This document shows positions 1-64,000 of a stretch of 64,000 nucleotides of DNA, piece after piece. The stretch is from Rhizobiaceae bacterium (GTDB taxonomy: Bacteria; Pseudomonadota; Alphaproteobacteria; Rhizobiales; Rhizobiaceae), in the NCBI GenBank assembly GCA_029233925.1, contig JARGOX010000004.1, forward strand, positions 186,001-250,000. Reading direction: 5' to 3'. Position numbers and translations under genes: made by a program. The notes below the pieces were generated by a model. That model had not been told where the DNA came from and ran no database searches. It was given only the letters and a program-made list of their open reading frames with translations. Positions within the stretch are counted from its first letter, which is position 1, and each line of letters starts with the position of its first letter.

Positions 1-69
1 TAGCAGTCCTACCGCGGCAAAAAGGCCAAGCGAAAGCGCCAGTTGCGACTTTCGGACTTCATGGGCCAT
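1..69 (-). CDS. N-terminus of a probable ABC transporter permease (partial)
   Basis: Only the first 23 codons lie in the window and the frame runs off the left edge. It starts MAHEVRKSQLALSLGLFAAV, a short basic stretch followed by a hydrophobic segment, as in the first membrane helix of an importer permease. It sits on the same strand just downstream of the family-1 solute-binding protein gene, where a cognate permease would be expected. No strong ribosome binding site is visible. The assignment rests on context and a single hydrophobic segment. Confidence 0.4.
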   Translation of the reverse strand, partial: MAHEVRKSQLALSLGLFAAVGLL

Positions 70-225
70 AGGAATGGTATTTCTCAGACAACATTCTGAA
101 CTCTTTGGGCAAGACCTCGTTTCTCAATGGTATTGCCTGGCGCCTGCCTATTTTTCGATGTTTCTCGATATCATCATTCGCATTTCCTGTGGCCGTTTGA
201 CAAAATTCGACCGCAACAGGAAACC

Positions 226-1410
226 CTAGTTGCCGATTATCTCGCGAAGATACTTACTCCAGTGTTGGCGACCACCGAGATACCATTCCTCCCGATACTG
301 ATCGAGATAAACCTTATCGTCCTGCGGTATGACATAGGCAGGCAGACCTTCATGCGACAGATCTCGCCTCCGGCTTGGCGTTTGCCATACGTCCTGAAAG
401 ATTTTCTGGCCCCGTGAACTCATATACCAATTCAAAAATACCACAGCAGCGTTTGGATGGGGGGCGTTTTTGGCGATCAGCGGAACGGAACTGCCTCCGA
501 CGAGACTGCCGGGTCCGTCAGACATCTCCGGCACATAAATATTGTCGATACCGGCTGCGCGAAAACGCTCGACATGCGGCGCTACCGCTCCAAGCGCAAT
601 TGCATGATTGCCAAGGACAACACTCTCCACCACTTGCCGGCCCTGGCGCACTACAGTGACCTTCTGATCGAAAAGGAGTTGGCGCAAATAGTCTTCGCCG
701 AAACGATGCCCGAGGTAAGCAAAAGCCGCCTGTCCCGGGCCTGGAATGGTGGGGTCAAAAGCTATGATTTTTCCCTTGAATTCAGGCTTCAGCAGATCCT
801 GCCAGGTCAACACCGCACCTTCTGGTGCCATGTCCCTGTTCACCAGGGCCCAGCCGAATACATATTCGTTGGGAACGGGCATGTAAGTATTTGCATTGTC
901 CACCCATTTGATTAGGTCACCCCGCCAATTGGCAGGGTCGGATACGGAAGGAAGCAACAGATTTTCTGACTGGGATGCAAAAACATCGCTCCCTGCCAGT
1001 GAGACTTCCGTCCCGCCGCCAAGCCGGACATCAATGCTCAAGACACCCGCAGCAAGTTCCTTTCCAAACCGAGTTCGGACGTCACGGTTCGAACCTCCAA
1101 GGTAATCGATTTTTATACCGGTATCCTTTTCGAAAGCCGTCGCCATTTTTTCGGCAATTTGTGCCGGCCCCGCTACAACAACCAAACCCTCTGCCCGCGC
1201 CGCAGACAGTGCAGCGTCCCACTCGGGGCCCGCACCCGCAGCCCAATCGTCATTGGCCACGGCAGGGCCAATCCATAGGGCAGCAGACATAGCAAACAAA
1301 AACCATCCCAGTGCTGCAAGTCTGCTTCGTCCGGTCCACTGCAGTTTCATCGTATTTCCAATCGGGTTCAACATTCTCTTTTTACGGGTATTCATGAATA
1401 GCCCGGCCAT
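226..1410 (-). CDS. ABC transporter periplasmic substrate-binding protein, family 1 (Fe3+/AfuA-like)
   Basis: Periplasmic binding protein of an ABC importer. After a long basic N-region, residues about 28-50 form a hydrophobic signal segment ending in AVA-ND. The mature part has the bilobal family-1 pattern (LGGSNRDVRTRFGKEL, LKPEFKGKIIAFDP) and a C-terminal FLNWYMSSRGQKI region typical of iron- or polyamine-like binders. The start at 1410 lies 4 nt after the stop of the upstream synthetase gene, suggesting coupling. Internal ATGs at 1395, 1374 and 1350 are also possible, and 1350 gives the most conventional signal peptide. The ligand cannot be told from sequence; pairing with an acyl-CoA-synthetase-like enzyme argues for an organic acid rather than iron. 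Confidence 0.85.
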   Translation of the reverse strand: MAGLFMNTRKKRMLNPIGNTMKLQWTGRSRLAALGWFLFAMSAALWIGPAVANDDWAAGAGPEWDAALSAARAEGLVVVAGPAQIAEKMATAFEKDTGIKIDYLGGSNRDVRTRFGKELAAGVLSIDVRLGGGTEVSLAGSDVFASQSENLLLPSVSDPANWRGDLIKWVDNANTYMPVPNEYVFGWALVNRDMAPEGAVLTWQDLLKPEFKGKIIAFDPTIPGPGQAAFAYLGHRFGEDYLRQLLFDQKVTVVRQGRQVVESVVLGNHAIALGAVAPHVERFRAAGIDNIYVPEMSDGPGSLVGGSSVPLIAKNAPHPNAAVVFLNWYMSSRGQKIFQDVWQTPSRRRDLSHEGLPAYVIPQDDKVYLDQYREEWYLGGRQHWSKYLREIIGN

Positions 1411-1414
1411 TTGA

Positions 1415-2842
1415 TCATGTGGGAATCTGACCGCTGGTCAGAAGCAAACTCTTTAGTGCTTTACGGTCGATCTTGCCAAGCGCATTGCGCGGCAGCGAAT
1501 CGACCCGAAAGACCTTGAAATGCGGGCGCGCAAATTGCAATTTCAGAGCTGCACATACGGATTCAGTGACCGGATCAAGTGCCAGCGTTTCCGGTGCCAC
1601 TATGGCCAGCATGAGATCCTGTGGGTCTCCCAGTTCCGGTGCGGAAAGTATACCTATATCCGAGATTTCAGCTTGGCGGCGGTACTCGAACTCGATCTTG
1701 CTGAAAGCAATTTTGTTGCCGGAGAAATTGCAGACTTCATCGTCCCTGCCGGACAGAAAAATCCTGTTGTCCGAAACGAACCCGACATCGGGCAATTCCA
1801 TAAATGGTTTGTCATCGCGAACCAATTGTCCGGCGTCCCAATAACCGGCACCGGGTTTTTTCAACACAGCAAGTCTGCCCATTTGATCACTTCCCGCAGC
1901 GGTGTATTTCACTTCGACGCCGGGATTGATCTCACCCACATACCCTTCAACGAAATCTTTGGACGTGATCACGCCAGAAGCAATTCTACCTGTTTCCGAT
2001 GTGCCGTAAATGACCTCAATTCTGGCATCAAATGCCTCTTCCAGACGCCTGATCAATTCACCGGAAAACAGACTGCCGGTGATCTGAACTTTTGAAACGG
2101 AGGGACATTTGACGTGATCTGCTTTCATGCTGTCGATGAGAGCGTAAGCAGTTGCGGGGGTTGCCAAAAGAGTATTGACCGAAAAAACATTCATCATGTT
2201 CAAATTGGTATGGGGATCGGGATAGGAGCGGACCAGAGACGCGCCGGCCGAGAATATCTGAAGTGCTGTGACCGTGAAATAGCGCGAACCACCACCGATC
2301 GTCGTCATGACCCGCTCTGCCGGCGTGTACCAGGCACTATCGCGAATTCTTTGACTCCGATGCGAAACGGTCTCACCGACAAACTTCATCTGGCCCGTTG
2401 TTCCGCTGCTCCCGCCAATCAGACAGATTTCATCTGGCGCTCGGTCTTCAAAATCGCGGAGCGTTGTATCGGCAAGTTTCCCCGTCAGCGTGGTTTCATC
2501 AAGGACCAGATCCAGCGGCAGTTCACGTTCCAGCATCTCAGGAGCGCCCACCACATAGTCTGGCTGGATTCGACCTGCAACAATCTCGCGTGTCGGCACC
2601 AGCAATGGCACCACACCATAATGCAGCGCTGCAACAATGGCGACAAGTCGTAGATCGGGATTGCTAATATTGAAAAACACCACCGAGCCGCGAGGGATAC
2701 GGCGGTCGGCAAACAAATTGCTCAATATGGCTGTCGTATTTAGCAGCTCCGCATAGGTCAAAGAACCCGTAATCGACAGAACTGCAGGCCTGGCCGCATT
2801 AAAGGATGCAGTTCTTGAAATATTCTGAATGATTTCTAGCAT
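1415..2842 (-). CDS. AMP-binding (ANL superfamily) acyl-CoA synthetase-like protein
   Basis: Adenylate-forming enzyme that would activate a carboxylic acid with ATP. Visible core motifs in order: the P-loop-like GGSSGTTGQMK (about residues 143-153), YGTSETGR (A5), LSGRDDEV (A8 hinge) and near the C-terminus PRNALGKIDRKAL with the catalytic A10 lysine. At 475 aa it is slightly short for the superfamily. I chose the ATG at 2842 (MLEIIQNISR) over a GTG at 2875. It is followed after 4 nt by the solute-binding protein gene. The acid substrate is unknown; it could equally be a carrier-protein ligase. Confidence 0.85.
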   Translation of the reverse strand: MLEIIQNISRTASFNAARPAVLSITGSLTYAELLNTTAILSNLFADRRIPRGSVVFFNISNPDLRLVAIVAALHYGVVPLLVPTREIVAGRIQPDYVVGAPEMLERELPLDLVLDETTLTGKLADTTLRDFEDRAPDEICLIGGSSGTTGQMKFVGETVSHRSQRIRDSAWYTPAERVMTTIGGGSRYFTVTALQIFSAGASLVRSYPDPHTNLNMMNVFSVNTLLATPATAYALIDSMKADHVKCPSVSKVQITGSLFSGELIRRLEEAFDARIEVIYGTSETGRIASGVITSKDFVEGYVGEINPGVEVKYTAAGSDQMGRLAVLKKPGAGYWDAGQLVRDDKPFMELPDVGFVSDNRIFLSGRDDEVCNFSGNKIAFSKIEFEYRRQAEISDIGILSAPELGDPQDLMLAIVAPETLALDPVTESVCAALKLQFARPHFKVFRVDSLPRNALGKIDRKALKSLLLTSGQIPT

Positions 2843-2995
2843 GAAGATTCCACTAGCCGGCGAACCGATTTCCACAGACTGCAGGTTTCATGGGATGCGG
2901 TATCAAGGCAAGCAGTCACCGGACAGAACAAGATTTCTGCAAACAAGCAGGTGGAATACGCAAATCGCCACCCATTGATCCAATGCCAGAAACCC

Positions 2996-3775
2996 TTAGA
3001 ACTTCAAAGACATGACAGCTCTGACAGTTTGCCGGTGAATGGCACCTGTATCGAAGGTCGATGTCGTTTCCGTGTAATCATCCATAGCTGTCACCGTGGC
3101 ACCATCCGAATAGCCGTACCTGTATTCGAACTTGACTGTCGCGCGGTCGGTCACAAAAGCTTCCACGCCAGCACCCACTGTCAGGATATCAAGGCTACCC
3201 GAACTTTTGCCGGACGCTGATGATTCGTCAAAGTAGTCGCTGTCCGAATTTTGCTGCAGATTTGCTTCAAACCGCTGGTTGGAATAACCCGCCAGACCAT
3301 AAAAGATGGATTTTTCCGTTACCCTGAAACCAACGCGCCCGATGATCGAATACTGTTCTTTAAACTTGATGGAAGCAGCCTGATCATAGGTATAATCAGT
3401 TTCGTATTCCTCGCCATAATTGAAATTCTCGGTGGAACTTCCAAACGATACATCTCCGTAGAGGCCAACGACCACGCCATTTGCAAAGGCATGATCATAC
3501 CCTGCCTCAACCGTCCCGAAAACGCTCCCGGATCCAAAGTCACCCGCTGCAATATTCTGGTAGTCGAAATAGTCGTCTAGAAAACCAAGTGTCGGTGATC
3601 CAGTCAAAAAATTTCCACCACCACCAGCGCCAACCGAAAACCCGGTCCACATGGTTTGGAAATTGGCAGGAAATGTCGCCCCAGTTGAAATATCCTGAGC
3701 GATGGCACCTGTCGGCAACAATGCAGCGCTCAATCCAAACGCTGTAATCATTTTTGTCGTCTTTTCCGTAGCCAT
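2996..3775 (-). CDS. Outer-membrane beta-barrel protein
   Basis: 259-aa secreted protein with a signal peptide (MATEKTTKMITAFGLSAALL, cleavage near AIA-QD). It has alternating-residue strands rich in Gly, Tyr and Phe (FSVGAGGGGNFL, GTVEAGYDHAF, VKFEYRYGYSDG) and a terminal Phe (MSLKF), the hallmark recognised by the BAM machinery. Size and glycine-rich first strand resemble the small Opa/OmpA-like barrels common in Rhizobiales. The start at 3775 is supported by an AGGGGA ribosome site. It is probably monocistronic; its role is unknown. Confidence 0.8.
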   Translation of the reverse strand: MATEKTTKMITAFGLSAALLPTGAIAQDISTGATFPANFQTMWTGFSVGAGGGGNFLTGSPTLGFLDDYFDYQNIAAGDFGSGSVFGTVEAGYDHAFANGVVVGLYGDVSFGSSTENFNYGEEYETDYTYDQAASIKFKEQYSIIGRVGFRVTEKSIFYGLAGYSNQRFEANLQQNSDSDYFDESSASGKSSGSLDILTVGAGVEAFVTDRATVKFEYRYGYSDGATVTAMDDYTETTSTFDTGAIHRQTVRAVMSLKF

Positions 3776-4113
3776 CTTCAGTTCCCCTGCATAATATCTA
3801 AGACCCAATATCGTAAAAAGTGAATCGCAACCACTTTCAATTGTGCCGGATGATATTGGATTTCCTTCCCAATGCAAGTCACAGCATTCATGAAAAACAC
3901 TATCAGCGTTATTTTTTAATGAAGGCGTGTTTGGTTGCGCATTGGCCACGGCCTTGAAATTGCCCATCCTATGCCGTGCGAGGGGCTTTGCTTCCCTGTA
4001 CTTTGAGAAAATATCTGCTTTGTTAGCCGATTGTCTTCCTGGCACAGTGTTGGCATGGCTGCGTATGACGTATTCAATGAGACCGTTTTACTTACCCAAC
4101 AGACAGCTGTCTT
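3776..4113. other. 338-bp non-coding gap
   Basis: Lies between the lrp stop and the start of the beta-barrel gene, both on the minus strand, so it should hold the barrel gene promoter. It is AT-rich close to the barrel gene. I see no convincing hairpin terminator and no conserved reading frame. Confidence 0.4.
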
Positions 4114-4572
4114 CTAAACCGCCAGTGTCCCCGCCCGGGCTATCTCCTTCAGCACCACATTGGTCTGGGCGCTGCGCACGGCTGGCAGTTGGAACAGGAA
4201 GTCTTCGAGGAAATGATTGTAGGCGTCGATATCGGCGCAGATCACCCGCATGTGGTAATCGGCCTGGCCGGTGGTGGCGAAACAATCCTGTACTTCGCGG
4301 CGGCTGGAAACGGCGCGTTTGAATGCTTCAAGCCCGGCCGGATCGTGACGGGTCAATTGCACGTGCACGATAGCCTGAAAGGTCAGGCCCAGCCGGCGCG
4401 GCTCTACAATGGCGCTGTAGCCGGCAATGATGCCGGCCTCCTCAAGCGCGCGGACCCTGCGCCAGCAGGCCGAACTGGACATGCCGACTTTCTCGGCCAG
4501 TTCCGTGTTCGACAGTCTGCAATCCTGCTGCAACAGGTTCAGCAATTTGCGATCGCGCTCGTCAATCTGCAT
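4114..4572 (-). CDS. Lrp/AsnC family transcriptional regulator
   Basis: 152-aa regulator with an N-terminal winged helix (DERDRKLLNLLQQDCRLSNT, then ELAEKVGMSSSACWRRVRAL, about residues 4-50) and a C-terminal RAM effector domain (about 68-150; DCFATTGQADYHMRVIC and VVLKEIAR are typical). It is divergent from the indolepyruvate oxidoreductase gene, with 135 bp between the two starts. That arrangement suggests it senses an aromatic or branched-chain amino acid and controls the oxidoreductase. Full family length, no defects seen. Confidence 0.92.
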   Translation of the reverse strand: MQIDERDRKLLNLLQQDCRLSNTELAEKVGMSSSACWRRVRALEEAGIIAGYSAIVEPRRLGLTFQAIVHVQLTRHDPAGLEAFKRAVSSRREVQDCFATTGQADYHMRVICADIDAYNHFLEDFLFQLPAVRSAQTNVVLKEIARAGTLAV

Positions 4573-4707
4573 TGGTTGGTCCTTCCGACCTGGCTATGAT
4601 ATCTGGATAATCTTACCATATTTGGGTGAAATATAGCGTATATGGCACGATAAACCACATATTAGGCGGTAGAATGCTCCTTAAAGCCCCTTTGTGGAGA
4701 CAGGATC
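4573..4707. promoter_or_regulatory. Divergent lrp / indolepyruvate oxidoreductase promoter region
   Basis: AT-rich intergenic region with short near-palindromes, for example CCATATTTGG at 4616-4625 and a TATA-rich tract to about 4645. Such A/T-rich imperfect palindromes are typical of Lrp-family sites. A GGAGACAGG ribosome site precedes the ATG at 4708. Operator assignment is an inference from position and composition. Confidence 0.35.
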
Positions 4708-7700
4708 ATGCTGCAGAAAAACGCGCACATCAGCCCTTACAGACTGACCGACCGGTACGATCTGGGCGAAGGCCGGGTTTTCCTGACCGGCACCCAGGCT
4801 CTGGTGCGCATCATGCTGGACCAGGCACGGCGGGATCGCCAGGCAGGCCTCAATACGGCCGGTTTCGTATCCGGTTATCGCGGTTCCCCGCTGGGCGCAC
4901 TGGATCTGGAGTTCTGGCGCATCAAGGATTTGTTGAAAGACAAGAAGGTTACCTTCATGCCGGCCATCAATGAGGATCTGGGCGCCACGGCCGTGCTTGG
5001 TGCACAACAGGCGCCACTTGATCATGCATGCCAGGTGGAGGGCGTCTTTTCCATGTGGTACGGCAAGGGACCCGGCCTCGACCGCTCCGGTGACGCGCTG
5101 AAACATGGCAATGCCTATGGTTCGTCGCCAAAGGGCGGTGTGCTGGTGGTGGCCGGCGATGACCATGGCTGCGTCTCCTCCTCCATGCCGCACCAGTCGG
5201 ATGTCGCCTTCATGTCCTGGTTCATGCCGACACTCAATCCGGCTTCGGTGGAGGAATATGGCGCCTTTGGTGAGTATGGCATCGCACTGTCGCGCTTTTC
5301 CGGAACGTGGGTCGGTTTCAAGGCGATTTCGGAGACGGTCGAATCGGGTCGCTCGGTCATGCTCGCGCCGGACCGGCAGTTCACCCTGCCCGCATTCAAC
5401 GGCCCGCCCGGTGGCCTGCATATCCGCCGCGCCGACCTGCCGAGCGTCGAGATCGAAACCCGCATCGGCTACAAGCTGAAAGCGGTGGAGGCCTTTGTCG
5501 AGGCGAACCCGATCGATCGGCGCATCTATGATCTGTCTGACGCGGCTTACGGGATCGTGACCACCGGCAAGGGGCATTTTGATCTGATGGAGGCCCTGCG
5601 GCTGCTCGGCCTTGACGAGAAAAAATGCCGCGCGCTGGGCATCGACATCTACAAGGTCGGTATGGTCTGGCCGTTGGCGCGGCGCGATGCGCTGGATTTC
5701 GTGCGGGCAAAACGCGAGGTGCTGGTGATCGAGGAAAAGCGCGGCATTATCGAAAGCCAGTTCAAGGAATATTTTTACGACTGGCCGGGCGACAAACCGC
5801 AAAAGATGATCGGCAAACACGACGCCGAGGCCACGCGCGATCTTGTGCCCTGGACCGGGGAGCTCAGCCCACTTGGGCTGGTGCCGATCCTGGCGGAACG
5901 GCTCGAGCCGTTTTTTCCCGGCGAAGCGCTGATCAGCAAAGCCCGGCAACTGACACAAAGGGAGCCGGTCAGGCTGCTGACAGAGGGCGCCACGCGGACG
6001 CCCTATTTTTGCTCCGGTTGCCCGCACAACAGTTCGACAAAACTGCCGGAAGGCAGCAAGGCGGCCTCGGGCATCGGCTGCCATGTGATGGCAAGCTGGA
6101 TGGACCGCGACACTGAAGGTTATGCCCAGATGGGCGGCGAAGGTGTTCCGTGGATCGTGCGCTCGCATTTCAATGGCGGCCAGCACATGTTCCAGAACCT
6201 TGGCGAGGGCACCTGGTATCATTCCGGATCCCTGGCGATCCGCCAGGCGGTGGCGGCCAAAGCCAATATCACCTACAAGATCCTCTATAATGACGCCGTC
6301 GCCATGACCGGCGGCCAGCCGGTGGACGGGCCGGTGAGTGTTGCCGCGATAGCGCAGACCTGCCGCGCCGAGGGCGTCAGCCGCATCGCCATCACATCGG
6401 ACGATATCGACAAACATGCAGCAGGTGATTTCCCTGCCGGCACAAGTTTCCATGACCGCTCGGAACTCGATGGCGTGCAGCGCGAATTGCGCAAGGTGAA
6501 AGGCGTCAGCGTACTGATCCATGAGCAGACCTGCGCCACCGAAAAGCGCCGCCGTCGCAAGCGCGGGACGATGGAGGATCCAAAACGCTTTGCCCTCATC
6601 AACCCGCTGGTCTGTGAAGGCTGCGGCGATTGTTCTGTTGAAAGCAATTGCCTGAGCGTCGAACCGCTGGAGACGGAATTCGGCCGCAAGCGCAAGATCA
6701 ACCTGTCATCGTGCAACAAGGATTTTTCCTGCCTGAACGGGTTTTGCCCGAGCTTCGTCACCATTGAAGGCGGTGAGCGGGCAAAACGCCAACCGGCAGG
6801 CATGCAGCTGGCGACGCTTCTGGCAGGCATTGAAGAACCCGATTTTGCCGACCTTGATGCGCCCTATGATCTGCTTGTGACCGGCGTTGGCGGCACCGGC
6901 GTTGTAACCATCGGCGCGCTGATCACCATGGCCGCGCATCTGCAGGGGCTCGGCACATCAGTGCTTGATTTCACCGGCTTTGCGCAGAAATTCGGCACTG
7001 TCCTGAGCTATGTCAGGCTTGCCGCCAGGCCAGAGGCACTCAATCAGGTGCGGATCGGCGAAGGTGCTGCAGACGCTGTCATCGGCTGCGATATCGTGGT
7101 CAGTTCTTCGCCCAAGGCCTCGCTTCACTATCGCCATGGCACGCGTGTTGTGCTCAATACGGCTGAAATGCCGACGGGTGATCTGGTTTTGCACCGCGAT
7201 GCGGATTTGCGAACCGATGACCGGGAAGCGGCCATCCGCCAGGCCGTCGGTCCGCAGAATGTTGCGGCGCTTGACGCCAATGGCATGGCCGAGACGCTGC
7301 TGGGGGACGCCGTCTATGCCAATATGATCCTCCTGGGACATGCCTGGCAGCAGGGTCTTGTGCCCGTCGGGCTGGCGGCTCTGGATCAGGCGATTGTCCT
7401 GAACGGCGTGCAGGTGGAGAACAATTGCCTCGCCTTTGCCATCGGGCGCACCATGGCCGCCCGGCCGGAGCGCCTGAAGGACTTTGCCGGCGGCGACGCG
7501 CCCGCTGAACCGACCCTGGAAGACCTGATCGAAAAACGCGCGGCGTTTCTCAGCCTCTATCAGAACAAGGCCTACAGTCAACATTATCGTGATCGCATTG
7601 GCCGCTTCAGCGCGGCGCTTGCGCCCGCGGTGAGGGAGGAATTGTCAAGCATTGCAGCAAAGGCCCTGTTCAAGCTGATGGCCTACAAGGACGAATACGA

Positions 7701-8157
7701 GGTGGCGCGCCTGCATACCAAAATGGGTTTCGAGGAGGAGGTGCAACGCAGCTTCACGGGCGACTACAAGATCCATTATCACCTGGCGCCGCCGCTGTTG
7801 CCGCTGGGCAAGGATGCAAGGGGGCGTCCGCGCAAACGCGCCTTCGGCCCGTGGATCAGACCCGGGTTGCGGCTGCTGGCAGGGCTGAAAGGCCTGCGCG
7901 GCACGGCTTTCGACCCTTTCGGCTATACAAGCGAGCGACGGATGAACCGCGCGCTGATCGGCTGGTATGAAGAATGTCTGGATCGGGTCGCCAGATACCA
8001 TGGCGAGGCAAACCACGCGCAATGTCTGACCATTCTTCAGGCGCCGCTGGAGATGCGGGGCTATGGCCCCGTATGGGACAAGGCGGTCAAGGAGCAACGC
8101 GGCAGGGTCGAGGCAGAGCTGACGAACCTCAGGTCCGGGCAGCCCCACAGCGGATAG
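4708..8157 (+). CDS. Indolepyruvate:ferredoxin oxidoreductase, fused alpha/beta (2-oxoacid oxidoreductase)
   Basis: 1149-aa cytoplasmic enzyme that oxidatively decarboxylates arylpyruvates to acyl-CoA using thiamine diphosphate and Fe-S clusters. The N-terminal half matches the IorA-like domains (GFVSGYRGSPLGALDLE, ATAVLGAQQAPL, CSGCPHNSSTKLPEG). A cysteine cluster near residue 635 (CEGCGDCSVESNC, then CNKDFSCLNGFC) would hold the clusters. GVGGTGVVTIGAL near residue 728 opens the IorB/gamma domain. The C-terminal 200 residues match the extra domain of the long proteobacterial fusion form. Length is normal for this fused class. It is divergent from an Lrp regulator and probably stands alone. 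The substrate could also be branched-chain 2-oxoacids. Confidence 0.93.
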   Translation: MLQKNAHISPYRLTDRYDLGEGRVFLTGTQALVRIMLDQARRDRQAGLNTAGFVSGYRGSPLGALDLEFWRIKDLLKDKKVTFMPAINEDLGATAVLGAQQAPLDHACQVEGVFSMWYGKGPGLDRSGDALKHGNAYGSSPKGGVLVVAGDDHGCVSSSMPHQSDVAFMSWFMPTLNPASVEEYGAFGEYGIALSRFSGTWVGFKAISETVESGRSVMLAPDRQFTLPAFNGPPGGLHIRRADLPSVEIETRIGYKLKAVEAFVEANPIDRRIYDLSDAAYGIVTTGKGHFDLMEALRLLGLDEKKCRALGIDIYKVGMVWPLARRDALDFVRAKREVLVIEEKRGIIESQFKEYFYDWPGDKPQKMIGKHDAEATRDLVPWTGELSPLGLVPILAERLEPFFPGEALISKARQLTQREPVRLLTEGATRTPYFCSGCPHNSSTKLPEGSKAASGIGCHVMASWMDRDTEGYAQMGGEGVPWIVRSHFNGGQHMFQNLGEGTWYHSGSLAIRQAVAAKANITYKILYNDAVAMTGGQPVDGPVSVAAIAQTCRAEGVSRIAITSDDIDKHAAGDFPAGTSFHDRSELDGVQRELRKVKGVSVLIHEQTCATEKRRRRKRGTMEDPKRFALINPLVCEGCGDCSVESNCLSVEPLETEFGRKRKINLSSCNKDFSCLNGFCPSFVTIEGGERAKRQPAGMQLATLLAGIEEPDFADLDAPYDLLVTGVGGTGVVTIGALITMAAHLQGLGTSVLDFTGFAQKFGTVLSYVRLAARPEALNQVRIGEGAADAVIGCDIVVSSSPKASLHYRHGTRVVLNTAEMPTGDLVLHRDADLRTDDREAAIRQAVGPQNVAALDANGMAETLLGDAVYANMILLGHAWQQGLVPVGLAALDQAIVLNGVQVENNCLAFAIGRTMAARPERLKDFAGGDAPAEPTLEDLIEKRAAFLSLYQNKAYSQHYRDRIGRFSAALAPAVREELSSIAAKALFKLMAYKDEYEVARLHTKMGFEEEVQRSFTGDYKIHYHLAPPLLPLGKDARGRPRKRAFGPWIRPGLRLLAGLKGLRGTAFDPFGYTSERRMNRALIGWYEECLDRVARYHGEANHAQCLTILQAPLEMRGYGPVWDKAVKEQRGRVEAELTNLRSGQPHSG

Positions 8158-8216
8158 ATCGCGGGGAACGGAACACCCCGTCGCAACATTTTGTCCTTGA
8201 GATTTCCATCTGCATA

Positions 8217-9122
8217 TCAAGCGTGGATTTTGCTGCCAATCAAAAGACTTGTTCCGACCAGAAGAGCTCCTATCACCTGTACGATCGACAGCGTCTCACC
8301 CAGCCAGACAACGGCAAGGGCGGACGAGGCAATGGGTGCAAGAAACAGATATTGAGCGGCAGCAGATGCGCCTATTTTCTGCACACCGATATTCCAGAAG
8401 AGGTTTCCAAACAATGTAGCGCCGATGCCCACATAAAGCACTGAAGGCACTGCAGTTGCCGGAACCGCTATGTCAGCAAGGGACACCATTCCCAAAGAAG
8501 CAAGCAGAAAGAGTGAGAACATCAGCCCGGTAAAGCCGGCAATGGTCATGGCTGAAAATAGAACCATTGGAGAGAGCATTGATTTTTGACGCCGCAAAAG
8601 CAGGCTGTAGGCTGCCCATATGACGGCCGCCAGAACCGCAACGCCATCGCCCCATCGGAATTGGGATAATGAGGCATTTTGAAGTGTGCCATCGGTCAGC
8701 AGCAAGGCAGTGCCCACAAAGCCGATCAACACCACCAGCGTTCGTATTTCAGTCATGCGCTGATCGCCCGATATCGCCGACAGGAACAGCACCCAGACCG
8801 GAGCCGTTGCCTGCAACAAACCGACATTCAGCGCAGCTGTGCCAAAGGGCGCGGCAATAATGGCAAAGGAAAAAACCACACAATTGATAAAACCAAGCAA
8901 TGCGATCGAAGTCAGGTTTTTGCGAATTTCGTTCCAGTTTCGAAATATTGCGGTCGCGGTAAAGGGTAACAATGTAATGATGACCAGCGCCCAGCGCCAA
9001 AATACCAGCGCGACGACGGACGTTTCACCGGATACAGCACGAATGACCACATGATTTCCACCCCACAAGAGGGCGGTCACAACCAAACCAAGTCTGGCGA
9101 GTTGCGCTGTGGTCAAAGGCAT
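8217..9122 (-). CDS. EamA/DMT-family inner-membrane transporter
   Basis: 302-aa membrane protein with about ten hydrophobic segments arranged as two EamA repeats (first repeat opening LGLVVTALLWGGNHVVIRAV; second around WGDGVAVLAAVIWAAYSLLL, with the LGETLSIVQVIGALLVG signature near the end). DMT proteins usually export amino acids, metabolites or drugs. The start at 9122 is chosen because it follows the stop of the upstream ABC permease almost directly, making this the last gene of the hydantoinase operon. It might export a product of that pathway. Confidence 0.88.
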   Translation of the reverse strand: MPLTTAQLARLGLVVTALLWGGNHVVIRAVSGETSVVALVFWRWALVIITLLPFTATAIFRNWNEIRKNLTSIALLGFINCVVFSFAIIAAPFGTAALNVGLLQATAPVWVLFLSAISGDQRMTEIRTLVVLIGFVGTALLLTDGTLQNASLSQFRWGDGVAVLAAVIWAAYSLLLRRQKSMLSPMVLFSAMTIAGFTGLMFSLFLLASLGMVSLADIAVPATAVPSVLYVGIGATLFGNLFWNIGVQKIGASAAAQYLFLAPIASSALAVVWLGETLSIVQVIGALLVGTSLLIGSKIHA

Positions 9123-9123
9123 A

Positions 9124-9903
9124 TCAATGTGTGTGAGCGCTTCGCTGTGACACGTGCCATGGCAGCAGAATTCTCTCGGCGACTTCGACCATGTAAAACA
9201 GCAGCGTACCCATGATGCCGAGAATGACGATTGCCACAAATGCGCGCGGCGTATCGAACATCCCCTGGGACAGCAAAATGACGTGACCCAATCCGGTCTC
9301 GCCAGCCACGAACTCTCCCACAATTGCCCCGATAAGTGCGAATGAAATACCCACTTTCATTCCGGCAAACATGCTAGCCAGTGCCATGGGGAATCGTATT
9401 TTCATCAGGATCTGCAGTTTGCTGGCGCGCGCAGCTCTGGCCATGTTGATCATATCGCTATCGGCACTTCGCAAACCCAACACGGTATCAATCACGATCG
9501 AAAAGATGGCAATCATCAGCGCAATGGCGATTTTCGGCTCCGATCCGGTTCCCATCCAGATCACGAACAAGGGCGCAAGAGCCACTTTCGGTACGCTGTT
9601 GAGCGCCACCAGCAAAGTGTAAAGAGTGCGGTCAAGAAACACAGAATGCACGATACCAACGGCCATCGCCACACCCAGGACCACGGCCAATGCAAATCCC
9701 ACAAGGGTCGTCATCAACGTATAGCCCGCATGTTTGAGGAAATATCCTGGTGCCTCAGCCCATTCCATGATTATGCGTGATGGTGCCGGCAGAATGAAAT
9801 CGCGGGCTTCAAAATACCAGCAAAGCACTTCCCAAACCAGCACCGTGACCACGAGAACAGCTACGACGGAAATCAATTTGTCGTTTTTTCGTATCCAGTC
9901 CAT
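9124..9903 (-). CDS. ABC transporter permease (nitrate/sulfonate/taurine, SsuC/TauC-like)
   Basis: 259-aa inner-membrane permease with about six hydrophobic segments and the cytoplasmic EAA-type loop near GAIVGEFVAGETGLGHVIL, characteristic of the BPD_transp_1 group. The start at 9903 (MDWIRKNDKL) is 4 nt after the ATPase stop. It completes a three-part importer with the ATPase at 9908-10693 and the NMT1-like binding protein at 10823-11812. The substrate is probably a small heterocycle or sulfonate-like molecule used by HyuA/HyuB (inference). Confidence 0.9.
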   Translation of the reverse strand: MDWIRKNDKLISVVAVLVVTVLVWEVLCWYFEARDFILPAPSRIIMEWAEAPGYFLKHAGYTLMTTLVGFALAVVLGVAMAVGIVHSVFLDRTLYTLLVALNSVPKVALAPLFVIWMGTGSEPKIAIALMIAIFSIVIDTVLGLRSADSDMINMARAARASKLQILMKIRFPMALASMFAGMKVGISFALIGAIVGEFVAGETGLGHVILLSQGMFDTPRAFVAIVILGIMGTLLFYMVEVAERILLPWHVSQRSAHTH

Positions 9904-9907
9904 AGAC

Positions 9908-10693
9908 CTAGTCTCCGTGTACAATGCCGAGTTGGGCAAAACGCTGGCGCAGATGTGATACATAGGCGCCGAACTCAGGCGACTCGCGCACACTGAGATG
10001 CCGCGGTCGCGGAAGGTCCACTTGAAGCACCTCATCGATACGGCCAGGGTTTCTCGACATGACGACCACCCGGTCAGACAGAAAAACGGCTTCGGGGATC
10101 GAATGCGTGATGAACAGGACTGTTTTCTGCGTATCCTGCCACAGGCGTGCCAGTTCGAGGTTCAGATCATCGCGCGTCATCGCGTCAAGCGCACCGAACG
10201 GCTCGTCCATCAACAACAGTTCCGGATCATCCAACAACGCACGGCAGATTGAAGCGCGCTGACGCATGCCGCCGGACAATTCCCAGGGGTGCCGATTTTC
10301 AAATCCCTGCAACCCGAATCTGCCGAGCAGTGCCCGGGCCTTGTCTTCATATTTGGAGCGGTCCAACCGCCGGAATTCAGTGATCAGCAGAACATTGTCC
10401 AAAATATTGCGCCAGTCCAAAAGGATGTCGCGCTGAAACACGACCCCCATATCATCGGGTGGGCCGACAACCGGCTGGTCCTGTATGAGGATTTCGCCTT
10501 TTGTTGCCTTTTCCAGTCCCGCCAGACATTTCAACAGGGTAGATTTCCCGCAGCCGCTTGGGCCGAGCAGGCTGACAAACTCGTGATTGTGAATATCGAG
10601 GTTGATATCCTCAAGCGCGGTTACCTCACCATGTGGAGAAGGATAGACCTTTCCCACATCGCGAATGCTGACATAGCTATTTTCTCGTGACAT
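9908..10693 (-). CDS. ABC transporter ATP-binding protein (SsuB/TauB-like)
   Basis: 261-aa ATPase with Walker A GPSGCGKST, signature LSGGMRQR, Walker B LLLMDEPFGALD and H-loop ITHSIPEA, all intact, and the SsuB/TauB-type VFQRDILLDWRN Q-loop. The start at 10693 (MSRENSYVSI) has a GGCGG ribosome site. Upstream in-frame codons exist, but they overlap a separate 34-codon reading frame. It energises the adjacent permease. Confidence 0.92.
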   Translation of the reverse strand: MSRENSYVSIRDVGKVYPSPHGEVTALEDINLDIHNHEFVSLLGPSGCGKSTLLKCLAGLEKATKGEILIQDQPVVGPPDDMGVVFQRDILLDWRNILDNVLLITEFRRLDRSKYEDKARALLGRFGLQGFENRHPWELSGGMRQRASICRALLDDPELLLMDEPFGALDAMTRDDLNLELARLWQDTQKTVLFITHSIPEAVFLSDRVVVMSRNPGRIDEVLQVDLPRPRHLSVRESPEFGAYVSHLRQRFAQLGIVHGD

Positions 10694-10781
10694 CCGCCAG
10701 CCCCTTTTCACCCTGAGCACCCGAAACACATTGTCTTTCAAACGAATTGACAACCTGCTCCAATTCTTTGTTTTCACGCAT
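10677..10781 (-). CDS. Candidate 34-aa small protein overlapping the ABC ATPase start
   Basis: A short frame begins with ATG at 10781, preceded by AAGGGG about 10 nt upstream, and reads MRENKELEQVVNSFERQCVS and on to a stop at 10677. It covers most of the space between the binding-protein stop and the ATPase start and overlaps the ATPase start by 17 nt in another frame, the geometry of translational coupling. No family is recognised. It is hydrophilic and lacks a membrane segment. It could be only a ribosome-loading leader. Confidence 0.35.
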   Translation of the reverse strand: MRENKELEQVVNSFERQCVSGAQGEKGLADVTRK

Positions 10782-10822
10782 ATCTCGGCCCCTTTCATGG
10801 CTCCATGAAAGGGGCACGGGCC

Positions 10823-11812
10823 TCAATTGGACAAAAGCGCATTGGTGAAGAAATCTTCCGGCTGCTGCCCAGACTTGATGATGCCTGCCTTTTCCATGGA
10901 AACCAGTGCATCTGCCCAATCTTCTTTCGACTGGATGCCAAACGGTTTTCCTGCAGTCTGCTCGGTATCGAAAAAGTCGCGATAAGCTTCAATTTGCCCC
11001 TTGAGAACATCCGCATTCAGATTGTTGTCCGGACGAGAAGCGATAATGGCCTCGGCGGCTTCATCAACATGGCCGTCGAAAATATAATTCCATGCCCGTT
11101 GCTGAATGGTTGCGAGCTTGGAGAGCTCCTCACGTCGTGACGTCAAGGTGTCTTCCTGCGCTATCAGGCCGTAACTGGGAAAGGCAACGCCATAGTCGGC
11201 CATCAGCAATTGTTTGGCAGGCCGGGTCTCGGCGACAAGGGGCAGTCCGAACGGCCCGACAGTCATGAAGCCATCGACCTCACCTGACACATAGGCAGCG
11301 ACCATGGAAGGTGGTGAGACCATGAGGATGGAAAGATCATCGCGCTTGACACCGCCATTTGCGAGAAAGGAGTCAATATAGGGGACCCATGGACTGGAGG
11401 TAAATGTAACCAGCCTGCGCCCTTTCAAATCCTCGACCGTGTTGATGTTGCTGTCTTTTGCAACCAGCACCGCCATGTCGCTTCGACGTGCCCAACCGGC
11501 AAAGGATTTTAGTGGCAGGCCGTTTTCGCGGGCAAGAGCCATCAGACCCAATTGCACCTGACCGACATCGACCTGACCGCTGCCAACCAGCTGGATCGTG
11601 TTGGTCGTGCCTTTGCCGTCCTGGATTTCAACATCCAGGCCAGCTTCTTCAAACCATCCCTTTTGCTCGGCCAGATGCATGGCCGCATGAATACCCCAGG
11701 GCGAAAAATCCATCCGCACAGTCAGTTTCTCCGCCGAAGCATTTACAATGCCAACAGCTGCAACACCCAGGGACAGTGTAAAGGTCCCGATCATTCTATT
11801 CAGCTTTTTCAT
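10823..11812 (-). CDS. ABC transporter substrate-binding protein, NMT1/THI5-like (SsuA family)
   Basis: 329-aa periplasmic binding protein. The signal peptide spans about residues 1-28 (hydrophobic FTLSLGVAAVGIV, cleavage near ASA-EK). The mature start LTVRMDFSPWGIHAAMHLAE followed by KGWFEEAGLDVEI is the classic NMT1/THI5 signature, seen in proteins that bind pyrimidine, riboflavin-like or sulfonate ligands. The ATG at 11812 has AAGGGTG at good spacing; a GTG at 11821 is the alternative. It is in an operon with the ATPase and permease downstream and hyuA/hyuB upstream. Confidence 0.9.
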   Translation of the reverse strand: MKKLNRMIGTFTLSLGVAAVGIVNASAEKLTVRMDFSPWGIHAAMHLAEQKGWFEEAGLDVEIQDGKGTTNTIQLVGSGQVDVGQVQLGLMALARENGLPLKSFAGWARRSDMAVLVAKDSNINTVEDLKGRRLVTFTSSPWVPYIDSFLANGGVKRDDLSILMVSPPSMVAAYVSGEVDGFMTVGPFGLPLVAETRPAKQLLMADYGVAFPSYGLIAQEDTLTSRREELSKLATIQQRAWNYIFDGHVDEAAEAIIASRPDNNLNADVLKGQIEAYRDFFDTEQTAGKPFGIQSKEDWADALVSMEKAGIIKSGQQPEDFFTNALLSN

Positions 11813-11830
11813 AATGTTCACCCTTCATTT

Positions 11831-12643
11831 TTATTGTGTAACATGTTGCTCGAACCCGGATTTACGGGACATCAATGTATGCAACGACTTCCTTCCAACT
11901 GCAGAAATCTCTTCTGATCGTTCCGATGAGATCTGCGTCTTCAAGACTGGTGAAAGCGCGTCCAGACCGATCAGGGTTTCCATCCACCGGGCAACAGTTG
12001 CGGGCACGGGAAACCCTTCATCAAGTATTCCAAAGGCGCGAGCGGCTGTGAGATAGGGCAGAATTGAAATATCAGCGAGAGACGGTGAAACACCGCACAG
12101 CATGGGTGTTTCCTCAAGCGCCCGGTCCATTCGGTGGAGCGTCTTTGTCAGCACATCAAAGGCGTGTTCGGAAAGAGAAGCCGAAAACCCTGCACTGTAC
12201 AGGTCCAATTGACGCTCCCGTCGTTTCGGATCAGGCAACTTTGCCACCATTTCGTGAACCGCCTGGTCGCCCATTTGAAGCCAACGCGGGCGAACCAGCA
12301 CAACCCAGGCAATGCCGGGCCAGGCCGGATGCAGAACTTCGTCCACCCATTTGGCCCACAGCCGCATATTGGCTCTTTGCATGGGCACATCCGGCAAAAA
12401 GCAAGGATCCGGGAAAAGCGCCTCGATATAGTCCAGTATGGCCGTGGACTCGACAACGATGTCTTCGTTGTTGACCAGCGTCGGTATGCAACCGGAAGAA
12501 TTGATCGACAGATAGGCACCTGTCAGATTTTCCTTTTCAGCGAGGTCAAGTATGACCTCCTCCCAAGCGACTCCCTTCAATGCCAGAGCAAAGCGCACCT
12601 TTTCAGAACAGGGAGAAAGTGGATAATGGTAGAGCCTCAGCAT
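11831..12643 (-). CDS. Glutathione S-transferase family protein
   Basis: 270-aa cytosolic protein with an N-terminal thioredoxin-like fold (LRLYHYPLSPCSEKVRFALA; the SGCIPTLVNN cis-Pro loop and VVESTAIL match the glutathione-binding site) and an all-helical C-terminal domain (about 85-265). Slightly longer than most GSTs. The start at 12643 gives the usual beta-strand opening. It lies between tetR and the ABC importer in the hydantoinase operon, so it may act on a pathway intermediate or detoxify one. The substrate is unknown. Confidence 0.85.
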   Translation of the reverse strand: MLRLYHYPLSPCSEKVRFALALKGVAWEEVILDLAEKENLTGAYLSINSSGCIPTLVNNEDIVVESTAILDYIEALFPDPCFLPDVPMQRANMRLWAKWVDEVLHPAWPGIAWVVLVRPRWLQMGDQAVHEMVAKLPDPKRRERQLDLYSAGFSASLSEHAFDVLTKTLHRMDRALEETPMLCGVSPSLADISILPYLTAARAFGILDEGFPVPATVARWMETLIGLDALSPVLKTQISSERSEEISAVGRKSLHTLMSRKSGFEQHVTQ

Positions 12644-12686
12644 GATCCCGGGGCTCCCCAATCCATGGTTTGGCAACACTGGTTCG

Positions 12687-13316
12687 CTAGGGCTTCAAGT
12701 AGCCGAGAATGACTTCGACAATGTGATCCTCGCGCGCCTTGAGGCGTTCGGGATCCGTCAGATTTTTGTGAAAAATGGCACCCAGAGTGTGCTGATTGGA
12801 CAAATAGAAATAACCCAGCGCGGAGATGGAAATATAGAGATCCATCGGATCGACATTGGTGCGAAATACCTTGGCTTCGACGCCTCGCTCCAGCAGGGAT
12901 TCGATGACTTCGGTCAGCATCGAATACAGTTCCGAAATTTTTCTGGAACCGCGGATATGGATTGCGTTGTGCAGGTTTTCGCTGTTGAGCAGAGAGATCA
13001 CTTCGGGGTGTTCGACAAAATGCGCAAAAGTGTGCCTCACCAGTTGCGACATGCCCTCTATTGGTGACATGTGCCTGATTTCGAGGTCGGCGTGGTGCGC
13101 CCGCATTCGCACATACATTTGCTCCATGACTTCCAGGAACAGGCTCTCCTTGCCGCCAAAATAGTGATAGGCTAGGTTTTTCGATACGCCGGCTCTCTTG
13201 ACGATGCCATCCATTCTGGCCCCATCGAAACCAAATTCCGCAAACTCCTCCAGAGCCGCTTGCAGTATCTTCTCCCGGGACCCCGCCGGGTCGCGTTTTA
13301 TCTTTGTTTTTTTCAT
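12687..13316 (-). CDS. TetR/AcrR family transcriptional regulator
   Basis: 209-aa regulator. The HTH spans about residues 12-58 (REKILQAALEEFAEFGFDGA, then IVKRAGVSKNLAYHYFGGKE), followed by an all-helical effector domain. It is embedded between hyuB and gst in the same orientation, so it is probably autoregulated with the operon. A TetR-style palindrome at the hyuA promoter (17260-17279) is the likely operator. A weaker related motif (GTTAGTTAAGAGTCA) lies directly before its own ATG. The ligand is probably a hydantoin-like substrate or product (inference). Confidence 0.92.
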   Translation of the reverse strand: MKKTKIKRDPAGSREKILQAALEEFAEFGFDGARMDGIVKRAGVSKNLAYHYFGGKESLFLEVMEQMYVRMRAHHADLEIRHMSPIEGMSQLVRHTFAHFVEHPEVISLLNSENLHNAIHIRGSRKISELYSMLTEVIESLLERGVEAKVFRTNVDPMDLYISISALGYFYLSNQHTLGAIFHKNLTDPERLKAREDHIVEVILGYLKP

Positions 13317-13385
13317 GACTCTTAACTAACCGAGACCTTTCCGGCGTGCAAACTGGCAGTGGATATCCAACATCGTGGCACAACA

Positions 13386-15125
13386 TTAAAGTGCACCTCC
13401 GGAACGCGGAACCATGCTCTCACGCAATTTTACAGTTGCATCGCGATCAATGTCGTCTGCGTCCGGCGTCAGTACAACGCCGTGCCACTTGCGGGCATAA
13501 CCGGGGGTGATCTTCTCATCCAATATGTCCTTCAAGACGCTTTCGACGTCTCGCGACAAGGCGGGACCATAACCACCTGCTCCCGCCTGCTCGTGAATCA
13601 CAACCTGATTGCGCTTGAGGGGCATCGTGACCTTGCCGGGAAGTGTTGATTGGATACCATCCTGGTCCACAAGCCAGTTGAAGGTCATCCGCCCGTCCTG
13701 ACCTTCCGCCAATCCATAGGGCGCAAATTTGGTTCGGTCGGAACGCAATTGCAACCCGGCCTCCGGTGCCAACAGACGATAGGAACGCCGAACGCCCAGG
13801 CCGCCGCGAAATTGGCCAGCGCCACAACTGTCGGGGATCAGCGCATAATCTTCTATCCGGATTGGATGTTGGCGTTCCAGAACCTCCACAGGGGTGTTTG
13901 AAAGGTTCTGCGAAGGGTTGGTGATCGCGTCAACGCCGTCCCTGTCGGGACGCCCCCCCCAACAACCGCAAATCATGTCCACAATGATGAAGGGTGTACG
14001 ATCCGGCCTGTATCCGCCGATGGCAATGACGGTATTGCCGCCCTCGCCTGCCGCCGGCACCCGGTCAGGTAAGATCTTGGCGAGCGCGCCAAGCATTGCA
14101 TCCATGACGCGGTAACCCGTGAGCGCACGCGCTGCGCAGGCGCCTGGCATGACCGGGTTCAATATGGAGGCTTCGGGCGCTCGCACTTCGATACAGCGAA
14201 AGATACCCTCATTGTTGGGAATGTCACCGTTCAGAATGCACCGCACGCTGAGATAGGTACAGGAATTAGTGTAGGACTTTGTCGCGTTCAACGCAGCAGG
14301 CACCTGCGGTGCAGACCCCTCATAGTCCACGATCAGATGATCATCATCCACCGTGATCGACACTGTTATCGGCAACGGCGCATCGTTGAAACCATCATCG
14401 TCAATATAATCGGTAAAAGTATAGGTCCCGTCTGGCCAGGTTCGAATGTCCTCACGTGCCATGCGCTCCGCATAATCCAGCAACTCATTGAAGTAGTGAT
14501 GGGCCGTGTCCCGACCATATTTCGAGATGAGTTTGCCCATTTCACGAGCACCGACATGGCAGGCTGCCTGCTGTGCTTTCAAATCACCGAGCACCCGGTC
14601 GGGAACGCGCACATTGCGTTCAATGATTTTGTGAAGCGTGTGGTTGAGAACACCCTTGTCGTAATATTTGAGAATCGGGATTCTCAGACCTTCCTGATAT
14701 ATTTCAGTGCTGTCGGATGCGTTTGATCCCGGCACGCGCCCGCCCACGTCAGTATGATGGCAGATGACCACTGAAAAGGCTTCAAGCAGGCCATCAAGAA
14801 AGATGGGTGTGAACATGAATATGTCCGGCAGGTGCATGCCTCCCTGATAGGGATCATTGAGAACAATGGCGTCCCCTTCATGCAAGTCCTCGCCGAACTC
14901 CTGGCGGATCGCTGCCATTGCCTCGGGCACGGCACCCAGATGAAGCGCGATGGTTTTGGCTTGGGCTATCATGTTGCCCTGCGCATCGCAGATGGCGGCG
15001 GAATAATCCATGACGTCCTTGACGATCTCAGATCGCGCCGTACGCAAGACAGTGTAGGCCACCTCGTCGACGATTGAATCGAGCGCGTTTTTGATGACGG
15101 CAAAAGTGATAGGATCCGTTTTCAT
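13386..15125 (-). CDS. hyuB: Hydantoinase B / 5-oxoprolinase C-terminal-type subunit (HyuB)
   Basis: 579-aa protein of the hydantoinase_B family, beginning DPITFAVIKNALDSIVDEVA and containing the conserved NDPYQGGMHLPDI and ICHHTDVGGRVPGS stretches. With HyuA it forms the ATP-dependent cyclic-amidase or acetone-carboxylase-like complex. Its ATG overlaps the hyuA stop as ATGA (15122-15125), so the two are coupled. Length is normal for N-methylhydantoinase B. Exact specificity (hydantoin, 5-oxoproline, N-methylhydantoin) cannot be read from sequence. Confidence 0.92.
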   Translation of the reverse strand: MKTDPITFAVIKNALDSIVDEVAYTVLRTARSEIVKDVMDYSAAICDAQGNMIAQAKTIALHLGAVPEAMAAIRQEFGEDLHEGDAIVLNDPYQGGMHLPDIFMFTPIFLDGLLEAFSVVICHHTDVGGRVPGSNASDSTEIYQEGLRIPILKYYDKGVLNHTLHKIIERNVRVPDRVLGDLKAQQAACHVGAREMGKLISKYGRDTAHHYFNELLDYAERMAREDIRTWPDGTYTFTDYIDDDGFNDAPLPITVSITVDDDHLIVDYEGSAPQVPAALNATKSYTNSCTYLSVRCILNGDIPNNEGIFRCIEVRAPEASILNPVMPGACAARALTGYRVMDAMLGALAKILPDRVPAAGEGGNTVIAIGGYRPDRTPFIIVDMICGCWGGRPDRDGVDAITNPSQNLSNTPVEVLERQHPIRIEDYALIPDSCGAGQFRGGLGVRRSYRLLAPEAGLQLRSDRTKFAPYGLAEGQDGRMTFNWLVDQDGIQSTLPGKVTMPLKRNQVVIHEQAGAGGYGPALSRDVESVLKDILDEKITPGYARKWHGVVLTPDADDIDRDATVKLRESMVPRSGGAL

Positions 15126-17233
15126 TGTCCGCTTCCCTCGATCATCTGGCTGATATCCAAAAGGACACTGCCACAGCCATCGGTCGTTGCCCTGGCTGCA
15201 GGAGGCACAACGATCGTCGTGTCATAACTGACCAGAATTGCCGGCCCGTCCAATGCAGATTCCAAAACGTGATGACGCGGCAAAATGGCGGTATCGAGCC
15301 AGATATCCGCAGAGGAGAAACAAACCTGACGTTTCTCGCTATGCTGTATCTCACCGGCATGGCTGCCGCCTGAAAGGGCGCGAAAGTCGAGCTTTTGATC
15401 GCGCAATCCGCGGCCCGTTACACGCAGGTTCACCAATTCGACCGGGGATTCATCACTATAGCCATAGACGGTTTCATAGGCGGCCTGAAATGGCGCATGC
15501 AGGGCTTGCCCGCCTTCATCAACGAGCACCTGCCGGTCGACGGGAATTGTCAGCTCGGAGGATTGTTCCATGTAACGCAAATCCGCACCGAAGCTCAATT
15601 CGATCCTGTCGGGGCCAAAACCTTCTTCCTTGAGCCTTTGACGCATGTCGGCTTCAAGTTGATCCAGCGGCGCCTTGAGTGTTCCGGCATGCCACCCATC
15701 TATCGGCCCGACAGTGGCCTTCACAAGGCTGTGCTCTACATCGGCCGCCAGCATGCCGACCGAACAGAACACCCCTGACATGGTCGGAATGACAATCTTG
15801 CGAATATCGAGAAGCAACGCGACATCCGCAGCATGCATGGATCCGCCTCCGCCAAAGGCCATCAGTGTCATTTCGCGCGGATCCAGCCCGCGTTCGACTG
15901 TAACGGAACGGATGGCGCGGGCCATATTGACGTTGGCGATACGACGAATACCAAGAGCAGCTTGCGTTACAGTCAAACCCAATGGCTCTGCGACATGAAT
16001 GCGTACTGCCTGTTCGGCCAAAGCCCGGTTGACGGTGAGACTTCCACCCGCAAGTCCCGTTTCGCCTATGAAACCCAGGCAGATATTGGCGTCCGTCACT
16101 GTCGGCTTGTCATTGCCCAGGTCATAGGCGGCTGGCCCCGGATCCGCGCCTGCCGACACAGGACCAACCTGCAACATGCCTCCGGCATCGATCCAGGCAA
16201 TGGATCCGCCACCCGCTCCCACCTCCGCAATGTCGATGGCTGGAACTTTGAGCATGTAGCCGCCGCCTTTGGTAAACCGGCTTGGGCTGGTAATGCCATC
16301 GCGAAACTCATACTCGTTGATCAACATGGGCACGCCCTTGTCGATGATCGAGGCTTTGGCCGTCGTGCCCCCCATGTCGAAGGCAATCACGGTGCCCAGG
16401 TCCGTGGCCTGACCCAGTCGGGCGGCACCGATGACGCCACCTGCCGGGCCGGAGCCAACGGCAAAAACCGGGCGACTCTTGGCGGCATCAAGCCCCATCA
16501 TCCCACCAGCGGAATTCACGATCAGGAGGGGTGCGCTGAAGCCTCTGGAAGTCAGTTCTGCTTCAAGCTTTGTCAAGTAGGCCCGCATTTCCGTGAGAAG
16601 ATAGGCATTTACCACCGTGGTCGACGTGCGTTCATACTCCTTCATCTCGGGAAGCACATCACAGGAAGCCGTGACCAGCAGGGACGGAAATTCCTTTTCG
16701 ATCAGATCGCGTGCCATCACTTCATGAACAGGATTGGCGTAGGAATTGAGAAAACAGATGGCGAGCGCTTCGCAACCTTGAGCCAGCAGCTCCCTGACGG
16801 CTGTTTGCAGGGAAGATTTATCCAGGGGCACAACAATTTCTCCATGCGCCGACAGCCTTTCCACCACTTCCTTGCGAAACCGCCGTGGCACCAGCTGCAC
16901 GGGTTTTTCCCAGGTAAGGTCGAACATGTCCGGGGTTCTGATGCGCCCTATTTCAAGAACATCGCGAAAACCCCTGGTCGTGATCAGGCCGGTAACGGCC
17001 CCCTTTTTTTGCAGGATTGTGTTCGATCCCACTGTCGTCCCATGGGCTATTTCCGAAACCTGCGCTGGCGCAATGTCGCGCTGCGCCAACATGTCCACGA
17101 TGCCGGTAATCACCGCCTTGCCGGGGTCGTCAGGAGTTGATGCAACCTTGGAAATGGAAGTTTGTCCGGTCTCATCGTAGAGCACTATGTCTGTGAAAGT
17201 GCCCCCTATGTCGACGCCAATTCGATATTGCAT
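15122..17233 (-). CDS. hyuA: Hydantoinase A / 5-oxoprolinase N-terminal-type ATPase subunit (HyuA)
   Basis: 703-aa ATP-dependent subunit with an actin-like fold: phosphate-1 motif RIGVDIGGTFTDIVLYDETG, hydantoinase A_N domain about 5-180, hydantoinase_A domain with FDMGGTTAKAS and EVGAGGGSIAWID, and a C-terminal acetone-carboxylase-like region. It would activate the ring amide with ATP for opening by HyuB. It is the first gene of the minus-strand operon ending at 8217 and is preceded by a -35 TTGACA and a TetR-like palindrome. Full length, motifs intact. Confidence 0.93.
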   Translation of the reverse strand: MQYRIGVDIGGTFTDIVLYDETGQTSISKVASTPDDPGKAVITGIVDMLAQRDIAPAQVSEIAHGTTVGSNTILQKKGAVTGLITTRGFRDVLEIGRIRTPDMFDLTWEKPVQLVPRRFRKEVVERLSAHGEIVVPLDKSSLQTAVRELLAQGCEALAICFLNSYANPVHEVMARDLIEKEFPSLLVTASCDVLPEMKEYERTSTTVVNAYLLTEMRAYLTKLEAELTSRGFSAPLLIVNSAGGMMGLDAAKSRPVFAVGSGPAGGVIGAARLGQATDLGTVIAFDMGGTTAKASIIDKGVPMLINEYEFRDGITSPSRFTKGGGYMLKVPAIDIAEVGAGGGSIAWIDAGGMLQVGPVSAGADPGPAAYDLGNDKPTVTDANICLGFIGETGLAGGSLTVNRALAEQAVRIHVAEPLGLTVTQAALGIRRIANVNMARAIRSVTVERGLDPREMTLMAFGGGGSMHAADVALLLDIRKIVIPTMSGVFCSVGMLAADVEHSLVKATVGPIDGWHAGTLKAPLDQLEADMRQRLKEEGFGPDRIELSFGADLRYMEQSSELTIPVDRQVLVDEGGQALHAPFQAAYETVYGYSDESPVELVNLRVTGRGLRDQKLDFRALSGGSHAGEIQHSEKRQVCFSSADIWLDTAILPRHHVLESALDGPAILVSYDTTIVVPPAARATTDGCGSVLLDISQMIEGSGQ

Positions 17234-17249
17234 GGTTAAAGACCGCCAA

Positions 17250-17297
17250 TTAGTAACTATTGACTGACTAGTTAGTAAATTATTTTTCGGGTGTCAA
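17250..17297 (-). promoter_or_regulatory. hyuA operon promoter with TetR-like operator
   Basis: On the minus strand TTGACA (17297-17292) forms a -35 box. About 17 nt further, where the -10 should lie, is a 20-bp imperfect palindrome (17260-17279, TTGACTGACTAGTTAGTAAA on the plus strand; 8 of 10 pairs match) centred on CTAG. An overlapping wider inverted repeat pairs 17250-17259 with 17269-17278. Palindromes of the ACTxACTAGTxAGT kind are typical TetR-family operators. The tetR gene of the same operon is the obvious candidate. Sited to block RNA polymerase (inference). Confidence 0.55.
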
Positions 17298-17673
17298 CCC
17301 TGATAATTCTCACGTCTGCATGGCACCATGGAATGAGGGTTGGGAGATTTTTCTTTGCAAAAGCCAGACCGACCACAGCAACGTCCTGTATGGAGCAGCC
17401 TGTCTGCGTGGTACCGGCGAGGATCAGACCCTACGCCACATGCGTGAGATTGACGGTCTTAAGTACGGATTGCACCCCCGCAACCGGTACAAACAAGGGA
17501 AATATGTAACAATTTCGAGCTAATGAAGATAAAGGCGACAAGACCTTGGAATACATAGACCGAGCGCAAATCCTTCAATCGACAAACTGTTTTTGGACTA
17601 AAGAATCACGCATTCAAAGGTTGAATAGGATCGCACCCAATTGATCAGCACGGAGGCTCGAGCCGGTCCTCGC
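17298..17673. other. Non-coding gap between the hydantoinase and sulfatase operons
   Basis: About 375 bp without a supported gene. A 67-codon open frame at 17320-17523 (plus strand) has no recognisable family and no ribosome site, so I do not call it. No hairpin terminator was identified for the sulfur operon or others. Confidence 0.4.
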
Positions 17674-18438
17674 TCAAAGACCCAGTTGATCTGTTGTCGC
17701 CAGCGCCGACATGCCGCCGTCAATGATCAGATCGCTGCCCTTGATCCAGTGGCTATCGGCTGAGGCCAGGAAGACGATCACGTCAGCGATTTCCTCCGGC
17801 AAGCCAGGACGCCCGACGCGGGCAATGTTGACGGCCATTCTTTCACCAAATGCGGTGGCAAAATCGCCGAGAATGCCGGTGCTGACGGCTGCCGGACTGA
17901 CCGTATTCATCCGCAAATCCGCGGCAATCATGCGCTCGGTCTGCGCCATCGTCCACACGATCACGGCTTCCTTGGACAGATTGTAGGCGCGGATGTGGTT
18001 GATCCTGCGGCTTTCAATAAAGGCATCGATTCCACCCGGATCGCTCACCGCCATCAGCGCCTTGACTTCGTCGATATTCTCCCGCCAGGCGGCGCCGGCG
18101 CGCGAGGCGGTATTGACGATGGATGCGCCCTCGGCAAGCTTCGGAACGAGTGCATTTGTCATCTGAACCAGCCCAAGAAAATTGACCGACAGAATGGTCT
18201 TTTCCAGTCCGGCACGCGGCGGCAGACCGGCATTGTTAATCAGGCAGTCGAAATGACCGCTGACCTGTGCCGTGGCCTGCCGGATGGCATCGGGATCGGA
18301 CAGGTCGACGCGCACCCACTGGTCGACATGGGCCGGCTCTGAAATATCAAACGCCACAACCTCATAGCCGCGGGCCCTGAGTTTTTGCGCCGTTATGGCG
18401 CCAATGCCGGTGGCCGCTCCTGTCATTGCCGCGCGCAT
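17674..18438 (-). CDS. SDR family oxidoreductase
   Basis: 254-aa short-chain dehydrogenase. The cofactor motif TGAATGIG replaces the common TGxxxGIG, DCLINNAGLPPRAG holds the NNAG motif, and YNLSKEA (YxxxK) is present; the serine about 13 residues before that Tyr is less clear, as in 3-alpha-hydroxysteroid-dehydrogenase-like members. C-terminal GSDLIIDGGMSA is typical. It is the last gene of the sulfatase/TRAP operon with a GGGAGA ribosome site. It probably oxidises the alcohol released from a sulfate ester (inference). Confidence 0.9.
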   Translation of the reverse strand: MRAAMTGAATGIGAITAQKLRARGYEVVAFDISEPAHVDQWVRVDLSDPDAIRQATAQVSGHFDCLINNAGLPPRAGLEKTILSVNFLGLVQMTNALVPKLAEGASIVNTASRAGAAWRENIDEVKALMAVSDPGGIDAFIESRRINHIRAYNLSKEAVIVWTMAQTERMIAADLRMNTVSPAAVSTGILGDFATAFGERMAVNIARVGRPGLPEEIADVIVFLASADSHWIKGSDLIIDGGMSALATTDQLGL

Positions 18439-18560
18439 GGCTGGTTCTCCCGATCATGTCATCTTGAAAATCTTGGTCTTTTCCGTGCGGTTCCTAACGG
18501 GACCGGCGGAAAGACAGGGGCGAACCAGCGCCCCTGTCCTGAATTTCCTTCGGATCGTGC

Positions 18561-19538
18561 CTATTTCAGGACGCCGACTTCCTTGTAGTAGCGGGCAGCA
18601 CCCGGATGCAGTTCCTGCAGGCCGCGTTTTGATGCTGCAAATTCCATGTTCAAGGCCTCGGCCCAGGGCGAATCCGACGTGACCTGGTCGAGATTGTCCC
18701 AAAAGGCCTTGGTGATCTTGTAGACCGTTTCCTCGTCCAGGTCCCTGCGCACGGCAATGCCGACGGCGGTGTCGAAAGAGACAACAGGAGCCTTGTTCAT
18801 CTGGCCCTTGTAAAGGCCATTGCCGATTTCCGCACGGTAGCGCCATTTTCCGAGATAGTTGTCGACCGCTTCGCCGGTGGCATCAGCAGGACCGATGAAG
18901 CGCAATTCCTCGGTTTCGGTAAACTGGATGAACTGGCCGCAAGGATCGAGACAGCCATTGACATAGACATCCACCTTGCCATCGAGAAAGGCCTGGTAAC
19001 CGGTCTGCCAATTGGCCTTGATGGCCTCATAGTCCTCGCCGACAACCAGGCCGGTGGTCGATTCAACCCAGCCTCGGGCCGCATTATAGGCGCCGCCGCC
19101 CTGGGGACCCAGAAACACCGAAGCGCCTTCGATGTCATCCAGGGTCTGGATGTCGCTGTCGGCGCGCACCGTGAAGTGATAGGCCCCATAGGGGAACCAC
19201 ATCAGGAGACTGACATTCTTGGCAAGTTCGGGCGCCTCGGGCTCGTTCTTGTACATCGCCTTGCCGGCCGCCATCAGGTTGTAGATGACAGGACTTGTCA
19301 TTGCGAAGTCGAGATTGCCGCGACCCACCTCCATCTGGTGCAGCGTGGCGGCGCCGCCACCGGAGACTTCAATGGCCACGCCCTCGACATTGTCGCTCAC
19401 CACATTGGCAAAGGTTGCCATGGTGATCGCCTGGCCAAGACTTGGCGCAATGGTCGCCATCTTCAATGTCACATCATCTGCCTGTGCGGTGGATGAAAGT
19501 GTGAGCGCAGCAATGGCTGCAAGTGTCGTTTTACGCAT
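18561..19538 (-). CDS. TRAP transporter solute receptor, TAXI family
   Basis: 325-aa periplasmic receptor. The signal peptide MRKTTLAAIAALTLSSTAQA precedes mature DDVTLKMATIAPSLGQAITM. IEVSGGGAATLHQMEVGRGN and a Gly-rich LGPQGGGAYNAARGWVE are TAXI family signatures. The ATG at 19538 has a strong GGGAGGAAACC ribosome site. It partners with the fused 4TM/12TM permease ending 17 nt away. Ligand unknown; operon context suggests an anionic sulfate ester. Confidence 0.92.
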   Translation of the reverse strand: MRKTTLAAIAALTLSSTAQADDVTLKMATIAPSLGQAITMATFANVVSDNVEGVAIEVSGGGAATLHQMEVGRGNLDFAMTSPVIYNLMAAGKAMYKNEPEAPELAKNVSLLMWFPYGAYHFTVRADSDIQTLDDIEGASVFLGPQGGGAYNAARGWVESTTGLVVGEDYEAIKANWQTGYQAFLDGKVDVYVNGCLDPCGQFIQFTETEELRFIGPADATGEAVDNYLGKWRYRAEIGNGLYKGQMNKAPVVSFDTAVGIAVRRDLDEETVYKITKAFWDNLDQVTSDSPWAEALNMEFAASKRGLQELHPGAARYYKEVGVLK

Positions 19539-19555
19539 GAGGTTTCCTCCCGTTA

Positions 19556-21655
19556 TTATGCGTTTTCTCTGGATCTGGATAAAGCGTCGACGGTTGAAGG
19601 CTCGCCCTTGAGGAACCGGTGCCCGACCACCAGAACGAAACCGGCGATCAGGGCCGGAACGGCGATGGCCATTTGCGGCAGCAGGATCGCCACGCCGACA
19701 ATGGTGCGGATGAGCCGTTCCAATGGATAAAGGCGATTTTTCTCGAATCCCGACAGCGCTGATGTCAGCAGCCACATGGACAGGGTAAAGGCGATGACGA
19801 TCCAGCCGAGATCGCCCCAGCTGACCGTGGCAATGTCGATCATCGCCCTGGAATCGGGCAATTCCTCGCCGAACCAGCCGAACAGCACCTGCAATTTGTA
19901 GAGTACGGCCGGGTGATAGACGAAGATGAAAGGGATCAGGAACCCGGCGATCGACAGGCGCGCCGCCTCGAAGGCGGTTCTGACCGGGTCCGCACCGGCA
20001 ATGGGTGCGGCGGCAAAGGCCGCCAGGGCCACAGGCGGCGTCACGGTTGAGATGACGGCAAAGAAGACCACGAAGAGATGCAGCGTCAAAGGCGCAATGC
20101 CCACCGCATCAATACCCGAACTCAGGGCGATGACGATGATGAAATAGGTGGCGCCGGGTGGCAGGCCCATGCCCAGCACGATGGCGCCCAGCGCCACGAC
20201 CACCAGTGTCAGCAGCAATGGGCCCGACGCCAGTTGCGTCAGAAGAAGGGAAAGGCGACCGGAAAAGCCGCTGACCTGGATCAGACCGACAATCAGCCCG
20301 ATGGCTGTGACGATCACCACGATCATGGCGGACATGCGTCCTGCCTGAACAAAGGCATCATAGAGCTTGCCGCGCGAGCGGAACGCCGGGAACAGAACCA
20401 GTGAACAGGCCAGCGCGGTGATGAACCCGTAGAATCCGGCCTTGGGCACCGATGGCTGGACAAACAGGAAATAACTCAGCACGCCCAGCGGCAGGATGAA
20501 CACCAGGCATTGCACCAGTTGCCTGTGGGTCAGCCGGGGGCGACTTTCGGCCGGTAGCGGCCCCACACCCTGACGGCGCGCCTCGAAATAGACGGTCATG
20601 AAGATGCCGATATAGAAGAATATCGCCGGAATGATCGCCGCCACCACGATATAGCGGTATTCCAGCCCGATCTGTCCGGCGACAAAAAACGCCACAACAC
20701 CCATCACAGGCGGCATCACCTGTCCGCCAGTCGAGGCCGCCGCTTCAACGGCTGCTGCAAAGGCCGGTTTGAAGCCGGATTTCTTGATGACGGGGATTGT
20801 CATGACGCCGGTCGAGACGACGTTGGAAATGGCCGCGCCCGAGAGCGTTCCGAAAAGCGCCGAGGAGGCCACGGCCGCATGGGCCGCGCCGCCGGTAAAG
20901 CGGCCGGTCAGGAGATTGGCGATTTTCATCAAAAGGTCACCGGCGCCCGATGCCATCAGCACAGCGCCGAAGACGATGAAGATCAGCACATTGCCGGAGA
21001 CCACCTGCAGTGGCTGGCCAAACATGCCGCCCGTCTGCGCCCAGAAATTCAGCACCATGGAGCGCATCGACTGGCTGAAGGTGCTTTCCGACCCGGCAAA
21101 AATGCCGGTCCACTCGGGCAGCAGGCCACGGCAGAAGAAATAGATGAGCCAGAAGAGACAGAAGCCGACGATGAAACCGCCAAATTGCCGCCAGGTCAGA
21201 TAGAGCGTCAAGGCGACGGCCAGCGGGAACAGGATGAAATCCAGTTCTGTCGCCGATGGAATGGCACCGCCATCCACCGCAAAGAGCTTGGCAACCCAGG
21301 CCATGAAGGTAAGCGTGGAAACAGCCGTGAGGGCCCAGCTTACCCAGCGCCAGCGATAGGGCAGAGTCAGGAAGGAAATGGCAAAGGAAAACAGGATGGG
21401 CAGACCGAGGATCAGTCCTGTGGGGCGCAACAGGGCTCTTTCGAGGCCGCCGTGGGTACTGCCAAGCCAATGGTTCTTCAAGAGCAGGCGCTGGTCGCGC
21501 CGCGACAATTCATCGAACCCCGCAGAAGTGACTTTAATGAGCCAGCGCACCAACTCGTTCAACGGGCCGGAGGCTGCAAAAAGCAGGATCACGATGACAA
21601 AGGCAAAGGCCAGGAAATCCGCTGTTCTGTCTTCTGCCCGCCGCTCGCTGATCAT
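19556..21655 (-). CDS. TRAP transporter permease, 4TM/12TM (DctQM) fusion, TAXI type
   Basis: 699-aa inner-membrane protein with roughly 16 or more hydrophobic segments. The N-terminal part corresponds to the small DctQ-like unit and the C-terminal part to DctM (GGQVMPPVMGVVAFFVAGQI, MGLPPGATYFIIVIALS, and ISTVTPPVALAAFAAAPIAG are hallmark loops). The start at 21655 overlaps the upstream hydrolase stop as ATGA. It imports the ligand of the TAXI receptor using an ion gradient. Fusion of the two subunits is normal in this subfamily. Confidence 0.93.
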   Translation of the reverse strand: MISERRAEDRTADFLAFAFVIVILLFAASGPLNELVRWLIKVTSAGFDELSRRDQRLLLKNHWLGSTHGGLERALLRPTGLILGLPILFSFAISFLTLPYRWRWVSWALTAVSTLTFMAWVAKLFAVDGGAIPSATELDFILFPLAVALTLYLTWRQFGGFIVGFCLFWLIYFFCRGLLPEWTGIFAGSESTFSQSMRSMVLNFWAQTGGMFGQPLQVVSGNVLIFIVFGAVLMASGAGDLLMKIANLLTGRFTGGAAHAAVASSALFGTLSGAAISNVVSTGVMTIPVIKKSGFKPAFAAAVEAAASTGGQVMPPVMGVVAFFVAGQIGLEYRYIVVAAIIPAIFFYIGIFMTVYFEARRQGVGPLPAESRPRLTHRQLVQCLVFILPLGVLSYFLFVQPSVPKAGFYGFITALACSLVLFPAFRSRGKLYDAFVQAGRMSAMIVVIVTAIGLIVGLIQVSGFSGRLSLLLTQLASGPLLLTLVVVALGAIVLGMGLPPGATYFIIVIALSSGIDAVGIAPLTLHLFVVFFAVISTVTPPVALAAFAAAPIAGADPVRTAFEAARLSIAGFLIPFIFVYHPAVLYKLQVLFGWFGEELPDSRAMIDIATVSWGDLGWIVIAFTLSMWLLTSALSGFEKNRLYPLERLIRTIVGVAILLPQMAIAVPALIAGFVLVVGHRFLKGEPSTVDALSRSRENA

Positions 21656-22950
21656 GCCGTTTCTCCTTGCTCCGGATCCCCTGGTACCTGGCGCAACAGT
21701 TTTGCCGCCCAAAGGTAGGTGTTGCGCGCCGTTGCATTGATCTCGTCTTCGGCCAGCGCCTCCATGGCATCCGCCTTCAAAAGCCGGGCCTGGCTGTGAT
21801 GGGCGGGCGCATCCAGCGCCAACAGATGGTCGCAGAGCTCAAGCCGCCATTGCAGGTCTTCCGTGCTGGTGGCTGCCTGCATGAGCGCTTGCGCACCGCC
21901 GGCAAGCTGCGCCAGATGCGTGGCGCGTTGCTGCGACGAGAGTGTTCCCAGATGGGTCGGGTTGCCATCATACCAGCCGAGCGTGCCGGCGGCAAAGGCG
22001 CGCGCCGACCAGTCGATCCGGCCGTAGAATTCGCCAAGCCAGGGTTTTTGCGCCAGCTCCTGCGGCAGTTGGATCGATGCGGCGATGTCATCCATCGACA
22101 GGCCCTGATCCATCATCGACGCCGTCTGCCGCATGACGTGGATGATGGCGTCCCGCGTGGTGGTCAGAACCTCACACACATTGCCCGCACCGAAAACAGG
22201 CCTTGTGTGGCCGGGCGCCAGAATCTCCGCGCCGAGCTCTGCGAGCATGCCGAGTGTTTGCGCCCAGGCGGCGAAATCCCGATAGGGTGTGCCGCGAATG
22301 GCGTAGAGATTGGGAAAGGCATGGTACCAATTGTCGCCGCCAAAGAGCACGCGGGTCCCGGGCAGAAAGACCACCATGTGATCGGATGTTTCGCCGGGCG
22401 CCATGATCAAGCGCGCCGCCACGCCGTCCAGATCGATATCGCAGTCGGTCGCAATGCTTTGCGTCGGCGGCAGATAGCCGGCGCCCAGCCCCTGCATCGG
22501 GCGGTTCCCCGGCCCGCAGCCCAGCGAAATGCGTTCTGCATCGCTCAGACCGATGCCGAATTGTGCCTGGGTGCGCCGGCCAAGTGCCTTGTTGGGGGCA
22601 ATGGTGGCCATGTCGACACCCACCAGGTCGGAGCTGAAGCTGCTGCTGGCAAGGATCGGAACATTGCCATCGGGGGCGAAGACGCTGGCGCCGGAAATAT
22701 GATCGCGATGGCTGTGGGTGTAGATGATCCGCCCGACCGGCTTGTCGGTCCGCTGGCGAAATTCTGCCAGAATATTTTCCGCCGCCCGGGTGCTTTCGCT
22801 GGTGTCAACGATGGTGACGCTCTTTGCGCCCTCGATCATGTAGACGCAGGATGCCGCAAAACCCACGGCGCCACAGATGCCGGGCGCCAGTTCGATGATC
22901 GCCTTTTCAAACTGGGTGCAATTGTGGTGTTCAAGGGCAGCATTGGCCAT
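21652..22950 (-). CDS. Metallo-beta-lactamase-fold hydrolase, alkylsulfatase (SdsA1/BDS1)-like
   Basis: 432-aa protein with the metal site THSHRDHISGASVF (HxHxDH) after an IVDTSES strand, a second ligand set at LFGGDNWYHAFPNLYA, and LAPGHTRPVFGAG. These features match the linear alkylsulfatase group of MBL enzymes rather than glyoxalases. It is shorter than SdsA1 (about 650 aa) and seems to lack the C-terminal SCP2-like domain. No signal peptide, so cytosolic. It lies 2 nt after the sulfatase stop and has a GGGGGAG ribosome site. Probably hydrolyses an alkyl sulfate (inference). Confidence 0.8.
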   Translation of the reverse strand: MANAALEHHNCTQFEKAIIELAPGICGAVGFAASCVYMIEGAKSVTIVDTSESTRAAENILAEFRQRTDKPVGRIIYTHSHRDHISGASVFAPDGNVPILASSSFSSDLVGVDMATIAPNKALGRRTQAQFGIGLSDAERISLGCGPGNRPMQGLGAGYLPPTQSIATDCDIDLDGVAARLIMAPGETSDHMVVFLPGTRVLFGGDNWYHAFPNLYAIRGTPYRDFAAWAQTLGMLAELGAEILAPGHTRPVFGAGNVCEVLTTTRDAIIHVMRQTASMMDQGLSMDDIAASIQLPQELAQKPWLGEFYGRIDWSARAFAAGTLGWYDGNPTHLGTLSSQQRATHLAQLAGGAQALMQAATSTEDLQWRLELCDHLLALDAPAHHSQARLLKADAMEALAEDEINATARNTYLWAAKLLRQVPGDPEQGETA

Positions 22951-22952
22951 GG

Positions 22953-24653
22953 TCAGTCTCCCCCATCAATCTTCGGTCCCGTATCAATATTTGACCCCGT
23001 ATAGATCTTGGGCGCCGGACCACGATAGCGCTGCGTCAGTTCGGCGGGCACCTCGGAGCCGTCGACAAGAAACGGCAATATGCCCTTGCGTCCCGACTTG
23101 CTGCGCATCGCCTTTATATCGTCTTCGGACCGTGTGACACGCTGCGCCAGCCGCCGTCCCCATTGCGCCAGACAGCCATAGAGGCGATCAATTTCAGCCT
23201 GATGCTCGTCGCCCTTGGCAAGATCGACGAATTCCTGCGGATCATTGTGCAGATCAAACAGCATCGGGCGGAAGCCGCCTTCGGCATGCATCAATTTGTA
23301 GCGTCCGTCGAAGACCATGAACAGCCGCGCATCACGCGGCTCCAGGCCCAGTTTGACGCATTGCGGGGTGGCGGAATAATCAAATTCGCTGATGACGAAT
23401 GGCCGCCACTCGGGGTTCTCGCCGTGCAACCAGGGCAGCAGGGAGCGGCCTTCAAGAATGTGATCAGGCACCTTGCCGCCCGCCACCTCCACAAAGGTCG
23501 GCGCCAGATCGATGCTTTCCACCAGCGCATCACAGGTCGTGCCGCGCGCCGCATCGGCCTCGGCCCTCGGGTCATAAATGATCAGCGGCACCTTGACGCT
23601 CGGCTCGTGAAACAGGTCCTTTTCGCCCAGCCAATGGTCCCCCAAATAATCACCATGGTCCGATGTCAGGACAATCATCGTATTGTCCATGCGTCCGCTC
23701 TGTTCCAGAAAGTCCAGCAGGACGCCCAATTGGTCATCGCATTGTTTGATCAGTCCCATATAGGCCGGGATGACCTTCTGGCGCACCTCATCGCGCTGGA
23801 AGGCCCGGGCGATCCTGTTTTCCATATAGGCGCCGAACACCGGATGCGGGTCTTCGCGTTCCATATCGTGGCGCACGGCCTGGGGCACATTGTTGGGGCC
23901 GAACATGTCGTGATAGGGCGCCGGCACGATATAGGGCCAATGGGGCTTGATGAAGCTGACATGGGCGCACCAGGGCGCCTTTGCCTGCTCAATGAATTCT
24001 ATGGTCTTGCGCGTCAGCCAGGGCGTCTCGCTGTCTTCCTCGCGGATATTGGCCGGCTTGTCGGCATTGTCGAACATCCAGCCGGAGGCCATGTCGCCGC
24101 TGTCATCGACACCGGCGTTGGCAAAATCGGCCCAGGGATTTTCCGATGGATACCCTTTGGTCTTGAGATATTCATTATAGGGCGAACGCTTCTCGTCATA
24201 GAAACCGTCCGGCCCCTGCCCCCAAAGCCCGTCATCGCGGATCCAGGCATCAAAGCCGCATTCGGCCTGACGCGCGCCGATGACGCTGTCGGCGCTGAGG
24301 CCCAGCCGCTGCATGCCCTCGGCATCGGCCTTCATGTGGGTCTTGCCAAGCAGCCAGCAATCCATGCCCGAGCGCCGCAGATGATCACCCATGGTCTGCT
24401 CGCCGACCCGCAGGGGAAAGCCATTCCACTGCGCTCCGTGCGAGGAGGTATAGCGCCCGGTGTAAAAACTCATCCGCGACGCGCCGCAGATCGGCGATTG
24501 CACATAGGCATTGGTGAAGCGCACACCCATTTTCGCCACACGGTCAAAATTCGGCGTGTGCAAATGCGGATGCCCGGCGCACGACAGATAATCGGAACGC
24601 AACTGGTCATACATGATGAACAGGATGTTCACCGGTTCTGGTGCTGAATCCAT
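22953..24653 (-). CDS. Sulfatase family hydrolase (formylglycine-type arylsulfatase/choline-sulfatase-like)
   Basis: 566-aa alkaline-phosphatase-fold enzyme. ILFIMYDQLRSDYLSCAG holds the metal-binding Asp. SPICGASRMSFYTGRY carries the C-x-A-x-R core whose Cys would become formylglycine, a variant of the common CxPSR. GKTHM and VLTSDHGDYLGDHWLGEKDL supply further conserved ligands. No signal peptide, so it should act in the cytoplasm after uptake. First gene of the operon, with GGAGAGA before the ATG at 24653. It could alternatively be a phosphonate monoester hydrolase, which shares this fold. Confidence 0.88.
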   Translation of the reverse strand: MDSAPEPVNILFIMYDQLRSDYLSCAGHPHLHTPNFDRVAKMGVRFTNAYVQSPICGASRMSFYTGRYTSSHGAQWNGFPLRVGEQTMGDHLRRSGMDCWLLGKTHMKADAEGMQRLGLSADSVIGARQAECGFDAWIRDDGLWGQGPDGFYDEKRSPYNEYLKTKGYPSENPWADFANAGVDDSGDMASGWMFDNADKPANIREEDSETPWLTRKTIEFIEQAKAPWCAHVSFIKPHWPYIVPAPYHDMFGPNNVPQAVRHDMEREDPHPVFGAYMENRIARAFQRDEVRQKVIPAYMGLIKQCDDQLGVLLDFLEQSGRMDNTMIVLTSDHGDYLGDHWLGEKDLFHEPSVKVPLIIYDPRAEADAARGTTCDALVESIDLAPTFVEVAGGKVPDHILEGRSLLPWLHGENPEWRPFVISEFDYSATPQCVKLGLEPRDARLFMVFDGRYKLMHAEGGFRPMLFDLHNDPQEFVDLAKGDEHQAEIDRLYGCLAQWGRRLAQRVTRSEDDIKAMRSKSGRKGILPFLVDGSEVPAELTQRYRGPAPKIYTGSNIDTGPKIDGGD

Positions 24654-24862
24654 GAAGTTCGTCTCTCCCTTTGCTTATTGTGGCACAAGTGATGCGTTGT
24701 GCGAGCCGGATTTTGCAAATGTGCCGCCTGGTGGCACGCCACAGGGATGCTTTATGCGTGCCCTAAGGTGACCAGGCTCATTCTGGTTCTTCTGCCGCAA
24801 CCAAATCGGTTTCAAACTGGCAACCGGCAGGTTGCGCCTGAATAGAACGATCTGAAAACCCG

Positions 24863-25375
24863 TTAATCAGCATCAATCTGGTTCAATTGGTTTTCAAAGC
24901 TGATTTGAATTTGGCGCAGTTCTTCGTTGGCGGCGCGTATGTTGGAACTGCCTGTTGCGTTCACTTCGACATGGTCCGAAACATGGGACAATTTGCGCCG
25001 CTTGCTTTATGTTGATCGGACAGAAAGTCCCCGACCTGAAATGTCTTTATCGGTTTCGAAAAACCCTTCGGCGTGATCTCGCTGTGTGGTTTGCATACGA
25101 TTTGATCCTCTACCAGATTATGGGTGCTTTCATCGATCAATATGGTATCCGCCGATGCACTTGTCTGCAAATCGAGCCGCCAGGTTTTTCAAGACCGATA
25201 TTCGACATTTCCGACAGACAGGAATTGATCATTAGGGCAAGGCGCTCGGGCTCAAGCGAGTCGGTCAACGGAACAAGGGCGTCAATGAATGCAAACAGCT
25301 TACGGTCCGGCGCCTGGCACCCGTTTGATAGTACCCGTCCGGTGAAAGCGCTCCGGGGAGAGCATCTCGCAAGAG
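24863..25375 (-). pseudogene. Degenerate class III adenylate/guanylate cyclase
   Basis: Read on the minus strand in shifting frames. Around 25200-25305 there is DSLEPERLALMINSCLSEMS, matching the cyclase core after the FxDIxGFT motif, which itself is corrupted. Around 24990-25180 there is QTSASADTILIDESTHNLVE, then KGFSKPIKTFQVGDF, matching the end of the cyclase domain. Around 24863-24965, in a third frame, is a coiled-coil-like tail (AANEELRQIQISFENQLNQI) ending in a stop. The central catalytic portion is missing and at least two frameshifts are present, so it is non-functional. Confidence 0.65.
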
Positions 25376-25709
25376 ACTGCCATGTATGAAAGACTTTTGA
25401 ATCAAATTCTCACATTGGCCAAAATGCGGGTAGCGAAAAAATCAGTGCTGGGTTCTGACAGGCTGGAAGCAAAATCGACAGTGCTACAAGGGGATGGCAG
25501 GGTCAGATTGCTGCCTTGGTACCCTGCCGCACCGCGCTCACAATAGCCCGGAGTAACCTCGAAGGCTGTCATGTCGTCAGAAACAGCATTACACAGGGGG
25601 AATAGCTGGTGAAACAGGTCCAGAAGACAACAAGGTTGGAAAACGCCGCACTTCGCGCTGAAATCCATCCAGAGCTTGGCACCTGTTTGTTTTTGAAGTG
25701 ACCCAACCG
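25376..25709. other. Non-coding decay zone
   Basis: About 330 bp without an intact gene between the cyclase remnant and the broken glycosyltransferase. A short plus-strand stretch at 25608-25700 (TTRLENAALRAEIHPELGT) resembles the opening of aldose-1-epimerases, but it is only 31 codons long and I cannot support it as a gene. Confidence 0.35.
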
Positions 25710-26500
25710 ATGATCCCAAAAACCATACATTAAATTTGGCTCGGAGAACCCGAAAAGCCACAGTTTGTTCAAGATTGCATCAATTCATGGTCCCGCTATT
25801 GTCCCGGATACGCCTCCATCGAATGGGACAATGCCGCCGCTCTCAAAATCCACAACAATTTCTTGTCAGAGGCGGTTCGATCAAAAATTGGGCTTTTGCG
25901 TCCGATTTTCTTCGATTGCATGCGTTATGCGAACATGGTGGATTCTATCTGGATACAGATGTCGAATTGACCCGCCCGATAGAACGGTTTCGCCGCTACA
26001 GTTTTGTCACAGACTTTGAAAATTATCACGGATCCTTCGCCCCTGCGACTGCATTCATGGGTTTTCGAAAGGGCGAGAATACTACCAACGAACTCCTCAG
26101 CGCGTATGGGAAAATTCGTTTTTACGATCGCGGCGCCATCGACATGACGACGAACACTGTTCGCTTCTCTCGATCTTTTCAAGACAAATTCGTCCTCGTT
26201 CCTCCCTATGTTGGTGCAACGCCAGTCCATCTGAGACGCGACGCCGTCATATTTCCAAGTTTCTATTTCTGCACTCCGGAACCGTCAAAACCAAATTTCT
26301 CAATCCATCACTTCCTTGAATCCTGGATCAAGCCTTTTTCACGAAAACCATTGTTTTACGCAGGCCGCTTTACATTGCTGAAAATCCGCGGCGATGTGCG
26401 TCGCTCCCGCCCGGGCGATTATCTGCCCCGCCAGGAACAGAAGATTTTTTCGATCACCTGCGGACCGCGCCGCTCTTTCGTATCGGCAAAGAGATCGTAA
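25710..26500 (+). pseudogene. Broken GT32-like glycosyltransferase (Gly_transf_sug)
   Basis: From ATG at 25710 the frame reads MIPKTIH, then TAA (25731-25733) where a Gln is expected, then IWLGEPEKPQFVQDCINSWS and on to LSEAVRSK. The frame shifts by one in an A-run near 25890 and continues NWAFASDFLRLHALCEHGGF, with YLDTDVEL supplying the DxD sugar-nucleotide motif. The tail ends at 26500. One CAA-to-TAA change and one missing A would restore a protein of about 263 aa. Members of this family add sugars to glycans or lipids. Upstream lies only decayed sequence. Confidence 0.8.
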
Positions 26501-26624
26501 CATGGATTGTGTTTTTATTCTGGAGTGGTTCACGATCAAATCACAACATTTGACCGATTCCTCTTTGGTTGCTGATCCGCTTAAAACTTCGTTTCTTTGA
26601 ACCGATGTCATGACCTTCTCCTTT

Positions 26625-27599
26625 TTATACAAGCGAAGCAGACTGATGCAGCTCATCGGAAAAAAACTGTCCAACGGACATGCCGCGAAATCCGGCATTG
26701 TCATCGCGGAACAAGAACAGCGCGTTGAGACCAAGTTGGCGCGCCAATTTTGCCCCTGCGTCAGCGCCCAGAACCATGAGTGCGGTGGCCCAGGCATCGG
26801 CCTCGGCACACGTCCGCGCCACCACGGTTACCGACGTGGGTGGCGCAAGGACTGGCGCACCACGGCAAGGGTCCATTGTGTGGGACAGGCGGCGGCCCTG
26901 GACCTCGACCCAGTGGCGGTAGTCACCTGACGTTGCGACGGCGGCGTCCTGAAGTGCAAGAACCGAATGAGGTGCGCGGCGTTCCGGGTCGGGCGCTTCC
27001 ACCGCTACCGTCCAGGGTTCACCGTCAGGCCGGAGCCCAATCGCGCGCATCTCGCCATCAATGCCCACGAGCCCCGCCTCAATGCCGCATGAAAGCAGGG
27101 TCTCAGACAGACGGTCCACGCCATAACCCTTTGCAATGCCGTTGAGATCAATCGACAGAGCGGATTTTTTGAGAACCCGTCCATCCAGGATTTCCAGCGT
27201 TTCACGGGCCGGCAAGCGTGGCACAAGCATTGCCGAACGGATGCGCTCTTGATCGGCGACCCCGGGGCCAAAGCCCCAGGCCATTACCGCATCGCCCATG
27301 GTGATATCGAAGGCTTCGCACGAAGCCCTGCCGATCTCAAGCCCGAGGCGCAGCACATTCGAAAGCCGGTCTGGAATTGCTACCCATTGTCCGACGGGCG
27401 CCGCATTGACGCGCATCAGGTCGCTGTTGGGTTTCCAGGTGGACATCTGCTGGTCCACTTCGTCCACTGCCGCCTGAAGCGCAGCCTGCACAGTCTCAGG
27501 ATCATGGCCCGGTGCTGTATGGAACAGCGCCGACCATCGCGTGCCCATGGTCGGGCCATTGAGTGCATGGCGAACAGGTTCAGTAGACATCTTCGACAT
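26625..27599 (-). CDS. apbE: FAD:protein FMN transferase ApbE
   Basis: 324-aa ApbE-family protein: GPTMGTRWSALFH opening, SCEAFDITMGDAVMAWGFGPG, SIDLNGIAKGYGVDRL, and ATSGDYRHW followed by HTMDPCRGAP and DAWATALMVLGAD near the C-terminus, all matching the FAD- and metal-binding residues. It transfers FMN from FAD onto Ser/Thr of extracytosolic proteins. There is no clear lipobox or signal peptide, so its localisation is uncertain. It overlaps the end of the reductase gene by 20 nt and closes the PepSY/DUF2271 operon, whose DUF2271 protein is the likely substrate. Confidence 0.93.
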   Translation of the reverse strand: MSKMSTEPVRHALNGPTMGTRWSALFHTAPGHDPETVQAALQAAVDEVDQQMSTWKPNSDLMRVNAAPVGQWVAIPDRLSNVLRLGLEIGRASCEAFDITMGDAVMAWGFGPGVADQERIRSAMLVPRLPARETLEILDGRVLKKSALSIDLNGIAKGYGVDRLSETLLSCGIEAGLVGIDGEMRAIGLRPDGEPWTVAVEAPDPERRAPHSVLALQDAAVATSGDYRHWVEVQGRRLSHTMDPCRGAPVLAPPTSVTVVARTCAEADAWATALMVLGADAGAKLARQLGLNALFLFRDDNAGFRGMSVGQFFSDELHQSASLV

Positions 27600-29787
27600 A
27601 ACGTCCCTCCGCCTTCATACCGATAGGCGTCAAACCATCCGGTGCGAGTAATTCGGCAAGTACACCTGCGACACCCGCAGCCATGTCGCGACCGCCACAT
27701 ACCATGACACGGGCACCGTCACGGACCAGGCGGGAAAGTTCTGCGCCTTCAGCCCTCAGGGCGTCCTGCACGTAGTTGGGCTGTTCTCCGCGGGAGACTG
27801 CGGTGGCGAGATGAGCAAGCCTGCCATCCTTTTGCCAACGAGCCAGATCTTCACCATAGAGATAGTCACTGGCCGGGTGGCGCATTCCGAAGTACAGGTG
27901 GATCGGCCGATGTCGGGTATTGCCCCGGATCATGCCGGCAAGGGGAGCGATGCCGGTACCGGCGCCGATCAGGATCAGCGGCTTGCTGCCGCGTCCCGGC
28001 TTGAAAACCGGGTTGTGGCGTATAAAGGCCGTAACCGTGTCACCGGGCTCCAGCGCGGTGAGCTGCCCGGAACACAGGCCGCTTGGATGCTTCTTCACAA
28101 CGATCTCGACGAAGCCGTCCTTGCGTGATGAGGCGAGCGAATAGAGCCGCGGCACTGTTGATACTTCAGGCAGGATACCCAGCAGATCCCCGGCATCAAA
28201 GCGCTCGAATCCCTTTCCCATCAGGCGCTGCCACAGGCTTGCCCCTGGCATGGAGAAACGCAGGATCGTCGTCGGAGCCTGAACTTCGGATCCGTAGTCT
28301 TCACGTGAGATCAGTCTGAGGGTTTGTGTCTCTGGCAGAACCATCTCGTGGATCAGTTCCAGTTGGATATCGAGCGCAGCCCCGAGCCTGTGTCCCCAGC
28401 GTGCAAACTCCTGTGGTGACTGGCGGTCAATCGTGTCAAACGGCAGGAGCATGGACCATCCCTTTTCCCCGGCAATTGCCACCACCTGTTCGGCGAAAGC
28501 GCAATAGGCTGGAAAGCTGCGTTCACCAAAGCCAAGTACCGCGAGCGGCATGTCAGGCGCATGATCAAGGCCTGCCAACCGATCCAGGAAGCCCCTGGCC
28601 GAGGCCGGGGCATCACCGTCGCCATAGGTTGCCGCAAGTATGATGATACGCTGGCCGCGCGCATAGCGAAGCGAGTCAAACGCTGCCATTGATGCAACAT
28701 GGACGCGCTGGCCCGCCGCACTCAAGGTTCTGTGCAGCGTCGCTGCAAATCCCCATGTGCTGCCACTCTCGCTGCCGACAAGAAGGATTGTTTCTGCTTT
28801 GCCTGCAGGCTGATTCCCGCGAATGCGTGGCCTGCCTCGGCGCCCGGCCAGCCAGATGGCAAGGCCCGTTGCACCCATAACCGGAATGCCCAAAGCCATC
28901 AGACCAAGCACCAACCCAAGAAGGGAAGCCCCTTGACCGGTATGAAGCATGTAAATTGTTTCCGAAACGCGCTCCCAGACCGTCAGATCGTTCCAGCCGA
29001 GCAACGCGCCCGTACCCTGATCAAGATAGCCGGTGCCTCCATCGGTCTTGAGGGTAAAGACGTCAGTCTCATCACCGGGATAGGGAAAATTCAACGCACG
29101 CAACTCCATTACCGGAACAACCGAGAGCGTTGGAATCGCGGCAAGAGCAACGCCGGTCTCGCCACTGACTTCAGTTGGCAAGGCTTGTGTGGCGCCGCCA
29201 TCGGGCAGCAGATCAAAGGTCGAAGCTGTCATCCACAAGGCCGTGGCAGCGGAAAGTGCAAGACCGAAAACCGCAACGCGCGCTATTTCCACATGAACTC
29301 TTCCCGGGAGCGGACCACGCAGGCGAGCAAACCAGCGCCGCCAGCCACCAGCCCGCCGTGCGACGAGAATGGCGCCCGACACGGACAGGACAAGCATTGC
29401 CAGGGCTCCCGCGGCCATGGCGATGCGTCCGCCATCGCCCAGAAACAAGGATCGGTGCAGTCTGGTGAGCCAGCGCTGGATCGGGTTCGGGTCTGCCGAA
29501 GACACGCCCTGTCCTGTTGCCGGATCAATGACTGCCGCACCTGGTGCGCCCTGATCGAACCAGTAAACGGTGACCTTTCCCGAGGGCGCGCGCCGGATCT
29601 GCTCAACCCCTGGATAGGCTGCATGGATGCGCTCAGCCAGTTCGGCGACGTTCAGTTCCGCAGCGGCCTGCGGGACTGAGAGACGTTCTGCCGCAGGAAA
29701 CACCGACAGCGCCGCCCCGCTGACTGCCAATATGGTGAGCAGGACAAATGCCAGGAGACCCGGCCAACGGTGCAATGCGCGAATCAT
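27580..29787 (-). CDS. PepSY-TM / flavodoxin / FAD-NAD(P) reductase fusion
   Basis: 735-aa inner-membrane flavoprotein. N-terminal PepSY-TM region with membrane segments (GLLAFVLLTILAVSGAALSV near residue 10, others near 130-155, 170-190 and 310). A flavodoxin-like domain starts at about 350 (LLVGSESGSTWGFAATLHRT). A CysJ/ferredoxin-reductase-like FAD-NAD(P) domain follows (RLYSLASS, LILIGAGTGIAPLAGMIRG, MVCGGRDMAAGV). It would pass NAD(P)H electrons across the membrane to a flavinylated periplasmic acceptor. It sits between the DUF2271 gene and apbE in one operon. Confidence 0.9.
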   Translation of the reverse strand: MIRALHRWPGLLAFVLLTILAVSGAALSVFPAAERLSVPQAAAELNVAELAERIHAAYPGVEQIRRAPSGKVTVYWFDQGAPGAAVIDPATGQGVSSADPNPIQRWLTRLHRSLFLGDGGRIAMAAGALAMLVLSVSGAILVARRAGGWRRWFARLRGPLPGRVHVEIARVAVFGLALSAATALWMTASTFDLLPDGGATQALPTEVSGETGVALAAIPTLSVVPVMELRALNFPYPGDETDVFTLKTDGGTGYLDQGTGALLGWNDLTVWERVSETIYMLHTGQGASLLGLVLGLMALGIPVMGATGLAIWLAGRRGRPRIRGNQPAGKAETILLVGSESGSTWGFAATLHRTLSAAGQRVHVASMAAFDSLRYARGQRIIILAATYGDGDAPASARGFLDRLAGLDHAPDMPLAVLGFGERSFPAYCAFAEQVVAIAGEKGWSMLLPFDTIDRQSPQEFARWGHRLGAALDIQLELIHEMVLPETQTLRLISREDYGSEVQAPTTILRFSMPGASLWQRLMGKGFERFDAGDLLGILPEVSTVPRLYSLASSRKDGFVEIVVKKHPSGLCSGQLTALEPGDTVTAFIRHNPVFKPGRGSKPLILIGAGTGIAPLAGMIRGNTRHRPIHLYFGMRHPASDYLYGEDLARWQKDGRLAHLATAVSRGEQPNYVQDALRAEGAELSRLVRDGARVMVCGGRDMAAGVAGVLAELLAPDGLTPIGMKAEGRYVEDVY

Positions 29788-29799
29788 GGCCCGACCTCC

Positions 29800-30270
29800 T
29801 CACATGCTGTAGTTGAAATCGGCGATGTAACGACGCCCGCGAACAGAATTTCCCGCTCCGTCGGTTGTCAACGGGACGGCAACCTCGTTCGGGCTTTCCC
29901 GCATGTCTTCGACCGCAGCATCGATATGCAGAGTGTAACCCGCATCGAAGAGTGCATCGGCCAGATCGAGCGTGATTTCGAGACGACGACCGGCACCAAC
30001 ACTGGCGCCCGTAATGCCATTGATCTGGGACAGGTCTCCCGCAGTGACGCGATGCCAGTCGGTGAGATGCCCATAGTATTTCGACTTGCCTCCGGCCATC
30101 CAGAGGCTACCCATATAGGCTCCCGATGCGTCGGACACGTAGAAGGCGAGATAGGCACCGTTACCGCCATAATTGTTCAGTGTCGTGGTCAATGTGACCG
30201 GGCGCGCCAGGGCGAGACCGGGAAGGACCAGGGCCGTGGAGAGTGCGAGTGCCGCAAGAATGGTTTTCAT
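29800..30270 (-). CDS. DUF2271 periplasmic protein, probable covalently flavinylated redox carrier
   Basis: 156-aa exported protein: signal peptide about 1-22 (MKTILAALALSTALVLPGLA), then a beta-rich DUF2271 domain. Residues 87-90 read TGAS within GITGASVGAG, resembling the S/T-G-A-S/T flavinylation site used by ApbE; Ser90 would be the FMN attachment residue (inference). Good ribosome site (AAGG) before ATG at 30270. It lies 12 nt from the reductase gene and 43 nt from the upstream PepSY gene, in the apbE operon. Confidence 0.85.
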   Translation of the reverse strand: MKTILAALALSTALVLPGLALARPVTLTTTLNNYGGNGAYLAFYVSDASGAYMGSLWMAGGKSKYYGHLTDWHRVTAGDLSQINGITGASVGAGRRLEITLDLADALFDAGYTLHIDAAVEDMRESPNEVAVPLTTDGAGNSVRGRRYIADFNYSM

Positions 30271-30312
30271 AAAGGTTTACCTTGTTGAAGAGTTGGAACG
30301 TGGCTTTGTGCG

Positions 30313-30690
30313 TCAGTTCTGCTGAACCTTCGGTGGTGCACCGTTTCCGAAAAGCCCGTTCTTCGGCGGCGCAACGGTGCCTGCCGGTGCGGCATTGCGG
30401 GCATTGCCACGGTCATCGTCGTCCTCATATTCGACATCCATCACCTGCAGCGTTGCAGGATGAATGGCGACCTCGATTCTGCGACCGCCACGATCGCGGC
30501 CCTCGAGTTCATAGCAACCGTCATCAACCTTGAGTTCGTGTACCGTCCAACCTTTTTCACTGGCCATCCGGGTGACTGCCTCGCGCGACTGCCAGTTGGA
30601 ACTGGACACATTGCAATCGTCACTGTCGGCCATTGCCGCTCCGACAGGGATCGCAGCAAAAAGGGCAATTGCAGAAAGGATCGTTTTCAT
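30313..30690 (-). CDS. PepSY domain-containing periplasmic protein
   Basis: 125-aa exported protein. Signal peptide about 1-22 (ending GAAMA-DS), a PepSY_2-type domain with NWQSREAVTRMASEKGWTVH and VDDGCYELEGRD, and a Pro/Gly-rich tail. The start at 30690 has GGAGACATACCC. It is paralogous to the gene at 30905-31186. First gene of the apbE operon. Small PepSY proteins in such clusters are probably periplasmic partners of the flavin chain; no enzymatic activity is known. Confidence 0.88.
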   Translation of the reverse strand: MKTILSAIALFAAIPVGAAMADSDDCNVSSSNWQSREAVTRMASEKGWTVHELKVDDGCYELEGRDRGGRRIEVAIHPATLQVMDVEYEDDDDRGNARNAAPAGTVAPPKNGLFGNGAPPKVQQN

Positions 30691-30784
30691 GGGTATGTCT
30701 CCTTGTTGTTGATGAACAGACCATGCAGGCTGAGCCTGATTGCTTCCTGACAACTTTGCGATTTTTGCTTCAGCTTGCTGTCAG

Positions 30785-30814
30785 CAAAAAAAGCCCCGCC
30801 GGATCGGGGGGCTT
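30785..30814 (-). terminator. Rho-independent terminator after the upstream PepSY gene
   Basis: Read on the minus strand, a stem AAGCCCC/GGGGCTT (arms 30808-30814 and 30791-30797, 10-nt loop) is followed by a run of T (complement of the A-run 30785-30792). It lies between the two PepSY genes, so the gene at 30905-31186 is its own transcript and the apbE operon begins after it. Confidence 0.75.
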
Positions 30815-30904
30815 GTTTGTCGAATGGTGCGTGGGCACGGGGGCTGGATTCGGACTTTTCGCTAAGGCTGCTGTGCAAAGGTTGCCGCATCATGCGCAAA
30901 CATG

Positions 30905-31186
30905 TCATTCATCGTCGTCGTCCTCGTATTCGAGTTCGAGCACTTGCAGGGTCTGCGGGTGAATCGTTGCCTCGATCCTGCGTCCTTCGCCATCGCGACC
31001 GTCAATCTCGTAGCAGCCATCGTCGATCTTGATCCGGCGCACGGTCCAACCGTTTTGTGCCGCAAGCTTTGATACTGCTTCCCTCGGTTGCCAGTTGGCC
31101 ATGGGCACAAAGCAGTCATCGTCGGCCAGTGCCGAACCTGCCGAAAGGATTGCCAGAACGGCAATCATTGTGAGTATCTTCTTCAT
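30905..31186 (-). CDS. PepSY domain-containing periplasmic protein (second copy)
   Basis: 93-aa exported protein: signal peptide MKKILTMIAVLAILSAGSAL-A, then NWQPREAVSKLAAQNGWTVR and IDDGCYEIDGRD as in the paralogue downstream, with an acidic C-terminus (EYEDDDDE). Divergent from the two-component system gene at 31338 and followed by a strong terminator. Similar lone PepSY proteins often accompany histidine kinases of this kind and may modulate sensing (inference). Confidence 0.87.
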   Translation of the reverse strand: MKKILTMIAVLAILSAGSALADDDCFVPMANWQPREAVSKLAAQNGWTVRRIKIDDGCYEIDGRDGEGRRIEATIHPQTLQVLELEYEDDDDE

Positions 31187-31337
31187 GCGGTAAACTCCGA
31201 ATGCGGCATTTTTGACTATTTGTACATAATGCATCTCAAAGCTGACGGTATCCTGAAGCTGCTGCCGTGCCATCTTCAGCTACAGGTAAGCCTGGGCAGG
31301 CAAGAAGAGCCTCCCGGAGCAAAGGAATTAGCATATC

Positions 31338-31997
31338 ATGCGCATTTTACTGATCGAGGACGACACAGTTCTGGGTGCCGCTGTTCGCGATCAGGTCGCC
31401 GGTAGCGGCCAATCGGTGGACTGGTTCACGCGCCTTGATGCGGCTGGCGATGCAATGGCCAGCACTGCCTACGATCTGGTCCTGCTCGATCTCATGTTGC
31501 CCGACGGCCGGGGCATCGGTTTTCTCAAGAACCTGCGCAATCGGGGGGATGCAACCCCGGTCATCATCCTGACGGCGCTTGATCAGGTTTCCGACCGGAT
31601 TGAAGGTCTGAACGCTGGGGCAGATGATTATCTGGTCAAACCATTCGACCTGGCCGAACTTTCAGCCCGGATCGGCTCCGTTGCGCGACGCTATACCGGC
31701 AACCCGAACCCGATCATCAGCCACGGCGCGCTGGACGTTGACCTTGCAGCCCACAGCATCCGGCGAGACGGAAAACCGGTTCAACTGACCGCACGCGAAT
31801 GGGCCCTGTTCGAGGCGTTCCTGTCACGTCCCGGCCAGTTGTTGTCAAAGGCGCAGCTTGAGGAAAAGCTTTACGCCTTTGACTGTGAGATCGAGAGCAA
31901 CACGATCGAAGTTCATGTCAGCCGCCTGCGCAAAAAACTGGGCGCCCAGGTCATCCAGACCGAACGGGGCATGGGCTACCGTCTGGGCGCACCATGA
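31338..31997 (+). CDS. Response regulator, OmpR/PhoB family (QseB-like)
   Basis: 219-aa DNA-binding response regulator. Receiver domain about 1-112 with acidic pocket EDD (7-9), phospho-acceptor Asp51 in LLDLMLPDG and Lys in DYLVKPFD. C-terminal winged helix about 125-217 (LTAREWALFEAFLSRPGQLL, IEVHVSRLRKKLGAQVIQTE). Its stop overlaps the kinase start as ATGA. It is divergent from a PepSY gene and probably controls the PepSY/DUF2271/apbE genes. Confidence 0.94.
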   Translation: MRILLIEDDTVLGAAVRDQVAGSGQSVDWFTRLDAAGDAMASTAYDLVLLDLMLPDGRGIGFLKNLRNRGDATPVIILTALDQVSDRIEGLNAGADDYLVKPFDLAELSARIGSVARRYTGNPNPIISHGALDVDLAAHSIRRDGKPVQLTAREWALFEAFLSRPGQLLSKAQLEEKLYAFDCEIESNTIEVHVSRLRKKLGAQVIQTERGMGYRLGAP

Positions 31998-33367
31998 GAC
32001 TGCCACGCAGTCTTCAGGCACGACTGGGGCTTTCACTGGGCATTGTGTTGACGGTCCTGTGGATTGCCGCCGCCGCCGTGACGGCGGTGAATTTGCGCCA
32101 GGAAATGGACGAGGTCTTCGACTCCGCTCTTCAGGAAACAGCGCAGCGCCTTCTGCCGCTTGCCGTCGTGGAAATCGTTGGGCGCGAGGATGATGGCGTC
32201 ACCCAACGCCTCGGAGCGATTCGCGAACACATCGAGTTCTTCACCTATATTGTCCGCGATACGCAAGGGCGTATCCTGCTGCAATCTCATTCAGCTGAAC
32301 CAGCGACGTTTCCAACCTATGACGGGCCGGGCTTTCGACAAACTGCGACACACAGGCTCTATAACGACGACGCGTTGCAGGGCACTGTCAGGATAACCGT
32401 CGCCGAGCCTCTGGACCATCGGGCGGCGGTCGCGCGCGAAATTCAGATGGGGCTCGGCCTGCCACTGCTCATCGTGATCCCCGTTGCATTGCTTGCAATC
32501 GCTCTTGCCGTGCGGGCGAGCCTTGCATCCGTGCGACGCTTTCGCGAACGTCTCGAAGCCCGCGATGCACGTGACCTTTCGCCCGTTCCGGAAGACGAAA
32601 TTCCGTTGGAAATCGCGCCGATGGCGGCCACATTGAATGCTCTTCTCAGCCGCCTGAAGGGGGCCTTTGATGCCGAACGCAGCTTTGCTGCCAATGCTGC
32701 GCATGAATTGCGAACGCCCATCGCCGGAGCAATCGCGCAGGCGCAGCGTCTTCAGGCCGAGACTGGAGAGCCGGCAGCCAAGGCCCGGGCCGCTGATATA
32801 GAGGCAACACTCAAACGGTTGACCCGCCTGTCCGAACGTCTCATGCAACTGGCGCGTGCCGAGGGCGGCCGCCTGAGGTTGGATCAAACATCTGACCTGC
32901 GCATTGTGGCGCGTATCGTGATTGACGAAATGGCACGCCATTCGACCAAGGGCCGGCTGACACTGTCGCTTCCTGATACACCCGTGATGTCGGACCTTGA
33001 TCCCGACGCCTTCGACATCCTGTGCCGAAACCTGGTCGAGAATGCTCTGCGGCATGGCTCGGATGCGGAACCGGTCGACGTGTCGCTATCCCGTGACGGG
33101 ACACTGGGCGTAGCAAACGCCGGACCAATTGTACCCAGGGAGACGCTGGCCGGTCTGACTGCGCGGTTTGAAAGTGCAGGAGCGAAAACCGCTGGAAGCG
33201 GCCTGGGGCTCGCAATCGTTGCAGCGATTTCGCAACGTGTTGGAAGTCAATTGATTCTCAACTCTCCCCGCCCTGGTCAAGCCGATGGTTTCGAAGCACA
33301 CGTCAAGCTTCCGATCTCTCTGTCCGATCGTTCAGCCCACGGTTCAAACCTGAGACCGGAAAGCTAA
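31994..33367 (+). CDS. Sensor histidine kinase (QseC-like)
   Basis: 457-aa membrane kinase. Membrane segment about 14-35, a short periplasmic sensor (about 36-150), second segment about 150-175, HAMP-like linker, H-box AANAAHELRTPIAGAIAQ with the phosphorylated His, N-box RNLVENALRHG, G-box GSGLGLAIVAAI. All catalytic motifs are intact. Co-translated with the regulator through a 4-nt overlap. The short periplasmic loop suggests sensing of a metal, redox or small-molecule cue. Confidence 0.94.
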   Translation: MRLPRSLQARLGLSLGIVLTVLWIAAAAVTAVNLRQEMDEVFDSALQETAQRLLPLAVVEIVGREDDGVTQRLGAIREHIEFFTYIVRDTQGRILLQSHSAEPATFPTYDGPGFRQTATHRLYNDDALQGTVRITVAEPLDHRAAVAREIQMGLGLPLLIVIPVALLAIALAVRASLASVRRFRERLEARDARDLSPVPEDEIPLEIAPMAATLNALLSRLKGAFDAERSFAANAAHELRTPIAGAIAQAQRLQAETGEPAAKARAADIEATLKRLTRLSERLMQLARAEGGRLRLDQTSDLRIVARIVIDEMARHSTKGRLTLSLPDTPVMSDLDPDAFDILCRNLVENALRHGSDAEPVDVSLSRDGTLGVANAGPIVPRETLAGLTARFESAGAKTAGSGLGLAIVAAISQRVGSQLILNSPRPGQADGFEAHVKLPISLSDRSAHGSNLRPES

Positions 33368-33821
33368 AGCAAGAGGACATTGACAGGCTGCTGAATGGTC
33401 CCTTTTCCAGAGTCATTTCCGTGATTGACATCATTGAGGTTTGGATGCGCTAACGATACGGGAAGGGCAAATCCTTTCAGTTATGTCGATCTTGCGGCCC
33501 GTATGCCGAAGAATCTTCCACGGCAAGAACGGTGACCGGTTGTTGGACTGCGGCGTTTCAACCAGTGGATTGGAAAGCCTTGAGCCTTCGATGCGCCTGG
33601 ACGCGGTCCTGTCCCAAAAGAATATTTGGCTCCCTCATGTTCGGGCCATCCGCCTATTCGATTTCATACCCGGTTATAACCGATGACAACACCAGCATGC
33701 GGGCGACTTCACAAGGCGTGGATTCCTTCGGTTGCCGGCTAATGGGGTTGCAGGCTGGAAACACCATCTCATCCATCAGTATCAGGATGCCATGAGGCAC
33801 TTGATGCATATCAAAAAACGG
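33368..33821. other. Non-coding gap, possibly decayed
   Basis: About 450 bp between the kinase and the hipB operator. No intact gene is recognised. On the minus strand near 33700-33780 the stretch LMDEMVFPACNPISRQP faintly resembles GcvA-type LysR effector domains, but it has no continuing homologous sequence, so I do not call it. Confidence 0.3.
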
Positions 33822-33849
33822 ATATGATCTATAATAACAGATCGTATAT
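33822..33849 (+). promoter_or_regulatory. Inverted-repeat operator and -10 box upstream of hipB
   Basis: ATATGATCT (33822-33830) and AGATCGTATAT (33839-33849) form an inverted repeat, with a perfect TATAAT (33830-33835) between the arms. HipB-type antitoxins bind palindromes of this kind over their own promoter, so autoregulation is likely. No good -35 is seen at normal spacing. Confidence 0.45.
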
Positions 33850-33919
33850 GGACCCAAATATCGTAACCATGATATGCAGAACTATATCGAAAACAAAATT
33901 TGATGTGGAAAAGCAGATC

Positions 33920-34249
33920 ATGAGCTACGCAACGCAGGATATCCTGGAAGGGCTGAAAAGCACCAGAGAGGCCAAAGGTCTGAGTCAGCGGAACCTCAGC
34001 GCCCTTACCGGTGTGCCACAGAGCCATATATCGAAGATCGAAAACGCTGGCACGGATATCCGCCTGTCCAGCCTGATCGAACTGGCACGCGCGCTGGATC
34101 TTGAACTCAGGCTCATCCCGCGCAAGGCCCTGCCCGCCGTGGACGCCATCGTGGGAAGCGCAGCAACGAACGCATCCGCTGATGGCAGGGAACGCCCGCC
34201 ACGCCCTGCCTATCGCCTTGATGAAGATGCGGAGGACGGTCATGGCTGA
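33920..34249 (+). CDS. HipB-like HTH (XRE) antitoxin
   Basis: 109-aa DNA-binding protein. HTH about residues 10-62: LEGLKSTREAKGLSQRNLSA, then SHISKIENAGTDIRLSSLIE. The C-terminal tail is disordered and acidic. The start at 33920 is chosen because homology begins there; in-frame codons from 33824 run through the operator. It overlaps the start of a hipA fragment by 8 nt. Since the partner toxin is deleted, the antitoxin may be an orphan. Confidence 0.82.
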   Translation: MSYATQDILEGLKSTREAKGLSQRNLSALTGVPQSHISKIENAGTDIRLSSLIELARALDLELRLIPRKALPAVDAIVGSAATNASADGRERPPRPAYRLDEDAEDGHG

Positions 34250-34551
34250 TGTCGCCGCTCTCCATGTGAAGCTCCATGGCAAGACAATTGGCAGCCTGAC
34301 GCATGTTCAAGGCGATCGCACGTTGTTCAGCTTTACAGACGCACGGTCACTAATGAGAACAGGCCGACGAACTCTCCTATCTCGCTGCCAAGGCAGGCCT
34401 TCCCGAAAAACCGGTGCATGATACAGCCCGGGAAACGGTTGTGCGTTTCCATGAGATTTGGAACGCCGAGAAAAAACATTTACCGCACGACAAGGGCGTC
34501 GTCGAAATGATCGACCGGCATTTGAAAGACCTGCCTATCGCACGCATCTGA
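34242..34551 (+). pseudogene. hipA toxin pseudogene with large internal deletion
   Basis: ATG at 34242 opens a HipA N-terminus (MADVAALHVKLHGKTIGSLT, then QGDRTLFSFTDA), which stops matching after about 37 codons. In another frame the HipA C-terminus follows directly: DELSYLAAKAGLPEKPVHDT, ARETVVRFHEIW, VEMIDRHLKDLPIARI, then stop at 34551. The whole kinase core (P-loop, NKDDHxxN, DFD) is missing, about 330 residues, plus a frameshift at the junction. Non-functional, but it shows the neighbouring antitoxin once had a HipA partner. Confidence 0.8.
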
Positions 34552-34616
34552 AATGGTGGTGCGCATTGCGACGAAATGAGTTGCTATCGCGCAGATTTGT
34601 ACGCTTTGAACCCCGC

Positions 34617-35372
34617 CTAGCGGCGATGCTCAGGGTTTTCAAAATCTGCGCGACATCCCGCCTTCCATGCGTTGCGATCATTGCCGTGGTTGGGGATCGG
34701 ATTGTCCTTCAACAAACGCGCCATATGCATCAGGTTCCATGTCATGATGGTCGCATTGCGCTGGGTGAATTCATTGTCGAAACCCACCGGTCCGCCTTCC
34801 GCGTCATCGCCGTAGGAAGGCCCCGGGCCGGCCTCGCCGATCCAACCGCAATCGGCCTGCGGGGGTATGGTCAGGCCCAGGTGTTGCAGCGCGTAAAGAA
34901 TGGTCATTGCACAATGTTTGATACCATCTTCATTGCCGGTGATCACCGCACCGCCGACCTTGCCGTAGAATATGCTCTGGCCCTTGTCGTTCAACAGACC
35001 AGACATGCCGTACAGCCGTTCGATCAGCAGGCGGCACAGGGAGCTTTCCTCGCCCAGCCAAATGGGCGTTCCGATAAGGACAATGTCCGCAGCGTCAATG
35101 ACTTTCCAGAGTTCGGGGAAATCGTCCCTGTCCCAACCATGCTCCGTCATGTCCGGCTGAACGCCGAAGGCCACCTGGTGATCGAGCATATGGATATGGC
35201 TGACCGAGACGGCGTTTTTCTCCATGATCCGACCGGCGACATCCAGCAACAGCTTGGTGTGCGACTTGGCAGATTCGCGTTTCAACGAGGTGTTGATGAC
35301 CACCGCGCGCAGATCCGAATAGTTCTGCGGGTTATCGTTGCACAGGCGGTTCTGGAATTCGTTCAAAGTCAT
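34617..35372 (-). CDS. Flavodoxin / NAD(P)H-dependent FMN reductase family protein
   Basis: 251-aa cytosolic flavoprotein. AVVINTSLKRESAKSHTKLL is the phosphate-binding opening of the flavodoxin-like reductase fold. VLIGTPIWLGEESSLCRLLI is the second conserved flavin loop, and KVGGAVITGNEDGIKHCAMT the third. Length is somewhat above the family average because of a C-terminal extension. It appears monocistronic, between the hipB/hipA remnant and the island boundary. It may reduce quinones, azo compounds or flavin; the substrate is unknown. Confidence 0.85.
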   Translation of the reverse strand: MTLNEFQNRLCNDNPQNYSDLRAVVINTSLKRESAKSHTKLLLDVAGRIMEKNAVSVSHIHMLDHQVAFGVQPDMTEHGWDRDDFPELWKVIDAADIVLIGTPIWLGEESSLCRLLIERLYGMSGLLNDKGQSIFYGKVGGAVITGNEDGIKHCAMTILYALQHLGLTIPPQADCGWIGEAGPGPSYGDDAEGGPVGFDNEFTQRNATIMTWNLMHMARLLKDNPIPNHGNDRNAWKAGCRADFENPEHRR

Positions 35373-35470
35373 TGATTTGCTCCCTGAGCACCAAGGCTAC
35401 CACTGGCAGGATTCTGAAGAAAGGTCTCCCTCAAGCGACAATGGGCCGGTTCACGGAGATTTGTTTGCCG

Positions 35471-35530
35471 GTCGGGATGGGGCGGGTCGGGATGGGGCGG
35501 GTCGGGAAGGCGCAGGTCGGGCGGGGCGAC
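35471..35530. repeat. 15-bp GC-rich tandem repeat (about four units)
   Basis: Two perfect copies of GTCGGGATGGGGCGG (35471-35485, 35486-35500) are followed by a third with changes (GTCGGGAAGGCGCAG) and a partial fourth. It lies in the 300-bp non-coding stretch upstream of the flavodoxin gene, left of the island boundary. No gene is recognised between 35373 and 35678. Confidence 0.8.
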
Positions 35531-35678
35531 GATGCCAGGATGGGTAGGACGCTGACGTCCAGTTCGCAGCGCAATGTCAGGCTGCATTGGGTTGCCGTCG
35601 ATAGGGTGGCAGGCTGGAACCGATTGCCCATTCATCCGCACCAGATGCGCTCTGTCTTGCTGAAACTGATCATGAAAA

Positions 35679-35722
35679 TGGCGCGCCCGACACGATTCGA
35701 ATCTGTGACCTCTGCCTTCGGA
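35679..35722 (-). repeat. Partial tRNA-Arg 3' half, probable attachment-site remnant
   Basis: Copies the 3' half of the intact tRNA-Arg at 43705-43781, from the anticodon loop to the acceptor and CCA, on the same strand. A 28-bp core (35695-35722) is identical to 43721-43748; the acceptor-stem portion (35679-35694) is similar but diverged, and the 5' half is absent. A duplicated tRNA 3' end is the usual scar of integrase-mediated insertion. It marks the left edge of an island of about 8 kb. Confidence 0.75.
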
Positions 35723-35855
35723 AGACCAACTGTAAAATAATATCCTTATAAATTTTAAATTTTTCAACAACTTAACATCGTTCGATGTCGATCACTATCG
35801 CCGCCAAGTGTGCCAAAATTATGCCAGCGCTGCGCTTCACATCAGTCTCTTGCAT

Positions 35856-35951
35856 AAAAAGCTGGAAATCGCACAGCATAATAAGCTATATTAGACAAAG
35901 CGCAATAAGCTATAAATCACACAACACAAAAAGCTAGAGAAACACCGATGG
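35856..35951 (+). repeat. Four direct repeats with exact 24-bp period upstream of fic
   Basis: AAxAAGCT occurs at 35856, 35880, 35904 and 35928, each exactly 24 bp after the last (x = A, T, T, A). The middle two units also share AATAAGCTATA, and related A-rich and CACA-containing tails follow. The last unit runs into the fic start codon at 35948. This looks like an operator array for a protein that binds as a multimer, most simply the AbiEi-like N-terminal region of the Fic protein itself (inference). Confidence 0.7.
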
Positions 35952-37498
35952 CTACACCGCAGGAAAAACTCGCAGACTCTCTTGAAAAGCTCAAGTCCCT
36001 TCAAGACCGAAGCATCGTAGCGATACGTGCAAGTGACCTGTCGCGGACACATCGTGAGAGACTGCTGAAAAACGGCTTTCTCCAGCAGGTGATGAAAGGT
36101 TGGTTCATTCCCGCGAGCCCCAACGACGATCCAGGTGAGACCACAGCCTGGTATGCCTCCTTTTGGGATTTTTGTGCCGCTTATCTGAAAGAGCGGTTTG
36201 GAGACGATTGGTGCGTAGGTCCCGAACAATCGCTCATGCTGCAAGCGGGCAACAATCTGATCCCCCCTCAGCTTGTCATTCGTTCGCCTAAAGCGCGCAA
36301 TAAGCCGACCGGCTTGATGCATGGCACTTCTATCTATGAAATGCGGCTGGCAATGCCAGACACCAAAGACATTGTTGAAGAAAATGGATTACGCTTGTTC
36401 AGCCCATCCGCAGCACTGGTTTTTGCAGCGCCAGCATTCTTCTCTCACAGACCGGTGGACGCTCGAACCACCCTTGCCTCGTTTTCCGACGCTTCAGAAA
36501 TCCTCGCCCATTTGCTTGAGGGAGGACACAGCGTCATTGCCGGACGGCTGGCCGGCGCCTTTCGCAATATCGGACGTGACCGCATTGCTGATGATATCCT
36601 CAAGAACATGGACGCTGCGGGATACACAGTTCGCGAAAACGATCCCTTTGAAACAAAGGTCAACATTGCACTGCCTCGCCGTGAGACCTCGCCCTATGCC
36701 GGTCGCATCCGCCTGATGTGGCAAGACATGCGTGGTGCTGTTGTCGACAGTTTTCCGCAAAGCCCCGGCATGCCGAACGACGCCAAAGCCTATCTCAAGC
36801 GCGTCGAAGATGTTTACGTCACCGACGCCTATCATTCTCTATCGATCGAAGGCTATCGGGTTAGTCCGGAACTCATTGAACGCGTGCGCCGTGGTGGGTG
36901 GAATCCTGATAGCGAAGAAGATCGCAAGCACCGCGATGCGATGGCAGCGCGCGGCTATTTTCTAGCTTTTCAGTCCGTCAAGAAGAGCGTCACCGCTGTC
37001 CTCCAGCACAAAAACCCAGGAACTGTGGCAGATAACGATCATGGCAATTGGTATCGCGCGTTATTTGGTCCGAGCGTGACAGCCGGTATCCTGAAAACAT
37101 CGGACCTTGCAGGTTACCGCAATAACAATGTCTACATCCATCGATCGAAACACGTTCCTCTAGCCCCTCATGCCGTGCGCGATGCCATGCCGGTCTTCTT
37201 CGAAATGCTGGAAGCTGAAGACGATCCCACCGTCCGTGTCGTGCTCGGGCATTTCATATTCGTTTATATCCATCCATACATGGACGGCAACGGACGCATG
37301 GGCCGCTTTCTGATGAACGTGATGCTGGCAGGCGGGGGCTATCCATGGACTGTCATCCCCGTTGAACGTCGCGACGACTACATGTCCGCGCTTGAGCAAG
37401 CGAGCGTCGACCAAAACATTGTACCGTTCAGTCAATTCCTCGGCGACCTTGTCAACGCCTCAATGGCAGGCAGGCCAGCGGCAAAGAGACCTGGCTAG
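35948..37498 (+). CDS. Fic family protein with AbiEi-like N-terminal region (self-contained toxin-antitoxin candidate)
   Basis: 516-aa protein. Residues about 15-235 resemble AbiEi-type antitoxin/wHTH proteins (RTHRERLLKNGFLQQVMKGW, then FIPASPND; LFSPSAALVFAAPAFF). Residues about 280-500 are a Fic domain: FIFVYIHPYMDGNGRMGRFL holds the full HPFx(D)GNGRxxR AMPylation motif (His442, Arg450, Arg453). The inhibitory motif S/TxxxE-G/N is present as SLSIEG (297-302) ahead of the core, so it would be a class II, self-inhibited Fic. Fic enzymes transfer AMP or related groups to target proteins. It sits at the left end of the island with four operator-like repeats upstream and no separate antitoxin. 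Confidence 0.88.
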   Translation: MATPQEKLADSLEKLKSLQDRSIVAIRASDLSRTHRERLLKNGFLQQVMKGWFIPASPNDDPGETTAWYASFWDFCAAYLKERFGDDWCVGPEQSLMLQAGNNLIPPQLVIRSPKARNKPTGLMHGTSIYEMRLAMPDTKDIVEENGLRLFSPSAALVFAAPAFFSHRPVDARTTLASFSDASEILAHLLEGGHSVIAGRLAGAFRNIGRDRIADDILKNMDAAGYTVRENDPFETKVNIALPRRETSPYAGRIRLMWQDMRGAVVDSFPQSPGMPNDAKAYLKRVEDVYVTDAYHSLSIEGYRVSPELIERVRRGGWNPDSEEDRKHRDAMAARGYFLAFQSVKKSVTAVLQHKNPGTVADNDHGNWYRALFGPSVTAGILKTSDLAGYRNNNVYIHRSKHVPLAPHAVRDAMPVFFEMLEAEDDPTVRVVLGHFIFVYIHPYMDGNGRMGRFLMNVMLAGGGYPWTVIPVERRDDYMSALEQASVDQNIVPFSQFLGDLVNASMAGRPAAKRPG

Positions 37499-37523
37499 CT
37501 GGAGAAACCGGTAAGATCAGCTG

Positions 37524-37700
37524 GCCGCGCGCGAAGGCATTGGCTTTGCTTTCATGCCCCACTGGCTGGTCGCCGATGATATTGCAAAAAGCCTGCTTGA
37601 GCAGGTCTTGCCCGGCACCCCCTGGCCCAAGGTGCCGCTGCACGCCATGTATCTGGACAAGAGATATTTGACACACAAGGTGCGCGATGCGCGAGCCTGA
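37524..37700 (+). pseudogene. C-terminal fragment of a LysR-type regulator
   Basis: 58 codons before a stop at 37700 read REGIGFAFMPHWLVADDIAK, then LLEQVLPGTPWPKVPLHAMY and KRYLTHKVRDARA, matching the end of the LysR substrate-binding domain. The DNA-binding domain and most of the effector domain are missing, so this is debris inside the island, directly after fic. Confidence 0.65.
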
Positions 37701-38035
37701 TTTAGTATCTGTGCCGCGGGGCGGCAGGTTGGAGTGTGGGAGATTGGACAAACGGATGCGCTGTCTGATCAGATATCAGAATATACCCCAAACGAGCCTC
37801 GTGCGCCCACCCCACCCAAATTTGCAACACAGTCCCCAAATGGACCACAACGTGAGCAGGGCAAACTCGAAGACCGGTACGAGCAGCAGCATATAACCTG
37901 CGTCAGTGCCATGCCACCTGAAAGCAGGTGAGGAGTTGCATGGGCCATCGCAATTGCGATTGATACCATGTAAACACACAAACAACAGCGCAGCCGAATA
38001 ATATGCCTTTAAACAATGCATTGAGGGAGTGAGAT
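37701..38035. other. 335-bp non-coding gap inside the island
   Basis: Lies between the LysR fragment and the nuclease gene. Open frames exist but none resembles a known protein or has a ribosome site. It is AT-richer towards the nuclease start, where that gene's promoter should lie. Confidence 0.35.
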
Positions 38036-38542
38036 TTGAGAGTGTTATCAGCAAGTTTGTTCTTTATTTTTTTGTGTTCTGCTGTGTGGGCACAAGGTAA
38101 GCCTTCAGGCGATCCAGGGCGCCTTGAAAACGGCGTGCCTAACTTTCATCAATACGAAGGTCAAATAAAACGTATCGTAGACGCAGACACTTTGACTGTT
38201 AAAATTTATTTGCTTCCGGGATTGGAGTACACCGTCGATGTGCGGTCTCGTGGAATAGATTCACCTGAGTTGAGTCGTCCCAAATGTGATTGGGAAGAAA
38301 CAATCGCGAAAGAAGCAAAAAATGCTATCGAGCGACGATTTCCTATTGGATCTTGGGTTTACATTGAAAATGTCGAGGAGGGTAGTTTCGCGGGCAGGAT
38401 CGTTGCAGACATCAAACAGTGGTATGGCAACCAGCGATGGCGCACCGTGACCAAAGTATTGCTGGAAAAGGAAGGACGTTGGGGCGTTCCATATGAGCAA
38501 GGCAAAGGTTTTGATTGGTGTCAAACCCTTCCGGACCAATAG
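38036..38542 (+). CDS. Secreted thermonuclease-like (SNase domain) protein
   Basis: 168-aa exported protein. Start TTG at 38036 with GGGAG upstream; GTG at 38042 is possible. Signal peptide about 1-20 (VLSASLFFIFLCSAVWA-QG). The SNase fold shows IVDADTLTVKI, SRGIDSPEL and FAGRIVADI, retaining the Arg, Glu and second Arg expected at the active site. It would cut DNA or RNA in the periplasm or outside the cell. The AT-rich sequence differs from most of the window, consistent with acquisition with the island. Confidence 0.8.
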   Translation: MRVLSASLFFIFLCSAVWAQGKPSGDPGRLENGVPNFHQYEGQIKRIVDADTLTVKIYLLPGLEYTVDVRSRGIDSPELSRPKCDWEETIAKEAKNAIERRFPIGSWVYIENVEEGSFAGRIVADIKQWYGNQRWRTVTKVLLEKEGRWGVPYEQGKGFDWCQTLPDQ

Positions 38543-38554
38543 GCCTGCAATTGA

Positions 38555-38749
38555 GTGCTCCTGGTCGCTGCGCTTAAAACACTCAAGCTCGAAATGCTCC
38601 TGGAACGGAACATGCCCGAGCTTACAGGTGAAGCAATCGTTCTTCGACATCCTCGAAAATTCGATTCTGATGTCGTGTCAGCGGCTCGAGAGCGATTGCA
38701 GAAGGCGGGCGTTGATGTCGACCTTTTGACACGAGAAAATGCGTCATGA
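38555..38749 (+). CDS. Hypothetical 64-aa protein
   Basis: Small frame from GTG at 38555, hydrophilic after a short leucine-rich start (ELTGEAIVLRHPRKFDSDVV, then RERLQKAGVDVDLLTRENA). No family is recognised. It could instead be the C-terminus of a longer lost gene, since no ribosome site is evident and it lies in a remnant-rich part of the island. Confidence 0.25.
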   Translation: MLLVAALKTLKLEMLLERNMPELTGEAIVLRHPRKFDSDVVSAARERLQKAGVDVDLLTRENAS

Positions 38750-38825
38750 GATTGGCACAAAACTGGATAGAAAAGCCGTTCAACCGATGCTTGGGCATTT
38801 CCCAGATTAAGTGAGGAAGGCGAGC

Positions 38826-38954
38826 CTAGCTGAGTTCCGATAAAACCTGCCGGAAGCTCAATAGACCGGCTTCCAGGTTTTCGATGATTTCTTCCGCCAA
38901 TGCTTCTGGCTCGGGCAGGTTGTCCAAATCCGATAGGCTCTGGCTTCGGCTACC
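38826..38954 (-). pseudogene. C-terminal remnant of a type I restriction-modification HsdM subunit
   Basis: The minus strand reads DLDNLPEPEALAEEIIENLE, then AGLLSFRQVLSELS and a stop, which matches the extreme C-terminus of HsdM DNA methylases. Nothing of the methylase domain (NPPF motif) remains; the frame is cut off where the arsR operators begin. It suggests the island once carried a type I R-M system. Confidence 0.5.
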
Positions 38955-38960
38955 TATTAA

Positions 38961-39008
38961 TGCAGGTATATACCTGCACTTGACATGCAGTTAAATACCT
39001 GCATTATT
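38961..39008 (+). promoter_or_regulatory. arsR promoter with two palindromic operators
   Basis: A perfect 18-bp palindrome TGCAGGTATATACCTGCA (38961-38978) is followed 25 bp further by a near copy TGCAGTTAAATACCTGCA (38986-39003). Between and over them lies a promoter: TTGACA (38980-38985), 17-bp spacer filled by the second operator, ATTATT (39003-39008). Transcription would start near the ATG at 39015. The adjacent ArsR-type repressor is the natural binder. Confidence 0.7.
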
Positions 39009-39014
39009 GGATTC

Positions 39015-39350
39015 ATGACCAACGCGACTGAACCAATGGACACAGACAAGGTCTTCAAGGCACTCGGTGACCCGACCCGACGAAGGCTGCTTGATCTGCT
39101 GGCGGAGCGGAACGGACAGACACTCGGCCAGCTCTGCGAGAACCTCGACATGGCTCGGCAGTCCGCAACGCAGCACCTTGGCATTCTGGAAGACGCCAAT
39201 CTGATCAGCACGGTGAAGCGAGGCCGAGAGAAGCTTCACTTCATAAATCCCGTGCCGCTGCACGGGGTCTACGTGCGTTGGGTCCAAAAATTCGAACAGC
39301 ATCGGCTCGCCCTGCTGCACGATCTCAAACAGGAACTTGAAGGAGACTGA
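39015..39350 (+). CDS. ArsR/SmtB family HTH regulator
   Basis: 111-aa winged-helix repressor: DTDKVFKALGDPTRRRLLDL, then TLGQLCENLDMARQSATQHL forms the recognition helix, and KRGREKLHFINP the wing. No cysteine metal-binding motif is seen, so this is the SdpR-like subgroup that regulates a neighbouring AHSA1/SRPBCC gene. ATG at 39015 lies almost at the predicted transcription start, so the mRNA may be leaderless; ATG at 39036 is an alternative. Stop lies 2 nt before the next start. Confidence 0.9.
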   Translation: MTNATEPMDTDKVFKALGDPTRRRLLDLLAERNGQTLGQLCENLDMARQSATQHLGILEDANLISTVKRGREKLHFINPVPLHGVYVRWVQKFEQHRLALLHDLKQELEGD

Positions 39351-39352
39351 AA

Positions 39353-39808
39353 ATGAGCAGGGAAACGACCAGTTTCGTCTATGTGAATTATATTCGCTCA
39401 ACACGAGAAAAAGTGTTCGAGGCCATCACGCGCCCAGAACTCGCCCGACGCTACTGGGGCCATGAAAATGTGTCCGATTGGCAAGTCGGCTCTGGGTGGC
39501 AACATGTCCGAGATAACGATGAACGCACGGTGGAACTTGTCGGCGAGGTTGTCGAGATTGCCCCACCGTCCCGCCTTGTCATGACCTGGGCCAACGCCTC
39601 GCAAGCCGACAATAGCGATGCCTACAGCCGGGTCACATTTGACATTGAGGACTACAACGACATGGTCAAGCTCACCGTTTCGCACGACGAGCTCGAGGCC
39701 GGGAGCGGCATGGCAAAAGGCGTGAGCAAGGGCTGGCCCGCGGTTCTCTCCAGCCTCAAATCCTTCCTCGAAACAGGCAGCGGGCTGGACATCATCAACA
39801 AGTCCTAA
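39353..39808 (+). CDS. SRPBCC / AHSA1 family protein
   Basis: 151-aa protein of the START-like fold: FVYVNYIRSTREKVFEAITR, then LARRYWGHENVSDWQVGSGW, with hydrophobic-cavity strands VELVGEVVEIAPPSRLVMTW and a C-terminal amphipathic helix (GWPAVLSSLKSFLE). Directly coupled to arsR. Such pairs are common, and the AHSA1 partner is thought to bind a small hydrophobic ligand, but no precise function is known. Confidence 0.9.
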   Translation: MSRETTSFVYVNYIRSTREKVFEAITRPELARRYWGHENVSDWQVGSGWQHVRDNDERTVELVGEVVEIAPPSRLVMTWANASQADNSDAYSRVTFDIEDYNDMVKLTVSHDELEAGSGMAKGVSKGWPAVLSSLKSFLETGSGLDIINKS

Positions 39809-39896
39809 AGCCAGCCTCTCCGAAGCCGGGAATCAGGACAGATTGTCCGGCTCCGGCGAGGCAAACAAACCTCACACTCACATAAGGAGAATAGTC

Positions 39897-40310
39897 TTGG
39901 GCATGATATTCAAGGGCGGCTGCGCTTGCGGCGCCCTGCGCTATGAAATTGCCGGCAAGCCGGTGTTCCAGAACCATTGCCAGTGCCGCGATTGCCAAAA
40001 GGCGAGCGGCACGGGACATGGGTCATATCTCAGTTTTATGGGACGATCCGACGCGAAGATCACCGGCAGGGCCACCGAATGGAGCGTGGCCGCAGACAGT
40101 GGAAACGACAAGGCTTACGCGTTTTGTCCGACCTGCGGTTCGCCAGTCTACATAACCTTCTCGGCAATGCCCGACCTGATCGCGATCGCGGCGGCGAGCC
40201 TCGATGATCCCGGCCGGTTCCGTCCCGAGGCGCTGACCTATAGCCTTCGAGGCCACGCTTGGGATCCGATCGACCCCGACCTTCAGCACTTCGAGCGCAT
40301 GCCGGGCTGA
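39897..40310 (+). CDS. GFA family protein (glutathione-dependent formaldehyde-activating-like)
   Basis: 137-aa zinc-binding protein. GGCACGALRYEI and HCQCRDCQKASGTGHGSY hold the CxC and CxxC zinc ligands, and AFCPTCGSPVYI the final pair, all intact. TTG at 39897 is 7 nt after AAGGAG; the ATG at 39903 is also possible. It lies in a likely operon with arsR and AHSA1. GFA-domain proteins have mostly unproven roles; only one subset acts on S-hydroxymethyl-glutathione. Confidence 0.87.
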   Translation: MGMIFKGGCACGALRYEIAGKPVFQNHCQCRDCQKASGTGHGSYLSFMGRSDAKITGRATEWSVAADSGNDKAYAFCPTCGSPVYITFSAMPDLIAIAAASLDDPGRFRPEALTYSLRGHAWDPIDPDLQHFERMPG

Positions 40311-40390
40311 GATGCTTCCCCGAGGGGCGTCCCAATTCCGGCGCGCCCCGCAAACAGAAAGGACTAGCCCGCATTTCTCACCCCATAGTT

Positions 40391-41124
40391 TTATAAGTGC
40401 CTAATTCTCGGCGCCATCGGATTTTCCGTTGGCTGAATTCTGCTGACGCGTTGGACCGTTGCCGCCTCTTGCGGTGCTGGTCGTCGTAGCGATGAAACCT
40501 GTGTTGTTTTCAGAAAGGGTTCGGATCCGGCGGCGTCATCGGGCCGCGGCGCATATTCGGGCGTGGGCCAGTGCATATTCCTCGGCATAGGGACAGGCCG
40601 AAGATATAGTCTATCTTGTTGGTTTCGCACCAGTCTATCAGGGCGTCGCAGGCAATGCCGGAATCGGCCCGCAGGATGATGCGAACCCTTGGCCAGGTCT
40701 TTCGGATCTGCGTGACGATCCGCCCGACTTCCTCCTGCGATCCCTTGCTGGCGTCGATGTCGGAAGGCCAGGACCGGATCATGGCGAAGGGTGTCGTGGT
40801 CGTCGACGTCGTAATTTCCCAAGGCGATTGCCGAGATGCGCTGTGCGACCAGTGTGCGCACGCTATGAACTGTGATATCTGGTTTGCGGTGATCGACAAA
40901 GCAGGAGGCGACGGGGTCGAACAGGTTCATCGCCTTGTCGACGTGGCGCAGCAGCAAGGCGCCGGCATCCGAGGTAATCGCTCCGCCATCAAAACCGGCA
41001 ACAACTTTGTGGCCGTCAAAGCCTTCGAATTCGATCTGTTTGGCGTTACAGTGTGTTTGCATCGGACCCCATCCCGAATTCTGACAAGTCTTTGTTGCAA
41101 AAGAACTTTATCAGAATTCCGGGG
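40391..41124 (-). mobile_element. IS1380-family transposase remnant
   Basis: The minus-strand frame from 41062 begins like IS1380 transposases (VVAGFDGGAITSDAGALLLR, RTLVAQRISAIALGNYDVDD, HDTLRHDPVLA). It then jumps frame around 40790, where SQEEVGRIVTQIRKTWPRVR continues the protein after an internal deletion. The second half of the transposase is missing. An inverted repeat with GAATTC arms (41074-41084 and 41111-41121) lies at the 5' end. Full-length members are about 430-470 aa, so it is inactive. Confidence 0.8.
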
Positions 41125-41155
41125 CCGAAGCACCTACTTCGGTGAGATATGCGGG

Positions 41156-42385
41156 CTAGTCGTTCATTCTCAAGGCTTTCTCTGCCGCCGCGTGCTCAAA
41201 CGCCTCAGCGTAAGTCCGTACATCATTCGAGGACGCTCCTTCGTCACGGAGCGTCTGTTTCCAATTGTTCGCGATGGTCCCAGCCATTTGACGCGCCTGT
41301 TGCTCGGCAACAAGGTGCGTAAGATCAAAAAACGCACAGGCGTCCAGCGCGATATCGAGGGAGGCGTCGAACAAACCGCCTTGGACGATACCGGTCTCCA
41401 AGACCCGGTGGCGCGACGGCGACGGATTGATGTCGAAAGCTGGTGACAGCCGCCATCTGTCTCCACCTGCATAGATGAAGCCGTGGTTTTTCAGGTGATC
41501 GTCCTTGTTCGACACGAGGATCGTGAAAACGATCCGCCGCCAGAGCTCATGGAGATCATCGACGGGCTTGCTCGAAATCTGCCGGATCACATCGGCGATA
41601 TCCGTGTAGTAGCCCCCTTCGTCACCCTGCCAGTCCAGCGCGGTTCTCGCTGAAATATAGGGGATGCGCGTCTCGCCGCGGCGGTCGAACCGCCGGATGA
41701 GCGCGATCGGACTGTCGCTGTCCCGTAACTCCAGCTTCGCTTCGGCGACCCGCAGTCCGCACATGGCCGCGAGTTTCAAGGTGGCGACCTCGGCGCGTTC
41801 GATGGGCTTGGTGTCCTGTGCGGATGTGAACTTGGCAATCCAGAGATGGCCATCGCCCTCGACATTGGCCTTCGGGCGCGCACCGCCGAGCGAGCCGGCA
41901 ATACCGGCCAGATCGCGTGCCTCTTCTTCCGCGCCACTGGGATCGCGCTCGAACCGCTGGGCAAGCCCGCGCAACCGTTCAAGTTCGACCAGCCGCGGGA
42001 TCGGCGGCGTCAAATCGGACAGTGGCTCCATATCTTCGCCAAGAAACCGTAGCGCGCCCTGCCGTGTGCGGTCATCTGACAGCACCAGATAATCGAACTC
42101 GCTGAGACCGCCGCCAAGCGCCCTGGTCATCAAAGCCCGCCCCCAGGCATCCGGCGCGGCGTCGGCAAAGCATCCGGGCAGTGCCGAACGCTTGTTTTCC
42201 TTGCCGGTGCTGAAGTGACTGCCCTCGCGCAAAGGCAACCCGGGCGACAGTGCGAAACGGTCGGATGCTGCCAGCCACTCGTCGGCGTACTCAAACTGCG
42301 AATGCTGACGCCGACCGTCACTCTCGAAGCGCAAACGGCCGACGACACGCTTGCCTTCCCCAAGAGCGACGATCGCTTCCGGCAT
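41156..42385 (-). CDS. HipA-family serine/threonine kinase toxin
   Basis: 409-aa HipA-like kinase. An N-terminal HipA_N region is followed by GSLGGARPKANVEG (P-loop with the regulatory Ser), IERAEVATLKLAAMCGLRVA, catalytic NKDDHLKNHGFIY and SPAFDINPSP (DFD equivalent). All kinase motifs are present, so it should be active. Its start overlaps the antitoxin stop by one base (TGATG). HipA toxins phosphorylate aminoacyl-tRNA synthetases or other targets and arrest growth. It is inside the island, unlike the deleted hipA at 34.2 kb. Confidence 0.92.
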   Translation of the reverse strand: MPEAIVALGEGKRVVGRLRFESDGRRQHSQFEYADEWLAASDRFALSPGLPLREGSHFSTGKENKRSALPGCFADAAPDAWGRALMTRALGGGLSEFDYLVLSDDRTRQGALRFLGEDMEPLSDLTPPIPRLVELERLRGLAQRFERDPSGAEEEARDLAGIAGSLGGARPKANVEGDGHLWIAKFTSAQDTKPIERAEVATLKLAAMCGLRVAEAKLELRDSDSPIALIRRFDRRGETRIPYISARTALDWQGDEGGYYTDIADVIRQISSKPVDDLHELWRRIVFTILVSNKDDHLKNHGFIYAGGDRWRLSPAFDINPSPSRHRVLETGIVQGGLFDASLDIALDACAFFDLTHLVAEQQARQMAGTIANNWKQTLRDEGASSNDVRTYAEAFEHAAAEKALRMND

Positions 42386-42771
42386 CAGAAACCCACCCCT
42401 TCTTCATCGTCCGCATCGGACAAGGGCGCTGATTGGCTTTTGCCGGATGGCGGCGATCCGGGTTTTCGTTTTTTGTCGATCCGCTTGGGGAGCGCTTCCC
42501 GATCGAGAAGCAGCCCGGTATCGTCGGACCCGGCATCAAGAAAGTCGGAAATCCGATCGAGCTCGCCGAGGACGAGGCAGGCCATCGCCAGCGTGCCGAT
42601 GCTGACCCCGTCGTCGCCTTTCTCCAGGCGTGTGATGGTGCTTTCGGACACACCGACCCGCTCGGCGAACCCCTTAACGGAGATACGCCGCTTCAAGCGC
42701 GCCGTCTTGATGTTCGCACCCAGAGCTTCAAGTGCTCGCCGTGCGTTCAGTGAACTTATCTTAACTGCCAT
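42385..42771 (-). CDS. HipB-like HTH (XRE) antitoxin
   Basis: 128-aa regulator. HTH about residues 13-66: ALGANIKTARLKRRISVKGF, then RVGVSESTITRLEKGDDGVS. The tail is basic then acidic (ADDEEGVGF). ATG at 42771 is chosen because an inverted repeat operator begins right there; an ATG at 42789 would add MRRTSD and run through the operator. Coupled to hipA by a one-base overlap, forming a complete hipBA module. Confidence 0.88.
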   Translation of the reverse strand: MAVKISSLNARRALEALGANIKTARLKRRISVKGFAERVGVSESTITRLEKGDDGVSIGTLAMACLVLGELDRISDFLDAGSDDTGLLLDREALPKRIDKKRKPGSPPSGKSQSAPLSDADDEEGVGF

Positions 42772-42806
42772 ATCTGACGTTCTTCTCATTATTATCCGTC
42801 AAATAT
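42770..42806 (-). promoter_or_regulatory. Inverted-repeat operator of hipBA
   Basis: ATATCTGACG (42770-42779) and CGTCAAATAT (42797-42806) are inverted copies matching at 9 of 10 positions with a 17-bp AT-rich spacer. Position at the hipB start matches the autoregulatory operators of HipB proteins. No relation in sequence to the hipB operator at 33.8 kb beyond AT-richness. Confidence 0.5.
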
Positions 42807-43210
42807 GACTGTTAGAGAAAAAAGAGTCTGGGCGCAACCATCCTCGAGAATTCATACGATCCAACTTCCGAGCTATGCGCGAGGAAGAGATTGCCGCCCC
42901 GTTTTCATCTCTGTCTATGTCGTCAAACAGCGTTTACAACTGCAGCGGTCATTGAGGCTTTACTTGATGTTTATGCCGAGGATGCGGCTGGCAGAAACCC
43001 ATTTCAGCTTTGTTTCTCTTGTTTCGTCATTGGCAACACAATGACATAATTTCAAAGCTCAGCGCCTATTCACTTTGGTGAAAATGAATATTGTTGCCTT
43101 TGGGGCGACTGAATGAACGGCGAAACGTTCAAGCGAGATGTCATTGGCTATTTCGCCTTATGTCAGCAGGCATAAACTGGGACGTTCCGCAGCGGAAGAT
43201 GGAAAGCAAG
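42807..43210. other. 404-bp non-coding gap inside the island
   Basis: Lies between the divergent hipBA operator and the DUF1801 pseudogene. I find no gene-like frame, repeat or clear hairpin. AT content is higher than in the flanking core genes. Confidence 0.35.
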
Positions 43211-43629
43211 ATGACAGACAAGAACGCCGAGAAACCAAAGCTTCTCTCACGCGGCAATCCTCAGATACCGAAAAGCGAGGGCGATGCCCTCTTGCAGGCT
43301 TGCATTGCTGCCATGCCGGGCTGGAAACAGGACATAGGGCGAAGCATTGATGATATTGTAGTGAGTACGGTTCCCGAAATACGAAAGGCGGTCAAGTGGC
43401 ATACCCCATTTATGGGGTTAAGGGAAATGACAGGTTTCTGGGTTTTCATTGCCTACCAAGTACGTCAAGTTACCTTTTTTACGGTAACTCCCTCGATCCC
43501 GTTCCACCCGTCAAGTCGAAGCAGAAGGATGTGCGCTACTTCCACATCTATGAGGGCGAAGAAATCGATAAAGCCAAGTTTGCCGATTGGATAAACCAGG
43601 CCCGTAAGATGCCAGGCAAGAAACTGTAA
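43211..43629 (+). pseudogene. Frameshifted DUF1801 protein
   Basis: From ATG at 43211: MTDKNAEKPKLLSRGNPQIP, ACIAAMPGWKQDIGRSIDDI, VKWHTPF, matching DUF1801 (YdhG-like). The frame then loses one base near 43412 and continues YGVKGNDRFLGFHC, a short corrupted stretch, then GNSLDPVPPVKSKQKDVRYF to the stop at 43629. At least one net -1 shift and a local pair of compensating shifts are needed, so it is probably inactive. Confidence 0.75.
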
Positions 43630-43704
43630 GTGACAATTGTGCTCTGCGACGTCATATAGCCCTGTCACGCCGCCAGAGTAATCTGTTGTTTCAGAAGAGA
43701 AAAA

Positions 43705-43781
<77 letters not shown>

Positions 43782-43956
43782 CCGGTGCGCGGCTTTGGTG
43801 CCGCACACGGTTCTCATGCTGGATAACCGATGTATGGCGTCACTTCAATTGGAAAGTGCGTTGCGGGGGAATTTTCCATGATGGCGCAGGAGTATTCTCA
43901 CCCACGCCCACATCCCGCCGGCGCCCAATTCAGGCACCAGCGGTCGCAGAAGCTCT

Positions 43957-45270
43957 CTACTCCCCCTTCGCCTTGTGCATCAGGCTGAGGCCCCTGGCGG
44001 TGCGGGCGGGGAAGCCCTGCCAGTAGGTGTGTTCGGGCTTGGCTGTCTTGCCGTCCTCTTCCATTGCGAAAACGCCGTCACCGGAGTTTTCGATCAGGTT
44101 GAGATAGGGGGCCATTTCATTGTCGCCTTTGACATATTGGCCGAGGAAGGCGGTGACGAAATGCTGGGCGATGTTGTTCATGCGCACATTGTCCCACACG
44201 GCATCGGCATAATGATCAAAGGGGATGAAATCGAGGTGTTCGGAGGCGACCCATGTTTCCGCCGGGGCGGGCATCGGCGCGCCGGCGTTGTGGTTGGCGT
44301 GGTCATAGGTCAGCAGATAACGCTCAGTAAAGACGCTGCCCTCGAAGATCGCCTTGGTGCCTTTTTCATAACCGGCGACATCGTCGTCGCTGCCGGCAAT
44401 GAAGAACATCGGAATGCGCACGCCGGCAAGGCCCGCGGCATCCCAGAAGCCGGTGTTCATGCCCCAGGGCGCGAAGGCGACTGCCGCCTTGATGCGCGGG
44501 TCGATCAACGCCTCATGGGTGTCGGATCCGGCCAGATGCACCTGCAAGGTGCCGGCGGGCGCGCCCCAGGCATATTCTGTGCTGCCCTGCGTCACGCCGC
44601 CACCGGCGGTGATGACAGCGCCATAACCGCCCATGGAATAGCCGATCAGGCCCGTCGTGGAGGCATCCACCAACCCGCTGAGGAAATTGCCGTCCTCCTT
44701 CGACATGCGGTCGATTTCGTTGAGAACGAAGGTCTGGTCGAGGGAGCGGTTGACGAGCGTCGAGCCGAAGGCAAGCTTGCTGTCATAGGTGCTGTCGGTG
44801 TGGTCGATGGAGACCGTCACATAGCCCTTGGTGGCGAGGTTTTCGCCGAGATGGCTCAAGAGGTATCGATTGCCGGGATACCCATGGGAAATGATCACCA
44901 GCGGATAGGCCTTGGCAGGTTTGGCCGATGCGGCATCGCGCACAGCCCTGCCCTTCAGTTCCACTTCCTGCACGCCGTCACGCTGCAGAACGCCCGTATA
45001 GGTGCCCTCGGTGCCGGTGCCATCGGCCGCCGGATACCAGACTTCCAGCGTCAGCGGCCGGTTATAACGCGGCAGCGGCTTGTCGGCCTCGATCTTGACG
45101 ATGTCGATCTGGTCCGGATTGCTGACCTCAAGGGTGCGCACGCCAATAGCGGCCTCCCCGTGGGCGGCAAGCGCCGGGGCGTCGGGCCGGATCTGGTCGA
45201 TACGATTCTGCGCCATGGCGCCTCCACACATCAGTCCCGAAAGGACTGCAATTCCCATCAGATGCTTCAT
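43957..45270 (-). CDS. Secreted alpha/beta hydrolase (PAF-acetylhydrolase / dienelactone hydrolase-like)
   Basis: 437-aa exported enzyme. Signal peptide about 1-20 (IAVLSGLMCGGAMA-QN). The alpha/beta fold opens with YPLVIISHGYPGNRYLLSHL (oxyanion HG); nucleophile motif GLIGYSMGGYGAV; a later FFIAGSDDDVAGYE supplies the acid and DHANHN or a nearby His completes the triad. Good GAGAGA ribosome site. The ester or lactone substrate is unknown. It lies just beyond the tRNA, outside the island. Confidence 0.85.
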   Translation of the reverse strand: MKHLMGIAVLSGLMCGGAMAQNRIDQIRPDAPALAAHGEAAIGVRTLEVSNPDQIDIVKIEADKPLPRYNRPLTLEVWYPAADGTGTEGTYTGVLQRDGVQEVELKGRAVRDAASAKPAKAYPLVIISHGYPGNRYLLSHLGENLATKGYVTVSIDHTDSTYDSKLAFGSTLVNRSLDQTFVLNEIDRMSKEDGNFLSGLVDASTTGLIGYSMGGYGAVITAGGGVTQGSTEYAWGAPAGTLQVHLAGSDTHEALIDPRIKAAVAFAPWGMNTGFWDAAGLAGVRIPMFFIAGSDDDVAGYEKGTKAIFEGSVFTERYLLTYDHANHNAGAPMPAPAETWVASEHLDFIPFDHYADAVWDNVRMNNIAQHFVTAFLGQYVKGDNEMAPYLNLIENSGDGVFAMEEDGKTAKPEHTYWQGFPARTARGLSLMHKAKGE

Positions 45271-45347
45271 GTTCTCTCTCCCGTTGTCACACGAATGTCA
45301 GCGACATACTACTCGGTATGTTTGAAGGGGGCAAGGTTGGCCGGGAA

Positions 45348-45922
45348 GCGGTGCCTGGAGTGAGGCACGAGTGTGCGGCACCTCAGAGGAGTGGTACGGA
45401 AAAAACGGGAGCTGCGCTGCGCCTTCGTGAATCCTTTCTGTTCACGGCGAGCGGCGCTAAAGCGCCTGCCTACACAGGGTGCGGCCAAAAAGTTGGCCGG
45501 GCTGCGGTCGCAGCCTGTTGAGTGCCCCGAAGTAAGGCACCGGTCACTGCAAGGCGTGCCCAAAGCGAGGTACCAGTGTGCCGTACTTCAGAAGAGTTTT
45601 TCGGAGAACGCGGAGCTGCGCTGCACTTTCGTGAATCCTTTCTGTTCACGGCGAGCGGCGCTAAAGCGCCTGCCTACACAGGGTGCGGCCAAAAAGTTGG
45701 CCGGGCTGCGGTCGCAGCCTGTTGAGTGCCCCGAAGTTAGGCACCGGGCGCTGTAGACCCTGCCTTGCTGGTAAGTCCCAGGGTGCAGCAAGCACGGCCT
45801 TACTGCCAGGCACGCATCCGCCGTAGGCGGCAAGCGCGCCAGTTAACCGTCAATGTCGCGTCGGGGCTAATGCCCCGCCCCGTCTGGAGCCAGCGCCGCA
45901 AGGCGCGTACGGCGAGAAGACA
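45348..45922 (+). repeat. Hairpin-rich non-coding repeat, copy A (tandemly duplicated)
   Basis: About 575 bp of non-coding DNA matching the element at 55411-55748. Within it, 45424-45533 is repeated perfectly at 45628-45737 (110 bp, 204-bp offset). It is built from short stems: GTGCC/GGCAC, GGCGC-taaa-GCGCC, GGCCAA-aaag-TTGGCC, CCGCC-gta-GGCGG, CGGGGC-taat-GCCCCG (45862-45877), GCGCC-gcaa-GGCGC. Open frames across it are consequences of high GC. It lies between a hydrolase gene and a LysR gene. Confidence 0.8.
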
Positions 45923-45961
45923 AAAACAGGCGTGAAGACAAAACAAACAGCCGTGAAGACG

Positions 45962-46936
45962 CTACAAATACGTCCGTCTCTCAATCGCGGTTTCCTCGAT
46001 CTTCGCAGTCAGCGCATCGACAAAAGCCTGTTCGGCGCGGTTCATGCGTTCCATCGGGTTCCATACCATGTGCACGTCAATGGCCGGCGGGTCGTCGTAG
46101 GGCGGCAGGCGCCAGAGCAGGCCTTCGGCCACGTCGCGGGCCACCACGTGGACGGGAAGCGCGCTGATGCCCAAGCCGGCGATGGTCATGCGGCGGATTT
46201 CTTCCAGATGGGATGAGCGGCCGACCACATGTTGATCGAGCCCCGCCTCGGCGCGGATCAGCGCCACCGGGCGCAGCACGTCATCCAGCCGGTCGGTCAG
46301 GAAAGAGACCGAAGAATGGCCCTTCAGGTCCGCCTTGGACAGGCTCTTGCGGCCAAAGAGCGGGTGGCCGGGGCCGCAAAAGAGGCCGAAGAATTCGCGG
46401 TAGAGCCTGCGATATTCCAGCTTGGCGCTGCGCTCGTGCACCAGACAGATGGCCAGCGAGGCGCGGCGCGCCGTCACCTCGGTAAGCGCGGCAACGCTGG
46501 CCATGACATCCAGCGTCATGGTGGCCTTGGGATGGGTCTCGTGAAAGGCCCGCAAGGCATCGTCAAACAGCGGGCAGACGACGTGGCTGGCCATCGCGAT
46601 ATGGACATGGCCGCGGATCTCGTCCGTCACATCGCGCATCAGGTTGTTCAGCCGGGTCACCGAGCCGTATATATCCAGCGCCTCGCGGTGCAGCAGGCGT
46701 CCGGCGTCGGTCAGTTGGAAATGCCCCGGCGAGCGGTCGATCAGCCGCTTGCCGATCTGCTCTTCCAGGCGGCGCAGGGCATTGGAAACGCTGGGCTGCT
46801 TGCGGCCAAGCCGCTCGGCGGCGCCGGTGACGCTGCCGGCTTCCGCCAGCACGACAAATGTGTGCAGCAGGTTCCAGTCAAACGCCCGTCCGGCGCTGCC
46901 TTGTTTCACAGTATCGGCCATGCCCATAGAAACCAT
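45962..46936 (-). CDS. LysR-type transcriptional regulator
   Basis: 324-aa regulator. HTH about residues 20-80 (LLHTFVVLAEAGSVTGAAER, RKQPSVSNALRRLEEQIGKR), then a substrate-binding domain. Divergent from the ABC/aminotransferase operon, with 137 bp between starts, so it is the likely activator of that operon. Alternative starts at 46927 and 46921. The co-inducer is probably the imported amino acid or a derivative (inference). Confidence 0.92.
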   Translation of the reverse strand: MVSMGMADTVKQGSAGRAFDWNLLHTFVVLAEAGSVTGAAERLGRKQPSVSNALRRLEEQIGKRLIDRSPGHFQLTDAGRLLHREALDIYGSVTRLNNLMRDVTDEIRGHVHIAMASHVVCPLFDDALRAFHETHPKATMTLDVMASVAALTEVTARRASLAICLVHERSAKLEYRRLYREFFGLFCGPGHPLFGRKSLSKADLKGHSSVSFLTDRLDDVLRPVALIRAEAGLDQHVVGRSSHLEEIRRMTIAGLGISALPVHVVARDVAEGLLWRLPPYDDPPAIDVHMVWNPMERMNRAEQAFVDALTAKIEETAIERRTYL

Positions 46937-46938
46937 GA

Positions 46939-46949
46939 ATAGTTACTAT
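46939..46949. promoter_or_regulatory. Possible LysR-binding palindrome
   Basis: ATAGTTACTAT forms a perfect ATAG-N3-CTAT inverted repeat in the divergent region between lysR and the ABC binding-protein gene. LysR boxes are short palindromes at such positions. An additional GAATAG/CTATTC pair flanks it at a distance. Moderate to weak evidence. Confidence 0.4.
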
Positions 46950-47073
46950 TGTCATTATCTATTTTGAGAATGGTCTCACCTATTCCATTATCCGAATATG
47001 TTGTTGCCCCGGCAGGGGGCAATGGCGCACGGGGTTGTTTTCAAATTTCACATTGACAGGAAAGGAGCATTCT

Positions 47074-47859
47074 ATGCTCACGCAGATGAAGGGCCTGATG
47101 GCCGCAATGATTTTCGCCGGGGTGGCATTGTCCGCCCCCGCGCATGCCGATGAACTGGATACGATCAAGGCCAATGGCAAGCTGTCCATCGCGCTGACAG
47201 GCGCCTATCCGCCGTTTTCGCTGGTCAACGAGCAGAACGAAGTGGTCGGTTTTGACGTTTCCATCGGCAAGGAAATCGCCAAGCGACTGGGCGTCGAACC
47301 GGAAATCGTCACCACCGCCTGGGACGGCATTCTCGCCGGACTGATGGCCGGAAAATATGACACGATCATCGGCAGCATGAGCATCACGCCCAAGCGCATG
47401 GAAGTGGTGGATTTTGTCGGCCCCTATTATTCCGCCGGCCGGGCAATCTTCGTCGGCGCCGATAGCGCCGTGATGGGCATGGACGACCTGAAGGGCAAGA
47501 CAGTCGGTGTGACGCTGGGTGAAACCCATGAAAAATGGGCCCGCGAACAGTCCGACATGGACTGGACGCTGAAGACCTACAAGGGCCTGCCGGAACTGAT
47601 GCTGGAACTCAAGAATGGCCGCATCGATGCGCTGATCATCGATTCCATTCCGGGTCGTGTGGCGATCACCAAGGACAAGCAGCCCATCCGCGAACTTGAC
47701 CTGTCCGATATTGAAGGCGCCAGCGTCGGCGTCGGCATGGCCATCCGCAAGGGAAACCCGGAGCTGGCAGCCGCCATGCAAAAGGCGCTTGATGACATGA
47801 TGGCCGACGGCACCTACGAAAAGATCTCCGTCGAATGGGTCGGTGCAGATATCCGCTAG
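47074..47859 (+). CDS. Amino-acid ABC transporter substrate-binding protein (family 3)
   Basis: 261-aa periplasmic binding protein: signal peptide about 1-25 (MAAMIFAGVALSAPAHA-DE), then IKANGKLSIALTGAYPPFSL, VVGFDVSIGKEIAKRLGVEP, and VGVTLGETHEKWAREQ typical of polar amino-acid binders. ATG at 47074 with AAAGGAG upstream. First gene of an operon reaching 55392. It pairs with the two permeases and ATPase downstream, although a creatininase-like gene is inserted between. Confidence 0.93.
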   Translation: MLTQMKGLMAAMIFAGVALSAPAHADELDTIKANGKLSIALTGAYPPFSLVNEQNEVVGFDVSIGKEIAKRLGVEPEIVTTAWDGILAGLMAGKYDTIIGSMSITPKRMEVVDFVGPYYSAGRAIFVGADSAVMGMDDLKGKTVGVTLGETHEKWAREQSDMDWTLKTYKGLPELMLELKNGRIDALIIDSIPGRVAITKDKQPIRELDLSDIEGASVGVGMAIRKGNPELAAAMQKALDDMMADGTYEKISVEWVGADIR

Positions 47860-47946
47860 GCGCGACGCTCTGCTTTTGCATCCGCCCGGCACCTGCCTGG
47901 CGGGTGCCCGTTTCACATTCCAGGCAACAGGCGGAAGGAACCCACC

Positions 47947-48738
47947 ATGAAAACAGACTACGGAAAACTGACATGGGAAGAGGTCCGCGACGCCGACAAG
48001 GACCGGGTGATCATCCTGCCGGTTGCCGCAACGGAAGACCACGGGCCGCATATGGTGCTCGACACCGATACGCTGCTGGGCACATCGATTGCCCGGGAGG
48101 TCGCTGTGCGCTCGCCGGAAGATGTGCTGATCATGCCGTCGATCCCCTACGGTTTCAACGAACACCACAAGGATTTTCCGGGCGTCATCTGGATCCAGCC
48201 CGAGACATTGATCGCCTTTGTCACCGATGTGACCAAATCGCTCGCCCATCACGGTTTCCGCCGCATCCTGCTGCTCAACAGCCATGGATCGAACCATCCG
48301 GTTCTCGATCTGGCTGCCCGCAAGACGGTGATTGAAAACGACATCATCTGCGTTTCCGCCTCCTACTGGAACCTGATGTCGGACCGCATCAACGCCATCC
48401 GCAAATCGCCGACCGGCGGCATTGCCCATGCGGGCGAATTCGAGGCGGCGATGTACATGCATCTGGATCCCGAACATGTCTATCCGGAAAAGGCGGCCAG
48501 CCAGATCATCCACGATCCGTCCAGCCGCTATTTCAACCTCGACCTTGCCGCCGGCGGCAGCCGCGCCATGCTGATGCGCTGGTGGTCGGCGGCCTCGCCG
48601 GATGGCACAATGGGTGATCCGACCGTGGCCGATGCGGAAACGGGACGGCAATATTTCGAAGCCGCCGTCGAGGAAACCATCGGGCTGGTGAAAGAAATTC
48701 GCCGGCTGCCGATGCTCAAACGCACAGACCACCATTGA
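47947..48738 (+). CDS. Creatininase family amidohydrolase
   Basis: 263-aa cytosolic metal-dependent hydrolase. Metal ligands visible: E30-D-H32 and Asp39 in ATEDHGPHMVLDTDTLLG, His in LLLNSHGSNHPVLD, and HAGEFEAA with the late Glu. Family members open lactams or cyclic amides (creatinine, and precursors in cofactor pathways). It lies between the ABC binding-protein and permease genes, implying it acts on the imported compound, perhaps as a lactam or amide hydrolase. Actual creatinine hydrolysis is not supported by neighbours. Confidence 0.9.
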   Translation: MKTDYGKLTWEEVRDADKDRVIILPVAATEDHGPHMVLDTDTLLGTSIAREVAVRSPEDVLIMPSIPYGFNEHHKDFPGVIWIQPETLIAFVTDVTKSLAHHGFRRILLLNSHGSNHPVLDLAARKTVIENDIICVSASYWNLMSDRINAIRKSPTGGIAHAGEFEAAMYMHLDPEHVYPEKAASQIIHDPSSRYFNLDLAAGGSRAMLMRWWSAASPDGTMGDPTVADAETGRQYFEAAVEETIGLVKEIRRLPMLKRTDHH

Positions 48739-48745
48739 GGCTCCC

Positions 48746-49396
48746 ATGGATTTTGCGCTGATCGGACGTATCTGGCCGTTTTTTGCCGAAGCGGCATGGG
48801 TCACCATCGAGGTCTCGATGCTGGCCATCATCTTGGGGCTGATCCTGGGGTTTGCCGCAGCGCTCGCCAGCCTTTCGCGCAATGTGCTGCTGCGCTGGCC
48901 GGCACGGGCCTATGTCAGCGTCTTTCGCGGAACGCCGGCGCTGATCCAGCTGTTCCTGTTGTATTTCGGCGGCCCGCAGATCGGCATCAACCTGGGTCCG
49001 TTTGAGGCCGGTGTCATTGGCCTTGGCATCAATATCGGCGCCTATATGTGCGAGACGATCCGCGGCGCCATTCTCTCCGTCGACAAGGGACAGACCGAAG
49101 CCGGGCGGTGCCTGGGTCTTGGCCAGGCGCAGGTCATGCGCCGGGTGATCCTGCCGCAGGCAGCCCGCATGATGGTGCGCCCGCTGGGAGTCAATGCCAT
49201 CGCGCTGATCAAGGGTTCGGCCATCGTCTCGACCATTTCGGTGCTGGAACTGTCCTATACGGCGCACCGCTATATCTCGTCGACCTACAAACCCTTCGAG
49301 ATGTTCATTCTCGCATCCATCTTTTATCTGGCGATCGTCACGGTCTTTTCCTTCGGGGTAAAAAAGATCGACGAACGCGTAGCGCTGGAGTCCTGA
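48746..49396 (+). CDS. Amino-acid ABC transporter permease (HisM/ArtQ-like)
   Basis: 216-aa inner-membrane permease with about five hydrophobic segments. VSVFRGTPALIQLFLLYFGG is the classic motif, and GRCLGLGQAQVMRRVILPQA the EAA loop. Paralogous to the next gene, with which it forms a heterodimeric channel. Tight spacing: 8 nt after the creatininase stop and 2 nt before the next start. Confidence 0.94.
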   Translation: MDFALIGRIWPFFAEAAWVTIEVSMLAIILGLILGFAAALASLSRNVLLRWPARAYVSVFRGTPALIQLFLLYFGGPQIGINLGPFEAGVIGLGINIGAYMCETIRGAILSVDKGQTEAGRCLGLGQAQVMRRVILPQAARMMVRPLGVNAIALIKGSAIVSTISVLELSYTAHRYISSTYKPFEMFILASIFYLAIVTVFSFGVKKIDERVALES

Positions 49397-49397
49397 C

Positions 49398-50054
49398 ATG
49401 GGTCTCGATTTCTCCATTCTGCCCGCCTATGCCGACATCCTTTGGCAGGGCACTTTGTGGACCATCGCGCTGACGGTCCTGTCGATGGTCTTCAGCCTTG
49501 CCGGTGGCGTGGTGTTTGCGGTGCTGCAGCTGAGCCGCCATGCGATCATTCGCTGGCCGGTCGCCGGTTTTGCCTGGTTGTTCATGGGCACGCCGCTGCT
49601 GCTGCAGCTGTTTTTGATCTATTTCGGGCTGGTGCAGATCGGCCTGGATCTCAACGCCTTTGTCGCCGGGGTGATTGCGCTCAGCCTGCATTTCGCGGTC
49701 TATAATTCCGAAATCATCCGTTCGGCCATCGTTGCCGTGGACAAGGGCCAGTATGAAGCGGCGCGCAGCCTCGGGCTCAGCCAGTTCCAGGCCATGCGCA
49801 AGGCCATCGTGCCGCAGGCCGTCGCCAATGTGACGCCAGCACTGGGCAACATGATGATCGCGCTTTTGAAAGAAAGCGCGCTGGTCTCGGTCATCGGCGT
49901 GATGGAGCTGACATTGTCGGCGCAACGGGCGATTTCCGACAGTTTCCGCCCGTTCGAATTCTATATCGCCGCCGGGGCAATCTACTATGTCCTCAACCTT
50001 GGTCTCGAGCAGGCGGTGCGTGTCGCAGAACGCCGCTCGGCCCAGTACAGATAG
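49398..50054 (+). CDS. Amino-acid ABC transporter permease
   Basis: 218-aa inner-membrane permease, second half of the channel. LFMGTPLLLQLFLIYFGLVQ and the EAA loop AARSLGLSQFQAMRKAIVPQ are clear. Translated after the first permease with GGAG. Its partner ATPase follows 25 nt later. Confidence 0.94.
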   Translation: MGLDFSILPAYADILWQGTLWTIALTVLSMVFSLAGGVVFAVLQLSRHAIIRWPVAGFAWLFMGTPLLLQLFLIYFGLVQIGLDLNAFVAGVIALSLHFAVYNSEIIRSAIVAVDKGQYEAARSLGLSQFQAMRKAIVPQAVANVTPALGNMMIALLKESALVSVIGVMELTLSAQRAISDSFRPFEFYIAAGAIYYVLNLGLEQAVRVAERRSAQYR

Positions 50055-50078
50055 TCCGTCAGCACAGGATTTCCGATT

Positions 50079-50837
50079 ATGAACGAACCCATCGTCAAGA
50101 TTCGCGGCCTGAAGAAGAACTTCGGATCGCTGCAGGTCCTCAAGGGTATCGACATGGATATCGATCAGGGCCAGATTTTTGCCCTGATCGGCGCCAGCGG
50201 CTCGGGCAAGTCCACCCTGCTGCGCACCATCAACCAGTTGGAAGAGGTCACCGAGGGTGAAATCTGGTTTGACGGGGAACTGGTCAACCAGAAGCTGCCG
50301 CACCGGCAGCGCGAGGCGCATCTCAACCGATTGCGCCAGAACATCGGCATGGTTTTTCAGCACTTCAACCTGTTCCCGCATCTCACAGCCATCGAGAATG
50401 TCACCATGGCACCGCTGATGCTGGGCCGGGTGAACAAGGCCGAGGCAATCGAACAGGCGAAAAAGCTGCTGGACAAGGTGGGGCTTTCCGATCGGGGCGA
50501 CTATTACCCCTCGAAACTCTCCGGCGGCCAGAAGCAGCGCGTGGCGATTGCCCGCTCGCTGGCCATGAACCCCAAATTGATGCTGTTCGACGAGGTGACC
50601 TCGGCGCTTGATCCCGAACTGGTGGGCGAGGTCAACCGGGTGATGAAAGCCCTGGCCGAAGAAGACATGACGATGATCATCGTCACCCATGATCTGCGCT
50701 TTGCCGAAGATGTATCCGACCATGTGATCTTCATGGCAGATGGGCTGGTGGTCGAGGAAGGGCCACCATCACTGGTTTTCCGCGCGCCGCAGGAAGACCG
50801 GACGAAATCCTTTTTGCAACAGGTGTTCAATGACTGA
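50079..50837 (+). CDS. Amino-acid ABC transporter ATP-binding protein
   Basis: 252-aa ATPase of the GlnQ/HisP group: Walker [11 protein letters not shown]-loop [10 protein letters not shown], signature [20 protein letters not shown], Walker [14 protein letters not shown]-loop [14 protein letters not shown]. All intact. Its stop overlaps the aminotransferase start by 8 nt, tying transport to catabolism. Confidence 0.95.
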
Positions 50838-52185
50838 AGCTCCCCGCTCGCATCTCTTCTACCAGAGCAGAAACAAGCGCCCCATGCTCGACATGGCGCG
50901 CGGCGTCTATATGTGGGATGTCGACGGCAAGCGCTATCTGGACGGCTCGTCGGGAGCAATGGTGTCCAATATCGGCCATTCGAACCCGCGGGTGCTGGAA
51001 GCCATGCGCCGGCAGATGGAAAAATCCACCTTCGGCTACCGGCTGCATTTCGAGACCGAGCCGGCGGAACGGCTGGCCGCCAAGACAGCAGGCCTTGCGC
51101 CAGAGGGCCTGGAGCGGGTGTTTTTTGTCTCCGGCGGCTCCGAGGCGGTGGAAAGCGGCATCAAACTGGCCCGGCAATATGCCGTGGCCATCGGCCAGGC
51201 ATCGCGCTGGAAAGTGATTTCGCGCACGCCCAGCTATCACGGCTGCACGCTGGGCGCGCTGGCGCTGACCGGCTATACGCCGCTGACCCAGCCGTTCGAG
51301 CCGATGATGCAGGCGATGCCAAAGATACCGGCGCCGCGCGCCTATCTGGACAAGATGGATATGGATGATCCGGCAACGGGATTGCACTATGCCGACATGC
51401 TGGAGGCGAAGATCCTTGCCGAGGGGCCGGACAGCGTGCTTGCCTTTATCGTCGAGCCGGTTGGCGGCGCTTCGACCGGCGCATTGGTGCCGCCTGCCGG
51501 ATATATGGCGCGCATTCGCGACATCTGCAATCGCTACGGCATCATTCTGATCCATGACGAGGTGATGTCGGGCGGCGGACGCACCGGGCGTTTCTTCGGC
51601 GGTGAACATTGGGACGGCGCGCCGGATATCATCACCCTGTCCAAGGGTTTTGGCGCCGGTTATGCGGCGCTGGGCGCCGTGATCGCCCATGAACGGATTG
51701 TTGATGCAGTGATGGATGCCGGCGGCTTTGCCCATGGTTTCACCTATGCCGGCAACCCGCTGGCCTGCGCAACCGGGCTGGCGGTGATGCAGGAGATCGA
51801 GGCGGAAGGCATGATCGACAATGCGGCGCAAATCGGCGATCTGCTGAAAGCGCGCCTGCAGGCGCTGAGCCAACGCTTCCAGATCATCGGCGATGTGCGC
51901 GGCAAGGGCCTGTTGCTGGCCTTTGAACTGGTTTCAGACCGGGACACGATGGCGCCACTGCCCGCCGCCTTCAATGCCTATAACCGTCTCGTCGATATCG
52001 CCCATGACAATGGCCTGATCATCTATGCGCGGCGCACCCGCGATGGTCTGGAAGGCGACCATTTCCTCGTCTGTCCGCCGATGATCTCCACAGCAGACCA
52101 TGTGGATGAAATCATCGATGTGCTGACCCGCTCGCTGGCGCAGTTCATGGACGAAATCACGGGCAAATGGCCGGTGGCCGTATGA
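50830..52185 (+). CDS. Class III (PLP) aminotransferase
   Basis: 451-aa pyridoxal-phosphate enzyme. [20 protein letters not shown] opens the fold, [19 protein letters not shown] binds phosphate, [17 protein letters not shown] has the PLP-contacting Asp, and [17 protein letters not shown] the Schiff-base lysine. Class III members act on omega- or beta-amino groups. The start at 50830 overlaps the ATPase stop. Context (GNAT, CoA-transferase, deacylase) suggests transamination of an acylated diamino acid to a 3-oxo acid (inference). Confidence 0.93.
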
Positions 52186-52250
52186 GTATGGGGATCGGCA
52201 ATTCCTGTCCGCCCGCGCTGCGGGATCTGGACCGAAGGGAGGCCTGACCC

Positions 52251-52733
52251 ATGGCCCCTGTTACAATCCGCCGGGCAAAGGCCGCAGATGCAGCCCGCCT
52301 GAACCGGGCTCTGGCCAGGCTTTCCGCCCATCTCGGTGACAAGCATAACGCCACTGATGAGGCCGTCGCGCGCGCCGGTTTCGGACCCTCGCCCAGTTTC
52401 ATCGCCCTTCTGGCGGAGCGCGGCGAAGACGTGGTCGGTGCGGCGATGTTCTCACGGGTGTTTTCAACCGTCATGGGCGCGCCCGGCGTTCTGGTTTCCG
52501 ATCTGTGGATTGAGGAGACGATGCGCGGTGACGGCCTTGGCCGACGCCTGCTGGCGGCTGCCGGAAAACTGGCCGCAGAGGAGTGGGGCGCCGCCTATCT
52601 GAAACTCAGCGTCAGCAATTCCAACGCCGATGCACGCGCGGCCTATGCGCGGCTCGGCTTCACCCCGATCCTTGGCGAGACACCGATGATCCTCGGCGGT
52701 GCCTTGTTTGAAACCCTGAAAGGCGGATCATGA
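52251..52733 (+). CDS. GNAT family N-acetyltransferase (diamine acetyltransferase-like)
   Basis: 160-aa acetyltransferase. VTIRRAKAADAARLNRALAR is a common opening; LVSDLWIEETMRGDGLGRRL is the acetyl-CoA-binding motif (R/Q-x-x-G-x-G), and SVSNSNADARAAYARLGF the C-terminal motif B. The pattern is like spermidine/spermine or diamine acetyltransferases. GGGAGG ribosome site. In this operon it might acetylate the distal amino group of the imported diamino acid (inference). Confidence 0.88.
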   Translation: MAPVTIRRAKAADAARLNRALARLSAHLGDKHNATDEAVARAGFGPSPSFIALLAERGEDVVGAAMFSRVFSTVMGAPGVLVSDLWIEETMRGDGLGRRLLAAAGKLAAEEWGAAYLKLSVSNSNADARAAYARLGFTPILGETPMILGGALFETLKGGS

Positions 52734-52752
52734 ATATCCTGCTGCACGCCTG

Positions 52753-53445
52753 ATGGCGATGCCTGACAAATCGGCTGATATCGGATCGGCCATCGCACGC
52801 ATCCATGATGGCGCCAGCGTCATGCTGGGCGGCTTTGGCGTACCCGGCACACCCTTCTGCCTGATCGAGGAACTGGTGCGCCAGGGTCCAAAAAATCTCA
52901 CCATCATCAAGAATGACGCCAATGAAATGGGCATGGGTGTCGACTGGCTGCTGGAAAACGGCCAGGTGTCAAAGCTGGTCGCCAGCCATATCGGCCTCAA
53001 TGCACGGGCCATCGCCATGATGAATGACGGCGCGCTCAGCGTCGAATTTGTCGCCCAGGGCATTCTGGCCGAACGCATTCGCATTGCCGGCGCAGGCCTT
53101 TTGGGGTTTGTAACGGATATCGGCATGGGCACGCCGCTGGCCGAGGGCAAGCAACAGGTCAGCGTCAACGGGGTCACAGGCATCCTGGAACCGGCATTGA
53201 AGGCCGATTTTGCGCTGGTCCATGCCGAAACGGCCGATACATTCGGCAATTTGTTTTATGCTGCTGCGGCGCGAAACTTCAATCCGTTGATGGCCATGGC
53301 AGCCCATTGCACCATCGCAGAGGCCGAGACCATCGTCGATCAGGGCCGCATCAAGCCAGAGAATGTGCATACGCCCGGCCCCTTCGTGGACCAACTCGTG
53401 ACGCTCAAGCAATTGCCGGAGGTCTATGGTGTTGTCAGACGCTAG
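52753..53445 (+). CDS. 3-oxoacid CoA-transferase subunit A
   Basis: 230-aa subunit of a family I CoA-transferase. VMLGGFGVPGTPFCLIEELV is the glycine-rich opening, followed by NEMGMGVDWLLENGQVSKLV and GVTGILEPALKADFALVHAE. It overlaps the B-subunit gene by 20 nt. It moves CoA between an acyl-CoA such as succinyl-CoA and a 3-oxo acid. Specificity may be acetoacetate, 3-oxoadipate or an acylated keto acid. Confidence 0.92.
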   Translation: MAMPDKSADIGSAIARIHDGASVMLGGFGVPGTPFCLIEELVRQGPKNLTIIKNDANEMGMGVDWLLENGQVSKLVASHIGLNARAIAMMNDGALSVEFVAQGILAERIRIAGAGLLGFVTDIGMGTPLAEGKQQVSVNGVTGILEPALKADFALVHAETADTFGNLFYAAAARNFNPLMAMAAHCTIAEAETIVDQGRIKPENVHTPGPFVDQLVTLKQLPEVYGVVRR

Positions 53446-54085
53446 GGAACGCATGCTGCGCCGCGCCGCCCGGGACATTCTGCCGGGCATGACGGTCAAT
53501 CTGGGGATCGGCCTGCCGACCCAGGTTCTCCACCATGTCGACCGCACCATGGCGATCTGCCTGCATTCGGAAAACGGCATTGCCGGGGTGGGCCCGCAGC
53601 TTTCGCCCGAAGAGGCCGACCGCAACCTGATCGATGCGGGCGGCGCCTATGTCTCACCCATTGCCGGCACCTCCTACTTCGACAGCGCCGTGTCCTTCGC
53701 CATCGTGCGCAGCGGCCGGCTGGACCTGACCCTGCTCGGCGCCTTCGAGGTTGCCGGCAATGGCGATCTGGCCAACTGGATCATTCCCGGACGCTTTTCG
53801 CCTGGTGTCGGCGGCGCCATCGAACTGGCGCAAAAGGCGCGCCGGGTCGGCGTTCTGACCACCCATACCGACAAGAGGGGCAATCCGAAAATTTTAGAGC
53901 GCTGCACCCTGCCATTGACGGCGGCGGCCTGTGTCAACCGGATCTACAGTGATATGGCCGTCTGTGATGTCACGCCTGAAGGGCTGCGCCTGACGGAGAT
54001 CGCCGAGGGCGTGGACCTGCAGGACGTCATTGATGCCACCGGCACGACGCTGATTGTGCCGGACGGCCCCCTTCCAACATTCTGA
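53426..54085 (+). CDS. 3-oxoacid CoA-transferase subunit B
   Basis: 219-aa catalytic subunit: LPGMTVNLGIGLPTQVLHHV and the active-site motif ICLHSENGIAGVGPQ, whose Glu forms the enzyme-CoA thioester. GNGDLANWIIPGRFSPGVGG is the conserved end-region. Together with the A subunit this is a complete heterodimer. Ends 14 nt before the M20 gene. Confidence 0.93.
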   Translation: MVLSDARERMLRRAARDILPGMTVNLGIGLPTQVLHHVDRTMAICLHSENGIAGVGPQLSPEEADRNLIDAGGAYVSPIAGTSYFDSAVSFAIVRSGRLDLTLLGAFEVAGNGDLANWIIPGRFSPGVGGAIELAQKARRVGVLTTHTDKRGNPKILERCTLPLTAAACVNRIYSDMAVCDVTPEGLRLTEIAEGVDLQDVIDATGTTLIVPDGPLPTF

Positions 54086-54099
54086 CGCCGGAGTTTTTC

Positions 54100-55392
54100 A
54101 TGGACGACACACAAAAAACCGCCATCATGCAGGCCGTTGATGGGCTTTTCGATGGTGAAATCGCCTTTCTTGCCGAATTGACATCGCATCCCTCCACACG
54201 CGGCAAGGAACAATCCGCGCAGAATTTCATGGCCGCCGAACTGACCGAACGCGGTTACCGGACGGATCGCTGGCTGATCGATGTTAACGACATTGCACAA
54301 TTGCCGGGCTTTTCGCCGGTCATCGGAAATTACGATGATGCCGTCAACGTCGTTGGCACCCATGACAGCCGCAGCAATGCCGGCAGATCGCTGATCCTCA
54401 ATGGCCATATCGATGTGGTGCCCGAAGGCCCGCTGGATATGTGGGATGCCAACCCCTACGCGCCACATGTGGACGATGGCTGGCTCTATGGGCGAGGCTC
54501 GGGCGACATGAAGGCCGGGCTTGCCTCCAACCTTTTCGCATTGGATGCGCTCAAGTCCCTCGGCTTTGCCCCGGCCGCCAATGTGCATTTCCAGTCGGTG
54601 GTCGAGGAAGAATGCACCGGCAATGGCGCTCTGGCCTGCCTGCAAAGGGGTTACCGGGCCGATGCCGCGCTGATCCCCGAACCCTTCGACGAAGATCTCG
54701 TGACGGCACAGGTCGGCGTCATCTGGCTGGAGGTGCATCTGCGCGGCATTCCCGTGCATGTGGCGACAGCCGGCAGCGGCTCCAACGCCATCGAGGCCGC
54801 CATCCCGCTTATCGCCGCCCTGCACGATTTGGAAAACCGCTGGAACAGGCCCGAAGGCCGCCATTGCGACTATGGGCACAATCACCACCCGCTGAACCTC
54901 AATATCGGCAGGATCCAGGGCGGCGACTGGGCCTCCTCGGTGCCGGCCTGGTGCGTGTTTGAAGTGCGTATGGGGATTTTTCCGGGGCAGGACATTGATG
55001 AGGCACGTCGCGAGATCGAGAATACGATCATGGAGGCGGCAAGCCAGCATCCCTTCCTTGCCAACAATCGGCCTGAAATCATCTATCACGGGTTTCTGGC
55101 CGAGGGATACGCGCTGTCACAGCACAAGGGCGATACGGCCGGCCAGGCCATCAGCGCGCTTGAAAGGGCCCATCAAAGCGTCAACGGAAAGGCGCTCGAC
55201 AAGGTTGCGATCACGGCGACCACGGACGCCCGCTTTTTCGGCCTCTATGCCGACACGCCGACCCTGGTCTACGGCCCGAAGGCCGACGCGATCCACGGTT
55301 TCAACGAAAGGGTCGATCTGGAGTCCGTGCGCCGGGTCACCCAGGCCACAGCCCTGTTCATCGCCGACTGGTGCGGGCTGGAACCTTTGTGA
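54100..55392 (+). CDS. M20 family amidohydrolase/deacylase (ArgE/DapE-like)
   Basis: 430-aa metallohydrolase. LNGHIDVVPEG gives the first His and catalytic Asp; YGRGSGDMKAGLASN the bridging Asp; QSVVEEECTGNGAL the catalytic and metal Glu pair; late VYGPKADAIHGFNERVDLES the final His. A lid domain spans about residues 200-320. It probably deacylates an N-acyl amino acid at the end of the pathway. Last gene of the operon, followed by the hairpin repeat copy B. Confidence 0.92.
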   Translation: MDDTQKTAIMQAVDGLFDGEIAFLAELTSHPSTRGKEQSAQNFMAAELTERGYRTDRWLIDVNDIAQLPGFSPVIGNYDDAVNVVGTHDSRSNAGRSLILNGHIDVVPEGPLDMWDANPYAPHVDDGWLYGRGSGDMKAGLASNLFALDALKSLGFAPAANVHFQSVVEEECTGNGALACLQRGYRADAALIPEPFDEDLVTAQVGVIWLEVHLRGIPVHVATAGSGSNAIEAAIPLIAALHDLENRWNRPEGRHCDYGHNHHPLNLNIGRIQGGDWASSVPAWCVFEVRMGIFPGQDIDEARREIENTIMEAASQHPFLANNRPEIIYHGFLAEGYALSQHKGDTAGQAISALERAHQSVNGKALDKVAITATTDARFFGLYADTPTLVYGPKADAIHGFNERVDLESVRRVTQATALFIADWCGLEPL

Positions 55393-55410
55393 ATCAAGGG
55401 AGTTTGTGGG

Positions 55411-55748
55411 CGGTGCCCGGAGCGAGGCACTGAGTTGCCGCACCTCAGAAGAGTGTTACCGAGAACGCGGGAGTTGCGCAGAGAGGCTGGGATTTTTTCC
55501 GCTCACGGCGAGCGGCGCTGACGCGCCTGCCTGCGCGGGGCGCGGCCAAACGATTGGCCGGGCCGCAGTCGCGGCCTGTTTGAGTGCCCCGAAGCAAAGC
55601 ACCAGCCGCTGCAAGCGCTGCCTTACTGACAGGCACGTTCCCGCCGAAGGCGGCAAGCGCGCCAATTACCGGTCAATGGGCCGTCGGGGCTCATGCCCCG
55701 CCCCGTCTGGAGCCAGCGCCGAAGGCGCGTACGGGGCGTGAAGACAGA
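55411..55748 (+). repeat. Hairpin-rich non-coding repeat, copy B
   Basis: About 340 bp, same orientation as copy A (45348-45922). Opens with GTGCC-cggagcga-GGCAC and ends in the shared GCGTACGG...GAAGAC tail. Stems match copy A while loops differ: GGCGC-tgac-GCGCC, GGCCAA-acga-TTGGCC, CCGCC-gaa-GGCGG, CGGGGC-tcat-GCCCCG (55685-55700), GCGCC-gaa-GGCGC. It fills the gap between the convergent M20 and glycosyltransferase genes. Confidence 0.8.
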
Positions 55749-55780
55749 ACCCAAAGCTGTCCGTATTCCGCCTTAACAAC

Positions 55781-57430
55781 TCACTCCGGCACGATATGAT
55801 AAAGCGTAATCGAGATTTCCTTGCCCTTGGAATAGTTGAAGCCGGAAATAGGCTCGCTGCCTTCGGCCTTGGCGCCGCTGGCGCTGAGGGCTGCAAGGAA
55901 TGCCGGTGCGTCGGCAGCGGGCACTGCAGCCAGAGCGCATTTGGGATCGGCCATGATGTGCTGGGCGGCGCTGTCGGGACCTGCCAGCAGCGTTTTTGTG
56001 CCGGCCAGGAAAACCAGACTTGGCTCGTGGAAGGTTGCTGATGCCAGCACGGAATCCTTGCAGGCCTTTTGCAGATGGAACTGCGTTGCAATCTGCCGAC
56101 TGACCCACATCTGATCGATATGCGGCAGGACCACCCCGAAAAGCAGACCATAGGCCGTCGTTGCGGCGATGGTCGTGACAAACACCCGTTTGACCGGCTC
56201 GACCATCATCTCGAAGCCAATGGCAAACCACGCCGCCACCAGCAACAGAAGCACCGATGGAATGCTCCAGGGCGAAAAGCCACTGCCAATATAGATCGGC
56301 ATGACCACGGCCAGCGCGACAAAGGCAAAGGTGACAATGACAACACCAAGGCCGGTGATGCCGTGCAGCAGTCTTTGCCACAGCAGCGGCACGGGCGCCT
56401 GCGACCCGGCCAGGCTCAGGAACCAGCCGCCCAGCAGCAGAATGGCCGGATAGGCAGGCAGCACATAATGCGGCAATTTGGTTGGAACGATTTCGAAGAA
56501 CAGCCAGAGCGGGATATACCAGGCGATGCAGAACAGCAGCCGCGCATCGGTGAACATGCGCCGCAGGGCATGGGTCAGGCCGATAATGGCAATCAGCCCG
56601 AATGGCCACATGTAGAGCGAATAGGTCAGGATATAATAGCCGGGTGGTGCGCCGTGGGACTCCTGTCCGCCTGCCACCTTGCCAAGCATATCCTTGCCAA
56701 GCGCCTCCTGCCAGAAGGCGCCACCGCTCTTCCAGGTGATCAGCACCAGCCAGGGCAAGGCAATCAGCACAGCCAGCGCAATGCCGCGCAGCGGTTTGAG
56801 ATCCAGCAGCCATTTGCGGTCGCGGTTCTTGTCAAACAGCAGCAGAAACACAATCGTCAGCAGGCTGAGCAGGGGCGTGATCGGACCCTTGATGAGGATC
56901 GCCGCGCCCTGCGCAATCCAGAAATACCAGGTCAGCGACGGGGCTGCGGCATCGCCGTTTCGCCGGCTGACATAGATGCGGGCAAGGCAGCCCTGCGTTA
57001 TGATCGACAGCAACAAAAGAACGGAATCCGTCTTCGCCAGCCGCCCCTCAAAGCCTGCGCCAAACATTCCGGCCAGCATCAGCGCCGCGATCAGCCCGAT
57101 GGTCGGCCCAAAGAGCCCCTGCCCGACCCAATAGAGCGCCACGACAGACAGCGCCATGCCGATGACTGACACCATGCGGTAGGCCCAGACCGGCGCATCC
57201 TCCCCCTGGCCCGTCAGCGCAACGGAGATGGATTGCAGCCAATAGATGCCGATGGGCTTCTTGTAGCGGGGCGCTTGCTGAAATCTGATGTCGACATAGT
57301 CGCCCGTCTGGACCATCTGTTTGGTGGCCTGAATATAACGGGCCTCATCGCGGTCGATGGGCGGCAATTGCGCAATGCCGGGCACCAGCACGGCCAAAGT
57401 CAGCAGAAACAGCATCAGATAACGAAGCAA
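55781..57430 (-). CDS. Glycosyltransferase family 39 / ArnT-like membrane transferase
   Basis: 549-aa inner-membrane protein with about 12 hydrophobic segments. PPIDRDEARYIQATKQM has the acidic DE pair of the first periplasmic loop, and RFQQAPRYKKPIGIYWLQS the conserved KP/PR motif. GRLAKTDSVLLLLSI resembles the ArnT RLxxTD motif. TTG at 57430 is chosen because AAAGGAG precedes it closely; an ATG at 57466 adds 12 residues. It would move a sugar from undecaprenyl phosphate onto lipid A or another periplasmic acceptor. Confidence 0.88.
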   Translation of the reverse strand: MLRYLMLFLLTLAVLVPGIAQLPPIDRDEARYIQATKQMVQTGDYVDIRFQQAPRYKKPIGIYWLQSISVALTGQGEDAPVWAYRMVSVIGMALSVVALYWVGQGLFGPTIGLIAALMLAGMFGAGFEGRLAKTDSVLLLLSIITQGCLARIYVSRRNGDAAAPSLTWYFWIAQGAAILIKGPITPLLSLLTIVFLLLFDKNRDRKWLLDLKPLRGIALAVLIALPWLVLITWKSGGAFWQEALGKDMLGKVAGGQESHGAPPGYYILTYSLYMWPFGLIAIIGLTHALRRMFTDARLLFCIAWYIPLWLFFEIVPTKLPHYVLPAYPAILLLGGWFLSLAGSQAPVPLLWQRLLHGITGLGVVIVTFAFVALAVVMPIYIGSGFSPWSIPSVLLLLVAAWFAIGFEMMVEPVKRVFVTTIAATTAYGLLFGVVLPHIDQMWVSRQIATQFHLQKACKDSVLASATFHEPSLVFLAGTKTLLAGPDSAAQHIMADPKCALAAVPAADAPAFLAALSASGAKAEGSEPISGFNYSKGKEISITLYHIVPE

Positions 57431-57604
57431 AACGCTCCTTTCACCGAATGGCCCTTCAGACTGCATCGTTTTTTCGCCTGACTGGTTGATAGGCTCTGTC
57501 CATTTCAGTTCCGCGTTGTCTTGGCAAAAATGACTTCCGGTTTACTGTGGAAGCGATCCAAACCGAATCATTAACCTTATACATGACTTGGCTGACAAGT
57601 GATC

Positions 57605-57940
57605 TCACTGAGTATCGGCAACGGCGGCCTTTTTTTCATTGGCGATCAGCCACAGGTTACGTACATAGATGACCAGCCCCATGCCCTGACCGGCAATGAA
57701 CACCGGATCCTGACGCTGGATGGCATAAATGAGCAGCAGAAAACCGCCAAAAAGCGAAAAAAACCAGAAGGCCACCGGCACGACACTGCGTTTGGCCCGC
57801 TCCGAAGCCACCCATTGCACCACGAAACGCATGGTAAAACAGGCCTGCGCGAGGAAACCCAGAAGAATCCAGCCGTTGAACTGCTCGACAAAAACGACGC
57901 GAAACCACGCGACAATGGGGACGAAAACCTCAACCATCAT
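57605..57940 (-). CDS. LAB_N domain (lipid-A-disaccharide synthase N-terminal-like) membrane protein
   Basis: 111-aa membrane protein with three hydrophobic segments: WILLGFLAQACFTMRFVVQW, then VPVAFWFFSLFGGFLLLIYA, and GLVIYVRNLWLI. The F-x-x-RF-x-VQW and YxRN patterns are LAB_N hallmarks. ATG at 57940 (GAGGAAG upstream) overlaps the GT2 stop. It resembles the small flippase-like partners (ArnE/F function) found with such GT2/GT39 pairs (inference). Confidence 0.88.
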   Translation of the reverse strand: MMVEVFVPIVAWFRVVFVEQFNGWILLGFLAQACFTMRFVVQWVASERAKRSVVPVAFWFFSLFGGFLLLIYAIQRQDPVFIAGQGMGLVIYVRNLWLIANEKKAAVADTQ

Positions 57941-58667
57941 GCACTTCCTCAGCAATTGGCATTTTGTTGCGGCGCAGCTTTAGCCACCAGACGCCAAAAA
58001 GATCAAGCGCACCACGCAGGCCGCGATCCAATATTCCATAATTGGAGGTGCCAAAGCGGCGCGGCCGGTCAAGCACGTCCATGGCGACGACATCAAACCC
58101 CTCCTGAATCACCAGCGCCGGCAAGAACCGGTGGGTTCCGTTGAAAAACGGCAGGCGGCGAAAAATATCCGCATGGACGACCTTGAGACCGCAGCCCGAA
58201 TCGCGGGTCTTGTCGTTGAGGATCGAACCGCGCAGCCAATTGGCAAAGCGTGACGACAATTGTTTGAGTTTCGTATCCTTGCGTTTGATCCTTTGGCCGC
58301 AGGCGATGCCGATCGCGGGGCCGGCCTTAAGCAGGGCGTCGACCAGCGGCCCGATATATTGCGGGTCATTCTGGCCATCGCCGTCAATGGTCGCGATGAT
58401 CGCTCCATGGGCGGCGAGGACACCGCTGCGCAGCGACAGGCTCTGGCCAACGGAGAACTGGTGGCGAATATGACGCACCGCAAAGGGCCGTTTTGCTGCT
58501 TCACGCGACAGCACCTCGGCGGTGTCATCACTCGAGCCGTCATTGACGACGATCACCTCGATCTGCCGGTCACGCAGATGCTGTTCAATCTCGTCAAGCA
58601 GGGGGGGAATGTTGTCAGCTTCGTTTTTGCACGGAATGACAATTGAAATCATGGCTGCGGTCATCAT
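57930..58667 (-). CDS. Glycosyltransferase family 2 (polyprenyl-phosphate sugar transferase, ArnC/DPM1-like)
   Basis: 245-aa GT-A enzyme. ISIVIPCKNEADNIPPLLDE opens the nucleotide-binding fold; VIVVNDGSSDDTAEVL and ATIDGDGQNDPQY give the DxD metal site. GSILNDKTRDSGCGLKVVHA matches the DPM1/ArnC acceptor region. No large C-terminal membrane domain. It would charge a polyprenyl phosphate with a sugar for the ArnT-like enzyme. The third gene of the module reads in the order GT2, LAB_N, GT39. Confidence 0.92.
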   Translation of the reverse strand: MMTAAMISIVIPCKNEADNIPPLLDEIEQHLRDRQIEVIVVNDGSSDDTAEVLSREAAKRPFAVRHIRHQFSVGQSLSLRSGVLAAHGAIIATIDGDGQNDPQYIGPLVDALLKAGPAIGIACGQRIKRKDTKLKQLSSRFANWLRGSILNDKTRDSGCGLKVVHADIFRRLPFFNGTHRFLPALVIQEGFDVVAMDVLDRPRRFGTSNYGILDRGLRGALDLFGVWWLKLRRNKMPIAEEVHDG

Positions 58668-59018
58668 GGTTGCGCCTAGGATCTGACGGATTGATACCGT
58701 CGAAAGGTAAAAGCCAATACGAACCCGAGCATGTTATACGAAGGGAAATTGCCTGACCAACTGAGTTTACGGTCAGGCCATTCGCAGGCCCGCGGCGCAT
58801 GACCGGTTTTCAGGCAGAGGCATTACCAAGGTGGCGCAATTGAAGCAAGTGCATTGCTGGCAGTAACCTTGCTTCACGTGCGCCAACCAAATCAAAATGA
58901 ATTGCGAATTATTCCCGAAGAACCTGATATTACACCTTTTCCTTGACGCTGAACATCGCCATACTCGGGCATAATCGGTGTGGGAGAACACCAGCAACAA
59001 ATTCGGAGGAGATGCCGC
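58668..59018. promoter_or_regulatory. Divergent intergenic region with two perfect hairpins
   Basis: 351 bp between GT2 (minus) and the acyl-CoA synthetase (plus). It holds two inverted repeats with perfect 8-bp arms: GCCTGACC/GGTCAGGC (58751-58758 and 58771-58778) and GAAGCAAG/CTTGCTTC (58842-58849 and 58868-58875). Neither has a strong T-run, so they look like operators or 5' leader structures rather than terminators. GGAGGAG before 59019 is the ribosome site of the plus gene. Confidence 0.5.
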
Positions 59019-60647
59019 ATGCGCGGACTGATGCAGGAATGGCCGCTGTTGTGCCACAAGATCATGGACCATGCCGCGCTTTATCACGGCGATCGGGAAG
59101 TCATATCACGGTCCATCGAGGGCCCGATGCATCGCACCAATTACCGCAACATTCATGAACGGGCACGACAGGTCGCCAAACGCCTCGAAAAGGACGGCAT
59201 TACCATGGGCGACCGGGTCGCCACCATGGCCTGGAATACCTGGCGGCATCTGGAAGCCTGGTATGGCATTCTCGGCATGGGCGCTGTTTACCACACGCTC
59301 AATCCGCGGCTCTTTCCCGATCAGATCGCCTGGATCATGAATGATGCGACGGACAAGCTGCTGTTTGTCGACCTGACCTTCCTGCCCATTATCGAAGCCA
59401 TCGCCGACAAGGTGCCCAGCCTTGCCAAGGTTGTCGTGCTGACCGATGCGGCCCATATGCCGCAGACAAAACTTGCCAATGCCGTTGCCTATGAATACTG
59501 GATCAACGAGGCGGATGCCGATTATGCCTGGCGCGAATTCGACGAAGGCACGGCCGCCGGCATGTGCTATACGTCCGGTACGACGGGCGATCCCAAGGGC
59601 GTTGTCTATTCACACAGATCAAATGTGCTGCATGCCATGACTGGAGCGCAGCCGGACATGCTGAATCTTTCGTCCAACGACAGGATGATGCCGGTCGTGC
59701 CACTGTTTCACGCCAATGGCTGGTCGACCGCCTTTGTCTGTCCGATGGTTGGCGCCAGCATGATCATGCCGGGCGCCGGCATGGATGGCGCCTCCATCTA
59801 TCAGATCCTGACAGAGGAACGCGTGACCATGACGGCGGCTGTGCCAACCGTCTGGCTGATGCTGCTGGAGCATCTGGCCAAGGTCGGCGGATCATTGCCG
59901 GACCTGCAACGGGTGGTCATTGGCGGCGCGGCCTGCCCACCGGCGATGATCAAGACCTTTCAGGAAACCTATGGCGTCGAGGTCATACACGCCTGGGGCA
60001 TGACGGAAATGAGCCCTCTTGGCACCGTGTGCACCCTGAAGCCGGAATACAAGAACCTGACGGGCCAGGCCAGACTGGACCTGCAAGCCAAACAGGGTCA
60101 CCCGCCCTTTACAGTGGAAATGAAGGTGACTGACGACGAGAACAATCCGCTGCCCTGGGATGCAAAGTCCTTTGGACGGTTGAAAGTGCGCGGCCCTGCG
60201 GTTTCCTCCGCCTATTACAAGGGTCACGGCGCAGAGCAGTTCGATGCGGAGAACTGGTTCGACACAGGTGATGTCGCCCATGTGGATGAACACGGCTACA
60301 TGCAGATCACCGACCGCGCCAAGGATGTCATCAAATCCGGCGGTGAGTGGATTTCCACCATCGAGCTGGAAAATCTGGCTGTCGGTCACCCGGAGGTCGC
60401 GGAAGCTGCCGTGATCGGCATTGCCCATCCCAAATGGGATGAGCGGCCATTGCTGGTCATCGTGCGCCGGCAAGGCTGCGACCCGTCGAAAGAATCCATT
60501 CTGGATTTCATCCGCGACGATATTGCCAAATGGTGGTTGCCGGACGATGTCGCCTTTGTCGACGATATCCCGCACACGGCAACGGGCAAGATCCAGAAGA
60601 CAACACTGAGGAAGCAGTTCAGCGATTACAAGTTTCCAGGGACCTGA
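59019..60647 (+). CDS. Fatty-acid--CoA ligase (medium/long-chain acyl-CoA synthetase)
   Basis: 542-aa AMP-forming ligase. CYTSGTTGDPKGVVYSHRS is the P-loop; VIHAWGMTEMSPLGTV the A5 motif; WFDTGDVAHVDEHGYMQITD and RAKDVIKSGGEWIS the A7/A8 motifs; and HTATGKIQKTTLR carries the C-terminal catalytic lysine. All complete. ATG at 59019 with GGAGGAG. It stands alone, ahead of a gap with a terminator. Substrate chain length cannot be told from sequence. Confidence 0.93.
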   Translation: MRGLMQEWPLLCHKIMDHAALYHGDREVISRSIEGPMHRTNYRNIHERARQVAKRLEKDGITMGDRVATMAWNTWRHLEAWYGILGMGAVYHTLNPRLFPDQIAWIMNDATDKLLFVDLTFLPIIEAIADKVPSLAKVVVLTDAAHMPQTKLANAVAYEYWINEADADYAWREFDEGTAAGMCYTSGTTGDPKGVVYSHRSNVLHAMTGAQPDMLNLSSNDRMMPVVPLFHANGWSTAFVCPMVGASMIMPGAGMDGASIYQILTEERVTMTAAVPTVWLMLLEHLAKVGGSLPDLQRVVIGGAACPPAMIKTFQETYGVEVIHAWGMTEMSPLGTVCTLKPEYKNLTGQARLDLQAKQGHPPFTVEMKVTDDENNPLPWDAKSFGRLKVRGPAVSSAYYKGHGAEQFDAENWFDTGDVAHVDEHGYMQITDRAKDVIKSGGEWISTIELENLAVGHPEVAEAAVIGIAHPKWDERPLLVIVRRQGCDPSKESILDFIRDDIAKWWLPDDVAFVDDIPHTATGKIQKTTLRKQFSDYKFPGT

Positions 60648-60782
60648 TTGCAGGGGAATCAAGAACTGGGGCACGAAGAACCGGGGCTGCACAGCAATAT
60701 CACTGCAGTCCGTCAACGGTTCTTCCCCCGCCAGCGCGCCGCGCATCTGGCAGGACAACAGGAGATGAATTAGGTCAAACCA

Positions 60783-60825
60783 GGACAGACCACATGCGAT
60801 TGGGCGTGGTCTCGTCCTTTTCGTT
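60783..60825 (+). terminator. Rho-independent terminator after the acyl-CoA synthetase
   Basis: GGAC-A-GACCAC pairs with GTGGTC-TC-GTCC around a 12-nt loop, followed by a T-rich tract (CTTTTCGTTTTTC). It separates the ligase gene from the sugar-acid operon beginning at 60871. Confidence 0.65.
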
Positions 60826-60870
60826 TTTCTATATAACAGCGGTTCCGACGAGCCCGATGGACGAGGCAGC

Positions 60871-61641
60871 ATGAAACAGACAGCACAATTCCATGACCTG
60901 AAAGGGCAATCGATCTTCATCACCGGCGGCGGATCAGGCATTGGTGCCTGGCTGACGGAAGGATTTGTCTTGCAAGGCGCAAAAGTGGCCTTTGTACAGC
61001 GTTCGGATGCCAGTGCATTGTGCGACCGCATGGAAGCCGAACATGGCAACAGGCCGCTTTTCATGGCCTGTGACATCACCGATATTGAGGCACTGCGATC
61101 CTCCATCGCCAAGGCCCGTGAAACCCATGGGCCGATCACCGTTCTGGTCAACAATGCGGCCTCGGACAACCGCCATGGTCTGCAGGACTATTGCGTCGAG
61201 GACTGGGACCAGTCCATTGCGATCAATCTCAGGCCGCATTTTTTCACCGCCCAGGCGGTTGCGCAGGACATGCGAGAAGCCGGCTATGGGTCGATCATCA
61301 ATTTCTCGTCCATCTCCTACATGATGGGCAATGCCGGCTATCCGGCCTATGTCGCGGCAAAATCGGCGATAACAGGTCTGACACGCGGGCTGGCACGGGA
61401 ACTGGGTGTGGATAATATCCGCGTCAACGCACTGATGCCCGGCTGGGTCCTGACCGATCGTCAAAGGGACCTATGGGTCACGCCAGAGGCATTGGCCGAC
61501 CATATCGAGCGGCAATGCATCAAAGAGGAAATCCTGCCTGAAGACATTGTGGCGCCGACACTTTTCCTTGCCTCCTCAGCTTCGCGCATGATGACCGGTC
61601 AAGCCCTTGTGGTTGATGGCGGCGTTGTGGTGACAGGATAG
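60871..61641 (+). CDS. SDR family oxidoreductase (sugar dehydrogenase-like)
   Basis: 256-aa short-chain dehydrogenase: FITGGGSGIGAWLTEGF binds the cofactor, VLVNNAASDNRHG is the NNA motif, IINFSSISYMMGNAGYPAYV with YVAAKSA gives the Ser-Tyr-Lys triad. First gene of an operon with the kinase, aldolase and lactonase, so it probably oxidises an aldose (galactose, arabinose or fucose type) to its lactone (inference). Confidence 0.92.
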   Translation: MKQTAQFHDLKGQSIFITGGGSGIGAWLTEGFVLQGAKVAFVQRSDASALCDRMEAEHGNRPLFMACDITDIEALRSSIAKARETHGPITVLVNNAASDNRHGLQDYCVEDWDQSIAINLRPHFFTAQAVAQDMREAGYGSIINFSSISYMMGNAGYPAYVAAKSAITGLTRGLARELGVDNIRVNALMPGWVLTDRQRDLWVTPEALADHIERQCIKEEILPEDIVAPTLFLASSASRMMTGQALVVDGGVVVTG

Positions 61642-61644
61642 GCC

Positions 61645-62592
61645 ATGAAAGCACATTTTGCAGCCGTTGACTGGGGCACATCGAGTTTTCGCATCTGGCT
61701 GATGTCGAAAAGCGGGCAAGTGCTGGCCGAGCGGCGCAGCCATGAAGGCATGGTTCACGCCGCAGCATCCGGTTTTGCAGATATTCTGCAGGCGCATTTA
61801 CATGCCTTTGGCGCGCCGCCTTCCCTGCCGGTTGTCATCTGTGGCATGGCCGGAGCCCGTCAGGGCTGGCTGGAGGCAGACTATCTGAACGTACCGGCCA
61901 AACTCCTGGACATTGTCGACAGGGCCGTGCGAATCGATGATCCGCAACGCGATATTCGCATCCTTCCCGGCATTGCCCAGCGCAACCCGGAACGACCGGA
62001 TGTCATGCGCGGCGAGGAAACGCAATTGCTGGGCGGGCTTGCATCGCATTCTCAATCGGCATTTTTCTGCCTGCCCGGCACCCATTCCAAATGGGTGCAG
62101 GTGCAATCGGGCAGCGTCACCGGCTTTGCAACCTGCATGACCGGTGAACTGTTCAGCCTGATCCGTCAGCAATCCATTTTGCAACACGCGATGGGTGACA
62201 TTGACAGCTGCGACCCGGGCAACGTCGACTTCCTGGCAGGCGTGCGCGACGCCTATGACAGGCCTTCAGAATTTTCCCGGTTGCTGTTTTCCATTCGCGC
62301 CGGGCAGTTGCTTTTCGACAGCGCGCCGGAACGCAATTACGCACGCCTGTCGGGCCTGTTGATCGGATTTGAAATCGCTGGCTGCCTTTCTGATGCTGGT
62401 GAAAACACCACCATTCATCTGATTGCCTCAGGCCGCTTGCGTGACCTCTATGAAGCAGCATTCTCCTGCCTGGCACTGCAATTTGCCACAACAGATGCAG
62501 ACAAGGCGGTTCTCGCCGGGCTTTTTTCAGCTGCGCAAAAATTCTGGCCACAAGCCATTTTGCCGAACAATGACGGATCGATAAAAACATGA
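61645..62592 (+). CDS. dgoK: 2-dehydro-3-deoxygalactonokinase
   Basis: 315-aa sugar-acid kinase of the DgoK family: AAVDWGTSSFRIWLMSKSGQ is the conserved opening, MAGARQGWLEADYL and GEETQLLGGL further hallmarks, and LPGTHSKWVQVQSGSVTGFA with TCMTGELFSLIRQQSIL the active-site region. Phosphorylates 2-dehydro-3-deoxy-galactonate. Its stop overlaps the aldolase start as ATGA. Confidence 0.93.
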   Translation: MKAHFAAVDWGTSSFRIWLMSKSGQVLAERRSHEGMVHAAASGFADILQAHLHAFGAPPSLPVVICGMAGARQGWLEADYLNVPAKLLDIVDRAVRIDDPQRDIRILPGIAQRNPERPDVMRGEETQLLGGLASHSQSAFFCLPGTHSKWVQVQSGSVTGFATCMTGELFSLIRQQSILQHAMGDIDSCDPGNVDFLAGVRDAYDRPSEFSRLLFSIRAGQLLFDSAPERNYARLSGLLIGFEIAGCLSDAGENTTIHLIASGRLRDLYEAAFSCLALQFATTDADKAVLAGLFSAAQKFWPQAILPNNDGSIKT

Positions 62593-63224
62593 CACAGACA
62601 AAAACCTGGCCCCAATTGAAACGCTCGCTGGTTGCCATCCTGCGTGGCATCAAACCGGAAGAGACGGCGGGGGCGATTGTTGCTCTTGTCAATGCCGGTT
62701 TCGAGGCCATCGAAATACCGCTCAATTCACCGACGCCCTTTGATTCCATTCGCATCGCGGTCAAAACAGCCCCATCCCATTGCCTGATCGGTGCCGGGAC
62801 AGTTCTGACCATCGAGGATGTGGACCGACTGGCAAAGGTTGGCGGATCGTTGATGATCAGCCCCAATGTCGATCCCGATGTCATTGGCCGTGCCGGAACG
62901 CATGGCATGATCACCATGCCCGGGGTTTTCACGCCAACCGAAGCGCTGAGCGCGGTCAAGGCCGGCGCCTCCGCATTGAAATTTTTTCCGGCAAATATTC
63001 TTGGTCCTGCCGGGATCACCGCGATCAGGGCGGTGCTTCCTGCCGATTTGGAAATTGGCGCCGTGGGCGGCGTTTCCCATGAAAACTTTGCCCACTATCG
63101 CGAAGCCGGCATTCGCACCTTCGGCCTTGGTTCAAGTCTATACAAACCAGGCATGTCGGCAGCCGAAATAGAAAAGCGGGCCATCGCGTCAATCGATGCC
63201 TATGATAGAATTTTTGGAGACTGA
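62589..63224 (+). CDS. dgoA: 2-dehydro-3-deoxy-6-phosphogalactonate aldolase
   Basis: 211-aa KDPG/KDPGal aldolase. LVAILRGIKPEETAGAIVAL opens the barrel with the catalytic Glu-containing FEAIEIPLNSP; IGAGTVLTIEDV and PGVFTPTEALSAVKAGASAL with LKFFPA supply the Schiff-base lysine. It cleaves the product of DgoK to pyruvate and glyceraldehyde 3-phosphate. Start overlaps dgoK by 4 nt. Confidence 0.94.
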   Translation: MTQTKTWPQLKRSLVAILRGIKPEETAGAIVALVNAGFEAIEIPLNSPTPFDSIRIAVKTAPSHCLIGAGTVLTIEDVDRLAKVGGSLMISPNVDPDVIGRAGTHGMITMPGVFTPTEALSAVKAGASALKFFPANILGPAGITAIRAVLPADLEIGAVGGVSHENFAHYREAGIRTFGLGSSLYKPGMSAAEIEKRAIASIDAYDRIFGD

Positions 63225-63225
63225 C

Positions 63226-64000
63226 ATGCAAAAGGCTGACATCGAAAATGCAGGCATCGAAAAAGCAGACCGGGCCTATGCGATTTTTGACGATACAAAA
63301 TGCCAGCTTGGCGAAGGGCCGACCTATGAGCCGGGAAGCAATACGGCCTGGTGGTTTGATATTCTTGGCAAAAAGCTGATCGAACGCCCGTTGTCAGCGG
63401 ACCGTGCGATCGTCCATGATCTGCCGCGCATGGCCAGTGCCCTTGCTGTGGTCGATGGCGATCGCCAATTGCTGATATGCGATGATGGTCTCTATCTGCG
63501 CAAAACCGCTGATGGCACGCTATCCTTGCTCAAGGCGCTGGAGGCGGACAATGCGAAAACACGCTCCAACGACAGCCGCGTGCACCCCAGCGGCGCCATG
63601 TGGATTGGCACTATGGGGATTGAGGCTGAAACGGGCGCAGGCGCTATCTACCATTTTCATCGCGGCGAATTGCAGGTTCTGTATTCGCACATCAGCGTCC
63701 CGAACAGCATATGCTTTAATACCGACGGATCGGTCGGCCATTACACCGATACGCCGACCGGCAAGGTCATGCGTGTCGCCCTTGATCCCGCCAATGGCTT
63801 GCCGGTCGGCGAGCCCTCGGTATTTCTGGATCGGACCACGGACAGCACGGGTTGGGCAGATGGTGCCATCATGGACGCTGATGGCATCATCTGGATCGCC
63901 CGCTGGGACGGGGCCTGCGTCAAAGCCTATGATCCGACTGGCGTCTGCGTGGAGACCATCACCCTTCCGGCTGCCCGGATAACCTGCCCGGCTTTCATCG
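63226..64000 (+). CDS. SMP-30/gluconolactonase/LRE family lactonase (partial, runs off the window)
   Basis: 258 codons without a stop from ATG at 63226 to the window end. CQLGEGPTYEPGSNTAWWFD has the metal-binding Glu, KTRSNDSRVHPSGAMWIGTM the RxND and GTM signature, VPNSICFNTDGS and GWADGAIMDADGIIWIARWD the further Asn and Asp ligands. It begins 1 nt after the aldolase stop. It should hydrolyse the sugar lactone made by the SDR. About 30-50 C-terminal residues are missing. Confidence 0.9.
   Translation, partial: MQKADIENAGIEKADRAYAIFDDTKCQLGEGPTYEPGSNTAWWFDILGKKLIERPLSADRAIVHDLPRMASALAVVDGDRQLLICDDGLYLRKTADGTLSLLKALEADNAKTRSNDSRVHPSGAMWIGTMGIEAETGAGAIYHFHRGELQVLYSHISVPNSICFNTDGSVGHYTDTPTGKVMRVALDPANGLPVGEPSVFLDRTTDSTGWADGAIMDADGIIWIARWDGACVKAYDPTGVCVETITLPAARITCPAFI

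What the first reader, a model, noticed from the sequence alone, without database searches (positions are those of the whole stretch)
35856..37498. AbiEi-like/Fic fusion behind a perfectly periodic four-repeat operator array
The Fic protein joins an AbiEi-antitoxin-like N-terminal region (about 15-235) to an intact Fic core (HPYMDGNGRMGR) and also has the inhibitory SLSIEG motif. Directly upstream AAxAAGCT recurs four times at exactly 24-bp intervals (35856, 35880, 35904, 35928) and abuts the start codon. AbiEi antitoxins are known to bind repeats of about 23 bp and repress their own promoter, so one polypeptide may be toxin, self-inhibitor and autorepressor. It sits at the edge of a mobile island, where anti-phage functions cluster. 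No separate antitoxin gene is present.
Basis: partly seen in the sequence, partly recalled or inferred. Interest (0 to 1): 0.78.

Follow-up and report, generated by a model that had tools for sequence, protein, structure and literature searches.

The report
Fic toxin reading its own operator
A widespread bacterial Fic enzyme, probably a toxin, carries its own DNA-reading part, and a DNA letter in the 24-base repeat array in front of its gene changes in step with two amino acids of that part, so it very probably controls itself without a partner protein.

Summary
Four AAWAAGCT cores lie exactly 24 bp apart before the Fic gene (none in 100 shuffles); in 24-bp register the array fills 35851-35946, one base before the ATG. 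It is a family trait: 100 of 104 orthologous loci (96 of 100 below 95% identity) have a 23- or 24-bp direct-repeat period, or its double, before the gene, against 3 of 443 other ORFs in the same loci and 1 of 70 other Fic genes. The core sequence differs between orthologs and follows the protein: R117 goes with G, K119 with C and N119 with A at unit position 10, right in 64 of 67 loci against 40 of 67 for the nearest Fic-domain relative, and in 10 of 10 held-out loci. So the N-terminal region very probably reads the array, most simply for autorepression. The AbiEi assignment is weak (no Pfam match; profile P 1.4e-4 and 0.001); structure prediction never ran. Fic and inhibitory motifs are intact; no partner gene recurs. 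The closest characterised protein, CccR, is a Fic autorepressor with another operator layout. Toxicity, target and phage defence are untested.

The parts
35851..35946 (+). operator array: four head-to-tail 24-bp units (35851-35874, 35875-35898, 35899-35922, 35923-35946), each with core AAWAAGCT
   Evidence: period conserved in orthologs
35948..37498 (+). Fic fusion gene, 516 aa, class II type layout (inhibitory motif N-terminal of the Fic core)
35948..36742 (+). residues 1-265: inferred DNA-reading region, AbiEi-like two-domain fold suspected. In a profile search of 289 genomes, 10 of 11 hits lie in open frames of 517-547 aa, the other in one of 110 aa
36296..36304 (+). codons of R117-N118-K119; residues 117 and 119 covary with unit position 10 (here G)
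36836..36853 (+). inhibitory motif SLSIEG (297-302; E301)
   Evidence: (VbhA-like stretch 291-311, E 0.027, below cut-off)
37271..37306 (+). Fic catalytic motif HPYMDGNGRMGR (442-453)
35675..35722 (.). 48-bp partial copy of the tRNA-Arg gene 43705-43781, possibly an old attachment repeat bordering an island

Best explanation
A one-gene, self-regulated Fic module. The N-terminal region (residues 1 to about 235) binds the head-to-tail 24-bp units that lie over the gene's start region and presumably its promoter, one protein per unit, with residues 117 and 119 reading unit position 10. Occupied units shut off transcription, so the protein sets its own low level (autorepression). The Fic domain is an AMP-transferase held off in cis by the SLSIEG helix and is probably toxic to the cell when released. 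SHOWN by sequence: the array, its conservation, residue-base covariation, intact Fic and inhibitory motifs, no recurring partner gene. INFERRED: physical binding, repression, one protein per unit, AMPylation, toxicity. UNKNOWN: the Fic target, the releasing signal, the benefit to the carrier (plasmid or island upkeep is my guess).
For: (1) 86 of 90 loci plus 14 of 14 further loci have best self-match lag 23, 24, 46 or 48 in the 220 bp upstream; thinned, 96 of 100 below 95% and 84 of 87 below 75% identity. Controls at score >=12: 3 of 443 upstream regions of other mechanical ORFs (>=150 aa) against 79 of 90 for fic; 1 of 70 Fic genes matched only in the Fic part. (2) Units of period-24 loci align to one frame, RRCAYnAWAAnCTARWAATnGYAC; array end to start codon median 16.5 bp, 79 of 92 within 40 bp. 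(3) Covariation over 70 loci: 119-pos10 z 9.3, 117-pos10 z 8.1, 229-pos23 z 10.6, against a maximum of 5.9 in the Fic domain. On a Fic-domain tree, of 12,096 column-position tests residues 119 and 117 with position 10 rank first and second (p 2.9e-10 and 2.9e-8); the best Fic-domain column anywhere has 9.3e-6. (4) R117 with G10 14 of 14; N119 with A10 37 of 42, 37 of 38 when 117 is not R; K119 with C10 13 of 15 when 117 is not R. (5) Rule 64 of 67 against nearest relative 40 of 67, discordant 24:0; in 41 close pairs base 10 differs in 19 and residue 117 or 119 differs in all 19. (6) Held-out loci below 90% identity to training: 10 of 10. (7) Fic motif strict in 121 of 124, inhibitory S...E in 124 of 124. 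(8) No neighbour family in more than 6 of 81 loci.
Against: No binding, repression or toxicity data. Structure prediction could not be run. Only position 10 is clear of ancestry: residue 118 with position 12 (1.9e-5) and 229 with position 23 (9.3e-4) lead their own positions but do not exceed chance-level Fic-domain pairs (9.3e-6, 2.9e-5, 3.5e-5), and 131 (pos 11) and 50 (pos 5) do not lead at all. For position 11 the residue rule (82 of 91) is only slightly better than the nearest relative (76 of 91); for position 23, 79 of 82 against 69 of 82. Four of 104 loci lack the period. Among close pairs with the same base 10, residue 117 or 119 still differs in 13 of 22. The rule is silent for 24 of the 91 loci with a clear base 10. 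In 12 of 124 proteins the last residue of the inhibitory motif is R or K. No promoter was mapped. A repeat this near the ATG could act on the mRNA.
Confidence: 0.78

Rival explanations
1. DNA as switch: the array mainly gates the enzyme, not the promoter. Bound to repeats the Fic domain is silent (or reversed); loss, replication or degradation of the repeat DNA frees active AMP-transferase, so the module senses loss of its own plasmid or island.
For: Precedent: CbFic2 is proposed to switch from AMPylation to deAMPylation on DNA binding (PMC10628234, abstract and passages). Many copies sit on plasmids: 77 records at E<=1e-60, of which 40 typed conjugative, 33 non-mobilizable, 4 mobilizable, with many near-identical Bacteroides records; on two rhizobial plasmids the gene lies between traH and traM.
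Against: A position hard against the start codon (median 16.5 bp) fits a promoter operator; some copies are chromosomal (L037 on a complete chromosome record; L009 on a 6.27-Mb contig). CbFic2 bound random DNA. The two readings can both be true.
Confidence: 0.25
2. Translational autoregulation: the protein binds the repeats in the 5' leader RNA.
For: The last unit ends one base before the ATG.
Against: The longest array has 7 full units, 168 bp. Pairings R-G and N-A are usual in the DNA major groove (recalled). AbiEi and Rv2827c, the suspected relatives, bind DNA (PMC3985639, PMC7319586).
Confidence: 0.05
3. The repeats are a by-product (slippage or hitch-hiking iterons) unrelated to the protein.
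For: Tandem repeats arise easily; copy number varies from 2 to 7.
Against: Fixed 23/24 period with different sequences in many lineages, and residue-base co-change on a tree. Other ORFs in the same loci lack it.
Confidence: 0.02
4. Not a toxin: a regulator that AMPylates a specific partner, with DNA binding for its own control only.
For: No growth data; target unknown; class II Fic proteins need not be toxic (recalled).
Against: Patchy distribution (12 of 397 genomes of the order, own included), plasmid location, and TA-type genes nearby in a few loci (HipA-like 4, AbiEii-like 3 of 81, named by me from sequence).
Confidence: 0.3

Closest known systems
CccR of Yersinia pseudotuberculosis (PMC9755527; abstract and passages)
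   Same: Fic AMP-transferase and sequence-specific autorepressor in one polypeptide, binding its own promoter
AbiEi antitoxins of type IV AbiE systems; Rv2827c (PMC3985639, PMC7319586; passages)
   Same: 23-bp operator units over the own promoter, up to four of them; weak colinear profile similarity over residues 13-237
   Different: repeats inverted in print; the toxin is a separate nucleotidyltransferase; no Fic domain.
CbFic2 (PMC10628234; abstract and passages)
   Same: class II Fic enzyme with a DNA-binding domain
   Different: C-terminal HTH, no specific operator known, DNA said to switch the enzymatic direction
Class II Fic proteins such as FICD and SoFic
   Same: N-terminally placed (S/T)xxxE(G/N) helix and HPxx(D/E)GNGR core; best PDB sequence match is FICD, E 6e-18
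   Different: FICD has no DNA-reading domain and SoFic's extra domain is C-terminal (both recalled)

Membership tests
Class II Fic AMP-transferases | intact HPxx(D/E)GNGRxxR core | tested here: met
   window yes; strict form in 121 of 124 proteins, the other 3 begin HPL, one of them also with G447 changed; Pfam Fic E 9.3e-13
Class II Fic AMP-transferases | (S/T)xxxE(G/N) inhibitory motif N-terminal of the core | tested here: met
   SLSIEG 297-302; 112 of 124 strict, other 12 end in R or K; E kept in 124 of 124
Class II Fic AMP-transferases | AMPylation inhibited by that helix | not testable with these tools
   needs enzyme assay
AbiEi antitoxins | match to AbiEi sequence families | tested here: not met
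   no AbiEi Pfam match for the window protein; 1 of 41 relatives at E 0.0047, AbiEi_4
AbiEi antitoxins | winged HTH followed by AbiEi C-terminal domain | tested here: inconclusive
   hhalign colinear 13-235 and 13-237, P 1.4e-4 and 0.001, probability 53 and 21; Fic-domain control P 0.22; structure prediction not run
AbiEi antitoxins | operon with AbiEii nucleotidyltransferase | tested here: not met
   AbiEii-like protein within 4 kb in 3 of 81 loci (my naming from sequence); none among the ORFs scanned beside the window gene
AbiEi antitoxins | own promoter with about 23-bp repeats | tested here: met
   unit length 23/24, but direct instead of inverted; the promoter itself is not mapped
CccR / SoFic-like HTH-Fic proteins | C-terminal HTH | tested here: not met
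   Fic match ends at residue 460 of 516; no HTH match behind it
CccR / SoFic-like HTH-Fic proteins | specific autorepression | not testable with these tools
   inferred from covariation only

The most novel reading that the evidence does not exclude
A toxin with a DNA antitoxin: the repeat array is both operator and inhibitor, holding the Fic enzyme silent on its own plasmid or island, so loss of that DNA releases the enzyme. Orthologous modules stay mutually blind because their base-reading loop and their arrays change together, giving a readable DNA code in the 117-119 loop of an AbiEi-like second domain.
Probability: 0.18. Interest if true: 0.9.

Novelty: new variant of a known kind. Interest (0 to 1): 0.75.

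Why it matters
It describes a widespread single-gene family (at least nine phyla by the record titles, phylum names recalled and many records MAGs; plasmids of B. thetaiotaomicron, rhizobia, Vibrio and others) in which toxin-type enzyme, cis-inhibitor and, by inference, operator reader are one protein. The residue-to-base rule makes one operator position predictable from protein sequence, suggests how related modules avoid cross-regulation, and points to a base-reading loop outside the putative winged helix. It also gives a direct test of whether DNA can act as the antitoxin of a Fic enzyme.

Tried and rejected
Structure: structure prediction on A2 answered 'machine busy, 100 jobs waiting', so no fold search was made. 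Regulon: no second exact site pair in the genome. PDB profile search of the N-terminal alignment: no AbiEi structure, best E 0.19. Dimer-of-units idea (48-bp superperiod): units i,i+2 more alike than i,i+1 in 25 of 58 arrays, so no rule. Promoter idea (the 23/24 period equals the -35 to -10 distance, as TTGACT...TATACT in L008, L056, L057) was only seen by eye and not tested; the window's array shows no clear consensus pair by eye. Empty site in congeners: unresolved; the tRNA sits within the fetched flank beside the same esterase-type gene in 3 of 6 congeners with that gene. Wider covariation: residues 50, 118, 131 and 229 looked like readers too, but on the tree they are not above chance-level pairs. 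Standalone AbiEi-type genes as a source of 24-bp direct arrays: no array at 23/24 bp scoring 12 or more in the AbiEi_4, AbiEi_3_N and DUF6088 loci except L156 (a first run was void because minus-strand loci had not been turned). Of the six places found with the L156 protein, L273 is L156 itself, L274 and L277 also show two units (24 and 23 bp), L275 and L278 do not, and L276 was not read at a credible start. Phages: no full-length relative in 50,697 phage records, but 5 of the best 80 loci in IMG/VR match from residues 1-5 onward.

Rows dropped: of 80 genome-contig loci six (L079, L086, L089, L098, L100, L104) lacked the gene start and were left out, leaving 74 + 7 + 9 = 90 loci; L010 and L061 are the same protein. 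Covariation used 79 loci with period 24, array score >=15 and a protein, thinned to 70 below 75% identity. The tree used 92 of 97 loci below 95% identity; held-out loci were added only if the frame margin exceeded 0.3. Held-out set: 26 loci. L161 repeats L017 by eye and was not read; for 11 the rule makes no prediction (two of these, L169 and L254, have no 24-bp reading either); 14 predictions were made and all were right, 4 of them at 91% identity or more to training (L159, L252, L253, L256). Of the other 10, L157 (81% to training over its first 263 residues) and L249 (period 23) were read by eye, and L170 has a poor frame margin. The figure 64 of 67 includes the loci from which the rule was read.

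Full report
WHAT IS THERE. The window holds a 516-aa ORF at 35948-37498 whose C-terminal half is a Fic domain (Pfam E 9.3e-13, residues 388-460) with HPYMDGNGRMGR from H442 and an upstream SLSIEG motif (297-302). Upstream, AAWAAGCT recurs four times at exact 24-bp steps. In the frame shared by the family the four units fill 35851-35946, one base short of the ATG. The exact spaced pair is found nowhere else in the 6.1-Mb genome.

THE ARRAY IS A FAMILY TRAIT. In 86 of 90 loci the strongest self-match lag between 12 and 59 bp in the 220 bp before the start codon is 24 (57), 48 (16), 23 (10) or 46 (3); the exceptions are L048, L065, L070 and L075. Fourteen more loci all give 24, 46 or 48. Thinned, this is 96 of 100 below 95% and 84 of 87 below 75% identity (101 of 104 loci had a usable protein). 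At score >=12, 3 of 443 upstream regions of other mechanical ORFs in the same loci show such a lag, against 79 of 90; of 70 Fic genes matched only in the Fic part, 22 have some repeat at scattered lags and 1 has one in this set. Fourteen of 104 loci are best fitted by 23 bp, several of them weakly. Arrays have 2-7 full units and end a median of 16.5 bp from the start codon in 92 loci.

THE SEQUENCE OF THE ARRAY FOLLOWS THE PROTEIN. Orthologs do not share AAxAAGCT: cores are AACCT, AAACT, ACTTG, ACGTG, TTAGTG, CAATCG and others. When units are rotated to a common frame, using DNA only, a backbone appears (RRCAYnAWAAnCTARWAATnGYAC) with variable positions around 10-15. Mutual information between protein columns and unit positions over 70 loci below 75% identity puts 229-pos23, 119-pos10, 50-pos5 and 117-pos10 on top (z 10.6, 9.3, 8.5, 8.1); the Fic domain, which shares the same ancestry, reaches 5.9. 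Because ancestry inflates such scores, I repeated the test as co-change of residue and base on branches of a tree built from the Fic domain alone, with 92 loci, 504 columns and 24 positions (12,096 tests). Residues 119 and 117 with position 10 rank first and second overall (p 2.9e-10 and 2.9e-8). The third-ranked pair is a Fic-domain one (residue 355, position 3, 9.3e-6), which marks the level of chance and lineage. Residue 118 with position 12 (1.9e-5) and 229 with position 23 (9.3e-4) lead their own positions but do not rise above that level, and 131 with position 11 and 50 with position 5 do not lead. The p-values treat branches as exchangeable. So the tree-proof part of the code is position 10.

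A READABLE RULE. R117 goes with G10 in 14 of 14; without R117, N119 goes with A10 in 37 of 38 and K119 with C10 in 13 of 15; for 24 further loci with a clear base the rule says nothing. Together 64 of 67 are right; predicting from the nearest Fic-domain relative gives 40 of 67, and all 24 discordant cases favour the rule. Of 41 non-overlapping close pairs, base 10 differs in 19, and residue 117 or 119 differs in all 19; base 10 agrees in 22, where those residues still differ in 13. The window protein and L005 are such a pair: R117 with AAGCT against G117 with AACCT. On 26 loci fetched after the rule was seen, 14 predictions were possible and 14 were right, 10 of them below 90% identity to training (L157 and L249 read by eye, L170 poorly framed). 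Less firmly, D131 goes with C11 in 50 of 50 and R229 with C23 in 61 of 62, but against the nearest relative the gain is small (82 against 76 of 91; 79 against 69 of 82). R-G and N-A pairings are usual major-groove contacts (recalled), which favours DNA and direct contact.

HOW IT PROBABLY WORKS. The simplest reading is autorepression by one protein bound per unit, with self-held Fic activity. Class II layout is kept: strict Fic motif in 121 of 124 proteins; inhibitory S...E in 124 of 124, with the last residue changed to R or K in 12. No neighbour family recurs in more than 6 of 81 loci within 4 kb, so there is no sign of a separate antitoxin gene. The DNA may also gate the enzyme, as proposed for CbFic2 (PMC10628234, abstract and passages). 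Binding, repression, AMPylation and toxicity are inferences.

WHAT THE N-TERMINAL REGION IS. Pfam names nothing in residues 1-264 of the window protein; one of 41 relatives touches AbiEi_4 at E 0.0047. Profile comparison with AbiEi proteins is colinear over residues 13-235 (P 1.4e-4, three sequences) and 13-237 (P 0.001, seven sequences), with a Fic-domain control at 0.22; four other AbiEi-type groups gave weaker, shorter matches (P 0.0074 to 0.057). That suits AbiEi but does not establish it; the structure server stayed full. If AbiEi-like, the reading loop 117-119 lies in the second domain, which the AbiEi paper calls the antitoxicity domain (PMC7319586 abstract). The standalone DUF6088 gene of L156 and two of its relatives (L274, L277) carry two direct TGTCGTATTTTTG-type units 23-24 bp apart before their start; two other relatives do not and one could not be read.

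COMPARISON WITH THE LITERATURE. CccR (passages) already shows a Fic protein repressing its own promoter, with a different domain order and operator. AbiEi binds 23-bp inverted repeats (passages). Searches for AbiEi with Fic (11 papers), Fic domain with direct repeats, autoregulation and winged helix (19), AbiEi with inverted repeats (4), Fic proteins with autorepression (5), Fic protein with tandem repeats (5), Fic domain with AbiEi-like (15), 24-bp direct repeats with Fic (none) and AbiEi with DNA-binding specificity (7) showed no report of this family or its array in their listings; beyond listings I saw passages of four papers only. The library lacks most subscription journals and preprints.

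CONTEXT. The gene lies just inside a 48-bp tRNA-Arg repeat (35675-35722 against 43705-43781), in a stretch that also holds a HipA-type pair. On two rhizobial plasmids it sits between traH and traM. I therefore guess plasmid or island upkeep before phage defence, which was not tested.

Noticed in passing
41156-42789 (-): HipA-type kinase (Pfam HipA_C E 5.2e-46) with an HTH gene before it: a second toxin-antitoxin-type pair in the same tRNA-bounded stretch.
   Followed up: no
33824-34249 (+): Lone HipB-like HTH protein just outside the tRNA-Arg repeat.
   Followed up: no
40391-41062 (-): Transposase ORF matching only profile positions 5-106 of 435 (DDE_Tnp_1_4): probably an IS remnant.
   Followed up: no
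35470-35521: 15-bp GC-rich tandem repeat GGTCGGGATGGGGCG, 3.5 copies, just left of the tRNA repeat.
   Followed up: no
45359-45747 and 55409-55746: About 190-bp repeats near both ends of a 10-kb stretch; in congeners L267, L268 and L269 the sequence matching 55.8 kb lies close to that matching 45.2 kb, so the stretch may be an insertion.
   Followed up: partly
L156 1227-1446; L274, L277: Standalone DUF6088 (AbiEi-type) genes with two direct repeats of TGTCGTATTTTTG type 23-24 bp apart just before the start codon.
   Followed up: partly
L250 (Aminobacter plasmid pSR7): A second gene annotated as Fic family protein lies directly upstream of the fusion gene.
   Followed up: no
L023, L257: On two rhizobial plasmids the gene sits between traH and traM with a small HTH gene behind it.
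   Followed up: no
L123: Array kept before an open frame of only 110 aa matching the first 87 profile positions: possibly a truncated copy.
   Followed up: no
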